The notes below the pieces were generated by a model. That model ran no database searches. It was not told the origin of the DNA and saw nothing but the letters and a program-made list of their open reading frames with translations. A DNA stretch of 64,000 nt from Candidatus Eremiobacterota bacterium (lineage in GTDB: Bacteria; Vulcanimicrobiota; CADAWZ01; Ess09-12), in assembly GCA_031082125.1 (NCBI GenBank), contig JAVHLM010000004.1, forward strand, positions 133,294-197,293. The letters run 5' to 3'. The translations under genes were made by a program, and so were the position numbers. The stretch's first letter is position 1. Each line of letters opens with the position of its first letter. Positions 1 to 64,000 of this stretch are shown here, piece by piece.

Positions 1-157
1 CGGAGCTCGGCATCAGGGCCTCGGGTGCGAAGACCCCCGAAGGGCGCCAGGCGCTCCGGGAGTTTAACCAGCAGGCAGCCCAGGACCCCGGCCTTGCCGC
101 ATCGGAGCTCGGCATCAGGGCCTCGGGTGCGAAGACCCCCGAAGGGCGCCAGGCGCT
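1..157 (+). repeat. Tandem 102-bp repeat inside the first gene
   Basis: Bases 1-55 and 103-157 are identical, giving a period of 102 bp (34 codons). The stretches between them have diverged. The array probably continues to the left of the window. Downstream units are recognisable only at protein level, so the near-identical units look like the younger end of an older array. Confidence 0.85.
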
Positions 158-1646
158 TAATGAATACTATGCCACAACTGCTGCTGATCCCGAGCTTGCC
201 GCCCAGGAAATGCGCCTCAAGCTCTCAGCATCAAGATCATCTGAAGGACGTGAGGCACTTGCCGCTGAATTCCGTGCCGCCGAGCAGGACCCGGCTCTCC
301 AGGGCTCCCTGCTCAAGACTATGGCACAGTCTCTCGAAAAAACCCATGGCCAGTCTGCAATGGGGGAATTCCTGGTAAGATCGTCAGAAAATGCCGAGGT
401 AAGGGAAGGCTTCATGGCTTTTCTCAACAAGGCGGCTAAAAATCCCCAGAACAACCAGGCCCTCTCGCTCCTTTACCAGAAGCTGGCCTCCGATGAAAAG
501 CTTTCTCTCGGCTTCATGATCTCGCTCTCAAGACTGCCGGCAGGTGATGCAGGGAGAGGGCAGCTCATGGAGTTTTTCGGCATTGTGAGAAGCGAGCCGA
601 AAGTGAGGGATTCTTTCCTTGCCATGCTCTCACAATCTGCACAAGGGGCGCAGGGAAGCGGGGTTCTCGAATCTTTCTTCCAGGGAATAAGGAGCTCCAA
701 TGAGGTCCGCGAGGAGTTCCTCAGAACGCTCACACAGATCTCTGCGGGTGAAAACTCCAGAAAATCGTTGAAGGGCACTTTTGAGGCGCTGTTCAGGAAT
801 CCATCAAGCCGCGATGCCCTTTTTGACGTGATGAACGATGCCATCCTCAGCACAAAAGGGAAAAGCTTTTTCAAGCATTTCATTGACAATGTGGACAAGG
901 ATAATGAGCTTAAAACAAAATTTTACGATTGTTTCAGGGAAGCCACCTCAACGGCCCGGGGCCAGTCCCGCTTCATGGATCTTATGAAAGCTCTTGGCAT
1001 GGAGCCTTCACTTCTTAATCAAGTCGAAGCCCAGACAAAAAAAAGCATCACCACGGGGATGACTTTTACACGACCGGAGTCAGCGGAGGGCATCTCAGGC
1101 ACGGGTGCCAGGCCTGCAATTTCAGGACCCGCCGCGAGCCAGCAGGGAGCAGGCCCTGCTGCAGTGCATATTGCAGGGAGAGGGGAAGAACCTTCCCTTC
1201 ATGCAGAGAGAGTACTATCAAGCGGAATGGCCGTGAGGATGAGAAGGGACGTCTTCGGAAAGAGAAACAGGCAGTCTGAAGAGGTGGACGAAATAACCTT
1301 CGATCCCGAGAAGCTCTCTTCAAAAGACCCTTACGAGATTTACGAGGAATCAAACATACGCTTCACAAGGGAATGCCCCCACTGCGGCTGCCAGGTCTTC
1401 AAAAAAATGAGCTGCTGCCCTGAGTGTGAGAACGCGGGAAGGGAAGTGGTGATGCGCACCAGAGTGACGTTCCGTCACAAGGGACAGAGTTTTATGGCCT
1501 CGGAAGACTGGATTGAGTTCTCCTCGGTCGCCATGAAGCTCCTGGTCAAGGAGCGGCTTGAACACCTGGAGTCTTTCCGCGAGCTGACCCAGAGGATTAT
1601 GCCTTCCTACAAGGAGATGCTTGCAGCGGTGAAAATCTACCAGTAG
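1..1646 (+). CDS. Repeat protein with C-terminal zinc ribbon, 5' end missing
   Basis: The frame is open from the first bases, so the true start lies left of the window. The visible part (about 547 codons) is a run of degenerate helical repeats of about 34 residues. They are clearest at the left edge, where ELGIRASGAKTPEGRQAL occurs twice, 34 residues apart. Later units keep a loose pattern of Gly-Arg, then Leu-x-x-x-Phe, then charged helix. Near the C-terminus CPHCGC and a later CPEC form a probable zinc ribbon (around nt 1372-1425), followed by a helical tail. The pattern suggests an alpha-solenoid scaffold or binding protein. I do not recognise a named family and assign no function. Confidence 0.8.
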   Translation, partial: ELGIRASGAKTPEGRQALREFNQQAAQDPGLAASELGIRASGAKTPEGRQALNEYYATTAADPELAAQEMRLKLSASRSSEGREALAAEFRAAEQDPALQGSLLKTMAQSLEKTHGQSAMGEFLVRSSENAEVREGFMAFLNKAAKNPQNNQALSLLYQKLASDEKLSLGFMISLSRLPAGDAGRGQLMEFFGIVRSEPKVRDSFLAMLSQSAQGAQGSGVLESFFQGIRSSNEVREEFLRTLTQISAGENSRKSLKGTFEALFRNPSSRDALFDVMNDAILSTKGKSFFKHFIDNVDKDNELKTKFYDCFREATSTARGQSRFMDLMKALGMEPSLLNQVEAQTKKSITTGMTFTRPESAEGISGTGARPAISGPAASQQGAGPAAVHIAGRGEEPSLHAERVLSSGMAVRMRRDVFGKRNRQSEEVDEITFDPEKLSSKDPYEIYEESNIRFTRECPHCGCQVFKKMSCCPECENAGREVVMRTRVTFRHKGQSFMASEDWIEFSSVAMKLLVKERLEHLESFRELTQRIMPSYKEMLAAVKIYQ

Positions 1647-1856
1647 CTCTATTGGAAATTTTCAAAAATCATTTATGCATGCCTGTATATCTGCCCTCCC
1701 TGCAAAATGGGCAGGAGAAGCCTGAAAGCACCTTTTGACAGCCGTTAAAGCCCATTGGAGTCATTTTTGTCATCTTTACCTCCTTTTGTTCTCCAGCGGG
1801 CATCCTGCGATAGTCTTGAAAGCCTTATACTATGAGCTTTTTACTATGTGCTCTAT

Positions 1857-1891
1857 TTGCAATCTGCCTTCCAGTATGCTATAATTATCAC
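1857..1891 (+). promoter_or_regulatory. Sigma70-type promoter of HNH gene copy 1, leaderless
   Basis: TTGCAA (1857-1862), a 17-bp spacer and TATAAT (1880-1885) are followed only 6 nt later by the ATG at 1892. A transcript starting about 7 nt after the -10 box would begin at the start codon. The paralogue at 49526 has the same geometry. No Shine-Dalgarno sequence fits between the -10 box and ATG. Confidence 0.65.
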
Positions 1892-4375
1892 ATGGATACA
1901 TTTGTGACCCATCCCATTCACTCTATGTTCCTCCCTGATGAAGAGGAGCTTCTTCACCTCAATGACACTTTGATTTCTCAGGACTCTTCTCAGGAACTTG
2001 AGGACATGCTCCTTCTCCCCGAGCCTTATGAGATTCCCGAAGGGACCCCATGCAGGCCGGAGCACCTTGTCAAGATCACCAGGGAAGGCCTCATCCCCGA
2101 AGCGGAGAAGATCACGGAGGATATCTCCTTCGGCTCCATCGACAGGGAAGAACGGGCTTCCATGATTGATTTCACCCTCTGTGAGGCAGTCCGCGGCCGC
2201 CTGGCACTTGATCTTGCACTCGGCGGCCTTCTCGTCACTCTTAAAACGAAAGGGGTTGATCAGTTAGGATACCGCTCCATGGGGACCTTCGCCACGGAGC
2301 ATCTCTCTTTCTCGGGGCGCACCGCGTCGGAGCTGATGCACAACTTCGAGCTGCTCAAGGCGCTGCCCCTCACCCGTGAGGCATATCTGCATGGAAAAAT
2401 CGCAAAGAGCGCTCTCAGGCATCTCTCGAGGGTCGCAACGCCTGAGAATGAGTCCTGGTGGCTCGCCATTGCAAAGGAGCGCTCCCTGTGCGGCCTTGAG
2501 CAGGAAGTGAAAAGGGCCCTCGCTGAAGGGAAGGCCGATGGGGCTCCCGGTTCTGAAGGAAGTCTGCGCGCAGCGGGCGGGGCGTGCGATGATGCGCACG
2601 GTGACGAGGCTGAGGGCACGATGATGTATTTCAGCGTGCCGCCCTCCCTTGCCCTCACCTGGGACTTCGCCCTCTCCCTCTTCCGGGACAAAGAGCACTA
2701 TGACGGGCCTGTCTCAGGATTTGTCGAGGCGCTCCTCGCCAATTTCCTGGCCTCGGGGAAAGCCGCCCCGGAGCTCCCGGCCCTCGATAGCGAGGGGAAT
2801 CGCCCCATATTCTCACGGGTGCCCCTCCTGAAAAGGAGGATGAGAAACCGGCGTGTGAGCGATCCCGATGAGGTTGTCGGGCATGCCTTCGGAGGCCTTT
2901 CCTTCAGCTCTCCCTGGGAGCAGCCCTGGAGCATCCATTTCCCGTCGTGGCTGGAAGAGGCCCGGCCGGGAAGAGACGCCGGGAGCTCCGCAAGGGCGAT
3001 TGCGGGGAGGCTCATCAGGGCCGCCTCCATCCGTCAGAGGCTCGACGTGGCCGCGGGAATGCTGCTCCGGGCCCTGGACGAGAGGCAGCTCCACCGCCTT
3101 CTCGGCTATGAGTTCATCGAGGACTATGCAGGGGAGCGCTGCGGCTTTTCGATGGCCCAGACCCGCCAGCTCATCAGGCTCGCCGAGGGCTTCCGGCGCC
3201 ACTCCCTCACTGAAGACGCCTTCAGGAAAGGTGTCATCACCAGGGAGCAGGCACGCCTCATCCTCCCCCTCGTGGACTCCAGGAATGAATCGCAATGGAT
3301 TGCCTATGCCGCGAGCGTGCCCACGGCTGATCTCAGGGAAGAGGCGGGGCGTGTCGCCCGGATCCTGGAGTATGACTGCCTGGTCCCCCACAATTATGCG
3401 CTCCTTCCCGGCTTCCGCTACGTCACCGACGAAAGGTTTCACGACCTGCCGGAGGAGGTGCAGGACATCATAAGGACTGGGTCCTGGTACACAGGCCCTT
3501 CCCTCAATCCTTCGTGGCCTCTTGAGTCAGACGACGAGGAACTCGTCGCTTCCCGCGACAGGCGCTTTGATGTGCCCTGGAAGTATTTCAGCGATGTCGA
3601 TGAGCTGCGCGCCGCCGAGGCATCCAAGAAAATTGAAAAAAACTCCAGGCTGTGTGCGGGCCTCGGAAATCGGTCGGGGAGCGATCATCTCTATGCGGGG
3701 GCATGCAATGGGGAGAAGCAGGCACCTCATGGGCAAGGATGCGAAAATGCCCTGTGCTCGTGTCATCAGTCACTGGAAAAAGCCCGGGAAGCCTGCACCA
3801 TTCCCCGGGGTGAGAGCCCCGAGGAGGTCTTTCTCAGGGACATCCTCTCATCACAAGACCCCTTCCGGGCAGTGAAGGGCGCCATGATGATCAAGTTCTT
3901 CCTCCCCCGGGAGCTTGAGGTGCTCTGGAACCTCGCGGCCCACATCTTTCTCGCCAGGCTCTCCCAGGTGGAAGGCGCCGAAAGCCTCATCAACCCCGAA
4001 GAAAAATTCCTTGCCGCCCTCCTCGCAGACTACCTCGCCACAGAGGGGCACTTCCCCAATGCTGCCCATCACCATAAAATACTGAAGCGCGACCGGTTCC
4101 GCTGCCAGGTCCCCGGCTGCCGCTGCCGCAGGAACTTACACGTTCACCACATCATCAGGCGCTCCCAGGGCGGCAGCGATGATCCCTGGAATCTCATCAC
4201 GCTCTGCGAGGCTCACCATCTCCATATTCTTCACAATCTCAGGACTCTCACCATAAGGGGCCATGCGCCTCACTGCCTTACCTTAGCTTTTGGCTCCCTC
4301 TCAGAGAATAATCCCTTCCTGGCATATGAGAGAGGGATAAGATTGAAAAACACGGAGCTTATGAGGTCTGCATAA
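1892..4375 (+). CDS. HNH endonuclease-like protein with duplicated DUF222-like module (copy 1)
   Basis: 827 residues from the ATG at which both copies in this window start to align (MDT, then FLPDEEELLHLND). The C-terminus is a typical HNH nuclease domain: RDRFRCQVPGC, then LHVHHIIRRSQGG, then NLITLCEAHH, with the Cys pairs and His residues expected for a zinc-stabilised beta-beta-alpha-metal fold. Upstream an entire module occurs twice: a helical part (RLALDLALGGLL / RQRLDVAAGMLLRAL) followed by a GxMMxxFxxPxxLxxxW part. This arrangement resembles DUF222/13E12-repeat proteins but is about twice the usual length. Such genes are multicopy in other bacteria; their role is not established. Low-complexity linkers separate the modules. 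Confidence 0.85.
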   Translation: MDTFVTHPIHSMFLPDEEELLHLNDTLISQDSSQELEDMLLLPEPYEIPEGTPCRPEHLVKITREGLIPEAEKITEDISFGSIDREERASMIDFTLCEAVRGRLALDLALGGLLVTLKTKGVDQLGYRSMGTFATEHLSFSGRTASELMHNFELLKALPLTREAYLHGKIAKSALRHLSRVATPENESWWLAIAKERSLCGLEQEVKRALAEGKADGAPGSEGSLRAAGGACDDAHGDEAEGTMMYFSVPPSLALTWDFALSLFRDKEHYDGPVSGFVEALLANFLASGKAAPELPALDSEGNRPIFSRVPLLKRRMRNRRVSDPDEVVGHAFGGLSFSSPWEQPWSIHFPSWLEEARPGRDAGSSARAIAGRLIRAASIRQRLDVAAGMLLRALDERQLHRLLGYEFIEDYAGERCGFSMAQTRQLIRLAEGFRRHSLTEDAFRKGVITREQARLILPLVDSRNESQWIAYAASVPTADLREEAGRVARILEYDCLVPHNYALLPGFRYVTDERFHDLPEEVQDIIRTGSWYTGPSLNPSWPLESDDEELVASRDRRFDVPWKYFSDVDELRAAEASKKIEKNSRLCAGLGNRSGSDHLYAGACNGEKQAPHGQGCENALCSCHQSLEKAREACTIPRGESPEEVFLRDILSSQDPFRAVKGAMMIKFFLPRELEVLWNLAAHIFLARLSQVEGAESLINPEEKFLAALLADYLATEGHFPNAAHHHKILKRDRFRCQVPGCRCRRNLHVHHIIRRSQGGSDDPWNLITLCEAHHLHILHNLRTLTIRGHAPHCLTLAFGSLSENNPFLAYERGIRLKNTELMRSA
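2183..2872 (+). repeat. 690-bp tract shared with HNH copy 2 (inverted copy at 48558-49247)
   Basis: Reading both copies, this stretch is identical to the reverse complement of 48558-49247 with no indel, while the flanking coding sequence is clearly diverged (for example Val-Val-Gly-His against Ser-Asp-Gly-Gln right after it). Translations of several frames across the block agree, which supports identity at DNA level. Confidence 0.85.
3434..3742 (+). repeat. 309-bp second identical tract shared with HNH copy 2
   Basis: Identical to the reverse strand of copy 2 around 47690-48000, and bounded by mismatches at 3433 and 3743. The region between this tract and the 690-bp tract is very similar but carries scattered substitutions. 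The mosaic pattern suggests gene conversion between the copies. Confidence 0.75.
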
Positions 4376-4460
4376 GCAGCGCTCTTATACTCAAGAGCAG
4401 GCTACCTGCCCCCGATTTTTTGGGGGGACACCATGCGAAAATGGTCCTGTTATAAAAATA

Positions 4461-4494
4461 AAGGGACAGCCTCACGTGCAGGCTGCCCCTTTTC
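4461..4494. terminator. Bidirectional intrinsic terminator between convergent genes
   Basis: A stem GGGACAGCCT / AGGCTGCCCC (4463-4489) around a 7-nt loop is followed by TTTT on the plus strand and by TTTATTTTTAT on the minus strand. It lies between the end of HNH copy 1 and the end of the convergent repeat/transglutaminase-like gene, and could serve both. Confidence 0.75.
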
Positions 4495-4511
4495 AATTCT
4501 GTATCCCGGGA

Positions 4512-7391
4512 CTACTGGGCGTGCCCCACCGTGGGATCCATGTACCAGTAATTGTTTCCGAACTCGCCGAGCCTTACTCCCCATGTATACTGAGGTGGCT
4601 GTGAGTCTGGTATCTGCACCCGCTCGGCCGTCACGACGCCGCTGGGATTGCAGGAGAACTGGGGCCTGCCCTGGGGATCATACCCCATGAACCTGGTATT
4701 CTCACCCTGGGTGGCCTGGCCGTTGTGGGCAGGGTCGGGGTTCCTGAAATAGACGTAATCATTGGGCCTCAGGATCTTGCTCAAGTCCTTGTTCTTGTCG
4801 GCATCAACATACTGGCGCTCCTCGGTTCCTCCGCCGGGCTTGGGTGCCTGGACCTTCAACGGGTCAGGTATTGCACGGTAGTCCTGGCTTCCCCTGTCAT
4901 CGATGCGGCCGCCTGTATTGTCGGAATACTTGTGCCACCCGTTCATCATCAGGTTGGGATACTGCCTGTTGAAGGCTTCATCGCCCATCTGGAGAAGCTG
5001 CTCATACATGCCGGCCATATGGACCGGTGTGGCACAATCGGCCTGATATCTGCCATTCCCTTCAAACATACTCCTGACGGCCTGCGAAGGCGAGACATCA
5101 TCAGCCGTACCGGCTCTTCCGTCGGCGCCTTCAGTCCTCACGGCGTACATCTTCTTCTCCGGATTCAAGGGATTTGGTACTTCCTTCCAATAGCGCGGAT
5201 CATACTGCTGGTTATTCATATCCCCGTTGAATCCCACTCTCCCGCTCTGGACTGACTGGCCAAGGGCCGATGATGCCTGGATACCCTGCTGGACCTTGTT
5301 GATGTCATTGACATTCTGATCAGAGAGAACTATTTTCTTGAATGTATCCCCGTCCTTGTAATAGAGGGTATCCCCGGGGTTGAACTTCCCGTCTCTGTTG
5401 GCATCGGATATTCTTATGTCCTGAGGCTTCACGTTGGGGGGAAGGCCCAGGGTGGAGCCAAGCTGCTGGGTGTACTGAAGGGCTTCAACCCTGTCATCGA
5501 CTCTGTTCCCGTTCCTGTCATCCTGCCGCGTTGAAGGCAGCCGGTTCTGGTTGAGCTGGTTATATTCCTGCTGAGTAATATTCACAGGGACGCCTGGCTG
5601 TGTGCGCGGCGGATCCTGGCCCGGAGGAGGTGTAGGCTGCGGCGTCGGCTGCGGCGTCGGCTGTGGCGTAGGCTGCGGTGTCGGCTGGGGCGTAGGCGGC
5701 TGCTCACCTGGAGGAGGTGTAGGCTGCGGCTGCGGTGTGGGCTGCGGTGTGGGCTGCGGTGTGGGTTGAGGCAATGGCTGAGGCTGCGGCGTAGGTTGAG
5801 GCATCGGCTGCGGCAAAGGCTGAGGCTGCGGCATAGGTTGAGGCATCGGCTGCGGCAAAGGCTGAGGCTGACCACCACCTGAAGGCGGAGCAGGCTGAGG
5901 CTTATAGCCGCCACCACCAGGGGGAGGTGCAGGCTGCGGTGCGGGCTGCGGATTCGTTCCCTGGTTGTTCTGGCGCTGCATCTTCATCATCTGCTCCACG
6001 CCTTTTACCTGAAAGTCCATCATATTTACAAGACCGCCTGCCATCTGCACCATCTGGTTGAACTGGGTTTGATCCATATTCCCCTTGTTTGCAGAGAGCA
6101 TATTTACCATCTGTGAAAGCATCTGCACCTGGCTCTTCAGGTCTTTGATCATCTGATCAATCTGCTTGTCTGCCGCATTTTCATTAGGCTTATCATTGGG
6201 CTTCACATTTGGTGTCTGGTTGGGACCCTGGTTCGGAGTCTGGTTAGGCCCCTGATTTGGTGTCTGGTTAGGCCCCTGATTCGGTGTCTGGTTAGGCCCC
6301 TGATTCGGTGTCTGGTTAGGACCCTGATTCGGAGTCTGGTTGGGACCCTGGTTCGGCGTCTGGTTAGGCCCCTGATTCGGCGTCTGGTTAGGCCCCTGAT
6401 TCGGTGTCTGATTGGGACCCTGATTAGGCCCAGGCCCCGGCGGGTGATGCGGCGGATGGTGAGGCCCCTGGTTCGGAGTCTGGTTAGGACCCTGATTCGG
6501 AGTCTGGTTAGGACCCTGGTTCGGAGTCTGGTTAGGACCCTGATTCGGCGTCTGGTTAGGACCCTGGTTCGGTGTCTGGTTAGGACCCTGGTTCGGCGTC
6601 TGATTGGGACCCTGATTCGGAGTCTGGTTGGGACCCTGGTTCGGAGTCTGATTGGGACCCTGATTAGGCCCAGGCCCCGGCGGGTGATGCGGCGGATGGT
6701 TGGGACCCTGGTTCGGCGTCTGATTCGGCCCCTGATTCGGCGTCTGGTTAGGCCCCTGATTCGGCGTCTGATTCGGCCCCTGATTCGGCGTCTGATTCGG
6801 CCCCTGGTTCGGTGTCTGGTTGGGACCCTGGTTCGGTGTCTGATTCGGCCCCTGATTCGGTGTCTGGTTAGGCCCCTGATTCGGAGTCTGATTCGGCCCC
6901 TGGTTCGGCGTCTGGTTAGGACCCTGATTCGGAGTCTGATTCGGCGTCTGGTTAGGTCCCTGGTTCGGCGTCTGGTTCGGCCCCTGATTCGGTGTCTGGT
7001 TAGGACCCTGATTCGGCGTCTGGTTAGGACCCTGGTTCGGAGTCTGATTCGGTCTCTGGTTCGGCCTCTGGTTCGGCGAAGTCCTCCGGTCGAGGGCGCC
7101 GTTCCAGGCCGAAGCAAAACTGCTCAGTGGTGACCCATCTTCAGCGGTCTGCGTGGCATCCCGGCTGTCACTTGCACTGAGCTCCCTGCTGGGCCTGAAA
7201 GCTTCTCTTGCCTGCTCCGACCTTCCAAGCCCCGCTGTTTCGCCAGCCCTCGCCTTGCTTTCAATGCCGGCCGCCGATGATCCTGAACTCTCCTGCGCGG
7301 TGCGCGCCGGAGGGGTATAGACCTCTCTCGAGGAGCTGCTCCCTGATGAGCTTTTTACTTCATCCACCTTTTCCACGTTATCATCTGACAT
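4512..7391 (-). CDS. Asn/Gln/Pro-repeat protein with transglutaminase (Tgl)-like C-terminal domain
   Basis: 959 residues, with AAAGGAG about 9 nt before ATG. Layout: disordered Ser-rich N-terminus (1-100); about 290 residues of the 8-residue repeat GPNQTPNQ, interrupted twice by [16 protein letters not shown]; a Met/Gln-rich probable coiled coil (about 400-475); a Pro/Gln-rich tract (476-600); and a folded C-terminus (605-959) containing an EF-hand-like loop [12 protein letters not shown]. The C-terminus has DCATPV (Cys786) and, later, YVYFRNPDP followed by [10 protein letters not shown] (Glu897). From memory these match the catalytic Cys and Glu regions of Bacillus spore-coat transglutaminase Tgl (NCATAI; YFKNPD...WQGEN). 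Inference: a protein-crosslinking enzyme carrying its own glutamine-rich substrate. No signal peptide is visible, so its location is unclear. The Tgl match needs a profile search. Confidence 0.6.
6205..7075 (-). repeat. 24-bp in-frame tandem repeat encoding GPNQTPNQ
   Basis: About 35 units of 24 bp lie inside the coding frame. Units differ mainly at third codon positions (Pro CCT/CCC/CCG, Thr ACT/ACA/ACG, Asn AAT/AAC) while the peptide stays nearly constant, so the protein repeat appears to be under selection. A distinct spacer encoding [10 protein letters not shown] recurs at 6421-6460 and 6661-6700, exactly 240 bp (ten units) apart, revealing a higher-order duplication. Because 24 is divisible by 3, other frames also stay open through the array; those ORFs are artefacts. 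Confidence 0.9.
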
Positions 7392-7871
7392 CTGCTCACA
7401 CTCCTTTGCCAGGCCTTCTCACCATAATGACGTTACTCAGCATACCACGCCCGAGGTACGCTTATTCTCCCGGCGTCACCTCCGTTCCTGCGGCCCCGAA
7501 AGGCCGGACGGAACAGGAGCCTCCCCCGGAGCACGGGTAGAAACCACTGCGGGTCGATTCTCAGATCGGCCCATGTGCCTTTTCCTTCTACCATGATTAT
7601 AAGGGATAACAATGAAAAATATATGAATCTCTTCTGAAAAAAAGCTGAAATTCTTGCCTCTTGATTTCCAAAATGTTAAGCTTTTCGCCAAATTATTCAG
7701 TATTTTTTAACAAATGGCGCAAGTTTCCCCCCGTGAGCGAAGGAGAGTTCCCACAAAATGCGAATATTTCATAAAAGAAACGAGATCTCCCGGGGCTCCG
7801 GCTCATCGGGAGACAGAGACCAGTTCGCCCCGCCTGTGACTGGAACTATGGAATAAAGTGGAGGTCACGCC
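7392..7871. promoter_or_regulatory. 480-bp divergent intergenic region
   Basis: It separates the transglutaminase-like gene (minus) from the TPR gene (plus). For the minus gene, TATAAT occurs at 7601-7596 with no good -35 box; it would give a leader of about 200 nt. That leader contains an imperfect hairpin (7480-7519: CTCC+GTTCC against GGAAC+A+GGAG, with an inner GGCC stem). On the plus side a 7-bp stem TCTCCCG/CGGGAGA (7786-7813) precedes the TPR gene start. Bases 7600-7780 are noticeably AT-rich. I see no gene here. Confidence 0.45.
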
Positions 7872-10382
7872 ATGAGGAATGTAGCTGATGGATGCCCGGC
7901 CTCAGACCGCCCGGAGATCCAGGGCCTTATAGAAAACGGGTGCTACAGCGACGCGATTGCCATAATGGAAGGAATCATGGCATCGGGGAAGCTCGAGAGC
8001 AGGGAGTTTCTCACGCTGGGGATGCTCTACGTGAAAGACCAGAGATGGGAGAAGGCCATTGCGATCCTGAACGAATATCTGCTGGAGAACCCGGGGTCAT
8101 GGCAGGCTCTGAGGCAGCTGACCATTGCACTCGAATGCGGGGGCAAGGCAGAGATGCAGAGCGCTCTCTACGAGAGAATCCTGGAAAACCCGCACCTCAA
8201 GGACCGTGAAGTAAGGCTCGATCTCCTGCTGTGGCTGAGAGACCACTATACAGGGAAAAATGACCTGGAAGCCCTCTCCCACGTCCTGGAGAGGCTTGTT
8301 GAGCTTGAGCCGCAGAAAAAGCATCTCTTCACCCTCTGCAACCTTTACCTGGCAGGCGGCAGGGCTGACGATGAGGCCCTTAAGGTCTATGAGAAAGTCT
8401 ACAATCTCCGCCAGAGGGACAGAGCCCTGGTCAGGCAGCTCGCCCATACTTACCGGGCTCTTGGGAAGGAGCGATGGAAGCACCTCGATATTTGCCTTCT
8501 TGCTTACCAGAATGACAGGGAAGATGACCTGAATACCTCTTACCTTGCTTCGGTCTTCATGCGCAAGGACGAAACCATCGATGATGCCATAGAAGAGGTG
8601 TATAAAACCTCTCTCGAGAGAAATCTGCTGCCCAGGGGTGCCCTTCTCTATCATCTGGGCCTCTTCTATGAAAGCCGGAAAAAGAGTGCCGAGGCAATCA
8701 AAGCCTACGAGGAATCCGCGCAGGAAGGATACGGCGAGGACAGCCACTACCCCTTGAGCAGGATCGCCTTTTTCTTCAAGGCAAAAAGGGATTATACCGA
8801 GGCCCGGAGATATTTCATACTTCAGCTCCGCACTCACAAGGATGACAGGACTGCTATCTCAGAGCTGAGGGAGATGCTCTTCATAAGGGAAAAAGGCCAG
8901 AAGCTCTCCCTCGAGGAGCTCACCATGGCAAAAGAGATACTACTCTATAAGCCTGCGGTGAATGAATACCTCACGGTGGGGAACACGTTCCTGAAAGACT
9001 ACAATGCTCCCCTGGAGGCGCTGGAATGCTTCAACAATGCCCTGGTCCTTGCCCCGTCAAACCGCGATGGGCTCGAAGGAAGCAGGGAGTGCCTGGAAAA
9101 GCTCGGCAGGTACGAAGAAGCCCTGGGCGTGCTTTTTAAGCTTCTTGACCAGAAGCTTAAAAAGGAAGAAGAGGTTGCCCTTTACTGGGATATTGCCGCG
9201 ATTTACCATGAACGGGTGAATAACTACGCCGCTGCTGTTGATTACTATGATAAGATTCTCGCCCTCCAGCCCGGCAATTACAAGGCCAGCAAGGAAAAGC
9301 TCGGAGCGCTCTGGGAAATGGGCGATAATGCCCGCTATTACCTGGTCTTGAGGGCGACCTGGGAGAGATTTTATTATGATCCGGACATTCTCAGCAAGAT
9401 GAGGACTTACTTCGAGAGAAGCTCGATGAGCAATGCCGCCGCTATCGTGGAAAATATCTCCACATTTCTGATGGAAGACGCAGTGACGAAGCCTTTTTGT
9501 TCCGATAAGGCCCGCGCCCTTACTTTGGAGCTGTGTATCCACCCTGACGAGAGCAAAGCCCGCGAAGAACTTGACCTCACCGCGACGAAAATAGGGAAGC
9601 CCCCCGTCACGTATGAGCTGTCAAAGGAGCACGAATTGCTGCTGGCGGCCTGCTCATTGCCGGGACCTGAAGCTGAGAATATTTATAAGTCATATCTCGA
9701 TGCAACAGTGAACCTTTTCGGGCCCCTCAATGTTATTTTCAAGGAATACACAGGCATTGATGACTTTTACATGAAGGTCTTCCAGGGTGATGATGAAAAT
9801 TACGCGGTGATAAACAGGCATGCAAGGGGTGACCTGTCTTCTGACATGGCCGGCTGCCTTTTTGCCATGGGCCTTTCCCACTGCGTCCTGAACCATTTTC
9901 ACTACTTCCAGAGAATAGAGGAGATTGACAGGATCATCAACGAGCATATTGAGAAGCTTGTGAAGTTCGTGGAGAGCAAGCTGATAAGCTTCAGTGATTT
10001 TCTGAAGGCTCCCCTTATCTTCATGATCCGCCTCCTGAAGCAGAAGAGGCTCAGGCGAACCATTCTTGAAAAAATCCTGGATAATATTGAGAGCCTGCGG
10101 CACTATCCTCTCGTTTATGACACGGTAAAGAAAGTACTCGGCCTTGTCCTCGCCGGTGAAACGAGTGCCCAGGAGTTCCTGAGAACTTCAAGGTATTCAT
10201 CTGACAGGGCGGCCTACGCCGTCTCTGGAGATGTGCTGACGGTGACAAGAGCAGCCATACTTGACGAGATGGGCATCACCCCTGATGCAGCAGATACCGG
10301 GAATGTAAAGAAAGGCGCCCTGGGCCACCGCATCCTGGAACTCTGGAAATTTGCCATTGACCTTGAGACCGGAACCCCCTGA
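7872..10382 (+). CDS. Large TPR-repeat protein, function unknown
   Basis: 836 residues, with GGAGG 7 nt before ATG. No signal peptide is visible, so it is probably cytoplasmic. The first two thirds are tetratricopeptide-like helical pairs, seen as recurring A-x-x-x-Y/L-E-x-x-L-x-x-x-P patterns (EKAIAILNEYLLENPGSWQA; EALECFNNALVLAPSNRDG; AAAVDYYDKILALQPGNYKA). The last 280 residues are a different helical region without a motif I recognise. The gene is convergent with yvcK, with 6 bp between the stops. A scaffold or adaptor role is the usual expectation for TPR proteins; nothing here identifies the partner. Confidence 0.8.
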   Translation: MRNVADGCPASDRPEIQGLIENGCYSDAIAIMEGIMASGKLESREFLTLGMLYVKDQRWEKAIAILNEYLLENPGSWQALRQLTIALECGGKAEMQSALYERILENPHLKDREVRLDLLLWLRDHYTGKNDLEALSHVLERLVELEPQKKHLFTLCNLYLAGGRADDEALKVYEKVYNLRQRDRALVRQLAHTYRALGKERWKHLDICLLAYQNDREDDLNTSYLASVFMRKDETIDDAIEEVYKTSLERNLLPRGALLYHLGLFYESRKKSAEAIKAYEESAQEGYGEDSHYPLSRIAFFFKAKRDYTEARRYFILQLRTHKDDRTAISELREMLFIREKGQKLSLEELTMAKEILLYKPAVNEYLTVGNTFLKDYNAPLEALECFNNALVLAPSNRDGLEGSRECLEKLGRYEEALGVLFKLLDQKLKKEEEVALYWDIAAIYHERVNNYAAAVDYYDKILALQPGNYKASKEKLGALWEMGDNARYYLVLRATWERFYYDPDILSKMRTYFERSSMSNAAAIVENISTFLMEDAVTKPFCSDKARALTLELCIHPDESKAREELDLTATKIGKPPVTYELSKEHELLLAACSLPGPEAENIYKSYLDATVNLFGPLNVIFKEYTGIDDFYMKVFQGDDENYAVINRHARGDLSSDMAGCLFAMGLSHCVLNHFHYFQRIEEIDRIINEHIEKLVKFVESKLISFSDFLKAPLIFMIRLLKQKRLRRTILEKILDNIESLRHYPLVYDTVKKVLGLVLAGETSAQEFLRTSRYSSDRAAYAVSGDVLTVTRAAILDEMGITPDAADTGNVKKGALGHRILELWKFAIDLETGTP

Positions 10383-10388
10383 GAGAAA

Positions 10389-11810
10389 TCACCGCTCCAG
10401 GAAGCCCATGAGCCTCTTCCAGCTTTCACCGGGCTTGTAGCGGGTAAAGGTTTTCACTTTTTTCTCCGTGATGATCCTGATGATAAGATCTGAGAGCTTC
10501 CTGGGATCGTGCCGCACAAGGTCGGCACCGGTGCCGGTGTAAGGGCATGAGCTTCCGATTTCAACGCAGATATCAGTCTGAGCCAGATCAGGCTCTTCAA
10601 TAAGAGGCGCCGCAATCACTTCAACACCAAGCTTCCTGAGTTCCTCTCCATCGGGCTTCACCGGGTATGCTCCCTCGGCTTCATATTTCGCGAGATGCCT
10701 GCGGGGCATCTCATTATTGATAATGATATAATCCACAAGATGGGGAGCGCTGTGGCGGAAGAGGGCCTTCAGGTGATCCGACGCGGAGAAATCGGTGGTC
10801 TCACCGGGCTGTGTCATCACATTACAGACATAAATCTTGAGTGCACCTGACTCTCTGATGGCTTCCACCATGTCCGATACCAGCAGGTTCGGAAGGACGC
10901 TGGTATAAAGGCTGCCCGGGCCAAGTATGATGGCCTCGGCCTCTCTGATGGCCTGGAGCACCTCGGGGAGAGGCTTATGGCCTTCAGGTTTAAGGTAGAT
11001 TCTCCTTATCTTCCCATTGTTCTTTGGAATATTGGACTCACCGGTTATCACCTCGCCCGATTCAAGCTCGGCGCAGAGCACAGAGGTCTGAAGGGTTGCG
11101 GGAAAGACCCTTCCCCTGATGGAGAGGATCTTGCTTGAGAGTTTCACCGCTTTTTCAAAGTCCCCGGCTATGTTGTTGAGGGCTGCCAGGAAGAGGTTGC
11201 CGAAGCTGTGGCCTTCCAGGCCGTTACCGTTTGAAAACCTGTATTGAAAAAGCGATGAAAGCGTTGACTCGTCACGGGCCAGGGCCACAAGGCAGTTCCT
11301 GATGTCACCGGGCGGGAGCATCCCGAGCTCGCTGCGCAGGCGCCCCGAGCTTCCACCGTCGTCAGACACGGTGACGACGGCCGTAATATTGTTGGTGTAG
11401 CATTTGACGCCCCTCAGAAGCGTTGAGAGCCCTGTGCCCCCGCCGAGAGCCACGATCCGGTAGCCGGTCTCAAGCTGCCTTTTCTCGTAGAGGATCTCTA
11501 CAAGCTTTTTCTCTTCATAGGGCATAATCACGTTATAGATTGACTTGAACCACTTCCTCATCGCCAGGATCATCAGGAATATCCCAAGGAAGACAAAGAA
11601 TATGTCCACCGCTGCCGATGATATCCTTATGCCAAGCCTGTTATAGAAGAAATCAACTATCCCGAGCTCAATGTTTATAGGGGTCCTTATATTTGCCAGC
11701 AGGATGAAGCCAAGGGAGAAGATACACAGGCCCAGCCAGAAAAGAAAAATCCACCGCTTAATCCTCATTCCAGGCGAGAGCCACTTGAGAAACCTGATGA
11801 ACGATCCCAT
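10389..11810 (-). CDS. yvcK: YvcK/CofD-like family protein with N-terminal membrane segments
   Basis: 473 residues. The core matches the YvcK (gluconeogenesis factor) branch of the CofD-like superfamily: ALGGGTGLSTLLRG (Gly-rich loop at 122-135), TVSDDGGSSGRLR, PPGDIRNCL, GHSFGNLFLAAL and GPGSLYTSVLPNLLV. YvcK proteins bind nucleotide-sugar-type ligands and affect cell-wall synthesis and carbon metabolism in Firmicutes and actinobacteria. This one has about 110 extra N-terminal residues with two hydrophobic helices (about 20-40 and 66-84), so it is probably membrane-anchored. It starts 14 bp after the rapZ stop, in the conserved rapZ-yvcK order. Confidence 0.92.
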   Translation of the reverse strand: MGSFIRFLKWLSPGMRIKRWIFLFWLGLCIFSLGFILLANIRTPINIELGIVDFFYNRLGIRISSAAVDIFFVFLGIFLMILAMRKWFKSIYNVIMPYEEKKLVEILYEKRQLETGYRIVALGGGTGLSTLLRGVKCYTNNITAVVTVSDDGGSSGRLRSELGMLPPGDIRNCLVALARDESTLSSLFQYRFSNGNGLEGHSFGNLFLAALNNIAGDFEKAVKLSSKILSIRGRVFPATLQTSVLCAELESGEVITGESNIPKNNGKIRRIYLKPEGHKPLPEVLQAIREAEAIILGPGSLYTSVLPNLLVSDMVEAIRESGALKIYVCNVMTQPGETTDFSASDHLKALFRHSAPHLVDYIIINNEMPRRHLAKYEAEGAYPVKPDGEELRKLGVEVIAAPLIEEPDLAQTDICVEIGSSCPYTGTGADLVRHDPRKLSDLIIRIITEKKVKTFTRYKPGESWKRLMGFLER

Positions 11811-11824
11811 TGCGCCCCTGCTGC

Positions 11825-12730
11825 TTAAGATATCTTCAGATCCCGGTATTCAACATGGACCCGGTAATTTCTGCCTTCAAGGAACTTGGCCAGCTCGTTT
11901 CCTATGACTATTGAGCGGTGCTTCCCCCCCGTGCAGCCCACACCGATGGTGAGGCTGGATTTTCCCTCGAGCACGTACTGGGGCATGAGGTATTCATTGA
12001 AATCAAAAAGCTTCTGGAGAAAGGCCTGGGTCTGGCCATGGCTCAGGACATAATCCCTTACGGCATCATTGTTGCCTGAGAGATTCTGCAGCTCGGCGAT
12101 ATAGTGGGGATTGGGGAGAAACCTCACGTCGTAGAGCAGGTCAATATCGAGAGGGATGCCGAACTTGAAGCCGAAGGTCACTATGCTGATGTTAAGGGGA
12201 TAGGTCTCATCAGCGGGCACCACCAGGCTGGTAAGCTCGCGCTTGAGCTGGCTGGGCGAGAGGGAGGTCGAATCTATTATCCTGTCGGCGAGGGCCTTGA
12301 TTTCCTCAAGCTGCTTCCTTTCAAAGCTGATCCCGTCAAGAAGCCGTCCCTTCAGAGCCAGGGGATGCCTTCTCCTCGTCTCGCTGAACCTCCTCACGAG
12401 CACTTCATCGGAGGCTTCCAGGAAGAGAATCTGGTATCTGAAGCCGTAATCGGGGATCTCTTTGAGGGCAGAGATGAGCTCCTTGAAAAAGCGCCTTCCC
12501 CTTATGTCGATGACCAGGGCAATCTGATTGAGGTCCGACGCGGCGCAGAGCTGCACGAACTTTGGGATCAGCGCGGGGAGAAGATTGTCAACACAGAAGA
12601 ACTCCAGGTCCTCAAAGCACTTGAGGGCAAGGCTTTTCCCCGCGCCGGAAAGGCCGGTTATAATTATGATCTCGCCGAGGGTGGTCTCCTTTTTCTCAGC
12701 TTTTTCCTGTGGTGTGTCTCTTTCTTCCAT
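11825..12730 (-). CDS. rapZ: RapZ, nucleotide-binding RNase adapter family protein
   Basis: The P-loop is TGLSGAGKS, followed by EFFCVDNLLPALIPKF. The C-terminal RNA/metabolite-binding domain contains DIDLLYDVRFLPNP and VGCTGGKHRSIVIGNELAKFL, all signatures of RapZ/YvcJ. In E. coli RapZ targets the GlmY/GlmZ small RNAs and so controls amino-sugar synthesis; elsewhere its role is less clear. The ATG at 12730 gives 301 residues, close to the usual 285-300. The frame stays open to a TTG at 12850 preceded by AGGGAAGG, which would add 40 residues. However, that Shine-Dalgarno lies between the candidate -10 box and the start of transcription, so I prefer the ATG. Confidence 0.9.
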   Translation of the reverse strand: MEERDTPQEKAEKKETTLGEIIIITGLSGAGKSLALKCFEDLEFFCVDNLLPALIPKFVQLCAASDLNQIALVIDIRGRRFFKELISALKEIPDYGFRYQILFLEASDEVLVRRFSETRRRHPLALKGRLLDGISFERKQLEEIKALADRIIDSTSLSPSQLKRELTSLVVPADETYPLNISIVTFGFKFGIPLDIDLLYDVRFLPNPHYIAELQNLSGNNDAVRDYVLSHGQTQAFLQKLFDFNEYLMPQYVLEGKSSLTIGVGCTGGKHRSIVIGNELAKFLEGRNYRVHVEYRDLKIS

Positions 12731-12864
12731 GGGAACCGCCTGCCATTTTTCCTTTATTATATTATATGCGGAGATACCATCTTCCTCTACAGATCCTAAA
12801 GTGACGGGGACAGGTTTGAAAAATGTCTGTTCCCGCCGGATTGTTATCAATTTGTAACCTTCCC

Positions 12865-12893
12865 TTAATACAAATGAAATTATTATCTGTTAA
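12865..12893 (-). promoter_or_regulatory. Candidate promoter of rapZ-yvcK
   Basis: Read on the minus strand: TTAACA (12893-12888), a 17-bp spacer and TATTAA (12870-12865). Transcription would start near 12858, giving a leader of about 130 nt to the ATG at 12730. The sequence lies in the AT-rich divergent region between rapZ and mpl. Confidence 0.45.
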
Positions 12894-12986
12894 AATGAAA
12901 TAAATACAGAGGCCCCCATGCGGCAAGGCGCTTTGTAAAAACCGGGCGGGATTGGATACTACTAGCACACAGAAACGGGAGGTTTT

Positions 12987-14399
12987 ATGAAAGAGAAGAA
13001 ACATGTCCATCTCACGGCCATATGCGGTATGGGAATGGGATCATTCGCAGGGCTCCTCAAGCTGGCAGGATATGAGGTCACAGGCTCTGATCAGAATGTA
13101 TACCCCCCCATGAGCACCCAGCTTGAGCAGATGGGCGTTACCATAAAGAACGGCTACAAGCCTGAGAACGTTGATGACGAACCCTCCATGGTGATAGTAG
13201 GGAATGCCATCAAGTCCGGGAACCCTGAGATACAGGCCGTTATGGAAAGAGGAATCCCCTACATGTCCTTTCCGCAGGCACTCAAGGAGTATTTTCTCAA
13301 AGGAAAGAAGTCCCTGGTCGTTGCGGGCACCCACGGAAAGACCACCACATCCTCGATACTTGCCTGGATTCTCCAGAGCGCCGGAAGGGACCCCGGGTTC
13401 CTCGTGGGAGGCATCCTCCATAATTTTGAGTCAAGCTACAAACTCGGCCAGGGTCCTCATTTCGTCGTGGAAGGCGACGAGTACGAGACAGCTTTCTTTG
13501 ACAAAGTGCCGAAATTCGTCCATTACCAGCCTTCATCGGCAATCATCACCAGCATAGAGTTCGATCATGGCGACATATACAGGGACATCGAGCATATTAA
13601 GGATGCTTTTACCCGCTTCACCAGGCTGATCCCCCCTGAGGGCCTCCTTATGGCCTGCGGTGATTTCCCCCATGTGAAGGACATCCTTTCACAGGCCCCC
13701 TGCAGGGTAGAGACATACGGTTACTGCAGCGACTGCGACTGGACTGCCCGCGAAGTCTATATGAACGGGGAAACCAGTGAATTCATAGCCCTTTTCAGAG
13801 GCAGGGAGATTGGGAGCTTCATTACCAGGCTCCCGGGAAGGCACAACATTCAGAATGCCCTGGGAGCCATAGCACTCCTTTACAGGGAGGGCCTCACCGT
13901 TGAAGAGATCAGGGAAGGCCTCAGGACATTCGTAGGGGTCAAGAGAAGGCAGGAAGTGAGAGCGGTCATTGACGGTGTCGTCATAATAGATGACTTTGCC
14001 CACCATCCGACAAAAGTAAGGGAGACCGTGGCGGCTATCCGCTCGCGCTATCAGGGGAGAAGGATCTGGGCCATCTTCGAACCGAGGACCAATACAAGCA
14101 GAAGAGCCTTCTTTCAGAAGGATTACGCGCTCTCCTTTGAAGGCGCCGACAAGGTTATCGTTGCCGGTGTCTTCAACCCGGGGCAGATACACCCTGAAGA
14201 CAGGTTTTCACCGGAGTCGCTTATCAACGACCTTGTTGACAAGGGAAAAGATGCCCTTTTCATCTCCCGGAGTGATGATATAGTGCAGCATGTCACCTCG
14301 GCCATCAAGCCAGGCGATGTGATACTTATCATGTCAAACGGCGGTTTTGATGCCATCCATGAGAAGTTTGTCACAAGCCTGAACAAAGTCCTCGCATAA
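12987..14399 (+). CDS. mpl: Mpl, murein peptide ligase
   Basis: 470 residues, with GGGAGG 5 nt before ATG. A Mur-ligase fold: HLTAICGMGMGSFAGLLKLAG and GSDQNVYPPMSTQLEQ (UDP-binding domain), AGTHGKTTTSSILAWIL (ATP-binding P-loop), EGDEYETAFFDKVPKF, and DDFAHHPTKVRETV in the C-terminal domain. Mpl joins recycled L-Ala-gamma-D-Glu-meso-DAP tripeptide to UDP-MurNAc, a peptidoglycan-recycling step found mainly in Gram-negative bacteria. The length and the DEYETAF and AHHPT motifs favour Mpl over MurC. It is a single-gene unit closed by a strong terminator. Confidence 0.9.
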   Translation: MKEKKHVHLTAICGMGMGSFAGLLKLAGYEVTGSDQNVYPPMSTQLEQMGVTIKNGYKPENVDDEPSMVIVGNAIKSGNPEIQAVMERGIPYMSFPQALKEYFLKGKKSLVVAGTHGKTTTSSILAWILQSAGRDPGFLVGGILHNFESSYKLGQGPHFVVEGDEYETAFFDKVPKFVHYQPSSAIITSIEFDHGDIYRDIEHIKDAFTRFTRLIPPEGLLMACGDFPHVKDILSQAPCRVETYGYCSDCDWTAREVYMNGETSEFIALFRGREIGSFITRLPGRHNIQNALGAIALLYREGLTVEEIREGLRTFVGVKRRQEVRAVIDGVVIIDDFAHHPTKVRETVAAIRSRYQGRRIWAIFEPRTNTSRRAFFQKDYALSFEGADKVIVAGVFNPGQIHPEDRFSPESLINDLVDKGKDALFISRSDDIVQHVTSAIKPGDVILIMSNGGFDAIHEKFVTSLNKVLA

Positions 14400-14410
14400 G
14401 AAACGGAGCG

Positions 14411-14442
14411 AAAAAAGTGGCACCCCTGGGTGCCACTTTTTT
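14411..14442. terminator. Intrinsic terminator after mpl
   Basis: A perfect 8-bp stem GTGGCACC/GGTGCCAC with loop CCTG, flanked by AAAAAA on the left and TTTTTT on the right. Its symmetry would let it work in both directions. Confidence 0.93.
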
Positions 14443-14502
14443 ATTTCATGGCAGTGCTTCCTCATGCACAGGGTCACTGTGAAGGTAAATGCGCTATTCT
14501 TG

Positions 14503-14508
14503 TATAAT
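14503..14508 (+). promoter_or_regulatory. -10 box of the small-protein/phosphate operon
   Basis: TATAAT preceded directly by TTG, with no clear -35 box. The expected transcript start is near 14515. The leader holds an inverted repeat GGTTCA (14517-14522) / TGAACC (14537-14542) that could be a hairpin or an operator. Confidence 0.45.
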
Positions 14509-14562
14509 AATTAAGAGGTTCATCCTGTCAATGACCTGAACCATTATGAAAGGAGAGCATCA

Positions 14563-14787
14563 ATGGCAGATCCAGTAGAAATAACAAGGGATATCACCAC
14601 GGCATGGCTTAACGCCTATGAGACCGATCTCTCAGTGAGAAGGCAGAAAGGCGTGGTCCCCGTATTCACTCCCACCAACGAGGAAGTGATGGAGTTCATT
14701 ACCGCCGCCTATGCCAAGGTCCTGGAGATGACCGAGAAATCCGGCAAAGCCCAGGAGACAAAGCCCGCGGCGAAGAAAAAGCCTTGA
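14563..14787 (+). CDS. Small hypothetical protein, 74 residues
   Basis: A strong AAAGGAGAG precedes ATG. The product is acidic and helical, with a Lys/Ala-rich tail (PAAKKKP), no signal peptide and no cysteines. It is the first gene of an operon with DUF4416, DUF47 and a PiT transporter. I do not recognise the family. The good ribosome site, the upstream -10 box and the tight spacing support a real gene. Confidence 0.7.
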   Translation: MADPVEITRDITTAWLNAYETDLSVRRQKGVVPVFTPTNEEVMEFITAAYAKVLEMTEKSGKAQETKPAAKKKP

Positions 14788-14802
14788 TCTCACCGCTGCA
14801 CC

Positions 14803-15372
14803 ATGGGTAAGGTAAGGTCAATTGAGCCTGTAAAGCTCATTGTGGGGATGATAGGAAAGAGAGAGGAGCATTTCGGCGAGGCCCTGGAAATGCTCACGCC
14901 TCAGTACGGACCAGTGGACTTCTCGAGTGACTTCATCCCTTTCACTTTTACCTCTTACTATGAGCGTGAGATGGGAACAGGCCTATTAAGAAGATTTTTC
15001 GCCTTCAGGCGCCTTGTGCTTCCTTCGGTGCTCCCCGGGGTGAAGCTCTCAGCCATCGGGATAGAGGAAAGATTCTCCCTGCCCGGTGAGGGAGGCGGCA
15101 TGAAGCGCCAGATAAACATTGATCCCGGTTATATAGGCCTCTCCAAGCTGGTCCTCGCGTCAACAAAGGACAGGTCTCACCGGATCTATATCGGGGAGGG
15201 CATTTATGCCGAGGTGACCCTCCAGTTTGAAAAGAGGACTTTTCGGCCTTGGCACTGGACTTACCCAGACTACCGGTCACCGGGATACATCGGGATATTT
15301 AATGCCATAAGGCTGACGCTGTGCGAGCAGCTCACAGAAGCTGAAGGTGATGCGAAAGAGAGGGCACAATGA
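14803..15372 (+). CDS. DUF4416 family protein
   Basis: 189 residues. The sequence PVKLIVGMIGKREE, then DFSSDFIPFTFTSYYEREMG, IGIEERFS, NIDPGYIGLSKLVLAST and TYPDYRSPGYI matches what I know of DUF4416, a conserved family of unknown function found in diverse anaerobes. No signal peptide or membrane helix is visible. The ribosome site is weak. The stop codon overlaps the next start by 4 nt (ATGA), so it is translationally coupled to the DUF47 gene. Confidence 0.8.
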   Translation: MGKVRSIEPVKLIVGMIGKREEHFGEALEMLTPQYGPVDFSSDFIPFTFTSYYEREMGTGLLRRFFAFRRLVLPSVLPGVKLSAIGIEERFSLPGEGGGMKRQINIDPGYIGLSKLVLASTKDRSHRIYIGEGIYAEVTLQFEKRTFRPWHWTYPDYRSPGYIGIFNAIRLTLCEQLTEAEGDAKERAQ

Positions 15373-16016
15373 CATTTCTCTTCAAGAGCCAGAAGCGCAT
15401 CGAGGTAATGATAGGAACCTACCTGGAGCATTTCCTGGAGTGCGCCCAGAGCTTCAGCACCGGCATGAAATGCTACCTGGAAAAGGGTACCGGCGCTGAT
15501 TTCGACTACTGGGTGAACAGGACCCACAAGGAGGAGTCCTCTCTCGATGACCTGAGGCGCACGATAGAGATGGAGCTTTACAGCAAGGCACTTCTCCCCG
15601 AATCGCGCGGCGACATCCTTGGGCTCCTGGAGACGGCCGACAGGATCCCCAACAAGCTCGAATCAGTGCTCTTCCAGATACAATGCGAGAACATAAGGCT
15701 CCCCGCCGACCTCATTGCCGACCTGGAAAACCTGCTGCAGAACTCATGCGAGTCCTGCAAGATCGTCTCTGAAGCCATCAGGGATCTCTTTCACAAGAGG
15801 GAGAGGATCCAGGAGCTCACAAGAAAGATCGACCACCTCGAGAGCTTCTGCGATCAGCTCGAGAGAAGGATCATCACCAAGATTTTCAAATCGGGCCTCG
15901 AAACAGGTGAGAAGGTGCTTCTCAAGCAGCTGATCCTTCAGATCGGCGATATCGCTGACGGCGCCGAGAGTGTCTCAGACAGGATCATCATCACGAGCGT
16001 TAAAGGGCAGATATGA
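15369..16016 (+). CDS. DUF47/PhoU-like phosphate-transport regulator
   Basis: 215 residues, almost wholly alpha-helical, with the DUF47 pattern: FLECAQSF near the start, then DDLRRTIEMELYSKALLPESRGDILGLLE, then a helix containing ADRIPNKLE. DUF47 proteins are PhoU relatives encoded next to PiT transporters and are thought to modulate them. The gene overlaps both DUF4416 and the PiT gene by 4 nt, so the three are coupled. Confidence 0.9.
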   Translation: MTFLFKSQKRIEVMIGTYLEHFLECAQSFSTGMKCYLEKGTGADFDYWVNRTHKEESSLDDLRRTIEMELYSKALLPESRGDILGLLETADRIPNKLESVLFQIQCENIRLPADLIADLENLLQNSCESCKIVSEAIRDLFHKRERIQELTRKIDHLESFCDQLERRIITKIFKSGLETGEKVLLKQLILQIGDIADGAESVSDRIIITSVKGQI

Positions 16017-16972
16017 CGGCGCTGTTACCCTTCTATCTTCTCGGGGGCATTTTTCTCGGGTGGTCAATCGGCTCCAAGGATTTCGCCAATGTATTCGGCA
16101 CAGCCGTCACCTCCCGGATGCTCCGGTTCTGGAACGCTGTTGTATATGCCTCCCTTTTCTGTATGCTCGGGGCCCTTCTCGAAGGGGAGCGCGGTATAGA
16201 GACCCTGAGCCGCCTCGCGCCGCAGAATCTGCAGACAGCCATTATATCGACCGTTGCTGCAGCCCTTACCATCACAATTCTCAATGTGATAAGGCTGCCC
16301 ATATCCACCTCGCAGGCCGTCGTCGGGAGCATCATAGGGATTGGCATCATGACAGGAAAAGCCGAGTTCCATGGCCTGGGCAAGATCGTGCTCTGCTGGC
16401 TTGGCGCTCCCGTGGGCGCTGCAATGATAGTCGTTCCTCTTTACCTCGGCCTGGGAAAGATCTACAATTCACTTCACCTCAACATTTTTCAACGCGATGC
16501 CTTACTCAGATCAAGCCTGATCATTGTAGGGTGCTATGCCTCTTATGCCATGGGCGCCAATGTCACCGCCAATATCGCCGCGGTCTTCGTGAGCTCCGGT
16601 CTTCTCACTGCCAGGGCGGCAGCGCTTATCGGCTCACTGAGCATCGCCCTGGGAATTGCCACCTTCAGCAAAGGGGTAATGATGATGGTGGGGAGGGGCC
16701 TTATCAAGCTTGATGCCTTTTCTGCACTTGTAGCAGTGCTCGCCGAAGCGCTCACTGTCCATTTTTTCGCCGTAATCGGGGTGCCCGTATCAACAGCCCA
16801 TGCGATAATCGGCTCCATTCTCGGTATCGGTTTCATTAGAGGATTCAAGGCCCTTAAAGTGAAAAATCTAGTAGGGATCCTGGTGGCCTGGGGACTTGCC
16901 CCCCTTATCGCATGTATTTTTGCCATGATTATCTTTTTTCTTTCCAACCTGCATTATGTGAAGCCATCATAA
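16013..16972 (+). CDS. pit: PiT-family inorganic phosphate permease
   Basis: 319 residues, strongly hydrophobic, with about eight or nine membrane helices. The internal repeat typical of the PHO4/PiT family is visible: GSKDFANVFGTAVTSR near residue 20 and GANVTANIAAV in the second half, plus PISTSQAVVGSIIG and PVSTAHAIIGSILG. These proteins import phosphate with H+ or Na+ (some import sulfate). Pairing with DUF47 favours phosphate. Confidence 0.9.
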   Translation: MTALLPFYLLGGIFLGWSIGSKDFANVFGTAVTSRMLRFWNAVVYASLFCMLGALLEGERGIETLSRLAPQNLQTAIISTVAAALTITILNVIRLPISTSQAVVGSIIGIGIMTGKAEFHGLGKIVLCWLGAPVGAAMIVVPLYLGLGKIYNSLHLNIFQRDALLRSSLIIVGCYASYAMGANVTANIAAVFVSSGLLTARAAALIGSLSIALGIATFSKGVMMMVGRGLIKLDAFSALVAVLAEALTVHFFAVIGVPVSTAHAIIGSILGIGFIRGFKALKVKNLVGILVAWGLAPLIACIFAMIIFFLSNLHYVKPS

Positions 16973-17016
16973 AAGGGCCGCGGCAGGGCCCGGAGAAACG
17001 GAGAAGAGAGCGACCT

Positions 17017-17841
17017 ATGAAATGTCCGCGCTGCGAAGGGAACGGAAAGTGTGTTGAGTGCAAGGGCTCGGGCTTTGTCACTTGCTCGAACTGCAACAGT
17101 ACAGGCACTGTCTCTATCACGCTCCCTTCAGGCGTCGAAAAAAATACCACCTGCAAGTTCTGCAACGGCAAGGGGGCCATCCAGTGCAACCCCCTCTGCG
17201 AGTCGTGCGCCGGGAAAGGCGAGATCTCCTCGGAGCTCCAGAAGGAGATGCAGGAAAAGTACTCCCTCTCACTTCTGATGATGAAAGAGCACATTGTAAG
17301 GGTGAGCACTATTATTCTTGCCATAAATATCGTCTGCTATATCCTGACCCTTGTGCTCCAACAGATAAGCGGCCATAATGTCATGCTCAGAATGGGATCC
17401 ATGTACACACCCGCGGTCATAGCGGGCCAGTGGTGGAGATTAGTGACCTCCATCTTCCTCCATGTTGACATCATGCATTTCCTGCTCAACTCGTACTGCC
17501 TCATCATTATCTGCCCGCCTATAGAGAAAATTCTCGGCTCTTTCAAGTTCTTTGTGCTTTATATGTTGTCAGGGCTGGCAGGAAATGCCTTGAGTTTTTT
17601 CCTGCTGCCCACCCTGCCGTCGGCCGGCGCCTCGGGCGCCCTCTTCGGGGTGCTTGGCGCCTATTTCGGCCTCAACGTGCGCCAGAAGATATTCGAATCG
17701 GCATATATCTCGCAGCTTATGATATGGCTCGGCATAAATGTGGTGATCGGCATCATGCCCGGGTCAAATATCAACATGTGGGCTCATATCGGGGGGTTCG
17801 CCTGCGGCTTCATTTTCTCATCGTTCATCAAGCTGAGGTGA
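17017..17841 (+). CDS. Rhomboid-family intramembrane protease with DnaJ-like zinc finger
   Basis: 274 residues from the ATG at 17017; upstream codons in the same frame lie inside the PiT gene. Residues 1-70 carry four CxxCxGxG-like knuckles (CPRCEGNGKC, CSNCNSTG, CKFCNGKG, CESCAGKG), the DnaJ central zinc-finger type. After a helix of about 30 residues come six or more membrane helices with rhomboid motifs: HVDIMHFLLNSY, GASGALFG (nucleophile Ser) and WAHIGGF (catalytic His). It should cleave membrane proteins within the bilayer; the zinc domain would sit in the cytoplasm. It is close behind the phosphate genes but probably unrelated to them in function. Confidence 0.87.
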   Translation: MKCPRCEGNGKCVECKGSGFVTCSNCNSTGTVSITLPSGVEKNTTCKFCNGKGAIQCNPLCESCAGKGEISSELQKEMQEKYSLSLLMMKEHIVRVSTIILAINIVCYILTLVLQQISGHNVMLRMGSMYTPAVIAGQWWRLVTSIFLHVDIMHFLLNSYCLIIICPPIEKILGSFKFFVLYMLSGLAGNALSFFLLPTLPSAGASGALFGVLGAYFGLNVRQKIFESAYISQLMIWLGINVVIGIMPGSNINMWAHIGGFACGFIFSSFIKLR

Positions 17842-17848
17842 AATAACA

Positions 17849-19135
17849 ATGAAGATATCGAAGAGTTCTCTCCTCATGATAATGGCGGTGCTTGCACTGT
17901 CGGCTGCCTCCCTGCTCCTGGTATCATGTGCAAAAAAGGCCTCAGCCCCAGCGAAAATAGGCATAATCCTGCCACTCTCGGGCGTCCACAGCACCTTTGG
18001 ATTGGCACAGAAAAGAGGCTATGAGATGGCTATCGAGGAGTTAAAGCAGGAAAGCTCTCCTTTGCCGATGGCGATTGAATTTCTTATGAAAGATGACGAG
18101 GGGGATGAGCACAAAGCCGCTGAGGTGGCACGGAAGCTTATCACCGATGACAAGGTATGCGCCCTTATAGGCTCATACAGCAGCGGATGCACTTTCAGCG
18201 CCATAGAGATCGCAAATTACCACAGGAAGCCCATTTTGATCCCCTCTGCGGCCTCTGACCTCTGCACGCAGAAGGGCTTCCCCTGGGTCTTCAGAATCAA
18301 CGCCCCTTCAAGCGTCTATGCCGAGACCGTGACAGAGTGCCTGGCCACGGAGGGGAAGATAAAATCGGTAGCCATCCTCGCGGAAAGCTCCCTCTTCGGC
18401 TCCTCAACGATGAAGTCCCTCGAGGAGTATTCAGCCAGAAAAGGCTTTCAGATAAGGCTCTCGGCAAGCTATGATCCCAGGGACACCTCGATGATGGAGC
18501 TCCTCCTTGCCCAGGTGAAAAAGAAAAATCCCGATGCCCTGGTGATGGTGTCATACCTTGACGACGCCGTCTTTCTCATGAAGAAATCAAGGGATATGGG
18601 CATCAATCCCAGGATCTTCATGGGCACCGGCGCGGGATTCACCATCGATGAATTTATAAGGTCGGCCGGCCCCTCTTCCAACCTGGTCTGCACAGTGGTC
18701 CAGTGGTCACCTGATCTTGCCGGCGAAAAAAGCCGGGCTTACGTAAAGCTGTTCCGGGAAAAATACGGGGGAGCCCTGCCCAATTTTCACAGTGTCGAAG
18801 CCTATGTGGCAGCGAAAGTGCTTGTTGGGGCCTTCAGAAGAGCCCACACAGCCGACAGCGAAAAAATAAGGGAGAGCCTCCTTGCCACCAATGAAGAGAC
18901 AGTATACAGCAAGGTGAAATTTGAGAGCTTTGACGGTTATACCAACCAGAACCGCCACAGGATGCTGGTGGAACAGATCCAGGGGAGCCGTTTCGTCCTC
19001 GTGTGGCCTGACAAGCTCAAGCAAGGCTCCCTCATCATCCCCCCGGGGCCATCTTCAGTAAAGCCCCCGGGGAAGCAGGCCCCCTCAGAAAGAGAACTGG
19101 AACCCCTTTTCAAGGGGGCCCAGGATCGCCGTTGA
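17849..19135 (+). CDS. Branched-chain amino-acid-type substrate-binding lipoprotein
   Basis: 428 residues, with a hydrophobic signal and lipobox LLVSC (Cys27), so it is predicted to be membrane-tethered outside the cytoplasm. The rest fits the LivJ/Peripla_BP_6 fold: KIGIILPLSGVHSTFGLAQKRGYEMAIEEL, DDKVCALIGSYSSGCTFSA, PILIPSAASDLCTQKGFPWVFR and FHSVEAYVAAKVLVGA. No permease or ATPase gene is adjacent, so the ligand and partners are unknown. The 3' end overlaps the convergent M16 peptidase gene by 51 bp. Confidence 0.88.
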   Translation: MKISKSSLLMIMAVLALSAASLLLVSCAKKASAPAKIGIILPLSGVHSTFGLAQKRGYEMAIEELKQESSPLPMAIEFLMKDDEGDEHKAAEVARKLITDDKVCALIGSYSSGCTFSAIEIANYHRKPILIPSAASDLCTQKGFPWVFRINAPSSVYAETVTECLATEGKIKSVAILAESSLFGSSTMKSLEEYSARKGFQIRLSASYDPRDTSMMELLLAQVKKKNPDALVMVSYLDDAVFLMKKSRDMGINPRIFMGTGAGFTIDEFIRSAGPSSNLVCTVVQWSPDLAGEKSRAYVKLFREKYGGALPNFHSVEAYVAAKVLVGAFRRAHTADSEKIRESLLATNEETVYSKVKFESFDGYTNQNRHRMLVEQIQGSRFVLVWPDKLKQGSLIIPPGPSSVKPPGKQAPSERELEPLFKGAQDRR

Positions 19136-20335
19136 ATACCCGTCGATGTTGAGGAGCTGCTGTGAGAGGGAGAACAATTCATCGACAGTGACGGCATCTA
19201 TCTTTTCAAAGACTTCCTCATGGGGCACAAGCCTTCCATGGAATATCTCGGACTTGACAAGCCTCATCATCCTGTTGGAGGTGCTTTCCAGGGCCAGGGA
19301 GATAGTGCCCTTGAGCTGCTCCTTGGCGCGCACGAGCTCCTTGGAATCGACGCCCTTCTCTTTCATCTCCTTGACTATCTGATACATAAGCGAGATGACT
19401 TTGGAGAGGTTTTCATAGGACGTCCCGGCGAAGAGTCCGAAAAGGCCCGCATGGTAAAAGGAGTTCTGGAAAGAGCACACGTTGTACACGAGGCCCCTTT
19501 TCTCGCGGATCTCCTGAAAAATCCTTGAGCTCATGCTTCCCCCGAGGATGCTGTCAAGCACCGAGAGGCAGTACTTGTGATCATCCCTCTGGGAGATGCC
19601 CTTCCCACCGGTGATGAGGTAAACCTGCTCACAGTCCTTGTATTTCACATAGTTTTTCTTTTCATGCTCCGGCACGGGCCTGGAGCCGGGTTTCCTTCCC
19701 TTCCACTCGCCGGCCCGGTGGAAGGAGCGCTCCACAAGCTTCCGGAACTCCTTGTGCTTGATGTTCCCTGCCGCCGCAATAATGAGATTCTCAGCCACAT
19801 AGTGCTTCTCCACGTGGGCGATAAGGTCATCACGGCTTATCCGCTCGATGACCTTCTTGGTGCCGAGAATGGAGCGTCCGAGAGGATGACCGTCCCACAG
19901 GAGCTTGTTGAATATGTCGAAGATTAACTCGTCAGGCGAGTCCTCATAGAGGCGGACCTCGTCAAGAACCACACCGCGCTCCCTCTCAATCTCTTCGGGA
20001 TCATAGCAGGAATTGAGAAGCATGTCCGCCAGAAGCTCAATGGCCATGGGCACATGCCTGTCAATCACCCGCGCGTAATAGCAGGTCTGCTCCTTTTCAG
20101 TGAAGGCGTTGAGCTGTCCGCCCACGCTGTCCATAAGCTCGGCGATCTCCGTGGCGCTCCTCGTGGCCGTGCCTTTGAACATCATGTGCTCGATGAAGTG
20201 GGAGATGCCGTTCTTTGAGAGTGGCTCGTCCTTGGAGCCCGTGTTCACCCACACGCCGATGGTGGCCGATTTGAAGAAGGGCATCTCTTCTGTGATAACC
20301 TTGATGCCGTTGTCTAGAACCGTTTTCTTGTACAT
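19085..20335 (-). CDS. M16-family zinc metallopeptidase
   Basis: 416 residues, the usual size of the processing-peptidase-like (PqqL/YmxG) group. The inverted zinc motif HFIEH (His46, Glu49, His50) is present, with the downstream Glu region RERGVVLDEVRLYEDSPDE and the C-terminal GxSxxSRIFQEIREKRGLVYNV. No signal peptide is visible. It lies downstream of nadK's cluster on the same strand (47-bp gap) and is convergent with the lipoprotein gene. Confidence 0.92.
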   Translation of the reverse strand: MYKKTVLDNGIKVITEEMPFFKSATIGVWVNTGSKDEPLSKNGISHFIEHMMFKGTATRSATEIAELMDSVGGQLNAFTEKEQTCYYARVIDRHVPMAIELLADMLLNSCYDPEEIERERGVVLDEVRLYEDSPDELIFDIFNKLLWDGHPLGRSILGTKKVIERISRDDLIAHVEKHYVAENLIIAAAGNIKHKEFRKLVERSFHRAGEWKGRKPGSRPVPEHEKKNYVKYKDCEQVYLITGGKGISQRDDHKYCLSVLDSILGGSMSSRIFQEIREKRGLVYNVCSFQNSFYHAGLFGLFAGTSYENLSKVISLMYQIVKEMKEKGVDSKELVRAKEQLKGTISLALESTSNRMMRLVKSEIFHGRLVPHEEVFEKIDAVTVDELFSLSQQLLNIDGYSTAILGPLEKGFQFSF

Positions 20336-20381
20336 TTCCAGGACCTTTCTTGCTGCTCGTTCTTGCCGGGACCGGGTGCGC

Positions 20382-21248
20382 TCAGGAGGGCGGCGCCCCG
20401 GGGGGGGCCACCCACTTGAGCTTGTCTCTCACTATTGCATAAAAATCCGTCTCCAGATGGACAAACCTTATACCCTGCGGGGCTTTCTCCACCAGTATCT
20501 CATCGTCCCTGGCAAGCACGAAATTGATATGCCCGTCAAGTGAGAGGCTTATCCCGTCAAGGAGAGACTCCTTGACGGAGACCTTTTCCTTCTCGGAGAT
20601 TACCAGCGGCCTTGCCGAGAGGGTGTGGGGACATATGGCGGTGAGAATGAGGCACTGCACTTCGGGGCTCACTATGGGCCCCCCCGCCGAGAGGGAGTAT
20701 GCCGTTGACCCTGTGGGCGACGCTATGACAAGACCATCTGCGGAGTAAGTGCCTGCAAAGCGGCCGTTTATATGGATCGAGAGATGGAGCAGCCGGCTCA
20801 CATTCCCTCTGTGTATCACGGCATCATTGAGGGCATTTCCGCTGAAGACCTTCTCGTGACCTCTTCTTACCTCGCAGTGGAGCACCATCCTCTCGACGAC
20901 GGCGAACTCCCCCTGGAGAAGGCGTGAAAAGGCATCCTGCCATGAGGCCACGGGGAGCTCGGTGAGAAAGCCCAGGCTTCCCAGGTTTATCCCCAGGAGA
21001 GGTATCTCTGTACCTCCCACAAGCCTGGCAGCCCTCAAAAGGGTACCGTCACCGCCCATGCTCACCACGAAAGCGCTCTCTTTTCTGATGACTTCATCGG
21101 TCGAAGCCAGGTCGGGTCTGCCTGTGGAGAGAGCGGCTCCTTCGGGAAGAAAGACCCTGATACCTTTCCCCGTGAGCCAGTCAATCACTTCAAGAGAGCT
21201 CTCGAGGGCTTTTTTCACCCGCGAGGGGTAAAGGGTTATAGTCTCCAT
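20382..21248 (-). CDS. nadK: NAD kinase
   Basis: 288 residues. SMGGDGTLLRAARLV (GGDG at 65-68), GINLGSLGFLTEL, NDAVIHRGNVSRLLHLSIHINGR and DGLVIASPTGSTAYSLSAGGPI are the family signatures. It phosphorylates NAD to NADP in the cytoplasm. It is the distal part of the conserved xseA-xseB-ispA-dxs-tlyA-nadK cluster, 12 bp after the pseudo-receiver gene. Confidence 0.96.
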   Translation of the reverse strand: METITLYPSRVKKALESSLEVIDWLTGKGIRVFLPEGAALSTGRPDLASTDEVIRKESAFVVSMGGDGTLLRAARLVGGTEIPLLGINLGSLGFLTELPVASWQDAFSRLLQGEFAVVERMVLHCEVRRGHEKVFSGNALNDAVIHRGNVSRLLHLSIHINGRFAGTYSADGLVIASPTGSTAYSLSAGGPIVSPEVQCLILTAICPHTLSARPLVISEKEKVSVKESLLDGISLSLDGHINFVLARDDEILVEKAPQGIRFVHLETDFYAIVRDKLKWVAPPGAPPS

Positions 21249-21260
21249 AGCGGCTCCTTG

Positions 21261-22130
21261 TCACTTCATGTATATCTGGTTCTCACCCATCTGCCTGGCC
21301 TTGGCCAGGGCTTCGTTCACGCTGCGCAAAAACCCCGCCTCATCGGCAGATGAGCGCTCGTCGGTATAGAATATGCCCATGGCGGTTTTCACGGCGGAGC
21401 TCTCTATGCCTTTCGGGAACTCATGGCCCTGGAAAACATTGCGGAGCTTCTGCGCATGTACCAGGGCGCTGCTCTTTCCCATCCTCGGCTGGATGATTAA
21501 AAATTCGCCCTCGCCCGTTATAGCCGTGATATCTATCACGCGGAGTGACTGCTTTATGAGGGCAGCGCATTCTCTCATGAGCCGCTGCATATCGGGCGCC
21601 TTCTTGCTCTCGTAAGAGATGGCGATTTTTATGGCGGAAAGAGGATAGGAGAATCTCGCCGCCCTCTTGAACTCCTCGGCAAAGCGCGCCGATACGGCAT
21701 CAGCACGGTAAACTCCAGGGCACCCTTCGTGCCATGATGCTTCTTCCTTATCGCTGCTTCCTCCTTCATTATCGGCAAGAGCCCTCAGGGCGGTAAGCAT
21801 GTCGGCTGTCAGGCAGGGTTTTTTGATGAGCTCAAGCCTTTTTCCGGCAATAAGGGCATATTCCCGGTGAAACTGGGGATTTTCAGTGGTGAGGAGCACC
21901 TTGATCCGTGAGGTCTCGGGATGGATATCAAGCTGGTGGAGGACCTCATAGCCTGAACTGTCCGGCATCACCATGGCAAGGACTATGCTGTCGGGAGGGT
22001 CCTGGTACGCTCTGGAGACGGCCTCTTCTCCCGATTTGAACAGGTCAGCCTGGACTCCCTCCTGCTCAAGGGCTTCCTTGAGGGATGCTGCTGACGCGCT
22101 GTCATCATCAACAATGAAGATCTTTCTCAT
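21261..22130 (-). CDS. Pseudo-receiver protein with degenerate GGDEF domain
   Basis: 289 residues from the ATG before RKIFIVDDD, preceded by AGGTGGGG; this start overlaps tlyA by 23 bp. Residues 1-125 are a CheY-like receiver: acidic pocket DDD (8-10), MPDSSGYE loop and Lys in LIKKP. The position of the phospho-acceptor Asp, however, is Ala52 (SIVLAMVMPD). The C-terminal half looks like a GGDEF domain in which the signature has decayed to GEGEF and the usual metal/substrate residues are absent. It is therefore probably a non-phosphorylated, non-catalytic signalling module. Its function is unknown, and its position inside a housekeeping cluster is unusual. Confidence 0.78.
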   Translation of the reverse strand: MRKIFIVDDDSASAASLKEALEQEGVQADLFKSGEEAVSRAYQDPPDSIVLAMVMPDSSGYEVLHQLDIHPETSRIKVLLTTENPQFHREYALIAGKRLELIKKPCLTADMLTALRALADNEGGSSDKEEASWHEGCPGVYRADAVSARFAEEFKRAARFSYPLSAIKIAISYESKKAPDMQRLMRECAALIKQSLRVIDITAITGEGEFLIIQPRMGKSSALVHAQKLRNVFQGHEFPKGIESSAVKTAMGIFYTDERSSADEAGFLRSVNEALAKARQMGENQIYMK

Positions 22131-22986
22131 GGGTATGGTCCCCACCTTTCTTCCCGTAATAGAGCATTGTCTCGTCAAGCACCCTGGAGACTATGATATC
22201 GTGATCCGCTCCTTGAGCGGGCTTTTCCGCTTCCAGATGCAGAAAGAACTCCGTGTTTCCCGCCGGTCCCTTGAGCGGCGAGTAAGTCGCCCCCGCGGTG
22301 AAAAGCCCCGCGGCTTCAGCGCGGGCTATCACCTTGAGGAGCACTTCCCTGTGGAGCGAAGGATCCCTTATGACGCCCTTCTTTGCCCTGCCTTTTCCCG
22401 CCTCAAACTGCGGCTTGACAAGGACTATCATCGCTCCGCCCGGTAGAAGAAACTCCCTGAGTCTTGCGAAAAGCAGCTCCAGCGAGATGAAAGACACATC
22501 AACAGTGACAATGTTCACTTTCCCGGGAACTTGAGATCTCTCCAGATATCGGGCATTGACACCTTCGAGTGAGACCACGGCGGGATTGTTCCTCAGGGAG
22601 TAATCAAGCTGCCCTTTCCCCACATCGACGCTCCAGACCTTGAGAGCCCCGGCCTTGAGAAGGCAGTCGGTAAATCCTCCTGTTGACGCACCGATATCCA
22701 GGGCAAGAGCACCCTGGGAGGAGACTGCAAATGACCTCAGGGCATGCTCCAGCTTCAGGCCGCCCCGGCTCACGTATAGGCGCCGCGGCCCCTCGATGAC
22801 GAGATCAGAATCGGCAGGAACCTGTGTCCCGGCCTTGGTGACCGCTATGCCGTTCACCTTCACTCTCCCTTCAAAGATGAGGCTCTGGGCCAGGTGGCGT
22901 GATTCGCAGAGGCCCTTCTCCAGGAGAAGTGAGTCAAGCCGTCTTTTCCCTTTCATGCTGGCCTGGATCCCCGGGGTGGCGCTCAT
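22108..22986 (-). CDS. tlyA: TlyA-family rRNA methyltransferase (S4 + FtsJ domains)
   Basis: 292 residues. The N-terminal S4 RNA-binding domain (RLDSLLLEKGLCESRHLAQSL, EGRVKVNG) is followed by a Rossmann methyltransferase with the SAM loop ALDIGASTGGFTDCLL and KPQFEAGK. TlyA proteins 2'-O-methylate 16S and/or 23S rRNA; some are described as haemolysins. The start codon overlaps the dxs stop (ATGA), as expected for a coupled gene. Confidence 0.93.
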   Translation of the reverse strand: MSATPGIQASMKGKRRLDSLLLEKGLCESRHLAQSLIFEGRVKVNGIAVTKAGTQVPADSDLVIEGPRRLYVSRGGLKLEHALRSFAVSSQGALALDIGASTGGFTDCLLKAGALKVWSVDVGKGQLDYSLRNNPAVVSLEGVNARYLERSQVPGKVNIVTVDVSFISLELLFARLREFLLPGGAMIVLVKPQFEAGKGRAKKGVIRDPSLHREVLLKVIARAEAAGLFTAGATYSPLKGPAGNTEFFLHLEAEKPAQGADHDIIVSRVLDETMLYYGKKGGDHTHEKDLHC

Positions 22987-24863
22987 AGGGTGACCTGCAG
23001 GCTTCCGAGGACGCTCTGCGTAATCCCTTCAGGCGTCATGCCGAGCTTTTCCCTCAGTATACCCTGGGAGGCATGCTCAATAAAGCAGTCGGGAAGGCCG
23101 ATGATTGAGACGCCGACATTCTCGCATCCGCTGCGCTGCATGAGCTCGGCGACAGCAGTGCCGAAGCCTCCTGAAGCCACATTTTCCTCTACGGTAAAGA
23201 CGCGCCTCATCTTCCTTGCAATTCCCACAAGGAGGGCTTCGTCAAGGGGCTTCACAAAGCGGGCATTCACGACGGTGGCGGAGATGCCGTTTGCGGCAAG
23301 CTTTTCCGCGGCAAGAATACTGGGGTACACCATGCTTCCCAGGGCAAAGAGCACAATGTCTTCGCCCTCCCTTATGACTTCTCCCTTTCCAATCTCCAGG
23401 GGGGCAACCTTCTCGTCCAGCGGCACCCCGACGGCTTTTCCCCTGGGGTATCTTATGGCTACGGGGCCATTATGGTCAATGGCCGTCTTCATCATGGAGC
23501 GGAGCTCATTTTCATCCTTGGGAGCCATTATGACGATATTGGGGATCATGCGCAGGTACGAGAGATCGAATATGCCCTGGTGCGTCGATCCGTCCTCTCC
23601 TACAATGCCTGCCCTGTCTACGATAAAGACCACATGGAGATTCTGGAGGCATACATCATGGATGATCTGGTCAAAGGCCCTCTGGAGAAAAGTTGAATAG
23701 ATGGCGACAAAGGGTATGAAGCCCTCCGAGGCAAGCGCTGCGGCGAAAGTGACGGCATGCTGCTCGGCAATTCCCACGTCAAAAAATCTTGCGGGGAACT
23801 CCCTGGCGAAGTCAATGAGGCCTGTCCCGTCGGGCATAGCCGCCGTGATGGCCGCTATCTTTTCATTTTCACGGGCAAGCTCCACGAGGGTGCTTCCAAA
23901 GATTTCGGTGTACGTATAGACCTTGCTCGTTCCGTTTGTGTCGCCCGTATCGATATCGAAGGGATTGGCGCCATGGAACTTTGTGGCATCCTTTTCCGCA
24001 GGGGGGTAGCCCTTCCCCTTTTTCGTGATGACATGGATAAGCTTGTTCCCTTCAATATGCTTGGCCTTTTCGAGGACATTGATGAGCTGATCGAGGTTGT
24101 GGCCGTCAAAGGGGCCGAGATAGGCGAAGCCCAGGGCCTCGAAGATGACTCCCGGCACCACGAGGTAGGTGAGATGATCCTCTATCTGCTCAGCAGCTTT
24201 CAGCATGTCGGGGCCTATCCTGGGGATGCTCCGCACTATCTTGCGGAGCTCCTTTCTCACTCTCAGCAGGCCGGGATTCATCCTGACGTGCGCCAGGTGG
24301 CCTGCGAGGGCTCCCACGTTCCTGGAGATGGACATCTCGTTGTCGTTGAGGACCACTATCAGGTCTGTATTCACCGATCCCGCGTTGTTGAGGGCTTCAA
24401 AGGCCATACCCCCCGTCATTGCCCCGTCGCCTATCACTGATATGACGTCAAATTTCTCTTTCCTGAGATCCCTTGCCACGGCAATCCCAAGGGCCGCCGA
24501 GATAGAGGTGCTCGCATGACCCGTTCCGAACGAGTCGAAATCGCTTTCAGATTTCCTGGGGAAGCCGCTGATGCCGCAGTGCTGCCTTATGGAAGAAAAG
24601 ACCTCTCTTCTCCCCGTGAGGAGCTTATGAGCATAGCACTGATGGCCTACATCCCAGATTATTTTGTCCCTGGGCATGTCAAAGACGTAATGAAGCGCGA
24701 TAGTGAGCTCCACCACGCCAAGGCTTGAGGCAAGGTGCCCACCCACCTTTGATATCGTGGAGATTATCTCGCTCCTCAACTCCCCGGCAAGCTCCCTGAG
24801 CTCTGGTATACCCAGTTTTTTCAGCTCGCTGGGGGAACTGATGAGATCAAGAATTCTTCCCAT
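22983..24863 (-). CDS. dxs: 1-deoxy-D-xylulose-5-phosphate synthase
   Basis: 626 residues, full length. The thiamine-diphosphate motif is GDGAMTGGMAFEALNNAG with LNDNEMSIS; other signatures are DVGHQCYAHKLLTGR, GIAEQHAVTFAAALA, YSTFLQRAFDQIIHDV and DRAGIVGEDGSTHQG. It condenses pyruvate and glyceraldehyde-3-phosphate, the first step of the MEP isoprenoid pathway. Only 5 bp separate it from ispA. Confidence 0.97.
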   Translation of the reverse strand: MGRILDLISSPSELKKLGIPELRELAGELRSEIISTISKVGGHLASSLGVVELTIALHYVFDMPRDKIIWDVGHQCYAHKLLTGRREVFSSIRQHCGISGFPRKSESDFDSFGTGHASTSISAALGIAVARDLRKEKFDVISVIGDGAMTGGMAFEALNNAGSVNTDLIVVLNDNEMSISRNVGALAGHLAHVRMNPGLLRVRKELRKIVRSIPRIGPDMLKAAEQIEDHLTYLVVPGVIFEALGFAYLGPFDGHNLDQLINVLEKAKHIEGNKLIHVITKKGKGYPPAEKDATKFHGANPFDIDTGDTNGTSKVYTYTEIFGSTLVELARENEKIAAITAAMPDGTGLIDFAREFPARFFDVGIAEQHAVTFAAALASEGFIPFVAIYSTFLQRAFDQIIHDVCLQNLHVVFIVDRAGIVGEDGSTHQGIFDLSYLRMIPNIVIMAPKDENELRSMMKTAIDHNGPVAIRYPRGKAVGVPLDEKVAPLEIGKGEVIREGEDIVLFALGSMVYPSILAAEKLAANGISATVVNARFVKPLDEALLVGIARKMRRVFTVEENVASGGFGTAVAELMQRSGCENVGVSIIGLPDCFIEHASQGILREKLGMTPEGITQSVLGSLQVTL

Positions 24864-24868
24864 GTATG

Positions 24869-25708
24869 CTATCTCTTCCTGAGCAGCAGGTACTGCACTA
24901 TCGCCTCGAAGCGCTCTCTCCTGCCCGTAAAGGAGGCAAGGGAGCCGAGGGCCTGCTTTGCAGTCTCTTCAGCAAAGGCCTGGGCACCTTCGACCCCGTA
25001 AAGGGCAGGGAAGGATATGGCCTCCCGCCTGTGCCCTGCATCTATTATGTCATCCCGGATCTGAAAGAGCAGCCCTATGGCTTTCCCATAACCGGTAAGG
25101 GCTTCCATGTCGCCTGCACCGCCCCCTGCTATCAGGACGCCTATCCTCAGGGAGACAGTGATGAGGGCGCCTGTTTTCTGACGGTGAATCTCCAGGAGAG
25201 TCTCCCTGTCAAGAGTTTTCTCCTTCTGGCAATATTCGAGATACTGCCCTCCTGTCATCCCCGCAGAGCCCGAGGCGCCCGAGAGCTCCCCTATAATTCC
25301 CAGGGCCTTCCGGGGATCGCCTGTGCCCCATTCTGCGATTATCTCGAAAGCCCTGAGCATCAGAGCATCACCGGCCAGCAGCGCCGGGGCCTCGCCGAAT
25401 CTCCTGTGGCATGAAGGCTTTCCGCGGCGGAAGTCATCGTTGTCCATCGAGGGAAGGTCATCATGGATCAGCGAGAAGCAGTGAATGCACTCCATGGCGC
25501 AGGCCGGCGCCATGGCTTCGGAGGCATCGAGGCCGAGAGATTCGGCGGCTGCAATCATCAGCGCAGGCCTGAACCTCTTTCCCGGCGAGAGGACACTGTA
25601 AGCCATCACCTCTGAGAGCCCCCCCGCGGCCGCGGGAAAATAGCTTTCAAGGGCCCTGTTCACCAGCGCCGATTTTTCCAGGAAGTACTGCTCCAGGTCA
25701 CTCGTCAT
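24869..25708 (-). CDS. ispA: Short-chain polyprenyl (farnesyl/geranylgeranyl) diphosphate synthase
   Basis: 279 residues from the ATG at 25708 (MTSDLEQYF), which overlaps xseB by 11 bp; an in-frame upstream Met would run deeper into xseB. The first Asp-rich motif is DDLPSMDNDD and the second is DDIID. GKRFRPALMIAAAESLG and HDDLPSMD are typical of the IspA group. It elongates DMAPP/GPP with IPP. Product length cannot be told from sequence by eye. Confidence 0.93.
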   Translation of the reverse strand: MTSDLEQYFLEKSALVNRALESYFPAAAGGLSEVMAYSVLSPGKRFRPALMIAAAESLGLDASEAMAPACAMECIHCFSLIHDDLPSMDNDDFRRGKPSCHRRFGEAPALLAGDALMLRAFEIIAEWGTGDPRKALGIIGELSGASGSAGMTGGQYLEYCQKEKTLDRETLLEIHRQKTGALITVSLRIGVLIAGGGAGDMEALTGYGKAIGLLFQIRDDIIDAGHRREAISFPALYGVEGAQAFAEETAKQALGSLASFTGRRERFEAIVQYLLLRKR

Positions 25709-25958
25709 CTCGTTCTTCCTCTTCATCAAGGGAAAATGGCTCCAGGGCCGCAACGCCCTCCTTTTCTCCCTTCAGTACCAGGAGCCTTGACTCCGCCTCC
25801 TTCAGGCGCTTCTCGCACTCCCTGTAAAGGGTCACGCCCTGCTCATACTGCAGGAGGGCCTGCTCAAGCTCCAGGTCGCCTTTTTCCATCTTCTCCACGA
25901 TCTCTTCAAGCTGCTCGTAAAGCCTGTCATAAGGTATCCTGCTCAGGTCCTTTTTCAT
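25698..25958 (-). CDS. xseB: Exodeoxyribonuclease VII small subunit
   Basis: 86 residues. The start is typical (YDRLYEQLEEIVEKMEKGDLELEQALLQYEQGV, with the EKGDLELEQALLQYEQG signature), then a coiled coil and an acidic tail. It binds XseA. It overlaps xseA by 4 nt (ATGA) and ispA by 11 bp. Confidence 0.95.
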   Translation of the reverse strand: MKKDLSRIPYDRLYEQLEEIVEKMEKGDLELEQALLQYEQGVTLYRECEKRLKEAESRLLVLKGEKEGVAALEPFSLDEEEERDDE

Positions 25959-27247
25959 GAGAGTCCCCCCGCCTTGCCGGCTTGATCTTTTCTTGCTTCC
26001 ATAACCCTTGCCAGGATTGAGCCGTCTCCCACCACAAGCCTCACCTTGTCTTCAGGCGCCACCTGTGAGGTCTTTTTGACCAGCTCCTCCCGGGGCATCT
26101 TGTAGGCGATGCAGTAGCCCCTCTCGATGACATGGCGGGGATTATAGGCTTCCAGTATCTCCCTGCCTGCCAGGAGCCTGCTTTTCCTGAGGGTAAGCAT
26201 GGAGGTGAGAGCTCTGGTTCCCCTTGCGTAGAGCATGTCCAGGTTCTGCGCAAGTCTCTCGAGGTGGCGCTTCGGATGCCTTCCTTCCAGGCGGAGCTGA
26301 AGGCTTTTCAGCCTGATGCGCGAGCCCTTCAATGTCTTATCAAGAGACCTGCCCAGGGTTTTCATGAGGCTTTTCATGCGGAGCGACAGCTCGCGGGAGT
26401 CAGGAACTGCTGCTACAGCCGCCGCAGTGGGCGTTGGCGCCCTGTGATCAGCGACCATGTCGCAGATGGTGAAATCAGTCTCGTGGCCGACCGCGGAGAT
26501 GACAGGCACGGGGCAGGCATATACGGCACGGGCCAGCGCCTCGTCGTTGAAAGCGTTGAGCTCTTCGAAGGAGCCTCCTCCGCGGCCTATGATAATCAGG
26601 TCAATCGAGGGGACTTTCTCCAGACGCTTCAGTGCTGCGATGAGGCTCCCGGGCGCATCAGCGCCCTGGACAAGGGCAGGGGAGAGGACGATGGTGACGC
26701 TGCTCCTTTTTTTCAAGGTGGTGACGATGTCTCTCAGGGCGGCACCGTACGGCGAGGTCACGACGCCCACTGTCACCGCGTGGGGAGGGATGGCCGATTT
26801 GCGGGCTTCATCAAAAAGCCCCTCGTCTTCGAGCTTTTTCCTGAGCTTCAGGAACTGCTCGTAGAGCTCGCCCTGCCCTTCCTTTTTCGCGTGCTCCACA
26901 ATGAGCTGGTACTGGCCCTGCTTTTCATAGACAGAGATCCTTCCCCTGGCCACTATTTTCATACCCTCGCGGAGAGGGAGCCTGATCCTGGCGCGGGCGC
27001 CTTTGAAAAACACGCAGCGAAGCTGCGCATGGGGATCCTTGAGGGTAAAATAGCAGTGACCTGCGAGGGATTCGCTGAAATTTGAGATTTCTCCACTCAC
27101 GGAGAGATCGGCGAGCACGTCATCTGACTCGAGCACATCCTTGAGATAGGATGTGATTTCCTGAACGGTAAATATGTCCACAATAGAGTGGAAATTCTCG
27201 ATATATCCTAAAAATCCTTTGAATCTATCAGGGAATGACCGGTTCAT
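25955..27247 (-). CDS. xseA: Exodeoxyribonuclease VII large subunit
   Basis: 430 residues: N-terminal OB fold (VSGEISNFSESLAGHCYFTLKDPHAQLRCVFF), a catalytic core (GVVTSPYGAALRDIVTTLKKR, IIIGRGGGSFEELNAFNDEALARAVYACPVPVISAVGHETDFTICDMVADHRAPTPTAAA) and a C-terminal coiled coil. The encoded N-terminus is about 24 residues longer than usual and has no clear ribosome site; a GTG at 27181 would give the usual length. It is the promoter-proximal gene of the cluster down to nadK. Confidence 0.95.
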   Translation of the reverse strand: MNRSFPDRFKGFLGYIENFHSIVDIFTVQEITSYLKDVLESDDVLADLSVSGEISNFSESLAGHCYFTLKDPHAQLRCVFFKGARARIRLPLREGMKIVARGRISVYEKQGQYQLIVEHAKKEGQGELYEQFLKLRKKLEDEGLFDEARKSAIPPHAVTVGVVTSPYGAALRDIVTTLKKRSSVTIVLSPALVQGADAPGSLIAALKRLEKVPSIDLIIIGRGGGSFEELNAFNDEALARAVYACPVPVISAVGHETDFTICDMVADHRAPTPTAAAVAAVPDSRELSLRMKSLMKTLGRSLDKTLKGSRIRLKSLQLRLEGRHPKRHLERLAQNLDMLYARGTRALTSMLTLRKSRLLAGREILEAYNPRHVIERGYCIAYKMPREELVKKTSQVAPEDKVRLVVGDGSILARVMEARKDQAGKAGGLS

Positions 27248-27289
27248 CCCGGTTCCAAGGAGGTTTCTTTATGGAGGGAGAGAATCACC

Positions 27290-28978
27290 ATGGGGGGAAT
27301 TGCACCAAGTGAAAGGATGAAAAAAATGGCCGATTTCAAAGAGACCGTGGAACAGTACTTCAGGAAATCCCTCGAGCTGTCACCTGTCTGGGGAAGCGAC
27401 CTGGGTCTCGAGGAGTATGACGATCTCCTCCCCGAGGGAGGGAAAAAGCAGCAGGAGCGGTCAATAGCTCTTTCCGAGTCCTTTCTGAGGGACGTGAAAG
27501 CCTTTCCCGAAAGCGACCTCTCCTTTGACGAGAGAATTGACAGGGAATGCCTGATAGATGTCCTTGAGATGGATCTCTTCTCCGAAAAGCATATCAAGCT
27601 TGACAAGGGCTACCCCAGGGGCCCCGCCAGGGTGGGATCGGCACTCTACACCCTTATCTCCCGCGATTCGACGCCCTTCGAGGGGCGCCTCAGGAGCATC
27701 ATTTCGAGGCTTGAGAAGATCCCCCGCTATCTCGAGGAGACCAGGGAGCTCGTGGAAAAGCCCGTGTGGATATGGACCGAGATAGGCATCGAATCATGCC
27801 ACCGCATGAAGGGCTATATTGATTTTATTGAGGAGATGGCCAAGGCCCTCATAAAGAATGACGGCCTTCTCAGGGAGCTTCATGGAAACGCCGTCAAGGT
27901 GAGGGATGCCTTCAAGGCTTATGAGCAATGGCTTTCAACGGATATTCTCCCAAAAGCAGGCCCGGACTATGCCATCGGCGAGGAAAAGTTCGCGGCTCTG
28001 ATGGCGATGAGGAAGCTGGGTTACACCCCCGGGGAGATACTGGCCATCGGTGAGGATTACGTGAAATCCATCAATGACACCATGAAATCCATTGCACGGC
28101 AGATTGACGGCACAGCCACCGTCGAGGAGATACTGAAAGGCATCAGGGGAAAAGGCCCCACGAATTTCGAGCAGGTCCTCAACGACGTCAAGAAGGTGAT
28201 GCGCGAAGCCCGCGAGTTTGTGAAGGAAAGCAGCTTTGCCACCCTCCCGGAGAACGAGATCCTGGATGTCCAGGAGACTCCCATCTTCATGCGCCATTTT
28301 ATCCCCTTTGCCGCCTATTCCTCGCCGGGCAAGTTTGACAAGATACAGAAGGGGATCTACATGATAACACCGGTGGAAGGCAACAACGAAAGGCTCAAGG
28401 AGTTCTGCAGCGAGGACATGGTGAACACCTCGGTCCATGAAGGCTACCCGGGCCACCACCTGCAGCTCTGCTGCTCCAACACCAACCCCCAGACGGCGAG
28501 GATCTTCGCCCACGCCTTCGAGTTCATCGAGGGCTGGGCCCATTACTGTGAAGATGCCGCGGCAGAGGCGGGATTTAAAAACACCCCTGAAGGCAGCCTC
28601 ATCCGTTACAAGGACATGCTCTGGAGGGCCTGGAGGATCATAATTGACATCAAGCTCTCGAGCGGCCAGATGTCCTTTGAGGATGCCATAGCGACGCTGG
28701 TCAATGAGGTAGGCATGGAAGAAGTTGGCGCTATGGCGGAAGTGAAGCGCTACACCTACACTCCGGGTTACCAGCTCAGCTACCTGATGGGCAAGCACAT
28801 GCTCAAGGCCCTCAAGACAAGGATAAAGGCAACATTCCCCCGTCAGTTCTCCGACAGGAGGTTCCATGACATTCTTCTCTACTCGGGCAATCTTCCCATT
28901 TACCTGATGGAGAAGGTGATGAAAGAGAAGATGGGGGAGAAGGACAGCGCTGCGAGCCTCCCTGCAGGTCCCCGGTAG
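27290..28978 (+). CDS. DUF885 family (probable metallo-carboxypeptidase-like) protein
   Basis: 562 residues, with GGAGGG upstream of ATG. The family signature HEGYPGHHLQ (around residue 383) is present, with EGWAHYCEDAAAEAG and the C-terminal PGYQLSYLMGKHM. DUF885 proteins share an HExxxxHH-type metal-binding motif and are usually annotated as putative zinc peptidases, with little biochemical proof. No signal peptide is visible. It is divergent from xseA with 42 bp between the start codons. Confidence 0.88.
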   Translation: MGGIAPSERMKKMADFKETVEQYFRKSLELSPVWGSDLGLEEYDDLLPEGGKKQQERSIALSESFLRDVKAFPESDLSFDERIDRECLIDVLEMDLFSEKHIKLDKGYPRGPARVGSALYTLISRDSTPFEGRLRSIISRLEKIPRYLEETRELVEKPVWIWTEIGIESCHRMKGYIDFIEEMAKALIKNDGLLRELHGNAVKVRDAFKAYEQWLSTDILPKAGPDYAIGEEKFAALMAMRKLGYTPGEILAIGEDYVKSINDTMKSIARQIDGTATVEEILKGIRGKGPTNFEQVLNDVKKVMREAREFVKESSFATLPENEILDVQETPIFMRHFIPFAAYSSPGKFDKIQKGIYMITPVEGNNERLKEFCSEDMVNTSVHEGYPGHHLQLCCSNTNPQTARIFAHAFEFIEGWAHYCEDAAAEAGFKNTPEGSLIRYKDMLWRAWRIIIDIKLSSGQMSFEDAIATLVNEVGMEEVGAMAEVKRYTYTPGYQLSYLMGKHMLKALKTRIKATFPRQFSDRRFHDILLYSGNLPIYLMEKVMKEKMGEKDSAASLPAGPR

Positions 28979-29065
28979 AGGAGGGGAGAAGCGGGGGAAT
29001 AAAGGTCCCGCGGCGAATTGTATTTAGATCGGGAAGCCGTTGAAGGTACTGCGAGGTGAGCCGTT

Positions 29066-29530
29066 ATGAAAGCCCTGGTGATCCATGGCCCCAATCTGAA
29101 CCTGCTGGGCTCAAGGGAGCCCCATATTTACGGGACTCTCACCCTGGACAGCCTCAATGAACAGATCAGGTCCTGGGCTCTGGCCCGTCACCTGCAAGTG
29201 ACATTTTTCCAGTCAAACCACGAGGGCGCCCTTATCGACAGGCTCCACGAAGGGGCAGGCACCTCTGATTTCATCGTCCTGAACCCGGGGGCCTTCACCC
29301 ATTACAGTTATGCGATACGTGACGCCGTGGCATCCATCGGCATCCCCGTCATCGAGGTGCATCTATCCAACATTCACTCCCGCGAGGAGTTCAGGGCCCG
29401 CTCGGTCATTGCGCCCGTGTGCCGGGCACAGATATCAGGGGCGGGCTCCATGAGCTACATGCTGGGAATGATGGCAGGGATGCACTTTGCCGGCGGCGCT
29501 CTCCACGATGGCACGGAGAAGGAAAAATGA
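29066..29530 (+). CDS. aroQ: Type II 3-dehydroquinate dehydratase
   Basis: 154 residues, standard length. IHGPNLNLLGSREPHIYG (with catalytic Tyr), FFQSNHEGALIDRLHE, LNPGAFTHYSYAIRDA and EVHLSNIHSREEFR are family signatures. It makes 3-dehydroshikimate. It lies apart from the main shikimate cluster at 50-54 kb. Confidence 0.96.
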   Translation: MKALVIHGPNLNLLGSREPHIYGTLTLDSLNEQIRSWALARHLQVTFFQSNHEGALIDRLHEGAGTSDFIVLNPGAFTHYSYAIRDAVASIGIPVIEVHLSNIHSREEFRARSVIAPVCRAQISGAGSMSYMLGMMAGMHFAGGALHDGTEKEK

Positions 29531-29572
29531 AGAGAGCTCGGTGAATTTTTTACCATAAGGAGGTAGCAGGCA

Positions 29573-30085
29573 ATGAAACGGGCATGGATTCTTGTGACAA
29601 TGGTGCTGTTCCTGTGCGCGCTGTCGGCGTCCGTGGCTGGTGCAGAGGAGGAACTCTGCGGAATTGTGGTAGGCCAGACGGTGCTCACGCCCGGGCAGAA
29701 GATGGTTTTTGTCTTCAGCCAGTTCGCTGCCCCCGATATCATACACGCCTCACGGGGCAAGTCGGACAAGAAGGACGACTTTGTCCAGATGGCCTACACT
29801 GAGCCCGGCCTCGTCTTTTACATCACCAACGATGACAACGTCATCAAAGCCATTATCGTCAAGAATTCGGGAACAAAGCTCAAGGGCATCCCTTTTGAAG
29901 TGGGCGACAGCTATGACAAGGTGAAGAAGACCTGGGGCGAGCCCGATAAAAAAGAGGCCGGCTTTGCCAATTATTTCAAGAAGGGCGTCATATTCAAGGT
30001 GACTGACCAGGGAGCTGTGGAGAGCATTACCATCTATAAACCTGGAAAAGTTGACTATGATGAGATGAATAAACAGAAAGGATAG
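29573..30085 (+). CDS. Secreted hypothetical protein
   Basis: 170 residues with AAGGAGG before ATG. A clear Sec signal (ILVTMVLFLCALSASVAGA) is followed by a small domain of about 145 residues. GIPFEVGDSYDKVKKTWGEPDK and the earlier GIVVGQTVLTPGQKMVFVF are reminiscent of BamE/SmpA-like half-repeats (short helix pair, then GxP), but I am not sure. It is followed 15 bp later by truB. Confidence 0.72.
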   Translation: MKRAWILVTMVLFLCALSASVAGAEEELCGIVVGQTVLTPGQKMVFVFSQFAAPDIIHASRGKSDKKDDFVQMAYTEPGLVFYITNDDNVIKAIIVKNSGTKLKGIPFEVGDSYDKVKKTWGEPDKKEAGFANYFKKGVIFKVTDQGAVESITIYKPGKVDYDEMNKQKG

Positions 30086-30100
30086 GGCCCTCCCCCTCCA

Positions 30101-31036
30101 TTGAACGGTTTTCTCAACGTGCTCAAGCCGCCGGGAATGACCTCCCACGACGTGGTGGCATATCTCAGGAGGACACTTGCGATAAAGAAGGTGGGCCACC
30201 TGGGCACCCTTGATCCTGGGGCGGCAGGCGTGCTCCCTGTGGCGCTGGGCTTTGCGACCAGGCTCGCGGAGCATGTTCCCTCTGAGCCCAAGGGCTACAG
30301 GGCAGAGCTGCAGTTCGGCCTGGTCTCCGATTCATACGATGCCTTCGGCGCCATCACGGAAACAGGGAGCCCTGAGTGCCCTGATTTTTCCCTGCTTGAG
30401 TCATCACTTTGCTCCTTCAGGGGTATCATCGAGCAGAGGCCGCCGATGGCTTCCAGCGTCAGGGTGCAGGGGAGGCACCTCTACGAGTATTACAGGGAAG
30501 GCCTCGCCAGGGAGGCACCTCTCAGGAAGGTGAAGGTCAGCTCCCTTAAGATAGTCTCCTACAGCCCACCCCGTCTCATCATTGACGTGGAGTGCGGAGA
30601 AGGCACTTACGTGAGGAGCCTCTGCCATGACATAGGGCAGACACTGGGCTGCGGAGCCATCCTGACGTTCCTGGTGAGGTGGCAGAGCGGCATTTTCAGG
30701 ATTGAAAATGCAATGACTCCCGGAGAGCTTGCGGAAGGGTTCCAGGAAAACAGGCTCGGGCACTTTCTTGTGCCGCCCGGACAGGCCCTTCAGCATATGC
30801 CGGTAGTGAGGCTCGACGAAGGCGATATGCTCCGTGTCCTGAAAGGAGCAGCCTTAAGGCTTGAAAAGCGCCACGGTCCACTTCCTCAGGGAGGGGAGCG
30901 CCTGCGGCTCGAGCTTCCAGACGGCACCCTTGCAGCCCTGGGGGAAGTGCTCCTCCAGGGAGTGCCCATGCTGAAACCGGTGAAAGTATTCCTTGAAGGA
31001 AGGGGTGATGGTGATGATAAAAGCACGCTACGCTGA
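30101..31036 (+). CDS. truB: tRNA pseudouridine-55 synthase
   Basis: 311 residues from a TTG start (NGFLNVLKPPGMTSHDVV). The catalytic Asp motif HLGTLDPGAAGVLPVALG is present, with EQRPPMASSVRVQGRHLYEYYREG and the PUA-like C-terminal region. It isomerises U55 in the tRNA T-loop. No canonical ribosome site is close to the TTG; AAGGATAGGG lies about 12 nt upstream. The 3' end overlaps the next gene by about 23 bp. Confidence 0.93.
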   Translation: MNGFLNVLKPPGMTSHDVVAYLRRTLAIKKVGHLGTLDPGAAGVLPVALGFATRLAEHVPSEPKGYRAELQFGLVSDSYDAFGAITETGSPECPDFSLLESSLCSFRGIIEQRPPMASSVRVQGRHLYEYYREGLAREAPLRKVKVSSLKIVSYSPPRLIIDVECGEGTYVRSLCHDIGQTLGCGAILTFLVRWQSGIFRIENAMTPGELAEGFQENRLGHFLVPPGQALQHMPVVRLDEGDMLRVLKGAALRLEKRHGPLPQGGERLRLELPDGTLAALGEVLLQGVPMLKPVKVFLEGRGDGDDKSTLR

Positions 31037-32063
31037 GGAAATCGAAGGGACGAGCGACGTACGGTGCCTCCTGTGTCCCCAGGCCTGCATTGTCAATGAG
31101 GGGAGAAGCGGCCGATGCAGGGTGCGCCTCAACAAGGAAGGAACCCTCTATTCCCTCATCGGGGACCGCTGCGCCTCAGTGAACCTCGATCCCATCGAGA
31201 AAAAGCCCCTTTATCATTTCCACCCCGGGTCGCGGATCCTGTCATTCGGGACCTTCGGCTGCAATTTCTCCTGTGAGTTCTGCCAGAACTGGACGCTGAG
31301 CCATCCCGACAAGAAATATCTCACCTGCGAGGGAATAGAGCGCGCAACCGACCTCGTCACCCCCGAAAGCGCTCTTGAAATAGCCCTCCGCACAAAGGAC
31401 AAGGGGAACATCGGCATATCATTCACCTATAATGAGCCATCAATATGGTTTGAGTTTGTGCTTGAAACGTCAAGGCTGCTGAGAAGCCATGGCCTCAAGA
31501 GCGTGCTCGTCAGCAACGGCTCTCTCAACGAGGGACCCCTCGATGAGCTTCTCCCATACATTGACGCGGCAAACATAGATATCAAATCCATCAATCCCTC
31601 GTTCTACCGCAAATACTGCAAGGCCGAGCTGGAACCGGTGCTTGCATACTGCCGCAAAGCAAAGGATCACATGCTGCTGGAGATAACCAACCTGTTGATT
31701 ACCTCCCTCAATGACTCAAGAGAAGATCTGGAGGGGCTTGTGAACTGGGTTCACGACCACCTCGGCGAGGAGACGCCCATCCATTTTTCCCGGTACCATC
31801 CCGACTTCAAGATGGATCTCCCGGGGACTCCCATGGAAAGCATAGAAATGGCTCATGAGATTGCAGGCCGAAAGCTTAAGTATGTCTATGCGGGCAATAT
31901 CCCTTTCAATCCCTGGAACGACACCCTCTGTCCCTCCTGCCGGAAGACAGTGATCAAGCGAGAAGGGATGGGCGTATCATCCTGCTCCCTGTCGGACGGG
32001 GGGGCCTGCGGCTTCTGCGGCGCCAGGGTGAACGTGACGGGACCCTGCAGGAGGAGCTGGTAA
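31014..32063 (+). CDS. amrS: AmrS-like radical SAM protein (AmmeMemoRadiSam type)
   Basis: 349 residues from the ATG at 31014, which has AGGGG at ideal spacing; two codons upstream is another ATG too close to that site. The radical SAM motif is CNFSCEFCQNW; RCLLCPQACIVNEGRSGRC, IEKKPLYHFHPGS and the C-terminal Cys-rich tail CPSCRKT...CGFCGARV are typical of AmrS. AmrS acts with AmrA/AmrB, whose genes are usually adjacent but are not seen here. The chemistry is not settled for this homologue. Confidence 0.88.
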   Translation: MIKARYAEEIEGTSDVRCLLCPQACIVNEGRSGRCRVRLNKEGTLYSLIGDRCASVNLDPIEKKPLYHFHPGSRILSFGTFGCNFSCEFCQNWTLSHPDKKYLTCEGIERATDLVTPESALEIALRTKDKGNIGISFTYNEPSIWFEFVLETSRLLRSHGLKSVLVSNGSLNEGPLDELLPYIDAANIDIKSINPSFYRKYCKAELEPVLAYCRKAKDHMLLEITNLLITSLNDSREDLEGLVNWVHDHLGEETPIHFSRYHPDFKMDLPGTPMESIEMAHEIAGRKLKYVYAGNIPFNPWNDTLCPSCRKTVIKREGMGVSSCSLSDGGACGFCGARVNVTGPCRRSW

Positions 32064-32069
32064 AAGCCT

Positions 32070-33749
32070 ATGGGGCTCAAGCTGAAGTGGCAGATCTTCT
32101 GGATTCTCTTTCTCCCGATGTCGCTCGTCATCTCCGTGATGAGCTATTTCAACATCAACATACTGGAGAACACCCTTGTCTCCAACACCACCCAGGTCAC
32201 CGCCGCCACGGCCGAGTTCATCACCCAGTGGTCCAGGCGGATACTTTTTCTTGAAAGGGAGCCTCCCACAGAGACCCTGGCAGTGACCGACAACCAGAGG
32301 CGCTCCCTCGATGCTTACCTCGACGGCTTCGAGGATATCAGGGCTGTGAAGATTTACGACAGCGACGGGAAGATCCTCTTCCGCTACGGCATCAAGGATG
32401 ACGAGATCGGCCTCAGGAACGCCCTTCTCAAGGAAGCCTCCAGGACTGAGTCGCCTTCTTCCCATCTCTGGGCCTACCATGATGGAAGCGACCTGATCGG
32501 CGAGCCTGCCACCCATGTGGCCATCTTTGACAACAGGAGCTTCAGTTTTGAATATTTCATGCCCGTCATCAGGAAGGACATGCCCGTGGGCGTCCTTTAT
32601 CTCTCCTTCAACGTCAAGAAACTGCCCACGCTCCTTAAGCTCATCACCATAGGGAACATCACCCTGGTGCTCATATTCCTGATCTCCACCTTCATCGCCA
32701 TCTCCATATGGACCGACAACGCCGTCAGGCGCCCCCTGGAGTTCATCCTCCAGGCCCAGGACCGCCTCGCGAGCGGCGATTTCGACACCAGGGTGGATCT
32801 TGACCTGGTACACACCAATGAGCTTGCGAGGGCGTACGGCTCCTTCAATAAGATGGCCGGCGATCTCAAGAAATTCAGGGAGGAGCTCGAGCGGCAGAAC
32901 AGGAGGCTCTTTGATCTCAACGAGCGTTACCGCCAGCTCAATGAGAAGCTTGAGCAGCAGGTCCAGGATAAGACCAAGGAGCTCAGAGAGTTCTTCTCTC
33001 TCGTCACCCACGACCTGAAAGTGCCGCTTGCGGCAGCCCAGGGCTATACGGAGCTCCTTCTCAAGTCCAAAACAGGCCCCCTCACCGAGAAGCAGGAAAA
33101 ATTCCTGAGGAGCATCGCCATGGCGAACAGCCAGCTCCTCCACCTGGTGAGGAACATGCTGGACTCGGTAAAATATGATGCGGGAAAGATAAGCTATTAT
33201 ATGGAGAACTTCAAGCTCTCAATGCTCATAGAGGAGATAAAGAGCACCCTCCAGCTCTTCCTCGAGGAGAGGGACGTCTCCCTCGAGGTGAAGGTGCCCC
33301 CCTCCTGCGAGATGGTCCATGCCGACAGGGCAAAGATAGGGCAGGTTCTTACGAACCTCATAGGAAACGCAATCGAAGTTTCCAAGCCAGGTGACGCCAT
33401 CACGCTCACCGCCGAGGAGAGCGGCCCGGTCATCAGGATCATTGTCGCTGACCGGGGAGCCGGTATTGAGATCCGGCACATCACCTCAATCTTCAACAAG
33501 TTCACCCAGTTCACATTCGGGGAGAAGTCATCGGGGGGCATGGGTCTGGGCCTTTACATAGTCAAGAAGATCATAGACGGCCACAGCCAGAGGATCTTGG
33601 TGGAGAGCGAGGTGGGGAAGGGCACGATCTTTGCCTTCACCATCTCCCGTGAAAACACCGCATCTGCTGAGGAGTCAGGCCCTGGTGAAGCCCCCGCCGC
33701 TGCTGCCCCTCCGGGGGAGCATACTATCACTCAGCCGGGAGATTCATAA
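32070..33749 (+). CDS. Membrane sensor histidine kinase (HAMP-HisKA-HATPase)
   Basis: 559 residues. Membrane helices at about 8-30 and 189-214 flank an extracytoplasmic sensor region; next come a HAMP segment (about 215-268), a coiled coil, HisKA with FFSLVTHDLKVPLAA (His314), and a HATPase with NLIGNAIEVSKPGD (N box), DRGAGIE and GGMGLGLYIVKKI (G boxes). The Ala/Pro-rich tail is probably disordered. It starts 6 bp after amrS and overlaps the regulator gene by one base (TAATG), so kinase and regulator are coupled. Confidence 0.92.
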   Translation: MGLKLKWQIFWILFLPMSLVISVMSYFNINILENTLVSNTTQVTAATAEFITQWSRRILFLEREPPTETLAVTDNQRRSLDAYLDGFEDIRAVKIYDSDGKILFRYGIKDDEIGLRNALLKEASRTESPSSHLWAYHDGSDLIGEPATHVAIFDNRSFSFEYFMPVIRKDMPVGVLYLSFNVKKLPTLLKLITIGNITLVLIFLISTFIAISIWTDNAVRRPLEFILQAQDRLASGDFDTRVDLDLVHTNELARAYGSFNKMAGDLKKFREELERQNRRLFDLNERYRQLNEKLEQQVQDKTKELREFFSLVTHDLKVPLAAAQGYTELLLKSKTGPLTEKQEKFLRSIAMANSQLLHLVRNMLDSVKYDAGKISYYMENFKLSMLIEEIKSTLQLFLEERDVSLEVKVPPSCEMVHADRAKIGQVLTNLIGNAIEVSKPGDAITLTAEESGPVIRIIVADRGAGIEIRHITSIFNKFTQFTFGEKSSGGMGLGLYIVKKIIDGHSQRILVESEVGKGTIFAFTISRENTASAEESGPGEAPAAAAPPGEHTITQPGDS

Positions 33750-34423
33750 TGGACGAGAAAATAAGGGTTCTCATAGCAGACGATCACCATCTTTTCAGGG
33801 AGATGCTCTTCCACACCCTCAGCGAAGAGGAAGATATCGAAGTCATTGCCGAAGCAAGCGACGGGGAGGAAGCGGTGGCACAGGCCAGGAAGCTTCATCC
33901 CGACATCATTCTGCTGGACATCAACATGCCGCGTATGAACGGCCTGGAGGCAATAAGGGAGATCAAGAGGGAGCAGCCCCTCTGCAAGGTGGTGATCCTC
34001 ACCGCCCTCGAGGATGACGCCTATGTCTTCAAGTTCATCAGGGAGGGTGCCACAGGGTACCTTATGAAGGACACCAATGCCCTCGAGGTGATCAAGGCAA
34101 TCAGGTCAGCTTACTCGGGCGAGTCGCTCATTCAGCCCCGCATTGTGAACAAGATACTGAAGGAGTTCTGCAAGCTCTCAGAGGAGAAAAGGAAATCTCC
34201 TGAAAAAGGAGAGAGCGGAAAGCTTACCAGCCTCACGGAGCGCGAGAGGGAAGTGCTCAGCCACGTTGCCCAGGGCCTCAACAACAAGGAGATCGCCTCG
34301 GCGCTCTTTATCAGCGAGGCAACGGTCAAGAGCCACGTGGCCAACCTGATGAGCAAGCTCAACCTCAGGGACCGCGTCGAGATGGTGCTTTTCGCCGTGA
34401 AGAACGGCATAATCTCCCTGTAA
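33749..34423 (+). CDS. NarL/FixJ-type response regulator
   Basis: 224 residues. Receiver: DD at 11-12, phospho-acceptor Asp57 (IILLDINMPRMNGLEA), Thr in ILTA and Lys in YLMKD. After a basic linker comes a LuxR-type HTH: LTEREREVLSHVAQGLNNKEIA, then ISEATVKSHVANLMSKL. It should be phosphorylated by the coupled kinase and bind DNA as a dimer. The gene is convergent with the pentapeptide gene (7-bp gap). Confidence 0.94.
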   Translation: MDEKIRVLIADDHHLFREMLFHTLSEEEDIEVIAEASDGEEAVAQARKLHPDIILLDINMPRMNGLEAIREIKREQPLCKVVILTALEDDAYVFKFIREGATGYLMKDTNALEVIKAIRSAYSGESLIQPRIVNKILKEFCKLSEEKRKSPEKGESGKLTSLTEREREVLSHVAQGLNNKEIASALFISEATVKSHVANLMSKLNLRDRVEMVLFAVKNGIISL

Positions 34424-34430
34424 GGGCCGT

Positions 34431-35003
34431 TCAGTGAAGCCTTGTGATGTCGCCTGTGTCGCTCCCGTCCCTCTCCCTGCTGAAATGGACATGGCTTCCC
34501 TTTGCCCCGTCAAGGTCGGCACCTGAGAGGTTCAAGCCATAGACAAGGGCTCCGTCAAAAAGGCAGTGCGACAGTTTTGCATTCCTCGCATCAGCGTGGC
34601 GCAGGTCAGCGCCGGCAAAAAGGACACCCTCGCAGTCAGCCTCCGAGAGATCGGCGCGCTGCAGATCGGTGTCTCCCATGTCGCTCCGCTTCATCTTCGC
34701 CCCCTTCATTACGGCTCCCTGGAGGGAGGCGCGGTGAAGGTTGGCCTTCACGAGGCTGGCAGCCGTGAGGTCGGCGCCGTCAAGGCGGGCCTGCTCAAGC
34801 TCGGCTCCGGAGAGATCAGCGGCGGAAAGGAGGGCACCTGACAAGTCTGCACCGGAAAGCAGGGCTTCTGCAAGGCAGGCACCGGAGAGATTCGCCTTGG
34901 TGAGGTCGGCGCCGGAGAGGTCAAGGCGCTCACCGTCGGGATCAAGGGCCAGCCACCGTGAGTGGGCTTCAAGGCGCCGGCGCATATCGAGCACTGTACT
35001 CAT
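34431..35003 (-). CDS. Pentapeptide-repeat protein
   Basis: 190 residues. About residues 20-165 are A(D/N)LxX pentapeptide repeats (GADLTKANLSGA, GADLSGALLSAADLSGAEL), which form a right-handed quadrilateral beta-helix. Its start overlaps the stop of the upstream gene by 4 nt (ATGA), so the two are translated together. Pentapeptide proteins include DNA-gyrase-protecting DNA mimics and immunity-like proteins, but many have unknown function. The C-terminus (about 25 residues) is unrelated and charged. Confidence 0.88.
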   Translation of the reverse strand: MSTVLDMRRRLEAHSRWLALDPDGERLDLSGADLTKANLSGACLAEALLSGADLSGALLSAADLSGAELEQARLDGADLTAASLVKANLHRASLQGAVMKGAKMKRSDMGDTDLQRADLSEADCEGVLFAGADLRHADARNAKLSHCLFDGALVYGLNLSGADLDGAKGSHVHFSRERDGSDTGDITRLH

Positions 35004-35893
35004 TGCGCAAGGGCCTCGCGGTTGACAAGTATCCTGACCTGCGAGCGTTCCTCGTTTGAAAAGTCTGATTTTATGAGGTTGATCACGGCATCGGCATCGG
35101 CCTTGTTGCAGTTGCTGAGGTTAAGGAGCACGCCTTCCCCTTCACCGAGATCATGACGGAGCTTGACGAGAATATGAGGAGCGTCAAAAGACCATCTCGC
35201 GCCTTGAGGCGGGGAGAGGGGGCTTTTTACGTCCCATGGGGCCCCTTTTCCATCAATAAATTCCGCGGCGCCAGTCGCTTCCCTCGTGACCGTGGGCGGC
35301 ACCACGCCGCATGCTTCGGCATAGGCGCCGACGGCGGCCTCTTCTATCGATCCGGGCGTGATCTTTTTTCCCTTGGCGGGGTCGCTTGCAAGCTCCTCAG
35401 CCCTGTCCTTGAGCTGCGGGAGCGCACCGAGTGCTTCACCTGCGCTTGATTTTCCGGTGGGATCCAGCGACCCGTCATCCTTCATGGTGCACCAGCCGCA
35501 TGTCGCTGCAATTGTGCTGTACCTGTCAACGAAAGTGCTGACAGTGCGGCTTTCTCCCGGTGCGGGAGCATCGGCAAAAAGGGCAATTGATTTGCCGCCG
35601 TTCGTCATGACATATGACGCGCCTGTGGTATGGTCCTTGAGAGGCGCCTGGGGAGCGGGTTTTGAAGGCGCCCCGGCAGGCTTATTCCTCTCTCCGTGTT
35701 TCGACTTGTGGTGATGGTCTTTCCCGTGAGACTTTCTTGCCGCTTCGGAGAGGACCGCTTCCTCGCAAGGCTGGGCCTCCTCCTGTCTCGCCTGCTCCCG
35801 GGGGGCCTTTTCCGTCATCCCATGGGAGGGAACATTCAATGGCTCCCTGGTCTTCCAGGAGCTTCCTATGGAAAAATTGTCGCCGCTGATCAT
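35000..35893 (-). CDS. Hypothetical protein with possible nuclease-toxin-like C-terminus
   Basis: 297 residues, with GGGGAGG before ATG. The first 100 residues look disordered (charged, His/Lys-rich HGKDHHHKSKHGE, then Pro/Ala). A middle region holds CGWC. The last 90 residues contain GKGAPWDVKSPLSPP, then GEGVLLNLSNCNKADADAV and SQVRILVN. The DVKxP core followed by a Leu-Asn-Leu strand reminds me of restriction-like/CdiA-type toxin nuclease domains, but this is memory, not a search. Coupling by 4 nt to a pentapeptide gene would fit a toxin/partner pair. There is no signal peptide. It could equally be an unrelated conserved hypothetical. Confidence 0.65.
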   Translation of the reverse strand: MISGDNFSIGSSWKTREPLNVPSHGMTEKAPREQARQEEAQPCEEAVLSEAARKSHGKDHHHKSKHGERNKPAGAPSKPAPQAPLKDHTTGASYVMTNGGKSIALFADAPAPGESRTVSTFVDRYSTIAATCGWCTMKDDGSLDPTGKSSAGEALGALPQLKDRAEELASDPAKGKKITPGSIEEAAVGAYAEACGVVPPTVTREATGAAEFIDGKGAPWDVKSPLSPPQGARWSFDAPHILVKLRHDLGEGEGVLLNLSNCNKADADAVINLIKSDFSNEERSQVRILVNREALAQ

Positions 35894-35915
35894 TAAAGCC
35901 TCCCCTGGGGCATTT

Positions 35916-36989
35916 TCAGAGCCCCGAGCTCTCCAGAGAACTGCTCACTGCAGGGTCCTGGGCCGTGACGGTGTAATTCTTCGTGGGATATGATTTCATC
36001 TGGGCCTTGATAATCTTCTTCGAGTCCTTGTCAACATAGAAATTGACGCCGCCCACGTAATTGCCGTAGCAGCCTGCCTCCACTATGTAGGTCCTGTGAG
36101 GCATGGGGCCCGTGCGCAGCGATGTCTTGTGAAGCTCATGATCATGGCCGAGGACCATCAGGTCGATGTCGGGAAGGCGCCTGGCCAAGTCCTTGAACTC
36201 CTTGATATCGGTATATCCCTTGTGCATGAGGGCCACCACGATGTCGGCGCCCTCTTTCTTCGCCTGCGCAACCTCGCTTTGAAGGGTCTCGTATTCCGGG
36301 AACACTATGAGATCATCACCTGTATCGGGGTGATCAGGTGTCGCCATCTTCGTGGTGGTGACGCCGATGAAGGCGACCTTCAGGCCGTCCAGCTCCTTCA
36401 TCACCCTTGTTTTTGTGCCGGCCAGGTGCTTGCCGGTCTCCGTGTCATGGACATTTGCGCAGAGCACGTCGGTTTTCACCTGGGTAAAGAAATCTTTGAC
36501 CGCCTCGTCCTTGCCCCACTGGAAGTCGTGGTTGCCCGGCACGATGGCGAAATAACCCGCCTCGTTGATATAATTCTTCACCGAGTCGAAATGGTCGCCT
36601 TCCGTAGGCTTGGCGCTGTAAGCAATGTCGCCGGAGTCAACAAGGATGGAGCTGGGATTGTCCTGTCTCAGGTCTTCTATGAGGGCTTTCAATGCGGGGA
36701 GCTTCTCTTCCATCCCGTGGATGTCGTTGGTATGGAGGATCGTGATTTTCAGGGCATTTTCAAGATCTCCCGTGTCCTGCCCGGCCTTTTCTTCCTCCTG
36801 GAGCTCTTCTTTGCTCCTTGCCGCTTCTTCGGCGCTGGGGGCTGTGTTGTCATTCGCTGCCTTCTTCTCGTAGCTGTCGGTGGGGCCTGTTTCGTCAACA
36901 GGCTTCTCAGCCCTTATGGGGGGCTTCTTCTTGCCGGCCGCCATATCGACGGGGATGAACGATGAAGGAAAATCTACGCCACCGAACAT
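35916..36989 (-). CDS. UshA/5'-nucleotidase-type metallophosphoesterase, no signal peptide
   Basis: 357 residues, with GGAGGAG before ATG. The first 85 residues are charged and probably disordered. All calcineurin-like metal motifs of the 5'-nucleotidase group follow: HTNDIHG, LVDSGDIAYS, VPGNHDFQWG, LMHKGY and LGHDHELHKT. Periplasmic UshA-type enzymes normally have a Sec signal and a C-terminal nucleotidase domain of about 200 residues; both are missing. The substrate is probably a nucleotide or another phosphoester. It is 22 bp upstream of the putative toxin-like gene in the same operon. Confidence 0.85.
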   Translation of the reverse strand: MFGGVDFPSSFIPVDMAAGKKKPPIRAEKPVDETGPTDSYEKKAANDNTAPSAEEAARSKEELQEEEKAGQDTGDLENALKITILHTNDIHGMEEKLPALKALIEDLRQDNPSSILVDSGDIAYSAKPTEGDHFDSVKNYINEAGYFAIVPGNHDFQWGKDEAVKDFFTQVKTDVLCANVHDTETGKHLAGTKTRVMKELDGLKVAFIGVTTTKMATPDHPDTGDDLIVFPEYETLQSEVAQAKKEGADIVVALMHKGYTDIKEFKDLARRLPDIDLMVLGHDHELHKTSLRTGPMPHRTYIVEAGCYGNYVGGVNFYVDKDSKKIIKAQMKSYPTKNYTVTAQDPAVSSSLESSGL

Positions 36990-37013
36990 GAAAGCATACT
37001 CCTCCGCACTTAT

Positions 37014-37019
37014 ATTATA
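37014..37019 (-). promoter_or_regulatory. -10 box upstream of the UshA-like operon
   Basis: TATAAT on the minus strand, 24 nt before the ATG; a transcript would start near 37007, leaving GGAGGAG in the leader. No good -35 hexamer stands at 16-18 bp. The preceding terminator supports an independent transcription unit. Confidence 0.5.
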
Positions 37020-37112
37020 CCTGAAAGGAGGTGGCGATGACTATTAACAATGTGTTAACAAAAAGTCACTTTTTCAAGGGTCTTCTCTTCGATGATATCA
37101 GCGAGAGACAGG

Positions 37113-37147
37113 AAAAAAGGACCTCCTGCCGGTGCAATGGTCCTTTT
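37113..37147 (-). terminator. Intrinsic terminator after the EEP gene
   Basis: On the minus strand a 9-bp stem AAAAGGACC/GGTCCTTTT with a 15-nt loop runs into TTTTTT. It sits 22 bp after the stop of the endonuclease/exonuclease/phosphatase gene. Confidence 0.8.
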
Positions 37148-37169
37148 CTTTACCCGCGGAATTGTGCCT

Positions 37170-38030
37170 CTAGGCTTTCTTTTCCCCTCCCAGGTCATCC
37201 ATGTCAATGGTGAGCGATATGGGGAGATGATCGGAGCCATTTTCGGCGCTCGTGGAATGATATACCCTCGCGGAGCCCTGCACCAGCCCCTGGGACATCT
37301 CGGGTGAAAGCATGATGTAATCGAAGCGCTTCCCGGCGGCCGGGTGGGAAATCTCGGGGGAATCCCCGAAAGAATCTATGAGGGGCGCCGTGGTGTTATG
37401 GGTCAATGTCTGTATCGCCGGGGAAGTGGGCGTTTCGTTCATGTCTCCCGCCACGATATAGAGCTTGCTGGGCATGCGCTTCATGGAGCCGGCGATAAGA
37501 TCGATGACTTTCTCGGCCTCTCCCACACGCTTGTCTTCGCATAGCTGCATCTTGTCGGGGTCTTTTGCCTTGCGGCTCTTGAAATAGGGATCGGCCTTGA
37601 AATGCACGTCGATGATCCTGAGCGCGTAGGGCCCCACCTGGATCTCCGTCTCGGGGGCGTCACGCAGAAACGTCATCTTCTCATCACTGCCATGAATCGG
37701 GAACTCTTCATCGGTATGAGATTGTGTCTCTGTGATGGGGAACTTGCTCATAATGCCAAGGTGGTGCTTGGAGGGATCATTTGTCTTGAAGAAATGGGTA
37801 TAGGGGTACTTTCCCTTCAGGTCCGACTTTGAAAAATCGACATAATCCGCTTCGTTGGGCGCTTCCTGGTTGATTACTATATCTGCGTCGAGCTCCTCTA
37901 TGGTTTTTGCCATATTCTCCCGCTTCTTGGCCCCTTCAGCGGCCGGGGCATCCTGGCCCAGCGCCTCCAGGTTATAGGAGACAATACGCAACTGGCTCGG
38001 GACATTCGGTGATATTTCTGACATAGCCAT
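37170..38030 (-). CDS. Endonuclease/exonuclease/phosphatase (EEP) family protein
   Basis: About 286 residues. The EEP (DNase I/sphingomyelinase/synaptojanin-like) motifs are in order: RIVSYNLEAL (Asn), INQEAPNE (metal Glu), IIDVHFKADPYF, AGDMNETPTSP (Asp/Asn), RFDYIMLS and GSDHLPI (catalytic Asp-His). The nearly complete active site argues for an active hydrolase; the substrate could be DNA, a phosphoinositide or a nucleotide. No signal peptide is visible. Three in-frame starts lie within 12 nt (GTG 38036, ATG 38030, ATG 38024); I chose the middle one without strong evidence. Confidence 0.85.
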   Translation of the reverse strand: MAMSEISPNVPSQLRIVSYNLEALGQDAPAAEGAKKRENMAKTIEELDADIVINQEAPNEADYVDFSKSDLKGKYPYTHFFKTNDPSKHHLGIMSKFPITETQSHTDEEFPIHGSDEKMTFLRDAPETEIQVGPYALRIIDVHFKADPYFKSRKAKDPDKMQLCEDKRVGEAEKVIDLIAGSMKRMPSKLYIVAGDMNETPTSPAIQTLTHNTTAPLIDSFGDSPEISHPAAGKRFDYIMLSPEMSQGLVQGSARVYHSTSAENGSDHLPISLTIDMDDLGGEKKA

Positions 38031-38043
38031 TCCCACTTTCTTT

Positions 38044-38067
38044 CAGATAATATATTACCTGATTATA
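38044..38067 (-). promoter_or_regulatory. -10 box and overlapping palindrome before the EEP gene
   Basis: TATAAT on the minus strand (38067-38062) directly abuts an 18-bp palindrome CAGATAATATATTACCTG (38044-38061, one mismatch per arm pair), which would cover the transcription start. That is a plausible operator for a dimeric repressor. No convincing -35 is seen. Confidence 0.4.
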
Positions 38068-38183
38068 TTGTAGCATAAAAGGTCATTTCGATTGTTATGA
38101 AAATGTTAACATCCGGACAGGCCGGCAGTGATGGCCGGGATTCACCCGGAGTCGCCTGGTATGCCCTGGAGGGGAGCTTAAGA

Positions 38184-38588
38184 TCACGGGGGGAAAATTT
38201 CCTTGAGCACATGGGGGACGGCATCAAAATGCCTGTCAGTGGTGAGGATCTTCAAGCCGTGCTGCATGGCCTGCGCGGCTATCCAGAGATCGTGGGTGGG
38301 GATGGGCTTCCCTGCTGAATAGAGAAATGAGTGAAGGACTGCATAGCGCTCGGAGGTCTCCTCATCAAGGGGAATGATCCTGACCCTGGGTGAGAGTAGG
38401 AACTCAGCAAGTCTCTCCCTGTTCTCTTTCATTTTTCTGCCTTTCATGAAGCCCGCAAGGAGCTCCCCTACGACAATGGGACTGACATTGATTTCCTGAG
38501 CATGCTGGAGTGCCGTTTTTATGGCTTTACTGCCTCTTAAGAAGGCGGAATAGGCCGGGGTGTCAATCAATACGCGGCTTACTTCCAT
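38184..38588 (-). CDS. vapC: PIN-domain toxin (VapC type)
   Basis: 134 residues. The PIN acidic residues are visible: Asp9 (VLIDTPAYSAF), Glu42 (VVGELLAGF), Asp100 (THDLWIAAQA) and Asp118 (LTTDRHF). VapC toxins are Mg-dependent RNases, often cutting tRNA or rRNA. It overlaps the antitoxin gene by 10 bp in the usual antitoxin-first order. Confidence 0.92.
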   Translation of the reverse strand: MEVSRVLIDTPAYSAFLRGSKAIKTALQHAQEINVSPIVVGELLAGFMKGRKMKENRERLAEFLLSPRVRIIPLDEETSERYAVLHSFLYSAGKPIPTHDLWIAAQAMQHGLKILTTDRHFDAVPHVLKEIFPP

Positions 38589-38836
38589 AGGCTCTCGTCA
38601 ATTTTTCTCTGGATGCCGAGATGCTTTTCAAAGGATGCTGCCTCCTCTTCATCCCAGATGCCGCAGAGATGGTCAAGATCGTGATGGACCGGCTTTTTCT
38701 TCCCTCGACCCTCGCCGGCTGCCTTTTTCAGCAGCGAGATTATGGCCTTGTTGTAGCTCAGGCCCTCCTTCTCGGCCACCTCGAGGATCTTCTTTTCTAT
38801 ATCAGGGGGAAGGCTTCTCAGGGTGAGCTGCTTCAT
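38579..38836 (-). CDS. vapB: VapB-type antitoxin
   Basis: 85 residues, with AAGGAG before ATG. The N-terminus (QLTLRSLPPDIEKKILEVAEKEGLSYNKAIISLLKKA) has the ribbon-helix-helix pattern of CopG/Arc-type DNA-binding domains; the C-terminus (GIWDEEEAASFEKHLG) is the likely toxin-binding tail. It should repress its own promoter, together with the toxin. Confidence 0.87.
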   Translation of the reverse strand: MKQLTLRSLPPDIEKKILEVAEKEGLSYNKAIISLLKKAAGEGRGKKKPVHHDLDHLCGIWDEEEAASFEKHLGIQRKIDESLWK

Positions 38837-38877
38837 GCACGGGCTCCTTGATTCTCTTTATGACTCACTCTGCCTCA

Positions 38878-38906
38878 ATTATAGCAGCATACCGTCTCCC
38901 TGTCAA
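38878..38906 (-). promoter_or_regulatory. Full-consensus sigma70 promoter of vapBC
   Basis: On the minus strand TTGACA (38906-38901), an exact 17-bp spacer and TATAAT (38883-38878): both hexamers match consensus at all positions. The transcript should start near 38871, 35 nt before the vapB ATG. Such a strong promoter is typical of a toxin-antitoxin unit kept down by autoregulation. Confidence 0.85.
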
Positions 38907-38916
38907 TATGAGGCCT

Positions 38917-39059
38917 TATTCCCGGGATCAATATTTTCAGGGCAAGCACCACAGTCATTTCACTTCCACTTGCCCCATTGTGACGGTACAAATGCATTTT
39001 GTGAGAAGAAGGACCAAAAGGGGAAATGACGGCCTGAAAAGAACATGATCCCGGGAATA
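38917..39059. mobile_element. 143-bp MITE-like imperfect inverted repeat
   Basis: The ends are perfect inverted repeats: TATTCCCGGGATCA (38917-38930) and TGATCCCGGGAATA (39046-39059). Inside, TTTTCAGG/CCTGAAAA (38934-38941 and 39033-39040) and GTCATTTC/GAAATGAC (38954-38961 and 39023-39030) pair in the same nested order around a centre at ATGCAT (38992-38997). The outermost TA on each side could be a TA target duplication, as for IS630/Tc1-mariner-type MITEs. No ORF is visible. An alternative is a structured leader RNA of the large gene downstream. With vapB's promoter it fills most of the 310-bp gap between vapB and that gene. Confidence 0.55.
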
Positions 39060-39146
39060 TATAGACCACAGATTATAACTATCTGCAAAGAGAAATACCA
39101 GGCTCAAAATTATTGAGATTCTGCCTTATTAACAAGGAGGTTCCCT

Positions 39147-42100
39147 ATGCATCAATTCAAGCTGAAGATTAAATACGGCTTGCCGTCTGGCATGAAGATA
39201 GTTATCTCTCTCATCTTTTTTATGGCACTATGTCTCTTTGGATCACAGGCTGTAAACAAAGAGGCCCGTGGGAAAGAAGGCAAAGGGAGCGATACTATCT
39301 GCATAGGTGTACTTCCTAAACTCAGGCAGACAGAAAAGGACCAGACATTAAAGGCCCTCATGGGACAGCTTTCAGAGATAAACTACATGGTTGAGGTTCA
39401 TACCGTCGATGATTTCTTTGAAAAACTGCATAAAATCGGCTCAGGAGAAAAGAAAATCGGGAATCTGATTCTTCTAGGCCACGGCTCACAGGAGACGCCG
39501 TTTATTACTCTATCTGAAGAGCCTGTGCAAGTTCAGCTCAACCCTGATGATATTGACATAGATAATGATATGAGATATCTCAGATCCGCCATTGAATCAA
39601 GAATCAGTAACAGATTGAAATACTATACGCTCAAATATAAAAAGGAGCTCAGTGAAGAGGAGAAATCTGATCTGGAATTGGCCGAAAAAAGGCTCGAAAG
39701 CTACGATGACAATATAAGGCCTGATTTAATCCGCCGTATAGACAACCTGGATCGATTTGAGAAGGTAAGAACCATTATGGCTCCTGATGCCAGAATCTTG
39801 TTACTGGTATGCTCCGCGGCAGCAACTGCAGAGCACAGAAAGTTTGTCAATAATCTCGGGAAGGTCTTGCTGGGGCAAAAAGGCGGCGCGATTGTCGCTT
39901 CCAAGCAGGACATAACTGTTCCGCAGGCCGCCGGGGAGGGTGATTCTGTTGCATCCGCCCTGTGGGGGGAAGTGAAATGGATTGCAACTATCCTCAAATC
40001 AGGGCAATGGGTGAATCCTGGAGATTTTGCCCCCCTCGGCAGCGGGGTGGATCCCAAGAAGGCATCCTTCTTCAACTATGGAAACTGGACAACCATGAGA
40101 ATCAGCTCCGATGAAGATACAACACCTTACTATAATCCTCTGCTTGTCGAGGCAGAGCCATCGTCAGCTGAAGTTTTCCAGGGGCAAAAAGCAAAGCTCT
40201 CTGTGAAAGTGAAAAAAGCCTTTGACAGCGGAAAATTGACTTACTACTGGAATTTCAGCAATAAAGGAAGCTCAGAAGCCTCATATGTTTTTGATGCGGG
40301 CCCTTATGATGAAAAGCTCGTCAACGTGAGGGTGGAGATTCAGGATGAAAAGGGTCGCAAAGGCTATGACAATGTATTCATATTTGTAAAAAAACAGGAA
40401 TATACTGTTGATATATCACTCTCCAACGCCAAGCCTGCAAAGGACGAGGTTATCAATGCAAAGGCACTCTGCGTGAGAGGCACCCTTCCCAAGGAGAGTC
40501 TCTGGCGCTGGGTGGCTTCAGGCGGCGCTCAGATCATGCCTCGGGGCGACGGGACTAAGAACAATGAAGCCAAGGTCAAGGTCACGGGACAGGGGAAGGT
40601 TACTGCTGTCCTCTACTACCTGGGCGATTTCGGTAAAGAGCACGTGCTTGCCTGCGTGGAAAAAGGAATCATGGCAGGCAAGGAAAGCACTCCGGAGCCG
40701 AGTCCATCGCCTTCTCCCACTCCTTCCCCCACAGGCATTCCTTCCCAGGAGCCCGGGAGCAGCGCCCAGCAAAGATACCAGGAGCACTTCGCCCCCGAGG
40801 CGAAAAAGCTCCACAACTGGCTTATCGATGCATTGAAATACCTTGATGCCCTGAAAGAGCTTGATACCAGGGTGTTTTCAGGGTTTCCCTCGCGGTGCAG
40901 GCCCGATGCCGATGAGGATCGTCACAGCGCGCGCGGGAAAGGCGGGGGAAAGGTTATGACAAAGGAAGAGCTTCTTGCCCTTTATAAGAAGAAGTGCATC
41001 GCCTGGGCATCAACCCGCCATAAAGACGAACAGAAGAAGATGAACGCCGCGAAAGCGGCCATCAATGGATCGGGGCTCCTGGATTTTTCCTCCTCCTGTG
41101 AAGCTTCCGGGGATTATAAGGGATACGTGAACAAGGTGGAAGCGCTGAAGAAAAAGCTCCCTTACCCGGTCCCCGATCCCGTTCCCCCGTCTGTCTCCCT
41201 TACGGATAACTATTATCACAGCTGCGGTTTCTTCGAGGACAAGCCAGGTGCGGCCCCCGTGGCCATCACTCCGTCGGAGAAGCCTTCTCCCACTGAAGAG
41301 AGCGAGCCCCTCTCCGTTGAGCTTGAGGCGTCAAAGGCAAAGCTTGCCCCCGGTGAGGAATCGAAGGTCACGGCAAGAGTCAAGGGGGGAAAGGGGCCTT
41401 ACTCATACGCCTGGAATGACGGCTCCCCGGGGAGCACATCAAGCCATCTTTTCTCTTCTGCCAAGCCGGGTGAATATACAGTGAAAGCTTCGGTGACTGA
41501 CAGCAAGGGCAAAAAGGCTTCGAAAGAGCTCTCTCTCATAGTGGGGGATCTCACCGTGACCATTGAGATGACGGGCGGCGCCCGCACGATCACTCTTGGC
41601 GAGACGGCACAATTCAAGGCGGCCCTCACTTCGGGAGGGAAACCCGTCACCGGGAGCTTTGTGTTCCGATGGCAGTCTGATACCAAGGATTCCTTCGATC
41701 CCGGTGAAGGCGCCGCATCCCAGAGCAAGGTGCGCTTCACCCGCCCCGGGAAGGTGAAGGCATGGGTGGAGGTGTTGGCAAAAAAGGGGAGCGCCCTCAC
41801 TCCTGCGGGCGAATCAGAGCAGCTTGAAGCGGAAGTGGCCGCCCCGGCTCTTTCTCTTGAATTCTCTCCCTCTTCACCCCAGGTGGGAAAAGAGGTTAAA
41901 GCGAAACTCAAGACAGTGCCTCTCTTCAATGAGTGCGAAGCCCGGTGGGAGCTCTCAAGAAATGCGAAGCTCCTCTCGGAATCCAAGGATACCAAGGAAA
42001 TTGTATTCCTGCTCCTGGACAGCACACCGGCCTCATTGACGGCGCGGGTGCGGACCCCTCATTACGGCGATGACCTTGGCGACGCGAGCGGGACCATTCA

Positions 42101-45100
42101 GGCCTCTTCCTACAAGGTTTCTGTCACGGTGCTGGGGCCTTCGGGCCCTCCTCCCAAGGTCTGGAAGGAGGGAAAAGGTCTTGTCGATGCACCCGGCGAG
42201 ATCGCCGTGTTCCAGGATGTGAGGCTCCGCGCCGACATCGAGCCCCTGCCTGAGGGATCTCTCCGCTACCAGTGGAGCCTCAACAGCGGCTCGAGCTTCT
42301 CGGGCAACTCCTCTGCAAAAGAGACGGCGGCCCAGAGAAGCGAGGTGGGAACATGCCAGGCCACGGTGTCAGTGAAAAACGCTGATGGCATGGTGCTCGG
42401 AAGCGGCTCGGGGAGCTTCAGCGTCACCATCTCGCAGGAGGCCCTGAAGAAGGGAAAGGCTGCCGAGGAAGCGGCCGGGCGCTCGAAAAACCTGGCCGGC
42501 CTGATGAAGGAAGCAGCAGGGAAACAGGAAACAAAAGACTACAAGGGAGCGATTGCCGACTATACGAAAGCACTCGATATAAACTCATCTCTCGCTGAGG
42601 CGTGGCACATGAGAGGGGTATGCAAAGGTGAGACCGGCGACAGCAGGGGAGCAGTGGAAGATTACAGCAGGGCCATTGCGCTCACACCGGGCAATGCCGT
42701 CATCTGGTATGACAGAGGTCTCGATAAGAGAAAGATGAACGATCTCGCCGGCGCCATCTCGGACTACAGCGAGGTAATCCGCCTCAGGCCTGATTATACA
42801 AGCGCTTACTATAACAGGGCCATTGCCCTGAGAATGCTTGGCAGGCACCAGGAGGCCATAAAAGATTTCACCAGAGCTGTCGAGCTTGACCCCCGGAAAT
42901 ACACCTCATGGTGCGGAAGAGGTCTTTCAAAGGAAGAGACGGGAGACCTTGAGGGTGCCCTCGCTGACATCAGGAAGGCCCTCGAGATAAAGCCAGACGA
43001 TGCCACGTCCCTGGCAGCCCTCGCGAGGCTTCAGAAGAAGGCCGAGCCCCTCAGCGTGACCCTCTCTCCGAGTGAAGTGAAGGTAAAGACAGGCGAGAAA
43101 ATCACACTTGATGCTCAGGCAAGCGGAGGAAAGCCACCTTACCGGTATGAGTGGTATGCAGGCCCCGCCAGGGATGAGAAAGCCTCAGGCCCCAGGGTCA
43201 CCTGGACTTTTGACAAGCCTCAACAGTTCATTATATCGGTGAAAGTGAAAGACAGCGCCGGAAATGAAGAGAGTACCGCCGGCACTGTGGCCGTGGAAGG
43301 GGCTGCAAAAACCTCGCGGAGTGAGGCAATTAAGTATTATTTACAGGGCGTTACTAAAAATAAGGAGGGGAAGTTCAGCGAAGCCATTGAAAATTTCAAC
43401 AGGGCAATCGAGCTGGAGCCCGATTTTGCCTCAGCTTACGCAGACAGAGCATACAGCAAGAATTCAATCAAAGATTTCAGAGATGCTGCAGAAGACTCGT
43501 GCAAAGCCATCACTTTCAGGAATAACACTGCACTGCCAGATGAATTGAAAGTTTTGAAATATTATCTTGTCTATAATATATTAGGATATTCCTACGATGA
43601 ACTTGGTGATTACAGGAAAGCTATTGACATCTATACAGAGGGGATACGGCTGAAGCCGGACTATCAATCGTTATATCGTAACCGTGGTGTCGTATACTGC
43701 CATCTCGGTGAGCACAAGAAAGCAATAGAAGACTTCAACGAAGCAATAAGGCTGAAGCCTGAGGCCCGTTACTATGCGGCAAGAGGGCGATGCTGGATGC
43801 ACCTTGGCGACAAGGAGAAAGCCCTTGCAGATTCGCAGAAAGCTCTCGAGATTGATCCAGCCGATAATATCGCAAAAGGAGTAATACGTGATATCGGCTC
43901 TCAAAATGTAAAGCCCCTCACGGTAACCCTCTCTCCCCAGGAAGTGAATGCAAAGACCGGTGAGAAAATCACTCTTGAAGCAAGGGCGAACGGAGGAACG
44001 CCTCCCTACACCTATGAATGGTTTGATAACCGCTCAAGGGAGGACATTGTCTCCACTCCCTCCATAAGCTGGACTCCAAGCAGGCCGAGGCAGTTCACTG
44101 AATCGGTCGTGGTGACGGACAGCACCGGGTCACGGGCCAGGGCAGAGTGCGCGGTGAGCGTGCACCATGAAGCGGCACCGGCCCAGGAGCCTGCCGCGCC
44201 TGCCAGTCCGGCAAGCCCTCTCACGGTAACCCTCGATCCCCCGGAACTGAGCGGCCCTCAAGGCCTGAAAGTGAGCCTTGTTGCCCATCCCAGCGGGGGC
44301 GTGCCTCCCTATACCTATGAGTGGTATGAAAACGGGCAGATGGAAACGGAACTCTATCGATCTTCCATACAATGGAACCTTGGGAGTCCGGGAAAGTACA
44401 CCGAATCAGTGATCGTGAGGGACAGCGCCGGGACCACGGCCCAGGCAAACTGCACCGTCACGGTGCAGCAGAAGGCAGCGCCTGCTGCAAGCGCGCAGCC
44501 TCTCACGGTAACCCTCGATCCTCCTGCGCTGAGCGGACCAACGGGCCTGAAAGTGAGCCTCGTGGCGAAACCGAGGGGAGGGGTGCCTCCCTATACCTAT
44601 GAATGGTATTGGAACGGCCAAAAGGAGACGGAGCTCTCTCAATCCTCCATACAATGGACCCTTGGGAATCCGAGACAGTATACCGAATCGGTAATCGTGA
44701 GGGACAGCGCCGGGACCACGGCCCAGGCAAACTGCACCGTATCCGTTGAAGAAAGGCCAGAGCCCACAGTGAAACCCAAAATAGAAGAATTCGGGGTAAA
44801 GCTTGTTCTCAGCGCCGAAGATTCGGCATGTTTATCAAAGGACACCATATATGCAGGCGAAACCATCGAAATAGAAGCCAAGATAATAAAAGGAGGAAGG
44901 CCGCCTTTCCGCTATGAATGGTTCTTTGAAGGAAAAAAGGATGAAAAGCTCAACAACATGGACGCTATCGAAATCAATCTTAAAAAACTGGGCCCTCGCG
45001 AAGTGACAGTCCGTGTTACAGATTCAAAGGATTTCAGCATAGATGTACCAATGAAATTTACCGTGGTGAAAAGAGAAGACACCTCGCCGGGGCCCGCGCC

Positions 45101-45419
45101 CACAAGTGAGCAGATACGTTATGTGAGCAACTTTGCAGGTACCTGGGATACGAACTGGGGAAGGATGGTGCTTAAGGTGGAAGGGGTGTCGGTCTATGGG
45201 AATTATACCCATGACAAGGGAAGAATAAAAGCCACTCTCTCAAATGATGGCAGAACCCTCACAGGCTACTGGAGCGAGGCACCTTCCTACAGGCCCAGCA
45301 AAGATGCTGGGAGAGTGACATTGACTATCTCCAGTGATGGCAATAGCCTTTATGGCACGTGGGGCTATGACAAGAGCCTGGACGGCGGGGACTGGACCGG
45401 CAAGAGAATCTCAAGATAA
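39147..45419 (+). CDS. Secreted 2090-residue protein: clan-CD-like/DUF4347-like domain, PKD and TPR repeats
   Basis: AAGGAGG precedes ATG. A signal-like helix (KIVISLIFFMALCLFGSQA) starts at residue 16. Residues 50-300 resemble DUF4347/caspase-fold proteins: LILLGHGSQETP (His112) and RILLLVCSAAATAEH (Cys222), then GGAIVASKQD; the His-Gly and Cys spacing fits a clan CD dyad. Next come a PKD-like domain (335-425), a Pro/Ser linker, a helical part with eight or so Cys, more Ig/PKD-like domains (720-1110), TPRs (1130-1295), PKD (1300-1385), TPRs (1390-1585), four PKD domains (1588-1976) and a beta-rich C-terminal domain (GTWDTNWGRM ... GDWTGKRISR). It may be a secreted protease or adhesin. The dyad is inferred, not proven. 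Confidence 0.82.
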   Translation: MHQFKLKIKYGLPSGMKIVISLIFFMALCLFGSQAVNKEARGKEGKGSDTICIGVLPKLRQTEKDQTLKALMGQLSEINYMVEVHTVDDFFEKLHKIGSGEKKIGNLILLGHGSQETPFITLSEEPVQVQLNPDDIDIDNDMRYLRSAIESRISNRLKYYTLKYKKELSEEEKSDLELAEKRLESYDDNIRPDLIRRIDNLDRFEKVRTIMAPDARILLLVCSAAATAEHRKFVNNLGKVLLGQKGGAIVASKQDITVPQAAGEGDSVASALWGEVKWIATILKSGQWVNPGDFAPLGSGVDPKKASFFNYGNWTTMRISSDEDTTPYYNPLLVEAEPSSAEVFQGQKAKLSVKVKKAFDSGKLTYYWNFSNKGSSEASYVFDAGPYDEKLVNVRVEIQDEKGRKGYDNVFIFVKKQEYTVDISLSNAKPAKDEVINAKALCVRGTLPKESLWRWVASGGAQIMPRGDGTKNNEAKVKVTGQGKVTAVLYYLGDFGKEHVLACVEKGIMAGKESTPEPSPSPSPTPSPTGIPSQEPGSSAQQRYQEHFAPEAKKLHNWLIDALKYLDALKELDTRVFSGFPSRCRPDADEDRHSARGKGGGKVMTKEELLALYKKKCIAWASTRHKDEQKKMNAAKAAINGSGLLDFSSSCEASGDYKGYVNKVEALKKKLPYPVPDPVPPSVSLTDNYYHSCGFFEDKPGAAPVAITPSEKPSPTEESEPLSVELEASKAKLAPGEESKVTARVKGGKGPYSYAWNDGSPGSTSSHLFSSAKPGEYTVKASVTDSKGKKASKELSLIVGDLTVTIEMTGGARTITLGETAQFKAALTSGGKPVTGSFVFRWQSDTKDSFDPGEGAASQSKVRFTRPGKVKAWVEVLAKKGSALTPAGESEQLEAEVAAPALSLEFSPSSPQVGKEVKAKLKTVPLFNECEARWELSRNAKLLSESKDTKEIVFLLLDSTPASLTARVRTPHYGDDLGDASGTIQASSYKVSVTVLGPSGPPPKVWKEGKGLVDAPGEIAVFQDVRLRADIEPLPEGSLRYQWSLNSGSSFSGNSSAKETAAQRSEVGTCQATVSVKNADGMVLGSGSGSFSVTISQEALKKGKAAEEAAGRSKNLAGLMKEAAGKQETKDYKGAIADYTKALDINSSLAEAWHMRGVCKGETGDSRGAVEDYSRAIALTPGNAVIWYDRGLDKRKMNDLAGAISDYSEVIRLRPDYTSAYYNRAIALRMLGRHQEAIKDFTRAVELDPRKYTSWCGRGLSKEETGDLEGALADIRKALEIKPDDATSLAALARLQKKAEPLSVTLSPSEVKVKTGEKITLDAQASGGKPPYRYEWYAGPARDEKASGPRVTWTFDKPQQFIISVKVKDSAGNEESTAGTVAVEGAAKTSRSEAIKYYLQGVTKNKEGKFSEAIENFNRAIELEPDFASAYADRAYSKNSIKDFRDAAEDSCKAITFRNNTALPDELKVLKYYLVYNILGYSYDELGDYRKAIDIYTEGIRLKPDYQSLYRNRGVVYCHLGEHKKAIEDFNEAIRLKPEARYYAARGRCWMHLGDKEKALADSQKALEIDPADNIAKGVIRDIGSQNVKPLTVTLSPQEVNAKTGEKITLEARANGGTPPYTYEWFDNRSREDIVSTPSISWTPSRPRQFTESVVVTDSTGSRARAECAVSVHHEAAPAQEPAAPASPASPLTVTLDPPELSGPQGLKVSLVAHPSGGVPPYTYEWYENGQMETELYRSSIQWNLGSPGKYTESVIVRDSAGTTAQANCTVTVQQKAAPAASAQPLTVTLDPPALSGPTGLKVSLVAKPRGGVPPYTYEWYWNGQKETELSQSSIQWTLGNPRQYTESVIVRDSAGTTAQANCTVSVEERPEPTVKPKIEEFGVKLVLSAEDSACLSKDTIYAGETIEIEAKIIKGGRPPFRYEWFFEGKKDEKLNNMDAIEINLKKLGPREVTVRVTDSKDFSIDVPMKFTVVKREDTSPGPAPTSEQIRYVSNFAGTWDTNWGRMVLKVEGVSVYGNYTHDKGRIKATLSNDGRTLTGYWSEAPSYRPSKDAGRVTLTISSDGNSLYGTWGYDKSLDGGDWTGKRISR
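44215..44750 (+). repeat. Recently duplicated PKD modules, period about 285 bp
   Basis: Two adjacent PKD-encoding stretches start with the same CTCACGGTAACCCTCGATCC (44219 and about 44502) and share an identical block of about 48 bp ending in the codons for AQANCTV (about 44411-44460 and 44694-44743). Neighbouring PKD units are similar only at protein level. Confidence 0.8.
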
Positions 45420-45632
45420 TATGCAAGAGGAGAAACGACAGACCGGGAAAAAGCTCTTACCCTGCATGAAGAGTGCATGAAAACAGACGACCTCATCAAG
45501 CACAGCAATGCTTTCAGGGTCGTGATGAGGGGGGGCGTGAGGTGCAGGGGAGGTGATCGTGATTCTCCAGCACACCGCAGTTCTTCGAGGAATCTGCACC
45601 CCGGGATCCGCCATTTCGGAGTCGGCCCCCGA

Positions 45633-46781
45633 TTAAATCGTCAGGGTTTCCCTCAGCGTCGCGGGCGCCGGGGCCACGGGCGAGTCCTCGTAGAATTTCT
45701 GCGGGGAGGGGGGGAGGGCTCTCCCGTAATTGGAAAGGACTATCTTTCCGCTTTGATAGAGGTCGATGAGGGAATAGCCGAAGTACACTCCTCCTGCCGG
45801 ATTCCAGCCTTCCTGGATAGGCGCTCCGGCGTTTCCCACTATTACCTGCCACACGCCTGCGCCGTTGTTGAGCTTTCTTGCATCCCATGCATGGCAGTGG
45901 CTTACGAGAAGGAGCTTCACCTTGCTGTTGCTGCTCATCACCGCGGAAAGCCTGTCGGCCAGAGGATATTCGGCCGTGTTGATTATGCCGGGACTGTCGG
46001 TGCTGTATGAAGGCGTCTCAACAGGCCTGTGCCCCACTATGATTATTTCTGAGACTGACGGATCAAGCTGGGCCTTTCTCACATCCTCTTCTATCCAGTT
46101 GATCGCAATCCAGCCGGACAGCACCAGCCCCGTGGTCGCGTCAGTCTTCGTGGTGAGCACGTCGGTATCGATGACAGTGAAGTGGGTAACTCCCCTGGTG
46201 AAGGAATAGGTGAGCTTTGACTCATCGCGGGCCAGGCTGTCGGGGTTTGAGCCCGCCGGCGTGGGACCGTTCCCTGCGGCGAAATCATAGCCGTTCCTCA
46301 CAAACCACAGAAGCCACTGATCAATGGCCCCCGGGTTGGGCGCCTGCGCGTTGAGCGCGAGGTCCTCGAAGTCCACCTCGTGGTTTCCCGGGATCGGCAG
46401 AAGCTGGCTCCTGCCTGCATCGGGGAGACCGCTGTAGAGCTGCTGCCACGCATCAAGCTGGGTTTTGAGCGCTTCCCCGTCATCCTTGATCATGTTCAGC
46501 ACCATATCGCCGTTCAGGAAGGTGATCTCAGGCACGGGATCGCTGCCGGCACAGTCAATAATGGTCTGGCGGAGCTGCGGAATGTTGGTGCAGCTCGCGT
46601 TTCCTGACTGGAGCGTGCCTATCTGGAGATCACCAAAGGCTGCGAATCTCATTTTCAATGCATCACCGGAGGATGAGAGCACGACACTTTCTCCGCTGCC
46701 GCCGTTACCGCCGCAGCCGGTGAAAAAAGCCAGCACCGTCAATACAATCAATACCCTTGGGAGTACGGACCATTGTTTCAT
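45633..46781 (-). CDS. Calcineurin-like metallophosphoesterase lipoprotein
   Basis: 382 residues from the ATG at 46781 (AGAGG upstream); the longer ORF has no signal at its start. The lipobox FFTGC (Cys23) follows a hydrophobic helix, then a Gly/Ser linker. Metal motifs: FAAFGDLQIG, FLNGDMVL, IPGNHEVDFEDL, IIVGHRPVE and VSHCHAWD. It should be a surface or periplasmic phosphoesterase; the substrate is unknown. It is convergent with the giant gene; the 213 bp between them show no clear terminator. Confidence 0.87.
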   Translation of the reverse strand: MKQWSVLPRVLIVLTVLAFFTGCGGNGGSGESVVLSSSGDALKMRFAAFGDLQIGTLQSGNASCTNIPQLRQTIIDCAGSDPVPEITFLNGDMVLNMIKDDGEALKTQLDAWQQLYSGLPDAGRSQLLPIPGNHEVDFEDLALNAQAPNPGAIDQWLLWFVRNGYDFAAGNGPTPAGSNPDSLARDESKLTYSFTRGVTHFTVIDTDVLTTKTDATTGLVLSGWIAINWIEEDVRKAQLDPSVSEIIIVGHRPVETPSYSTDSPGIINTAEYPLADRLSAVMSSNSKVKLLLVSHCHAWDARKLNNGAGVWQVIVGNAGAPIQEGWNPAGGVYFGYSLIDLYQSGKIVLSNYGRALPPSPQKFYEDSPVAPAPATLRETLTI

Positions 46782-47024
46782 TGAGAGCCTCTTTTCTGCA
46801 AGTCCAGGAATCTGAGGGGAGGCCGTGGGCCTCGAATTGTTCGCTGCAGTTACTTCTTCATCGGGAAGACGCTTTTCCTGCCCTCTCACTGAGGCACAGC
46901 GGTAAAAATGCTGATATCATAATGATCCGGGCCTGGAGAAAGACAGAGATGCCATAGCCCATAGTTTCTCATATATTCTTGAGGCCGGTGACGTGCAAAT
47001 CGGTGTCCGCGCCTGCGGCCGTTC

Positions 47025-49526
47025 TCATCGAGAAGCCATGGAACCGCCAGAACTCCTCACGAGCCCCTTTTCATAGACCAGGAAAGGAGTGCCTTCCGAG
47101 AGTGAGCCGAAAGTAAAGGTGAGCTCGTAAGGCGCCCTGCCCTTCACGGTGAGGGTCCGCAGATTGTGGAGGAGGTGGAGGTGGCAGGCTTCGCAGAGCA
47201 CAATGAGGTTCCAGGGGGCATCGGTGCCGCCCTGGGAGCGCCTGATGATATGATGCACGTGGAGGCCCCGCCGGCACCGGCAGCCGGGGGTCTGGCAGCG
47301 GAAGCGGTCACGCCTGAGAATTTTATGGTGATGGGCCGCCTTTTTCAAGGTTCCCTCGGTGGTGAGATAGTCGGCTAGAAGGGCGGCAAGGAATTTCTCT
47401 TCCGGGTCCCTCAACAAATCACCGGAGGTGTCGGCGCCCTCTGCCTTGGCAAGCCTGGCGAGAAAGAGGTGAGCCGCCAGATCCCAGATCCCCTGGAGCT
47501 CCCGGGGAAGGAAGAACTTGATCATCATGGCGCCCTTCACTGCCAGGGAGGGGCCCCCTGCCTTGGCCGGGCTGCCTTCCGAGAGAATGTCCCTGAGAAA
47601 GACTTCTTCTGGGCTCTCTCCCCGGGGGATGGTGCAGATCTGCCGGGCTTTTTCCAGCGACTGATGACAGGAGCACAGGAGATTTTTGCATCCTTGCCCA
47701 TGAGGTGCCTGCTTCTCCCCATTGCATGCCCCCGCATAGAGATGATCGCTCCCCGACCGATTTCCGAGGCCCGCACACAGCCTGGAGTTTTTTTCAATTT
47801 TCTTGGATGCCTCGGCGGCGCGCAGCTCATCGACATCGCTGAAATACTTCCAGGGCACATCAAAGCGCCTGTCGCGGGAAGCGACGAGTTCCTCGTCGTC
47901 TGACTCAAGAGGCCACGAAGGATTGAGGGAAGGGCCTGTGTACCAGGACCCAGTCCTTATGATGTCCTGCACCTCCTCCGGCAGGTCGTGAAACCTCTCG
48001 TCAGTGACGTAGCGGAAGCCGGGAAGGAGCGCATAATTGTGAGGGACAAGGCAGTCATATTCCAGGATCCGGGCGACACGCCCCGCCTCTTCCCTGAGAT
48101 CAATCGTGGGCACGCTTGCGGCATAGGCAATCCATTGCGATTCATTCCTGGAGTCCACGAGGGGGAGGATGAGGCGTGCCTGCTCCCTGGTGATGACACC
48201 TTTCCTGAAGGCGTCTTCAGTGAGGGAGTGGCGCCGGAATCCCTGGGCGAGCCTGATGAGCTGGCGGGTCTGAGCCATCGAAAATCCGCAGCACTCCCCT
48301 GCGTAATCCTCGATGAACTCATAGCCGAGAAGGCGGTGGAGCTGCCGCTCATCCATCGCCCGGAGGAGCATTCCCGAGGCCACGTCGAGCCTCTGGCGGA
48401 TCGAGGCGGCCCTCCGGAGGCGATTCGAAATCGCCCTTGCGGAGCTCCCGGCGTCTCTTCCCGGCCGGGCTTCTTCCAGCCACGACGGGAAATGGATGCT
48501 CCAGGGCTGCTCCCAGGGAGAGCCGAAGGCCTGGCCTTCGCCGTCCTGCCCGTCGGACTCATCGGGATCGCTCACACGCCGGTTTCTCATCCTCCTTTTC
48601 AGGAGGGGCACCCGTGAGAATATGGGGCGATTCCCCTCGCTATCGAGGGCCGGGAGCTCCGGGGCGGCTTTCCCCGAGGCCAGGAAATTGGCGAGGAGCG
48701 CCTCGACAAATCCTGAGACAGGCCCGTCATAGTGCTCTTTGTCCCGGAAGAGGGAGAGGGCGAAGTCCCAGGTGAGGGCAAGGGAGGGCGGCACGCTGAA
48801 ATACATCATCGTGCCCTCAGCCTCGTCACCGTGCGCATCATCGCACGCCCCGCCCGCTGCGCGCAGACTTCCTTCAGAACCGGGAGCCCCATCGGCCTTC
48901 CCTTCAGCGAGGGCCCTTTTCACTTCCTGCTCAAGGCCGCACAGGGAGCGCTCCTTTGCAATGGCGAGCCACCAGGACTCATTCTCAGGCGTTGCGACCC
49001 TCGAGAGATGCCTGAGAGCGCTCTTTGCGATTTTTCCATGCAGATATGCCTCACGGGTGAGGGGCAGCGCCTTGAGCAGCTCGAAGTTGTGCATCAGCTC
49101 CGACGCGGTGCGCCCCGAGAAAGAGAGATGCTCCGTGGCGAAGGTCCCCATGGAGCGGTATCCTAACTGATCAACCCCTTTCGTTTTAAGAGTGACGAGA
49201 AGGCCGCCGAGTGCAAGATCAAGTGCCAGGCGGCCGCGGACTGCCTCGCAGAGCAGAAAATCAATGCGCGCTGCCCGCTCGTCCCTGTCGATTGAGCCGA
49301 AGGAGATATCCTCGGTGAGCTTTTCCGCTTCGGGGATGAGGCCCTCCCTGGTGAGCTTGACGAGGTGCTCCGGCCTGCAGGGCCCCCCCGCGGGAAGCTC
49401 ATAAGGCTCCGGCAGGAGCAGCATGTCCTCGTAATCCTGAGAAGACAAAGAATCGTTGAGGTGAAGAAGCTCTTCTTCATCGGGAAGGAACAGGGCAGCA
49501 ACGGAACGGGTCTCATGTGTATCCAT
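47025..49526 (-). CDS. HNH endonuclease-like protein with duplicated DUF222-like module (copy 2)
   Basis: 833 residues from the ATG that aligns with copy 1 (MDTHETRSVAALFLPDEE). Same architecture: two helical/MMxxFxxP modules and a C-terminal HNH (RDRFRCQTPGC, LHVHHIIRRSQGG, LCEACH). Here the last motif is CH where copy 1 has HH. The DNA is identical to copy 1 over 690 and 309 bp but diverged in the N-terminus, the variable linkers and the nuclease domain. It is in the opposite orientation to copy 1, about 45 kb away. Confidence 0.87.
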   Translation of the reverse strand: MDTHETRSVAALFLPDEEELLHLNDSLSSQDYEDMLLLPEPYELPAGGPCRPEHLVKLTREGLIPEAEKLTEDISFGSIDRDERAARIDFLLCEAVRGRLALDLALGGLLVTLKTKGVDQLGYRSMGTFATEHLSFSGRTASELMHNFELLKALPLTREAYLHGKIAKSALRHLSRVATPENESWWLAIAKERSLCGLEQEVKRALAEGKADGAPGSEGSLRAAGGACDDAHGDEAEGTMMYFSVPPSLALTWDFALSLFRDKEHYDGPVSGFVEALLANFLASGKAAPELPALDSEGNRPIFSRVPLLKRRMRNRRVSDPDESDGQDGEGQAFGSPWEQPWSIHFPSWLEEARPGRDAGSSARAISNRLRRAASIRQRLDVASGMLLRAMDERQLHRLLGYEFIEDYAGECCGFSMAQTRQLIRLAQGFRRHSLTEDAFRKGVITREQARLILPLVDSRNESQWIAYAASVPTIDLREEAGRVARILEYDCLVPHNYALLPGFRYVTDERFHDLPEEVQDIIRTGSWYTGPSLNPSWPLESDDEELVASRDRRFDVPWKYFSDVDELRAAEASKKIEKNSRLCAGLGNRSGSDHLYAGACNGEKQAPHGQGCKNLLCSCHQSLEKARQICTIPRGESPEEVFLRDILSEGSPAKAGGPSLAVKGAMMIKFFLPRELQGIWDLAAHLFLARLAKAEGADTSGDLLRDPEEKFLAALLADYLTTEGTLKKAAHHHKILRRDRFRCQTPGCRCRRGLHVHHIIRRSQGGTDAPWNLIVLCEACHLHLLHNLRTLTVKGRAPYELTFTFGSLSEGTPFLVYEKGLVRSSGGSMASR

Positions 49527-49532
49527 GATTAT

Positions 49533-49561
49533 ATCATAGCATATCAGCCGGAAAACATCAA
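49533..49561 (-). promoter_or_regulatory. Sigma70-type promoter of HNH gene copy 2, leaderless
   Basis: On the minus strand TTGATG (49561-49556), a 17-bp spacer and TATGAT (49538-49533) are followed after 6 nt by ATG (49526). The geometry is the same as in copy 1 although the spacer sequence differs, which argues that the arrangement is maintained. Confidence 0.65.
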
Positions 49562-49789
49562 ACAGGCTGCCCCTCTCAAACCTTATCACAGAGAGGATAA
49601 AAGGCTATCGCCAGATGGCCGAAGGATGGCCCGAAAGGGGCGAATAGGTCAAAAATGACCCTGAACGCCATAAAGCGTGAACCAGCGAAGGACCAGGCCG
49701 GTTTCCCCGCGTTTCAGGTCCAGTCTGCCGTCGGGCGTAAGGTTTTTTGCGCGGGAAGAATTTTATTGCTCCTGACCGAACCTGTCGAT

Positions 49790-50104
49790 TTACAGGTTTC
49801 TGACCTTCTTGATGACCACGTTCTCGCCCTCGATGACTATGATGAAACAGTCTCCGTCGTCAAAGGCCGACTTGGTGATCTCCTCGCCCTTCTTGTAGAT
49901 GGTGACCTTCCCTCCCCCTTGACTGGTGGTAAAGGACTGCTTCTCGCTTGTATTGAGGAAGTAGCTTTTCCTCGCTCTCGAGTCCTTTATCTCCACCTCG
50001 AAGCGGATATCGGTATTGTTCTTTATGGTCACCTTCGCGAGCACCGGCACGGCGAGCCCGATAAGAAACATGCATACCAGGGCCATAATGGCGTATTTCT
50101 TCAT
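49790..50104 (-). CDS. Small secreted hypothetical protein
   Basis: 104 residues, with GGGAGG before ATG. A clear signal peptide (MALVCMFLIGLAVPVLA) is followed by about 80 residues of beta-rich sequence (KVTIKNNTDIRFEVEIKDS, ENVVIKKVRNL). I do not recognise the family. It stands alone, 122 bp after aroK on the same strand. The overlapping plus-strand ORF lacks any support. Confidence 0.75.
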   Translation of the reverse strand: MKKYAIMALVCMFLIGLAVPVLAKVTIKNNTDIRFEVEIKDSRARKSYFLNTSEKQSFTTSQGGGKVTIYKKGEEITKSAFDDGDCFIIVIEGENVVIKKVRNL

Positions 50105-50226
50105 AAGAGCACCTCCCTATAAATCTCCGGCATCATCTTGCAGGACACTGCCGCTTCCTGCCTTGATACCCCTGTCATCTCGATTCTATTCCCCGGCCGC
50201 TCATCCCTCCTGGCAGCCATGATCAC

Positions 50227-50781
50227 TCAGCTTATGATGATATACTGGTTCTGGAGCTGATCCAGGATCTTCTGCCTTATCTTGAAGAGGTTCACGATCT
50301 TTTCCGCTGCCTCCTTGGGTGAAAGGTTCGTCGTGTCAACCTTGAGGGGGATCTTATCATAGATATCCTTCCGCTCTTCCATGAGGCGGGCGACGCGCTC
50401 CTCGAGCGCCTCTCCCTTGAGGAGAGGACGCTTGTCGGTCCTGTTCAGGCGCGAAATGAGGTTGCCCCTGTCGGTGATAAGGCATATCATGATGCCATGG
50501 GAGGCGAAGGTGGCCTTGATATCCTCATCGAGGATGGTGCCGCCGCCGGTGGCAATGACCCTGTTGTGGGTCTCGGCAAGCTCAAAGGCGAGCTTCTTCT
50601 CCTCGGCCCTGAAAAACAGCTCGCCCTTCGCCTCGAAGACCTCTCCAATCGTCATTCCCAGGCGTTTTTCAAGCATCAGGTCCATGTCAATGAACTTGCG
50701 GCCCGTGAGCCTTGCAAGCTCCTTGCCTATTGTGCTCTTCCCCGTGCCCATGAATCCCACGAGATATATGTTTTTCTGCAT
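50227..50781 (-). CDS. aroK: Shikimate kinase
   Basis: 184 residues from the ATG at 50781 (MQKNIYLVGF, GGGAG upstream). P-loop GFMGTGKSTIGKELA, DMDLMLEKRLGMTIGEVF, ATGGGTILD and the lid motif RPLL are family signatures. It makes shikimate-3-phosphate. It is the last aro gene of the minus-strand cluster. Confidence 0.95.
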   Translation of the reverse strand: MQKNIYLVGFMGTGKSTIGKELARLTGRKFIDMDLMLEKRLGMTIGEVFEAKGELFFRAEEKKLAFELAETHNRVIATGGGTILDEDIKATFASHGIMICLITDRGNLISRLNRTDKRPLLKGEALEERVARLMEERKDIYDKIPLKVDTTNLSPKEAAEKIVNLFKIRQKILDQLQNQYIIIS

Positions 50782-50833
50782 TCCATCTCCCGCTTTTGAG
50801 AGCCTGAAGGCCGTTTCCCGAAAGGCGGCCGGC

Positions 50834-51958
50834 TCAGGAGCCGCCCGCGCGGCCCATGTATTCGCCGTATGCTGCGGTGACCTCTTCAAGGGTGTCGCCG
50901 CTGAATTTCTCCAGGAAGCTCTCCATCAGGACCAGGGCTGTCATCGCTTCGGCGACGACACCGGCAGCGGGCACCGCGCAGACGTCTGATCGCACGTACT
51001 GCGTGCGGCTCTCCCTCTTTGTGGTAATATCGACAGAGAGGGCACCCCTGCCAAGGGTTGGTATGGGCTTCATCACGGCCCTTATGACAAGGGGCTCCCC
51101 GTTTGTCACCCCGCCTTCGAGGCCTCCGGCATGATTGCTGCTTCTCCTGTAGCGGCCTTCCCACGTGACAGGATCATATGCTTCACTTCCCCTGGTCGCC
51201 GCAAGACCGAATCCGTCTCCCAACTCCACTCCCTTGATGCCCGGAATGCTCATCACGGCTGCAGCCAGCCTCCCGTCAAGCTTCCTGTCGTAGTGCACAA
51301 AGCTTCCCAGGCCCGCAGGCATGCCCTCGGCGAGCACGGTGACAATGCCGCCAAGGGTATCACCCTCTTCCCTGCAGGCCTCTATGAGGGCCGTCATCTC
51401 CCTTTCGGCACCGCTCGAGGGGCACCTCAGGGGAGAAGCCTCTACGGCTTCGCGGAAAGCTTCAATCTTTCCAGTCCCTCCGGATGCGGCCACAGCTCCA
51501 ATCGCGCTCGTATAGCCAAGCACAGCGATGCCAAAAAGCCCGAGGAACTGTTTCGCCACCGAGCCCATAGCGACGAATATGGCGGTATTTCTCGCACTGG
51601 CGCGCTCAGCGGGCATCTTTGTATCATTGAAGCCGTATTTGAGGCATCCTGTCAGATCGGCGTGGCCTGGCCTCGGCACGTGGTGAGGATCGCCGCCGCT
51701 TTCCGGGAGATTCCTGTTGTCCCTGTTGGTGATGAGGAGGCTCAGGGGGCCGCCGTAAGTTTTTCCCCCTATGATCCCGCCCAGGATCGAAACAGTATCG
51801 CGCTCAAGCTTCATCCTCTCGCTTCTGCCGACACCTGCCTGCCTCCGGGCGAGATCTTCATTTATGCGGCCTGTATCAACGGGGATACCGGCGGGGAGGC
51901 CCTCCAGTATGCCTGTCAGCCCAAAGCCATGAGATTCACCGGCGGTGAGGAGTCTCAT
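50834..51958 (-). CDS. aroC: Chorismate synthase
   Basis: 374 residues with GGAGAG before ATG. GESHGFGLTGILEGLPAGIPVD at the start, RPGHADLTGCLKYGFNDTKMPAERASARNTA and a C-terminal SDVCAVPAAGVVAEAM region are typical. It converts EPSP to chorismate using reduced FMN. Its start is 98 bp after the aroE stop. Confidence 0.96.
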   Translation of the reverse strand: MRLLTAGESHGFGLTGILEGLPAGIPVDTGRINEDLARRQAGVGRSERMKLERDTVSILGGIIGGKTYGGPLSLLITNRDNRNLPESGGDPHHVPRPGHADLTGCLKYGFNDTKMPAERASARNTAIFVAMGSVAKQFLGLFGIAVLGYTSAIGAVAASGGTGKIEAFREAVEASPLRCPSSGAEREMTALIEACREEGDTLGGIVTVLAEGMPAGLGSFVHYDRKLDGRLAAAVMSIPGIKGVELGDGFGLAATRGSEAYDPVTWEGRYRRSSNHAGGLEGGVTNGEPLVIRAVMKPIPTLGRGALSVDITTKRESRTQYVRSDVCAVPAAGVVAEAMTALVLMESFLEKFSGDTLEEVTAAYGEYMGRAGGS

Positions 51959-52056
51959 CTTTCTCTCCTGCGATAAAATGGCGCTCTTATCTCAATATTC
52001 TGCCATTGGTGAAGGGTTCCCGGGCACCATCAGGCGGCTTCCCGGAAATCACTCGA

Positions 52057-52941
52057 TCAAGTGATTCGCCCTTTTTTATAAATCTCCTGGAGGCGCGCCC
52101 TTATCTGAGTGAGGGGGAAGGGAGTGCCTGTCCAGAGCTCAAAGGCCAGGGCGCCCTGGTGGAGGAGCATAGAGAGGCCGCTGAAGGCCCTGAGGCCCTT
52201 ACTGGCGGCATCCCTCATCAAGGCAGTTTCCAGCGGATTATAAACAATGTCAAAGACCAGGGGCTTCTTTTCCATCCCTGCAGGTACCGCAATGGGAGAT
52301 AGCTCTTCTCCGGGTGCCATACCGACAGGGGTGCAGTTTATCACGACATCGGCCCTGGAGAAACTTTCAGCCAGGGCGGCACAGTCAGCAAATGAGAGAA
52401 CCTCCCTGCCGAGAGAGGGGAAAAGGCCCTCAAAGTGGCGGTGAAGTCCTTCACCCTTAGCCGGAGAACGTGCTGCAAGGGTGATCGCCCCGGCGCCGGA
52501 CTGCCCGAGGGCATAATAGACGGCCCGGGCGCTGCCTCCCGTGCCAAGTATGAGGGCATGGGAGCCCTTGAGGGAAGTCCCTGCCTCCTCATCCCAGGCT
52601 TTCAGGAACCCCAGCCAGTCAGTATTCTCACCGCGGGCCTCTCCTTTTTCAAACACTATGGTATTGACGGCTCCCAGGATTTTCCCATGGGGGGAGAGAT
52701 CATCAAGCCAGGCGATGACTGATTCCTTGTGAGGCACCGTGACATTCGCACCCCTCACCCCGAGGGCTTTCAGGCCCTTTATGGCATCATGAAGGTTTTC
52801 AGGGCTTACGGAAAAGGCCAGGTAGCGCATGGGGACGCCGGTGATCTCAAAGGCAAGGTTATGGATGAAGGGCGAGAGGGAGTGTCTCACGGGGCAGCCG
52901 ATAAGGGCCGCAAGCCCCGTAGAGGCGTCAATGTGAGCCAT
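52057..52941 (-). CDS. aroE: Shikimate dehydrogenase
   Basis: 294 residues from the ATG at 52941 (GAGGAAGGAG upstream), overlapping the aroA stop by 14 bp. The substrate motif IGCPVRHSLSPFIHN, NVTVPHKESV (catalytic Lys), GAVNTIV, the NADP-binding GTGGSARAVYYALG and NCTPVGM are present. It reduces 3-dehydroshikimate. Confidence 0.96.
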   Translation of the reverse strand: MAHIDASTGLAALIGCPVRHSLSPFIHNLAFEITGVPMRYLAFSVSPENLHDAIKGLKALGVRGANVTVPHKESVIAWLDDLSPHGKILGAVNTIVFEKGEARGENTDWLGFLKAWDEEAGTSLKGSHALILGTGGSARAVYYALGQSGAGAITLAARSPAKGEGLHRHFEGLFPSLGREVLSFADCAALAESFSRADVVINCTPVGMAPGEELSPIAVPAGMEKKPLVFDIVYNPLETALMRDAASKGLRAFSGLSMLLHQGALAFELWTGTPFPLTQIRARLQEIYKKGRIT

Positions 52942-54244
52942 GGGGCACTCCTTCCTCGATATGGCCTGTATGAAAGAGGTCAAAGAACTGAGGGAACGAG
53001 ATGCTCACGGATCCGGCATCTTCAATCACTGTCTCGCTGCTGGCAAAGAGGGCCGCCACGGCAAGGCTCATGGCAATCCGGTGATCGCCATGAGAGATGA
53101 CGCGGGCGCCTCGGAGAGCCCTCGTCCCCTTTACTTCGAAGCCGTCTTCGCGCTCCTCGATGGCGGCGCCCATCTTTCTCAGCTCCATCACGATTGCTTT
53201 AATTCTGTCAGACTCCTTGACTCTCAGCTCATGGGCATCCTTCACCACGGTGACACCGTCGGCCTGCGTGGCCAGGGCGGCGAGAAGGGGGAGCTCATCA
53301 ATTGAGCGGGGGATCAGGGGTCCGCCAACCGTCACTCCCCTGAGACGGCCGCTCCTGATAGTGATGGTTGCGCAGGGCTCACCGGCCACGGCCTCGGAGA
53401 TCTCCTCAAGAGTGATGGCTGCTCCCATCTCCCGCAGTATGTCGAGGAAACCGGTCCTTGTCTCATTGATGCCTACCCTCGTGAGCGAGAGACGCGCCTC
53501 TTCCAGAGGAGCGCAGGCCGCCAGGAAAAAGGCGGCAGAAGAGAAGTCGCCGGGGACGGTGATAGCAAGAGGACAGAGAGCCTGCCTTCCATCCATGGAG
53601 AGGGAAGTGCCTTCAATGCAGAGCTTCACCCCCATGGCCTGGAGCATATGCTCTGAATGGTCCCTTGTTTTCATTGGCTCTATGATGCTCATGGTGCCGC
53701 CGGCCGTGAGCCCCGCAAGGAGCAAGGCCGTCTTCACCTGGGCGCTGGCCACTGGCAGCCGGTATTCTATGCCCCTCAGGCTCGACCCGAGAAAAGCCAT
53801 GGGGGCATACTCGTTGTTCCCTCGTGCCCATATCTTTGCCCCCATGAGCTCAAGGGGCGCGATGACCCTTTTCATGGGACGCCTGTTGAGAGAGCTGTCT
53901 CCAGATATGCAGGAAAAAAAGGGGAGTCCCGCCAGAAGCCCTGAGAGAAGCCTCATGGTGGTGCCGGAGTTTCCGGCGTCGAGGACCACAGAAGGCTCGC
54001 TGAAGCCTTCAAGTCCCTTTCCCCTGATAAGCATATGCCCCGGTCCCCGCTCATCAAAGACTATGCCCATCGCCTCGAGGCAGCGCTTCGTAGAGAGGCA
54101 GTCGTCACCCAGCAGCAGGTTTTTCACCTCCGATAATCCCGTCCCGAGGGCGCTGAATATCAGGGCCCTGTGAGAGATGGACTTGTCGCCGGGGACCCCG
54201 AGGGTGGCATCCCACCTTTTTCTGGGCAGCACTCTCACTTCCAT
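52928..54244 (-). CDS. aroA: EPSP synthase (3-phosphoshikimate 1-carboxyvinyltransferase)
   Basis: 438 residues. GVPGDKSISHRALIFSALG, LDAGNSGTTMRLLSGLLAG, SAQVKTALLLAGL and DHRIAMSLAVAAL are present. The first motif is GDKSISHR and the active-site loop is AGNSGTTMR. It overlaps the RNase J gene by 10 bp and aroE by 14 bp. Confidence 0.97.
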   Translation of the reverse strand: MEVRVLPRKRWDATLGVPGDKSISHRALIFSALGTGLSEVKNLLLGDDCLSTKRCLEAMGIVFDERGPGHMLIRGKGLEGFSEPSVVLDAGNSGTTMRLLSGLLAGLPFFSCISGDSSLNRRPMKRVIAPLELMGAKIWARGNNEYAPMAFLGSSLRGIEYRLPVASAQVKTALLLAGLTAGGTMSIIEPMKTRDHSEHMLQAMGVKLCIEGTSLSMDGRQALCPLAITVPGDFSSAAFFLAACAPLEEARLSLTRVGINETRTGFLDILREMGAAITLEEISEAVAGEPCATITIRSGRLRGVTVGGPLIPRSIDELPLLAALATQADGVTVVKDAHELRVKESDRIKAIVMELRKMGAAIEEREDGFEVKGTRALRGARVISHGDHRIAMSLAVAALFASSETVIEDAGSVSISFPQFFDLFHTGHIEEGVPHGSH

Positions 54245-56013
54245 TCCGTACCGTCCTTTGACGAGATAATGAGGGGGACAATGATGGGCCTTCTTTTGGT
54301 TTTCTGGTAAAAGAAGCGCTTCAGCACCGATTTCACCGCCGCGGGAAGCTCCTCGGAAGGCATTTTTCCGAGGTTCTCCTCGAGGGCCGCCTCTGCAAGG
54401 CCCCGCGCTTCGTCGAGAAGCTCCTGGGACTCCTTTTCATAGACCAGCCCCCTGGTCTCGATGCACGGGCCCTCCACTATAAAGGCCCCGTCAGGGTCCA
54501 CGGTGGCCGACATGAAGCAGACCCCGTTCTGGGCCATTATCATCCTGTCCTTCAGCACCGAAGGTCCCACGTCGCCGACACCAAAGCCGTCCACGAGGAT
54601 ATCGGCCATGGGGAGGATTGTCAGGACCCTCAGTCCCTCTCTGGTCAGCTCCAGTATGGTCCCGTCCTCAATCATGAATATATGATCCTCCCTGATGCCC
54701 ATCTCTTCAGCCAGGCGGGCATGGAATATCAGGTGCCGGATCTCGCCATGAATAGGGATAAAATACTCAGGCTTCACCAGGGTGATCAGGAGCTTGAGCT
54801 CCTCCCTGCTTCCATGGCCGCTCGCATGGACATGAAAGGCCTCCTGGTCGCTTTCTGCAGTCCTGTAGGGATTTTCATAGATAACCTCGGCGCCGAGCCT
54901 GAAAAGGGCATTGATGTTGTTGTGGACCAGCGTCTCGTTGCCGGGAACCGGCGTGGCGGAGATAATAACGGTGTCGCCCTTCTTGATTTTCACCCACTTG
55001 TGGCAGTCCGTGGCCATCAGGGTGAGTGCCGAAAGGGGCTCTCCCTGGGACCCTGTGGCAAGGATAAGAAGCTTCTCATCAGCGATTCTTTTCGTGTCCT
55101 CGATCCTCACGACAGTGCCTTCTGGGTAGGTGAGGTAGCCGAACTCCTGGGCGATGGCCAGGTTCATCTCCAGGCCCTTGCCATGGATGCAGACCTTACG
55201 GCCATGGCGGCTGGCCAGGTTCATAATCTGCTGTATCCTCGGTATCGACGAGGCGAATGTGGAGACAATTATCCTCCCCCTGCACGACTGAAAGACCCTG
55301 TCGAGGGTCTCGACGACAACCCTCTCGGGGACTGAGAAGCCCGGCTTTTCTGCATAGGTGCTGTCGGACATCAGCACCGTCACCTTCTCCTCGCCAAGTC
55401 CCGCCAGGGTGAGAAAATCAGCGACGCTCCCGTTCTGGAGGGCCGTGTCAAACTTGAAGTCGCCGCTGTGGACCACTCTTCCCGCAGGCGTATCGATAAT
55501 GAGCCCCACTCCCTCGCAGATGCTGTGGATCACGCTGAAGAAGCGGACAGAGAAGCTTTCAAAGGTGAGCACGTCTCCGGGCGAGACAGTAACAAGCTTC
55601 GTGGTCGTGGCAAGGTCACCGTACTCCCTGAGCTTGCTTCTCACCAGCTCGATGGTGAGCCTGGTGCCGTAGAGGGGCGCGCTGAGCTGGGGGATGAGGT
55701 AGGGAAGTGCGCCGATATGGTCTTCATGGCCATGGGTGAGGATGATCCCGCTTATCTTCTCCTTCTTGTGAATAAGATAACGGATGTCAGGGATCACATA
55801 GTCCACGCCGGGCATATCTTCGTTGGGGAACATGAGGCCCGCGTCAATGACGAGAATCTCCTTCTCCGTTTCCATGACACAGAGATTCTTGCCAATCTCT
55901 CCAAGCCCCCCCAGCGGCACGATCCAGAGTGCGCCGTGCGGCGGGCTTTCGTGTACGACAGGCTCCTCGAGGAGCTTTTCATTGTTGGTGAACTGGGGGA
56001 AGAAGTAGCTCAT
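54235..56013 (-). CDS. rnj: Ribonuclease J
   Basis: 592 residues. A metallo-beta-lactamase fold with LTHGHEDHIGALPYL (HxHxDH), HSGDFKFD, the beta-CASP region (LATGSQGEPLSAL, HVHASGHGSREEL) and the C-terminal dimerisation part. Probable 5'-3' exo/endoribonuclease in mRNA decay and rRNA maturation. It overlaps the UDG gene by 35 bp and aroA by 10 bp, so it is embedded in the amino-acid operon. Confidence 0.95.
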   Translation of the reverse strand: MSYFFPQFTNNEKLLEEPVVHESPPHGALWIVPLGGLGEIGKNLCVMETEKEILVIDAGLMFPNEDMPGVDYVIPDIRYLIHKKEKISGIILTHGHEDHIGALPYLIPQLSAPLYGTRLTIELVRSKLREYGDLATTTKLVTVSPGDVLTFESFSVRFFSVIHSICEGVGLIIDTPAGRVVHSGDFKFDTALQNGSVADFLTLAGLGEEKVTVLMSDSTYAEKPGFSVPERVVVETLDRVFQSCRGRIIVSTFASSIPRIQQIMNLASRHGRKVCIHGKGLEMNLAIAQEFGYLTYPEGTVVRIEDTKRIADEKLLILATGSQGEPLSALTLMATDCHKWVKIKKGDTVIISATPVPGNETLVHNNINALFRLGAEVIYENPYRTAESDQEAFHVHASGHGSREELKLLITLVKPEYFIPIHGEIRHLIFHARLAEEMGIREDHIFMIEDGTILELTREGLRVLTILPMADILVDGFGVGDVGPSVLKDRMIMAQNGVCFMSATVDPDGAFIVEGPCIETRGLVYEKESQELLDEARGLAEAALEENLGKMPSEELPAAVKSVLKRFFYQKTKRRPIIVPLIISSKDGTEWK

Positions 56014-56614
56014 TATCCTCCAGGTGCTTTCTTAATGTAATGAAATCCCCGGCGAGGGTCTCCTTCAGCTTCTGCTGGTAAAGAGCCGCTGCCGGGTGAT
56101 ACATGGCGAAAAAGCGGTAATTCCCCTTGGTGAAGAGCTTCCCATGGACGGCGGAGATGGAAAGATTGCTGTCAACAAGAGTCCTCAGCGCGTGCTTCCC
56201 CAGCGTGCAGAGGAGAAGAGGCTTCATGAGAAGCACCTGCTTCCTGAGGTAGGGGAGGCACCTGGCAATCTCCTCGTCAAGGGGATCCCTGTTTCCCGGG
56301 GGGCGGCACTTCACCACGTTGGTGATGAAGACATCGCCGCGGGTAAGGCCTATTGAGGAAAGAAGCTCCCCCAGAAGCCTTCCTGCAGCACCCACAAAGG
56401 GTTTGCCTTCAGAATCCTCCTGGGCTCCCGGACCTTCACCGACAAACATGACCCGCGCCGAGAGGTTTCCCTCGCCGGGAACTGCATAGGTGCGCGTTTC
56501 TGAGAGTGGGCACTTCCGGCACTGCCTCACGGCATCGTGAAGCTCCAGCAGCTGAGCCCTGTGGCACTCTGCGCCTTGTTGGTCCAGGGTATGGCTGTTC
56601 TCTTTTCCTGTCAC
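55979..56614 (-). CDS. Type-4 uracil-DNA glycosylase
   Basis: 211 residues from GTG, overlapping the dapA stop (GTGA). CRKCPLSETR, then GEGPGAQEDSEGKPFVGAAGRLL, VVKCRPPGNRDPL, CLPYL and the C-terminal MYHPAA fit family 4 UDG; the four Cys would bind a [4Fe-4S] cluster. It removes uracil from DNA. The last 35 bp overlap the RNase J start. Confidence 0.93.
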   Translation of the reverse strand: MTGKENSHTLDQQGAECHRAQLLELHDAVRQCRKCPLSETRTYAVPGEGNLSARVMFVGEGPGAQEDSEGKPFVGAAGRLLGELLSSIGLTRGDVFITNVVKCRPPGNRDPLDEEIARCLPYLRKQVLLMKPLLLCTLGKHALRTLVDSNLSISAVHGKLFTKGNYRFFAMYHPAAALYQQKLKETLAGDFITLRKHLEDNELLLPPVHQQ

Positions 56615-57531
56615 AGCACTCTGGCTTCCTTGAGGATTCTGGCAAGGTTTTCTCTCTGTTCCTTTGTAGCCGGAAGCAGGGGCGGGCGGAGCCCCCCCGC
56701 GTCAAACCCGGTGAGGGCAAGGGCCTCTTTCAGCAGTATGGGGTTCGTCGTGACAAAAAGCCCTTTGAAGAGAGGGAAAAGCTCCCAGTGGATCTTTTTG
56801 GCCTCTTCCACGTCGCCCTTGAAGAAGCTCCCGATCATCTTCTTGATGCGCTTCCCCGCAAGGTGGGAGGCGACGCTCACCACGCCTGAAGCGCCGCATG
56901 AGAGCATGGGGAGCGTCAGGGAGTCGTCACCGCTGTATATCCTGAACTCCCCCTTTTTCGCCACAGCCTTCCCGGGGCCCGCCGCGGCTTTTGTCCTGAG
57001 GGCGAGCTCGGAGAGCTGATCAAGGTTTCCTGCAGCGTCCTTCACCGCCATCACATGGGGGAATTTCTTATGGAGTCTCACGATGACCTCGTTTGAGATA
57101 TTGACGCCCGTGCGACCGGGGATATTATAGATGATGACAGGGACCTTCACTGATTCGGCAACCCTTGCATAATGCTCGTAGAGGCCTTCCTGCGGCGGCT
57201 TGTTGTAGTAGGGAGCCACGACAAGAATAGCATCAATGCCGCACTTTTCAGCATCCCTGGAGAGCTCGACGGTGGTCTTCGTGCAGTAAGAGCCGGTGCC
57301 GGCAATCACCGGCGCTTTGCCTCCCACAGCCTCCTTTACGGCGGAGAAAAGCCTGAGCTTCTCCTCCTTTGTAAGGGTGGGGGATTCACCGGTGGTCCCG
57401 GCGACGACAAGGCTGTCGCTTCCCTCGCTTATAAGCTTTTTCGCAAGCTTTGCCGCCTTTTTATAGTCAACGTCGAGCTTCCTGTCAAACGGCGTCACCA
57501 TGGCAGTAATCACTTCTCCCAGGTATCGCAT
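56611..57531 (-). CDS. dapA: 4-hydroxy-tetrahydrodipicolinate synthase
   Basis: 306 residues, with AAAGGAG before ATG. GTTGESPTLTKEEK, VAPYYNKPPQEGLYEHY, IYNIPGRTGVNIS (Tyr) and VMAVKDAAGN (Schiff-base Lys) are family motifs. It condenses pyruvate with aspartate semialdehyde. An insertion of about 15 basic residues (TKAAAGPGKAVAKKGE) between the Lys and the usual SGDDSLTLP motif is longer than usual. Confidence 0.95.
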   Translation of the reverse strand: MRYLGEVITAMVTPFDRKLDVDYKKAAKLAKKLISEGSDSLVVAGTTGESPTLTKEEKLRLFSAVKEAVGGKAPVIAGTGSYCTKTTVELSRDAEKCGIDAILVVAPYYNKPPQEGLYEHYARVAESVKVPVIIYNIPGRTGVNISNEVIVRLHKKFPHVMAVKDAAGNLDQLSELALRTKAAAGPGKAVAKKGEFRIYSGDDSLTLPMLSCGASGVVSVASHLAGKRIKKMIGSFFKGDVEEAKKIHWELFPLFKGLFVTTNPILLKEALALTGFDAGGLRPPLLPATKEQRENLARILKEARVL

Positions 57532-57584
57532 GGGTTCACACTCCTTTTCTCTATGCTGGCGGGTTTCTATGCATGTTCACTTCT

Positions 57585-58814
57585 TCACGCCTTTATTCCT
57601 TCCTCCCTTTTCGCCACCATCCCGAAAGCGCTGTGGAGCGCTTCAAGCGCAAAGGGAAGAGAAGCCTCGTCAATGAGACATGAGAGGGTGATGTATGAGT
57701 CAACGCTTCTCCAGATTCTTATGTGCGCGGCGTGGAGAGCTCTCTGGATGGCGGCCATCACTCCCGGCGTCCCTTTCATGCCCATTCCCACGCAGGATAT
57801 TTTGGCCATCCCGGTCTTTTTGCTGAAGCAGATGCCGAAAGCCCGGAGGCATTCTTCCACGGCAGCCGAGTCCGTTCGTGCTGTCACAAAGTAAAATTTT
57901 TCATAGCAGAAGTTGATGAGATCGAGGCTTATCCTCTTCCCGGCAAGCTCCTCAAGAAGCCTGCGCCTCAGGGTGCCGCTGGCCTCAAGGGGAGGAAGCA
58001 TGAGGATGAACTCGTCTATCTCAGTGCGGTGGATGAGACCCGAGATGAGGCTCTTCTCCATAGCGGCCCCTTTCCTCGAGGAAATGAAGCTCCCCGTGTC
58101 CTTGGAGAACGTTCCTTTCACCCAGAGGGGCACGTGGTACTGCCACGAGATGTCAACGCTCCTGCTGTGGAGCACCTTGGCCCCCTCGTTTGCCATCTCT
58201 CCCATCTCCTGGTAAGTGAGCTCCCTTATAATCTGCGAGCCGCCGTATATGCGAGGGTCGGCGCTCATCACGCCGCTCACGTCGGTGTAGATCTCGACAC
58301 GCTCTGCGCCAAGGGCGGCCCCCAGGGCCGTTGCGGTCGTATCGCTCCCGCCTCTTCCCAGGGTGGTGATCTCCTTGTCCCTGGAAATGCCCTGGAATCC
58401 TGCCACAAGCACAATGCAGTTTCTTTCAAGAAATCCCAGGATCCTGGAAGGATCTACCGAAAGTATTTTCGCATCCCCATGGGTGCCGTCGGTGACAATG
58501 CCGGCCTGGAACCCCGTGAGCACGACGGCTTCTTCTCCCATGGCCTGGATGATCGACTTCATCGTGATGCAGGAAAATATCTCCCCTGTGGCCATGATAA
58601 GATCCTTTTCCCTTGGATCAGGCTCACCATGCTCCTCTATCCTCCTTATGAGGGTGTCAGTGGCGTAAGGATCAGGGTAGCGTCCTATCGCCGAGAGGAC
58701 TGCCACTATTTTGGAGCCATAGCGCTTTGCGTGGACAATCTTCTCCGCGACAGCCTCGCGCATCTCCTCCGTGGCCAGCGATGAGCCGCCATATTTCTGA
58801 ATGATTATGGACAT
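57585..58814 (-). CDS. lysC: Aspartokinase
   Basis: 409 residues. KYGGSSLATEEMREAVA, the catalytic GRGGSDTTATALGAALGAERVEIYTDVSGV and a C-terminal pair of ACT domains (CVGMGMKGTPGVMAAIQRALHAAHI). It phosphorylates aspartate and is probably feedback-inhibited through the ACT domains. It overlaps asd by 10 bp; 53 bp separate it from dapA. Confidence 0.95.
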   Translation of the reverse strand: MSIIIQKYGGSSLATEEMREAVAEKIVHAKRYGSKIVAVLSAIGRYPDPYATDTLIRRIEEHGEPDPREKDLIMATGEIFSCITMKSIIQAMGEEAVVLTGFQAGIVTDGTHGDAKILSVDPSRILGFLERNCIVLVAGFQGISRDKEITTLGRGGSDTTATALGAALGAERVEIYTDVSGVMSADPRIYGGSQIIRELTYQEMGEMANEGAKVLHSRSVDISWQYHVPLWVKGTFSKDTGSFISSRKGAAMEKSLISGLIHRTEIDEFILMLPPLEASGTLRRRLLEELAGKRISLDLINFCYEKFYFVTARTDSAAVEECLRAFGICFSKKTGMAKISCVGMGMKGTPGVMAAIQRALHAAHIRIWRSVDSYITLSCLIDEASLPFALEALHSAFGMVAKREEGIKA

Positions 58815-59830
58815 GCTCTCAACAGGTCCCTTTCTATGAGCGCTTCTGCGATCTGCACGGCGTTGAGGGCCGCGCCCTTGCGGAGGTTATCGGCGGCAAT
58901 CCACATGTCTATGCCCTTTTCAATGGAGGGATCGTTTCTCACTCTTCCCACGAGCACGTCATCGCCACCTGCACAGTCCAGGGGCATCGGGTAGAGGTGC
59001 TGCCCGGGGCTGTCGATGACTTTTACCCCCGGAGCCTTCTCGAGGAGCCGCCTTGCCTCATCGGCGGTGATCTTCCTTTTGGTCTCGATATTGACGGCCT
59101 CGCAATGTCCCTGTTTCACCGGGACCCTCACCGTGGTGGCAGTCACTCTTATTGTGTCGTCACCGAAGATCTTTTTTGTCTCCAGTATCATCTTCCATTC
59201 TTCCTTTGAATAGCCGTCGGCCTCAAAGTCCCCAATCTGGGGGATCACGTTGAAGGCGATCTGGTGGGGATAGACCTGAGGCTGTACGGGCCTCTTCTCA
59301 ATGACGGCTTTCACCTGCTCCTCGAGCTCCTCGACAGCGGCCTTGCCTGTGCCCGCCACAGCCTGATAGGTGGTGACCACTATCCTTGTGATGCCTGCGG
59401 CATCGTAAATAGGCTTGAGGGCCACCACCATCTGGATTGTCGAGCAGTTGGGATTGGCGATGATCCCCCTGTGGTGCGCCATCGCGCCGGCATTCACCTC
59501 GGGCACCACGAGAGGGACTTCCGGGTCCATCCTGAATGACGCGCTGTTGTCAATTACCACGGCCCCGTCCTTCACGGCCGCTGGTGCATAGACAGTGCTT
59601 GCAATCTCGCCTCCCGAGAATAAGGCGAATTCTATACCTTTGAATGAGGCGCCTTCTATGTTTTCCACTGCCACAGCTTCTCCCCTGAAGAGCACCGTGC
59701 TCCCCGCCGAGCGCGCGGTGGCGAAAGCCCGAAGCTTCCCTACAGGAAAGCGCCTCTCTTCAAGCACCTTTATCATCTCCTGGCCCACGAGCCCCGTGGC
59801 ACCTATCACTGCAACTTCATAATCCTTCAT
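58805..59830 (-). CDS. asd: Aspartate-semialdehyde dehydrogenase
   Basis: 341 residues from the ATG at 59830 (MKDYEVAVIGATGLVGQEM, with GAGGAGAG upstream); the in-frame Met 7 codons earlier lacks a ribosome site. The NADP-binding GATGLVG, the active Cys in NPNCSTIQMV, and RVPVKQGHCEAV are present. It makes the branch-point semialdehyde for lysine/DAP and other aspartate-family amino acids. Confidence 0.95.
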   Translation of the reverse strand: MKDYEVAVIGATGLVGQEMIKVLEERRFPVGKLRAFATARSAGSTVLFRGEAVAVENIEGASFKGIEFALFSGGEIASTVYAPAAVKDGAVVIDNSASFRMDPEVPLVVPEVNAGAMAHHRGIIANPNCSTIQMVVALKPIYDAAGITRIVVTTYQAVAGTGKAAVEELEEQVKAVIEKRPVQPQVYPHQIAFNVIPQIGDFEADGYSKEEWKMILETKKIFGDDTIRVTATTVRVPVKQGHCEAVNIETKRKITADEARRLLEKAPGVKVIDSPGQHLYPMPLDCAGGDDVLVGRVRNDPSIEKGIDMWIAADNLRKGAALNAVQIAEALIERDLLRACP

Positions 59831-59843
59831 AAAATCTCTCCTC

Positions 59844-60203
59844 TCAGCCACCCATGGCTTCCCTTATCTCCTGCTCCGAGAGGCCGAAATGGTGTCCCAG
59901 CTCATGGATGACCGTTCTCCTTATTTCCTCGATGATCTCTTTCTCGCTGCGGTATACCTGCTCGATTGGATTCTTGTATATGGTAATCTTGTCGGGCAGG
60001 GCCAGGCTGTATCCCTGGTCCCGCCTCGTAAGGGGCACGCCCTCGTAAAGGCCGAAGATGAACCCTCCGCCCATTTTCCTTACCAGGGAGGGGGAAGGCT
60101 TATCATCCCACGTGATCTCCACATTGTCAAGGGCACGGGAAAACTCCTCGGGGAGCTGCCGGAGGGCCTGGGCTATGTAATGCTCAAATCGGCGCTGTTC
60201 CAT
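59844..60203 (-). CDS. Metallopeptidase (zincin, PF06262-type) family protein
   Basis: 119 residues. The zinc motif HELGHHFGLSEQEI (around residue 103) is preceded by VENVEITWDDKPS-like and GLYEGVPLTRR segments typical of the short zincin family. It is probably an intracellular, minimal zinc peptidase; its substrates are unknown. It sits between dapB (5-bp gap) and asd (13-bp gap), so it is co-transcribed with DAP synthesis genes; no functional link is known to me. Confidence 0.9.
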   Translation of the reverse strand: MEQRRFEHYIAQALRQLPEEFSRALDNVEITWDDKPSPSLVRKMGGGFIFGLYEGVPLTRRDQGYSLALPDKITIYKNPIEQVYRSEKEIIEEIRRTVIHELGHHFGLSEQEIREAMGG

Positions 60204-60208
60204 CGGCT

Positions 60209-61015
60209 TTACCCGGAGAGCTCAAGCAGGTGCTCCAGGCCTACTGTGAGCCCGCTGAGAGTTCTGATCCTGCGGATGGCGAGCATCACGCCAGGCATGA
60301 AACTGCTCCGCGCCATGGAATCATGGCGTATCGTAAGGACCTCTCCCTCGCCGCCGAAGATCACCTCCTGGTGCGCCAGAAGGCCGGGAAGCCTTACGGA
60401 GTGAATGGCGATTCCCCTGTGCTCGCCGCCGCGCACCCCCTGGAGCTTCTCATCGCTTGCCCTGCATGGGAAAAACTCATGGCCGCTGTCGGCCATCATC
60501 TGTGCGGTCCTGAGTGCGGTGCCTGACGGCGCGTCCACCTTCCTGTCGTGGTGGAGCTCCAGAATCTCCGCATGGTGGAAGTATCTTGACGCCATCAACG
60601 CGAATTGCATCATCAGCACTGCTCCCATGGAAAAGTTTGGCGCCACCAGGACAGGAATGCCGCTGGATTCGGCATTCCTTTTCATCTCCTCCATATCGCT
60701 CTCCTTGATCCCTGTAGTCCCCACCACTGAGGGAACGCCGTGTGATATGGCGACAAGCACGTTGGAAGGCGCTTCGCTCCCATTGGTGAAGTCCACCAGA
60801 CATTCAGGCTTCTCCTTCTGGAGCATGGACCTGAGATCGTGTGAAACGATGATGCCGCATTCCTCACCCGAGACGACCTTGCCGATATCGGTGCCAGGAA
60901 GATGGCCCTTCTCAATGGCTCCTACAAGCTCCATGTCCTGCTGCTTCAATATCCAGCGCACCGTCTCCTGGCCCATCCTGCCGCCTGCGCCGGTGACTGC
61001 CACCTTTATCGCCAT
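60209..61015 (-). CDS. dapB: 4-hydroxy-tetrahydrodipicolinate reductase
   Basis: 268 residues, with GGGAGGAG before ATG. The NAD(P)-binding VTGAGGRMGQETVRWIL, TTGIKESDM, ELHHDRKVDAPSGTALR (catalytic region) and a C-terminal H-x-x-x-x-R segment are present. It catalyses the step after DapA in DAP/lysine synthesis. It is the first gene of the minus-strand superoperon and is divergent from the S9 peptidase. Confidence 0.96.
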   Translation of the reverse strand: MAIKVAVTGAGGRMGQETVRWILKQQDMELVGAIEKGHLPGTDIGKVVSGEECGIIVSHDLRSMLQKEKPECLVDFTNGSEAPSNVLVAISHGVPSVVGTTGIKESDMEEMKRNAESSGIPVLVAPNFSMGAVLMMQFALMASRYFHHAEILELHHDRKVDAPSGTALRTAQMMADSGHEFFPCRASDEKLQGVRGGEHRGIAIHSVRLPGLLAHQEVIFGGEGEVLTIRHDSMARSSFMPGVMLAIRRIRTLSGLTVGLEHLLELSG

Positions 61016-61196
61016 GCTCTCCTCCCGTTTCTTTCTTTTATCTCAGGCCTCCTTGCTTCTGGGTATAATTCTACAGGCCGGGGAAAAAGCCTCTTGACAG
61101 GCTGCTCCCAGTTCTCTCCGCACAGGGTTTTGCCCCGGGGCGGAGAAATGAGAAGATATGGATCATCACGATCCACTTAAATAAAAGGAGAGATAT

Positions 61197-63593
61197 ATGG
61201 CAAGAAAGCTTGTTCTGATCCTTTTGCTGGCGCTCTCAGTCCATGGATCCGCAGGGGCCTCCGGGAAAGTCAGGGGCTTTACCATCAGGGACCTTCTCTC
61301 GGTGAGATCCATAAGGGAAGTGGCCCTTCCCAGGCAGGGCGTCTCAGTCGCCTTCTCTGTCGAGACGGCTGACTTCTCAAAAAGTGAGTACCGATCGACA
61401 GTCCATGTCATTGAAAATGGCCGGGTCATCGAGGTGCTGCCCCCGGAGTCCTCAGCCTCCAGGCCCCTGTGGTCGTCCCGGGGAGACCGGCTTGCCTGCC
61501 TCTCCGAAGCCGATGGCGATGATGGTGAAGTGGTGGACCAGGTATGGCTCCTCAGGCGGGAAGGCTGGCGGGCAGAAAAGCTCACAAGCGAGTCCTGCGG
61601 TGTCAAGTCCTTTGACTGGTCCCCTGAAGGCTCGTCGATAGCCTATCTTGCCGAGACTCCCCCCTCGCCGGCGAGGGAGCTGTACAGGAAAGACCGGACC
61701 GATGAGAAATATGACGGCGTCGAGGTGGACAAGAACCGCCCGGGAATATCCCTCTGCCTGCAGGACGTGAAGGGGGGGGAAGCCAAGGTGCTTTACCATG
61801 GCGGTGCCGGCCTGGAAGAGGTGGCCTTCTCGCCTGACGGATCCTTGATAGCATTCACCGACAATGGGACGGGCGATCCCGACGACGAGGCCAGAAGAGA
61901 TATTTTCGTGATCTCCCGGAGAGGCGGGGCTCCGAGAAAAGTCGCGGAGCGCCAGGGCAGGGAATTCGGAATATGCTGGTCTCCTGACAGCAGGGCCATC
62001 GCCTTCATTGGCTACAGCGATCCTGACCATGACTATTCCAGGAACGACATCTTCACCGCCGCCCTTGCCGACGGCGCCGTGAAAAATATAAGCGGGCCCC
62101 ATGACATCGGCGTTAACTCCTTCTGCTGGCCCGCAGGCGGCACTGCGCTCTATTTCACAGGAGACCGGGGGCTCTCATCACCACTTTACCGCATTGATGC
62201 CTCCACAGGCGCCTTGACCATGCTTACGGAACAAGGAGCTGAATACGGCCCCTTTGCCGTGAGCAGCGATGGATCTTTTCTAGTGTATGGGAAAGAGGAT
62301 TCAAGCCGTCTGCCCGAGCTTTATCAAAAGGACGGCAAAGGGGAGAAGGCCCTCACTTCCCTTAATGGTGAGCTGATGAAGGCCCGCTTCGCCGCCCAGG
62401 AGCCTTTCCGCTGGAAGAGCAGGGACGGCAGGGAGATAGAAGGCGTCCTTGTCAAGCCTCTCGCCTATGATAAGGGGAAGGCCTGCCCCCTCATAGTGAT
62501 GGTTCACGGCGGCCCTTACGGGAGAGCCGTCAATACCCTCAGGGACAGGGAATACCAGCCTTTCGCCGAGGCGGGCTACATGGTCTTCGCCCCCAATTAC
62601 CGGGGCAGCGCCGGCTACGGCAAGGAATTTGCCACCGAGATAAGGGGAAATCTCATGGCCCTGGAATTTGACGACGTCTTGAGCGGTATCGATGCCCTCG
62701 TGGCGGCGGGACTGGCTGACGGCGAAAGAATAGGGATAACGGGCGGGAGCTACGGCGGCTACATGACAAACTGGGCGCTCTCGCAGAGCCCGCGGTTCAA
62801 GGCGGGCGTGTCGCTCTACGGAATATTCAGCCTCATCGGTGACATGAGCAACTCCAGCATCCCCTCCTTTGAGCATGATTATATCGGCAAGTGGTACTGG
62901 GAGTCAATGGAGCCCTATCTGAAATGCTCCCCCATCTCCTATGTGCAGAATATCAGGGCCCCTCTCCTGATACTCCATGGCGATGATGATACCAACACGT
63001 TCATCTCAAACTCCAAGGAGCTTTATACAGCCCTCAAGAAGCTTGGAAGAACAGTGGAGTTTGTCCACTACCCCCGTGAAGGCCACGGCTTCGAGGAGCC
63101 CAACCACCTCATTGATGCCTTTGAGCGCAGCCTTGAATGGTTTGACCGCTACCTCCCGGGAAACCAGCGCCATTATCGCACAGGAAGCTCCCTGCGGCAT
63201 GGGGGGAAGATCCTCACCATCACGGCGGCAAAGAAAATTGACCAGTATAGCGGCACCAGGCCCTCGGGGGTCTTTGCAGAGTTCAAGGCCATCATAGAAA
63301 ACGAGGTGCCCGGGCCCTTCCAGATGTCTGCCACCATCGCTCCCGATGCATCAAGCGACATATCCCTGGTGGCGGAGGGAAAAAGATACTATCCATGCGG
63401 GATACCCCAGCACGTAATGGGCGAGAGCCTTCTGGTGAGGGGAGGAGCCCTGCGGGTGGCCTATGGGAAAAATGAGAAGGAGGCCCGGGGAGCCTTCCCC
63501 CTCACCTTCACTTTCGATATCCCCCCGGGAACCGACAGGGGAGAGCTCTTTATCGAGGGCTTTCCTCCCCTGGTCATCACTATTGATCAATGA
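61197..63593 (+). CDS. Secreted S9 (prolyl oligopeptidase) peptidase with C-terminal extension
   Basis: 798 residues, with AAAGGAGAG before ATG. Signal peptide at 1-20 (LVLILLLALSVHGSAGA). An N-terminal beta-propeller (WSSRGDRLACLSE, FSPDGSLIAFTDN, WSPDSRAIAFIG) precedes an alpha/beta-hydrolase: GGSYGGYM (Ser518), HGDDDTN and GHGFEEPNH (His). S9 enzymes cleave short peptides. After the usual end near residue 660 there are about 135 extra residues, mostly beta-like, with no motif I recognise. Confidence 0.93.
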   Translation: MARKLVLILLLALSVHGSAGASGKVRGFTIRDLLSVRSIREVALPRQGVSVAFSVETADFSKSEYRSTVHVIENGRVIEVLPPESSASRPLWSSRGDRLACLSEADGDDGEVVDQVWLLRREGWRAEKLTSESCGVKSFDWSPEGSSIAYLAETPPSPARELYRKDRTDEKYDGVEVDKNRPGISLCLQDVKGGEAKVLYHGGAGLEEVAFSPDGSLIAFTDNGTGDPDDEARRDIFVISRRGGAPRKVAERQGREFGICWSPDSRAIAFIGYSDPDHDYSRNDIFTAALADGAVKNISGPHDIGVNSFCWPAGGTALYFTGDRGLSSPLYRIDASTGALTMLTEQGAEYGPFAVSSDGSFLVYGKEDSSRLPELYQKDGKGEKALTSLNGELMKARFAAQEPFRWKSRDGREIEGVLVKPLAYDKGKACPLIVMVHGGPYGRAVNTLRDREYQPFAEAGYMVFAPNYRGSAGYGKEFATEIRGNLMALEFDDVLSGIDALVAAGLADGERIGITGGSYGGYMTNWALSQSPRFKAGVSLYGIFSLIGDMSNSSIPSFEHDYIGKWYWESMEPYLKCSPISYVQNIRAPLLILHGDDDTNTFISNSKELYTALKKLGRTVEFVHYPREGHGFEEPNHLIDAFERSLEWFDRYLPGNQRHYRTGSSLRHGGKILTITAAKKIDQYSGTRPSGVFAEFKAIIENEVPGPFQMSATIAPDASSDISLVAEGKRYYPCGIPQHVMGESLLVRGGALRVAYGKNEKEARGAFPLTFTFDIPPGTDRGELFIEGFPPLVITIDQ

Positions 63594-63606
63594 GAAGAGG
63601 TGCACC

Positions 63607-64000
63607 ATGGATTTTCCTTTCCCTGAAAAAATCACTCTCGCAAGGACTCCCACCCCCATAGAGGAGTTCAAGTACCCGGTGCTCCCGGGGGAGCACCTCA
63701 AGCTTTACGTGAAGCGCGATGATCTCACCGAGTGCGCCGCTACGGGGAACAAGGCCAGGAAGCTTGAGTACCTCGCTGCCGCTGCCCTGAAGGAAAAGGC
63801 CGACACCCTCGTCACGTGCGGCGGAGTCCAGTCGAATCATGCAAGGGCCACAGCCTTCTTCGCGGCAAGGCTCGGCCTCAAGTGCGTGCTTGTCCTGCGC
63901 GGCGAGGAGCCTGCTGAAATTGACGGCAACCTCCTGCTGGACAGGCTCCTTGGCGCCTCGATCATCTATATCAGCCGCAGCCAGTGGAGCGAACGGATGT
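63607..64000 (+). CDS. D-cysteine desulfhydrase/ACC deaminase-like PLP enzyme, 3' end missing
   Basis: 131 residues are visible before the window ends, starting 13 bp after the S9 peptidase stop with AGAGG upstream. The PLP Lys motif ATGNKARKLEYL and CGGVQSNHARATA are typical of the DcyD/ACC-deaminase branch of fold-type II PLP enzymes. The substrate cannot be decided from this part. Confidence 0.9.
   Translation, partial: MDFPFPEKITLARTPTPIEEFKYPVLPGEHLKLYVKRDDLTECAATGNKARKLEYLAAAALKEKADTLVTCGGVQSNHARATAFFAARLGLKCVLVLRGEEPAEIDGNLLLDRLLGASIIYISRSQWSERM

What the first reader, a model, noticed from the sequence alone, without database searches (positions are those of the whole stretch)
4512..7391. 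Gln-rich tandem repeat fused to a transglutaminase-like domain: candidate self-crosslinking protein
One protein carries about 35 copies of GPNQTPNQ, a Pro/Gln-rich tract and, at its C-terminus, sequence resembling Bacillus Tgl (Cys786 in DCATPV, Glu897 in QGEN, YFRNPD). Gln-rich repeats are the classic glutamine donors of transglutaminases (for example involucrin and gliadins, established knowledge). An enzyme that brings its own substrate could build a crosslinked coat, matrix or filament. I know of no described protein with this design. Without a signal peptide, export or internal use is open.
Basis: partly seen in the sequence, partly recalled or inferred. Interest (0 to 1): 0.8.

Follow-up and report, generated by a model that had tools for sequence, protein, structure and literature searches.

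The report
Repeat-armed bacterial transglutaminase with partner gene
A bacterium outside the known spore-formers carries a protein-gluing enzyme of the Bacillus spore-coat type attached to a very long repetitive arm; the same design recurs in distant relatives, nearly always beside the same unknown partner gene, which suggests a dedicated cross-linking system, although the repeat is not always made of glutamine as first proposed.

Summary
ORF 4512-7391(-) encodes 959 aa with 66 PNQ tetrads (29 exact GPNQTPNQ), a Pro/Gln tract and a C-terminal domain that belongs to Pfam TGL (PF20085, E 5e-13, above cut-off). A family profile finds Bacillus Tgl structures at 4e-18. C786 and E897 match Tgl C116 and E187; Tgl E115 is Asp here and H200 is Asn.

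The fusion is not a one-off. Of 149 phylum genomes, six have the domain; all seven copies sit behind a tandem array. The own genome has a second copy with a LysM and an annexin-like repeat, and a third PNQ-repeat protein made of annexin repeats. An unnamed ~180-residue protein family occurs in exactly those six genomes, always next to a TGL gene; only the window copy lacks it.

The "brings its own glutamines" idea is only partly supported: two relatives have glutamine-free arrays (GPNA, ANPNAG), and three have Thr in place of E187. Best reading: a transglutaminase that welds a network of PN-repeat proteins at the cell envelope, the repeat being mainly an extended spacer that also serves as glutamine donor in this lineage. 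Activity and location are untested. New variant of a known kind.

The parts
4512..7391 (-). Whole gene: 959-aa PN-repeat transglutaminase-like protein, no signal peptide
   Evidence: RBS-like AAAGGAGTG upstream
6222..7076 (-). PNQ tandem array, residues 106-390: 66 PNQ tetrads, (T/G)PNQ alternating, two PPHHPPGPG spacers
   Evidence: variation concentrated at third codon positions
5922..6191 (-). Residues 401-490: Met/Gln/Lys-rich, probably helical segment with 7 Lys, possible acyl-acceptor site (inference)
   Evidence: composition; weak coiled-coil-type Pfam hit at E 0.16
5592..5921 (-). Residues 491-600: Pro/Gln tract (PQPTPQP type)
   Evidence: the same tract precedes the TGL domain in the paralogue
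4515..5579 (-). Residues 605-959: TGL domain region; Pfam TGL match at residues 762-905
5034..5039 (-). D785-C786 (DCATPV): equivalent of Tgl E115-C116; both invariant in 7 of 7 homologues
4698..4709 (-). QGEN 895-898: E897 is the equivalent of Tgl E187 (Glu in 4 of 7 homologues, Thr in 3); N898 of N188, invariant

Best explanation
The protein is a Bacillus-Tgl-type (PF20085) transglutaminase domain carried on a long, probably disordered Pro-Asn repeat arm. Shown: the domain, its Cys (and Glu in this copy), the recurring fusion, the linked partner family, and the sharing of the repeat with a LysM-TGL protein and an annexin protein of the same genome. Inferred: the enzyme is active, forms a Cys786 acyl-enzyme with glutamines, and welds PN-repeat proteins (itself, the LysM-TGL paralogue, the annexin protein) to one another through Lys outside the arrays. 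The arm acts as an extended reach or spacer and, in this lineage, also as an abundant glutamine donor. LysM and annexin modules would anchor the network to peptidoglycan and membrane. The partner protein is probably a regulator or inhibitor, or else a preferred substrate. Step estimates: TGL homology 0.97; catalytically active 0.6; acts on PN-repeat proteins 0.4; repeat glutamines are the main donor 0.25.
For: PF20085 over its cut-off in all seven copies; the control search rings only in B. subtilis. Invariant D-C-A and Q-G-x-N; the Tgl residues C116, E187, N188, Y171 and W149 are all present in the window copy (roles of these residues in PMC6490927). Purifying selection on the domain: dN/dS 0.04 between two congeners, 0.16 between the two own-genome paralogues (the latter dS is near saturation). 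PNQ arrays occur in only three genes of a 7.4-Mb genome: two TGL genes and one annexin gene. The LysM-TGL paralogue carries an annexin-like repeat (29.1 bits, cut-off 25) and an N-terminus similar to that of the annexin protein (41% over 59 aa). In Bacillus, Tgl cross-links SafA, also a LysM protein (PMC6490927).
Against: Tgl E115 is Asp in all seven homologues and H200 is Asn or Ile, while E115A and H200A abolish B. subtilis Tgl activity (PMC6490927). Three relatives lack E187. Gln is absent from the arrays of G046 and G026. No signal peptide or export route was identified. No usable 3D model was obtained. Co-assembly of the three PNQ proteins is inferred from shared sequence only.
Confidence: 0.42

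Rival explanations
1. Active transglutaminase, but the PN array is only a flexible spacer or adhesive stalk; substrates are other envelope proteins, polyamines or peptidoglycan amines, and repeat glutamines are incidental.
For: The Pro-Asn core is kept while Gln is replaced by Ala in G046 and G026. Array length varies from about 32 units to more than 120. Arrays contain almost no Lys.
Against: Gln is kept in nearly all PN repeats of both own-genome TGL proteins and in all 13 TPNQ of the annexin protein, which a pure spacer would not need.
Confidence: 0.3
2. Effector-immunity pair: the C-terminal cysteine enzyme is an effector or toxin domain on a long repeat stalk and the adjacent gene is its cognate immunity protein or inhibitor.
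For: The partner family occurs in exactly the six genomes that have the domain, always adjacent, and directly downstream in the four loci of the large-genome family, with no other neighbour shared across lineages.
Against: The window copy has no partner. Orientation flips (convergent in two loci). The domain is under purifying rather than diversifying selection. No known trafficking domain was found, and the own genome has neither a T6SS sheath nor a contractile sheath. The PNQ repeat also sits in a non-enzymatic annexin protein.
Confidence: 0.12
3. The domain has lost or changed chemistry (inactive scaffold, peptidase or deamidase of the NlpC/P60-like fold), for example acting on peptidoglycan in the LysM paralogue.
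For: E115 to D and H200 to N or I in all homologues, E187 to T in three. The LysM in the paralogue suggests a cell-wall location.
Against: Cys and the preceding acidic residue are invariant in 7 of 7; Y171 and N188 equivalents are invariant. No invariant His of the kind NlpC/P60 peptidases use is seen in the alignment.
Confidence: 0.16

Closest known systems
Bacillus Tgl spore-coat transglutaminase (PF20085; PDB 4p8i, 4pa5, 7c9j)
   Same: Homologous domain by Pfam and PDB profile searches; catalytic Cys and E187, N188, Y171 and W149 equivalents present in the window copy; no signal peptide.
   Different: Tgl is a small stand-alone enzyme of spore-formers; this one is fused to a ~600-aa repeat region. 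Asp replaces E115 and Asn replaces H200. Spo0A is not detected in the genome. It falls far below NCBI's equivalog cut-off (44 against 307 bits).
SafA, LysM morphogenetic protein of the Bacillus coat and a Tgl substrate
   Same: Works-like parallel: the own-genome paralogue puts a LysM matching the SafA-type profile (54.7 bits, below the 67.85 cut-off) and a Tgl-type domain in one polypeptide.
   Different: Not a member: below cut-off, different repeat region, enzyme and LysM fused.
Involucrin and other Gln-rich-repeat transglutaminase substrates (own knowledge)
   Same: Repetitive, Gln-rich, disordered; annexins are also found among cornified-envelope substrates (own knowledge).
   Different: No homology; here the enzyme is on the same chain; Gln is not conserved in relatives' repeats.
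Bacterial annexins (PMC3894181)
   Same: Own-genome C10 and C14 proteins have annexin repeats with GxGTDE or GxGTNE motifs; the C10 protein carries the same TPNQ array.
   Different: PMC3894181 does not mention transglutaminase. The link to a TGL protein via shared repeat and N-terminus is new here.

Membership tests
PF20085 TGL (Bacillus-type transglutaminase) | Profile score above the curated cut-off | tested here: met
   49.3 against 23.7 bits; all 7 homologues match
PF20085 TGL (Bacillus-type transglutaminase) | Catalytic Cys116 | tested here: met
   C786, invariant in 7 of 7
PF20085 TGL (Bacillus-type transglutaminase) | Glu187 | tested here: met
   E897 in the window copy; Thr in three relatives
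PF20085 TGL (Bacillus-type transglutaminase) | Glu115 | tested here: not met
   Asp785; Asp in all homologues (conservative replacement)
PF20085 TGL (Bacillus-type transglutaminase) | His200 (needed for activity on substrates) | tested here: not met
   Aligns with Asn915; Asn or Ile in homologues
PF20085 TGL (Bacillus-type transglutaminase) | NlpC/P60-type fold with active-site tunnel | tested here: inconclusive
   AlphaFold pLDDT 40 and 38 with 2-sequence alignments; Foldseek uninformative
PF20085 TGL (Bacillus-type transglutaminase) | Transamidase activity | not testable with these tools
   Needs biochemistry
Spore-coat Tgl ortholog (NF002869) | Equivalog score and sporulating host | tested here: not met
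   43.7 against 307 bits; no Spo0A_C in the own genome while the B. subtilis control rings
   Arrays GPNA (G046) and ANPNAG (G026) lack Gln; Gln is kept within the own genome
Polymorphic toxin-immunity pair | Cognate adjacent gene for every copy | tested here: not met
   Partner next to 6 of 7 copies, absent at the window copy

The most novel reading that the evidence does not exclude
A bacterial covalent envelope or matrix built by self-substrate transglutaminases and membrane-binding annexins that share one Pro-Asn-Gln repeat, with LysM anchoring and a dedicated, previously unnamed partner protein that restrains or guides the enzyme: a prokaryotic analogue, by convergence, of a transglutaminase-sealed coat outside spores.
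Probability: 0.2. Interest if true: 0.85.

Novelty: new variant of a known kind. Interest (0 to 1): 0.62.

Why it matters
Bacillus-type transglutaminases are understood as spore-coat enzymes. A recurring repeat-armed form with a linked partner family, in genomes without detectable Spo0A, would be a second biological use of this enzyme class. The link through a shared repeat to a bacterial annexin gives a concrete, testable hypothesis for what bacterial annexins do. The repeat-enzyme fusion is also of practical interest as a self-assembling cross-linker.

Tried and rejected
Relatives fetched by the genome search were not sent to the folder because its stated rule does not list them. The genome-contig scan found only the G046 contig, with restrictive exact patterns, so distribution outside the phylum is unknown; viral contigs and plasmids had no relative. 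The partner family has no significant Pfam or PDB match. A first codon-position count on motif-selected units was circular and was replaced by unfiltered units. An endospore-coat reading was rejected for lack of Spo0A. T6SS or contractile delivery in the own genome was not supported. Literature searches for transglutaminase or annexin together with Eremiobacterota found nothing.

Full report
Observation. The 959-aa ORF at 4512-7391(-) is real. It starts behind an RBS-like AAAGGAGTG. Residues 106-390 hold 66 PNQ tetrads, including 29 exact GPNQTPNQ units, in three blocks separated by two PPHHPPGPG spacers. Comparing unfiltered in-register 24-nt units, 371 of 515 differences fall on third codon positions, so the protein sequence of the array is being kept.

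The domain. Residues 762-905 match Pfam TGL at 49.3 bits against a cut-off of 23.7 for the C-terminal part. The PDB matches are Bacillus transglutaminases, at 1.1e-6 and 0.012 with the single sequence and 3.7e-18 and 1.6e-10 with a seven-member profile. From those alignments, Tgl C116, E187, N188, Y171 and W149 correspond to C786, E897, N898, Y881 and W819; E115 is D785 and H200 is N915. In B. subtilis, C116A, E115A and H200A abolish activity while E187A keeps about 60% because E115 can substitute (PMC6490927). The invariant Asp at the E115 position could fill that role, but this is inference.

Recurrence. Searches of 149 genomes of the phylum find the domain in six, including the own genome, whether with the family profile or with Pfam TGL; the control search rings only in B. 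subtilis. Every copy lies behind a tandem array: PNQT/GPNQ in the two own-genome copies, GPNA in G046, (A/S)EPNQG in G044 and G018, ANPNAG in G026, and GGNAQPGVN in G050, where the contig ends inside the array. Pro-Asn is the common core in all but G050. Gln is not: the G046 and G026 arrays have Ala there. D-C-A and Q-G-x-N are invariant in all seven; QGEN is QGTN in G044, G018 and G026. dN/dS is 0.04 between G044 and G018.

A linked partner. A ~180-residue protein lies next to the TGL gene in all six other loci, roughly 21-39% identical between lineages, directly downstream on the same strand in the four loci of the large-genome family f12 and convergent in the own-genome C17 locus and G046. 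A profile of it hits exactly the six TGL-bearing genomes, once each. No other gene is shared between these neighbourhoods, apart from genes common to the two congeners. It has no significant Pfam or PDB match; one member, in G026, has an evident signal peptide (sequence). The window copy lacks a partner.

Link to annexins. In the own genome, PNQ arrays occur in three genes only: the window gene; the C17 gene, which carries a LysM (Pfam 1.1e-12) between two arrays; and a C10 gene with two annexin repeats, a TPNQ array and two more annexin repeats. The C17 TGL protein also has an annexin-like repeat over the cut-off, and its N-terminus resembles that of the C10 protein. Annexin repeats occur in six of 149 phylum genomes, three of which (own, G044, G026) also have TGL. 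So a transglutaminase and an annexin share repeat, N-terminus and module in this lineage. That they act together is inference.

Host. The phylum is probably Eremiobacterota: one phylum member is a single 3.5-Mb contig, which fits Vulcanimicrobium alpinus (3,508,363 bp, PMC9758169), and the 8-Mb family fits Eudoremicrobiaceae (own knowledge). This is a guess from sizes. Spo0A_C is absent from the own genome and the seven others searched.

Mechanism. The best-supported reading is a Bacillus-type transglutaminase on a long extended arm that cross-links PN-repeat proteins into an envelope-associated network. The arm's glutamines are plausible donors here but cannot be the general purpose of the fusion, because relatives lack them. 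The partner is most simply a regulator or inhibitor of a potentially dangerous cross-linker, or a substrate. An effector-immunity pair is possible but less likely: the window copy is unpaired, orientation is not fixed, and selection is purifying. None of these steps has biochemical support yet, and no usable structure model was obtained. A caveat on all arrays: these are probably assemblies from metagenomes, and array lengths may be collapsed or expanded by assembly.

Noticed in passing
L008:353-4114 (+) (G000:C17): Second TGL protein of the genome: annexin-like repeat, >120 TPNQ units, LysM inside the array, TGL domain 61% identical to the window copy.
   Followed up: yes
L008:4199-4795 (-), L013:3445-4050 (-), L009:1812-2375 (-) and others: Unnamed ~180-aa protein family found only next to TGL-repeat genes, in 6 of 149 phylum genomes; no Pfam or PDB match.
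   Followed up: partly
L048:379-2202 (+) (G000:C10): Annexin x2 - TPNQ array - annexin x2 protein; the same repeat as the transglutaminase.
   Followed up: partly
L094:3453-5984 (-) (G000:C14): Further annexin proteins with Pro/Ala linkers and a related N-terminus; the assembly has a run of N inside.
   Followed up: no
L095:2010-6437 (+), L097:2575-7386 (+): In large-genome relatives, annexin repeats are fused to a C-terminal segment that looks papain-like by eye (KGTCSATT ... HAVSAYHVDDEFVYIRNPWG).
   Followed up: no
window 1832-4372 (+) and 47028-49589 (-): Two HNH-type proteins 87% identical overall, with long stretches that are nearly identical, suggesting recent duplication or gene conversion 45 kb apart; the HNH part scores weakly against IscB.
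   Followed up: partly
G044:C35:10162-12715 and 35492-36829: Contractile-sheath proteins about 23 kb from a 2751-residue annexin-containing open frame; possible injection-system cargo.
   Followed up: no
window 44217-44740: 282-bp tandem duplication (84% match) inside the 2090-aa TPR-containing ORF 39147-45416.
   Followed up: no
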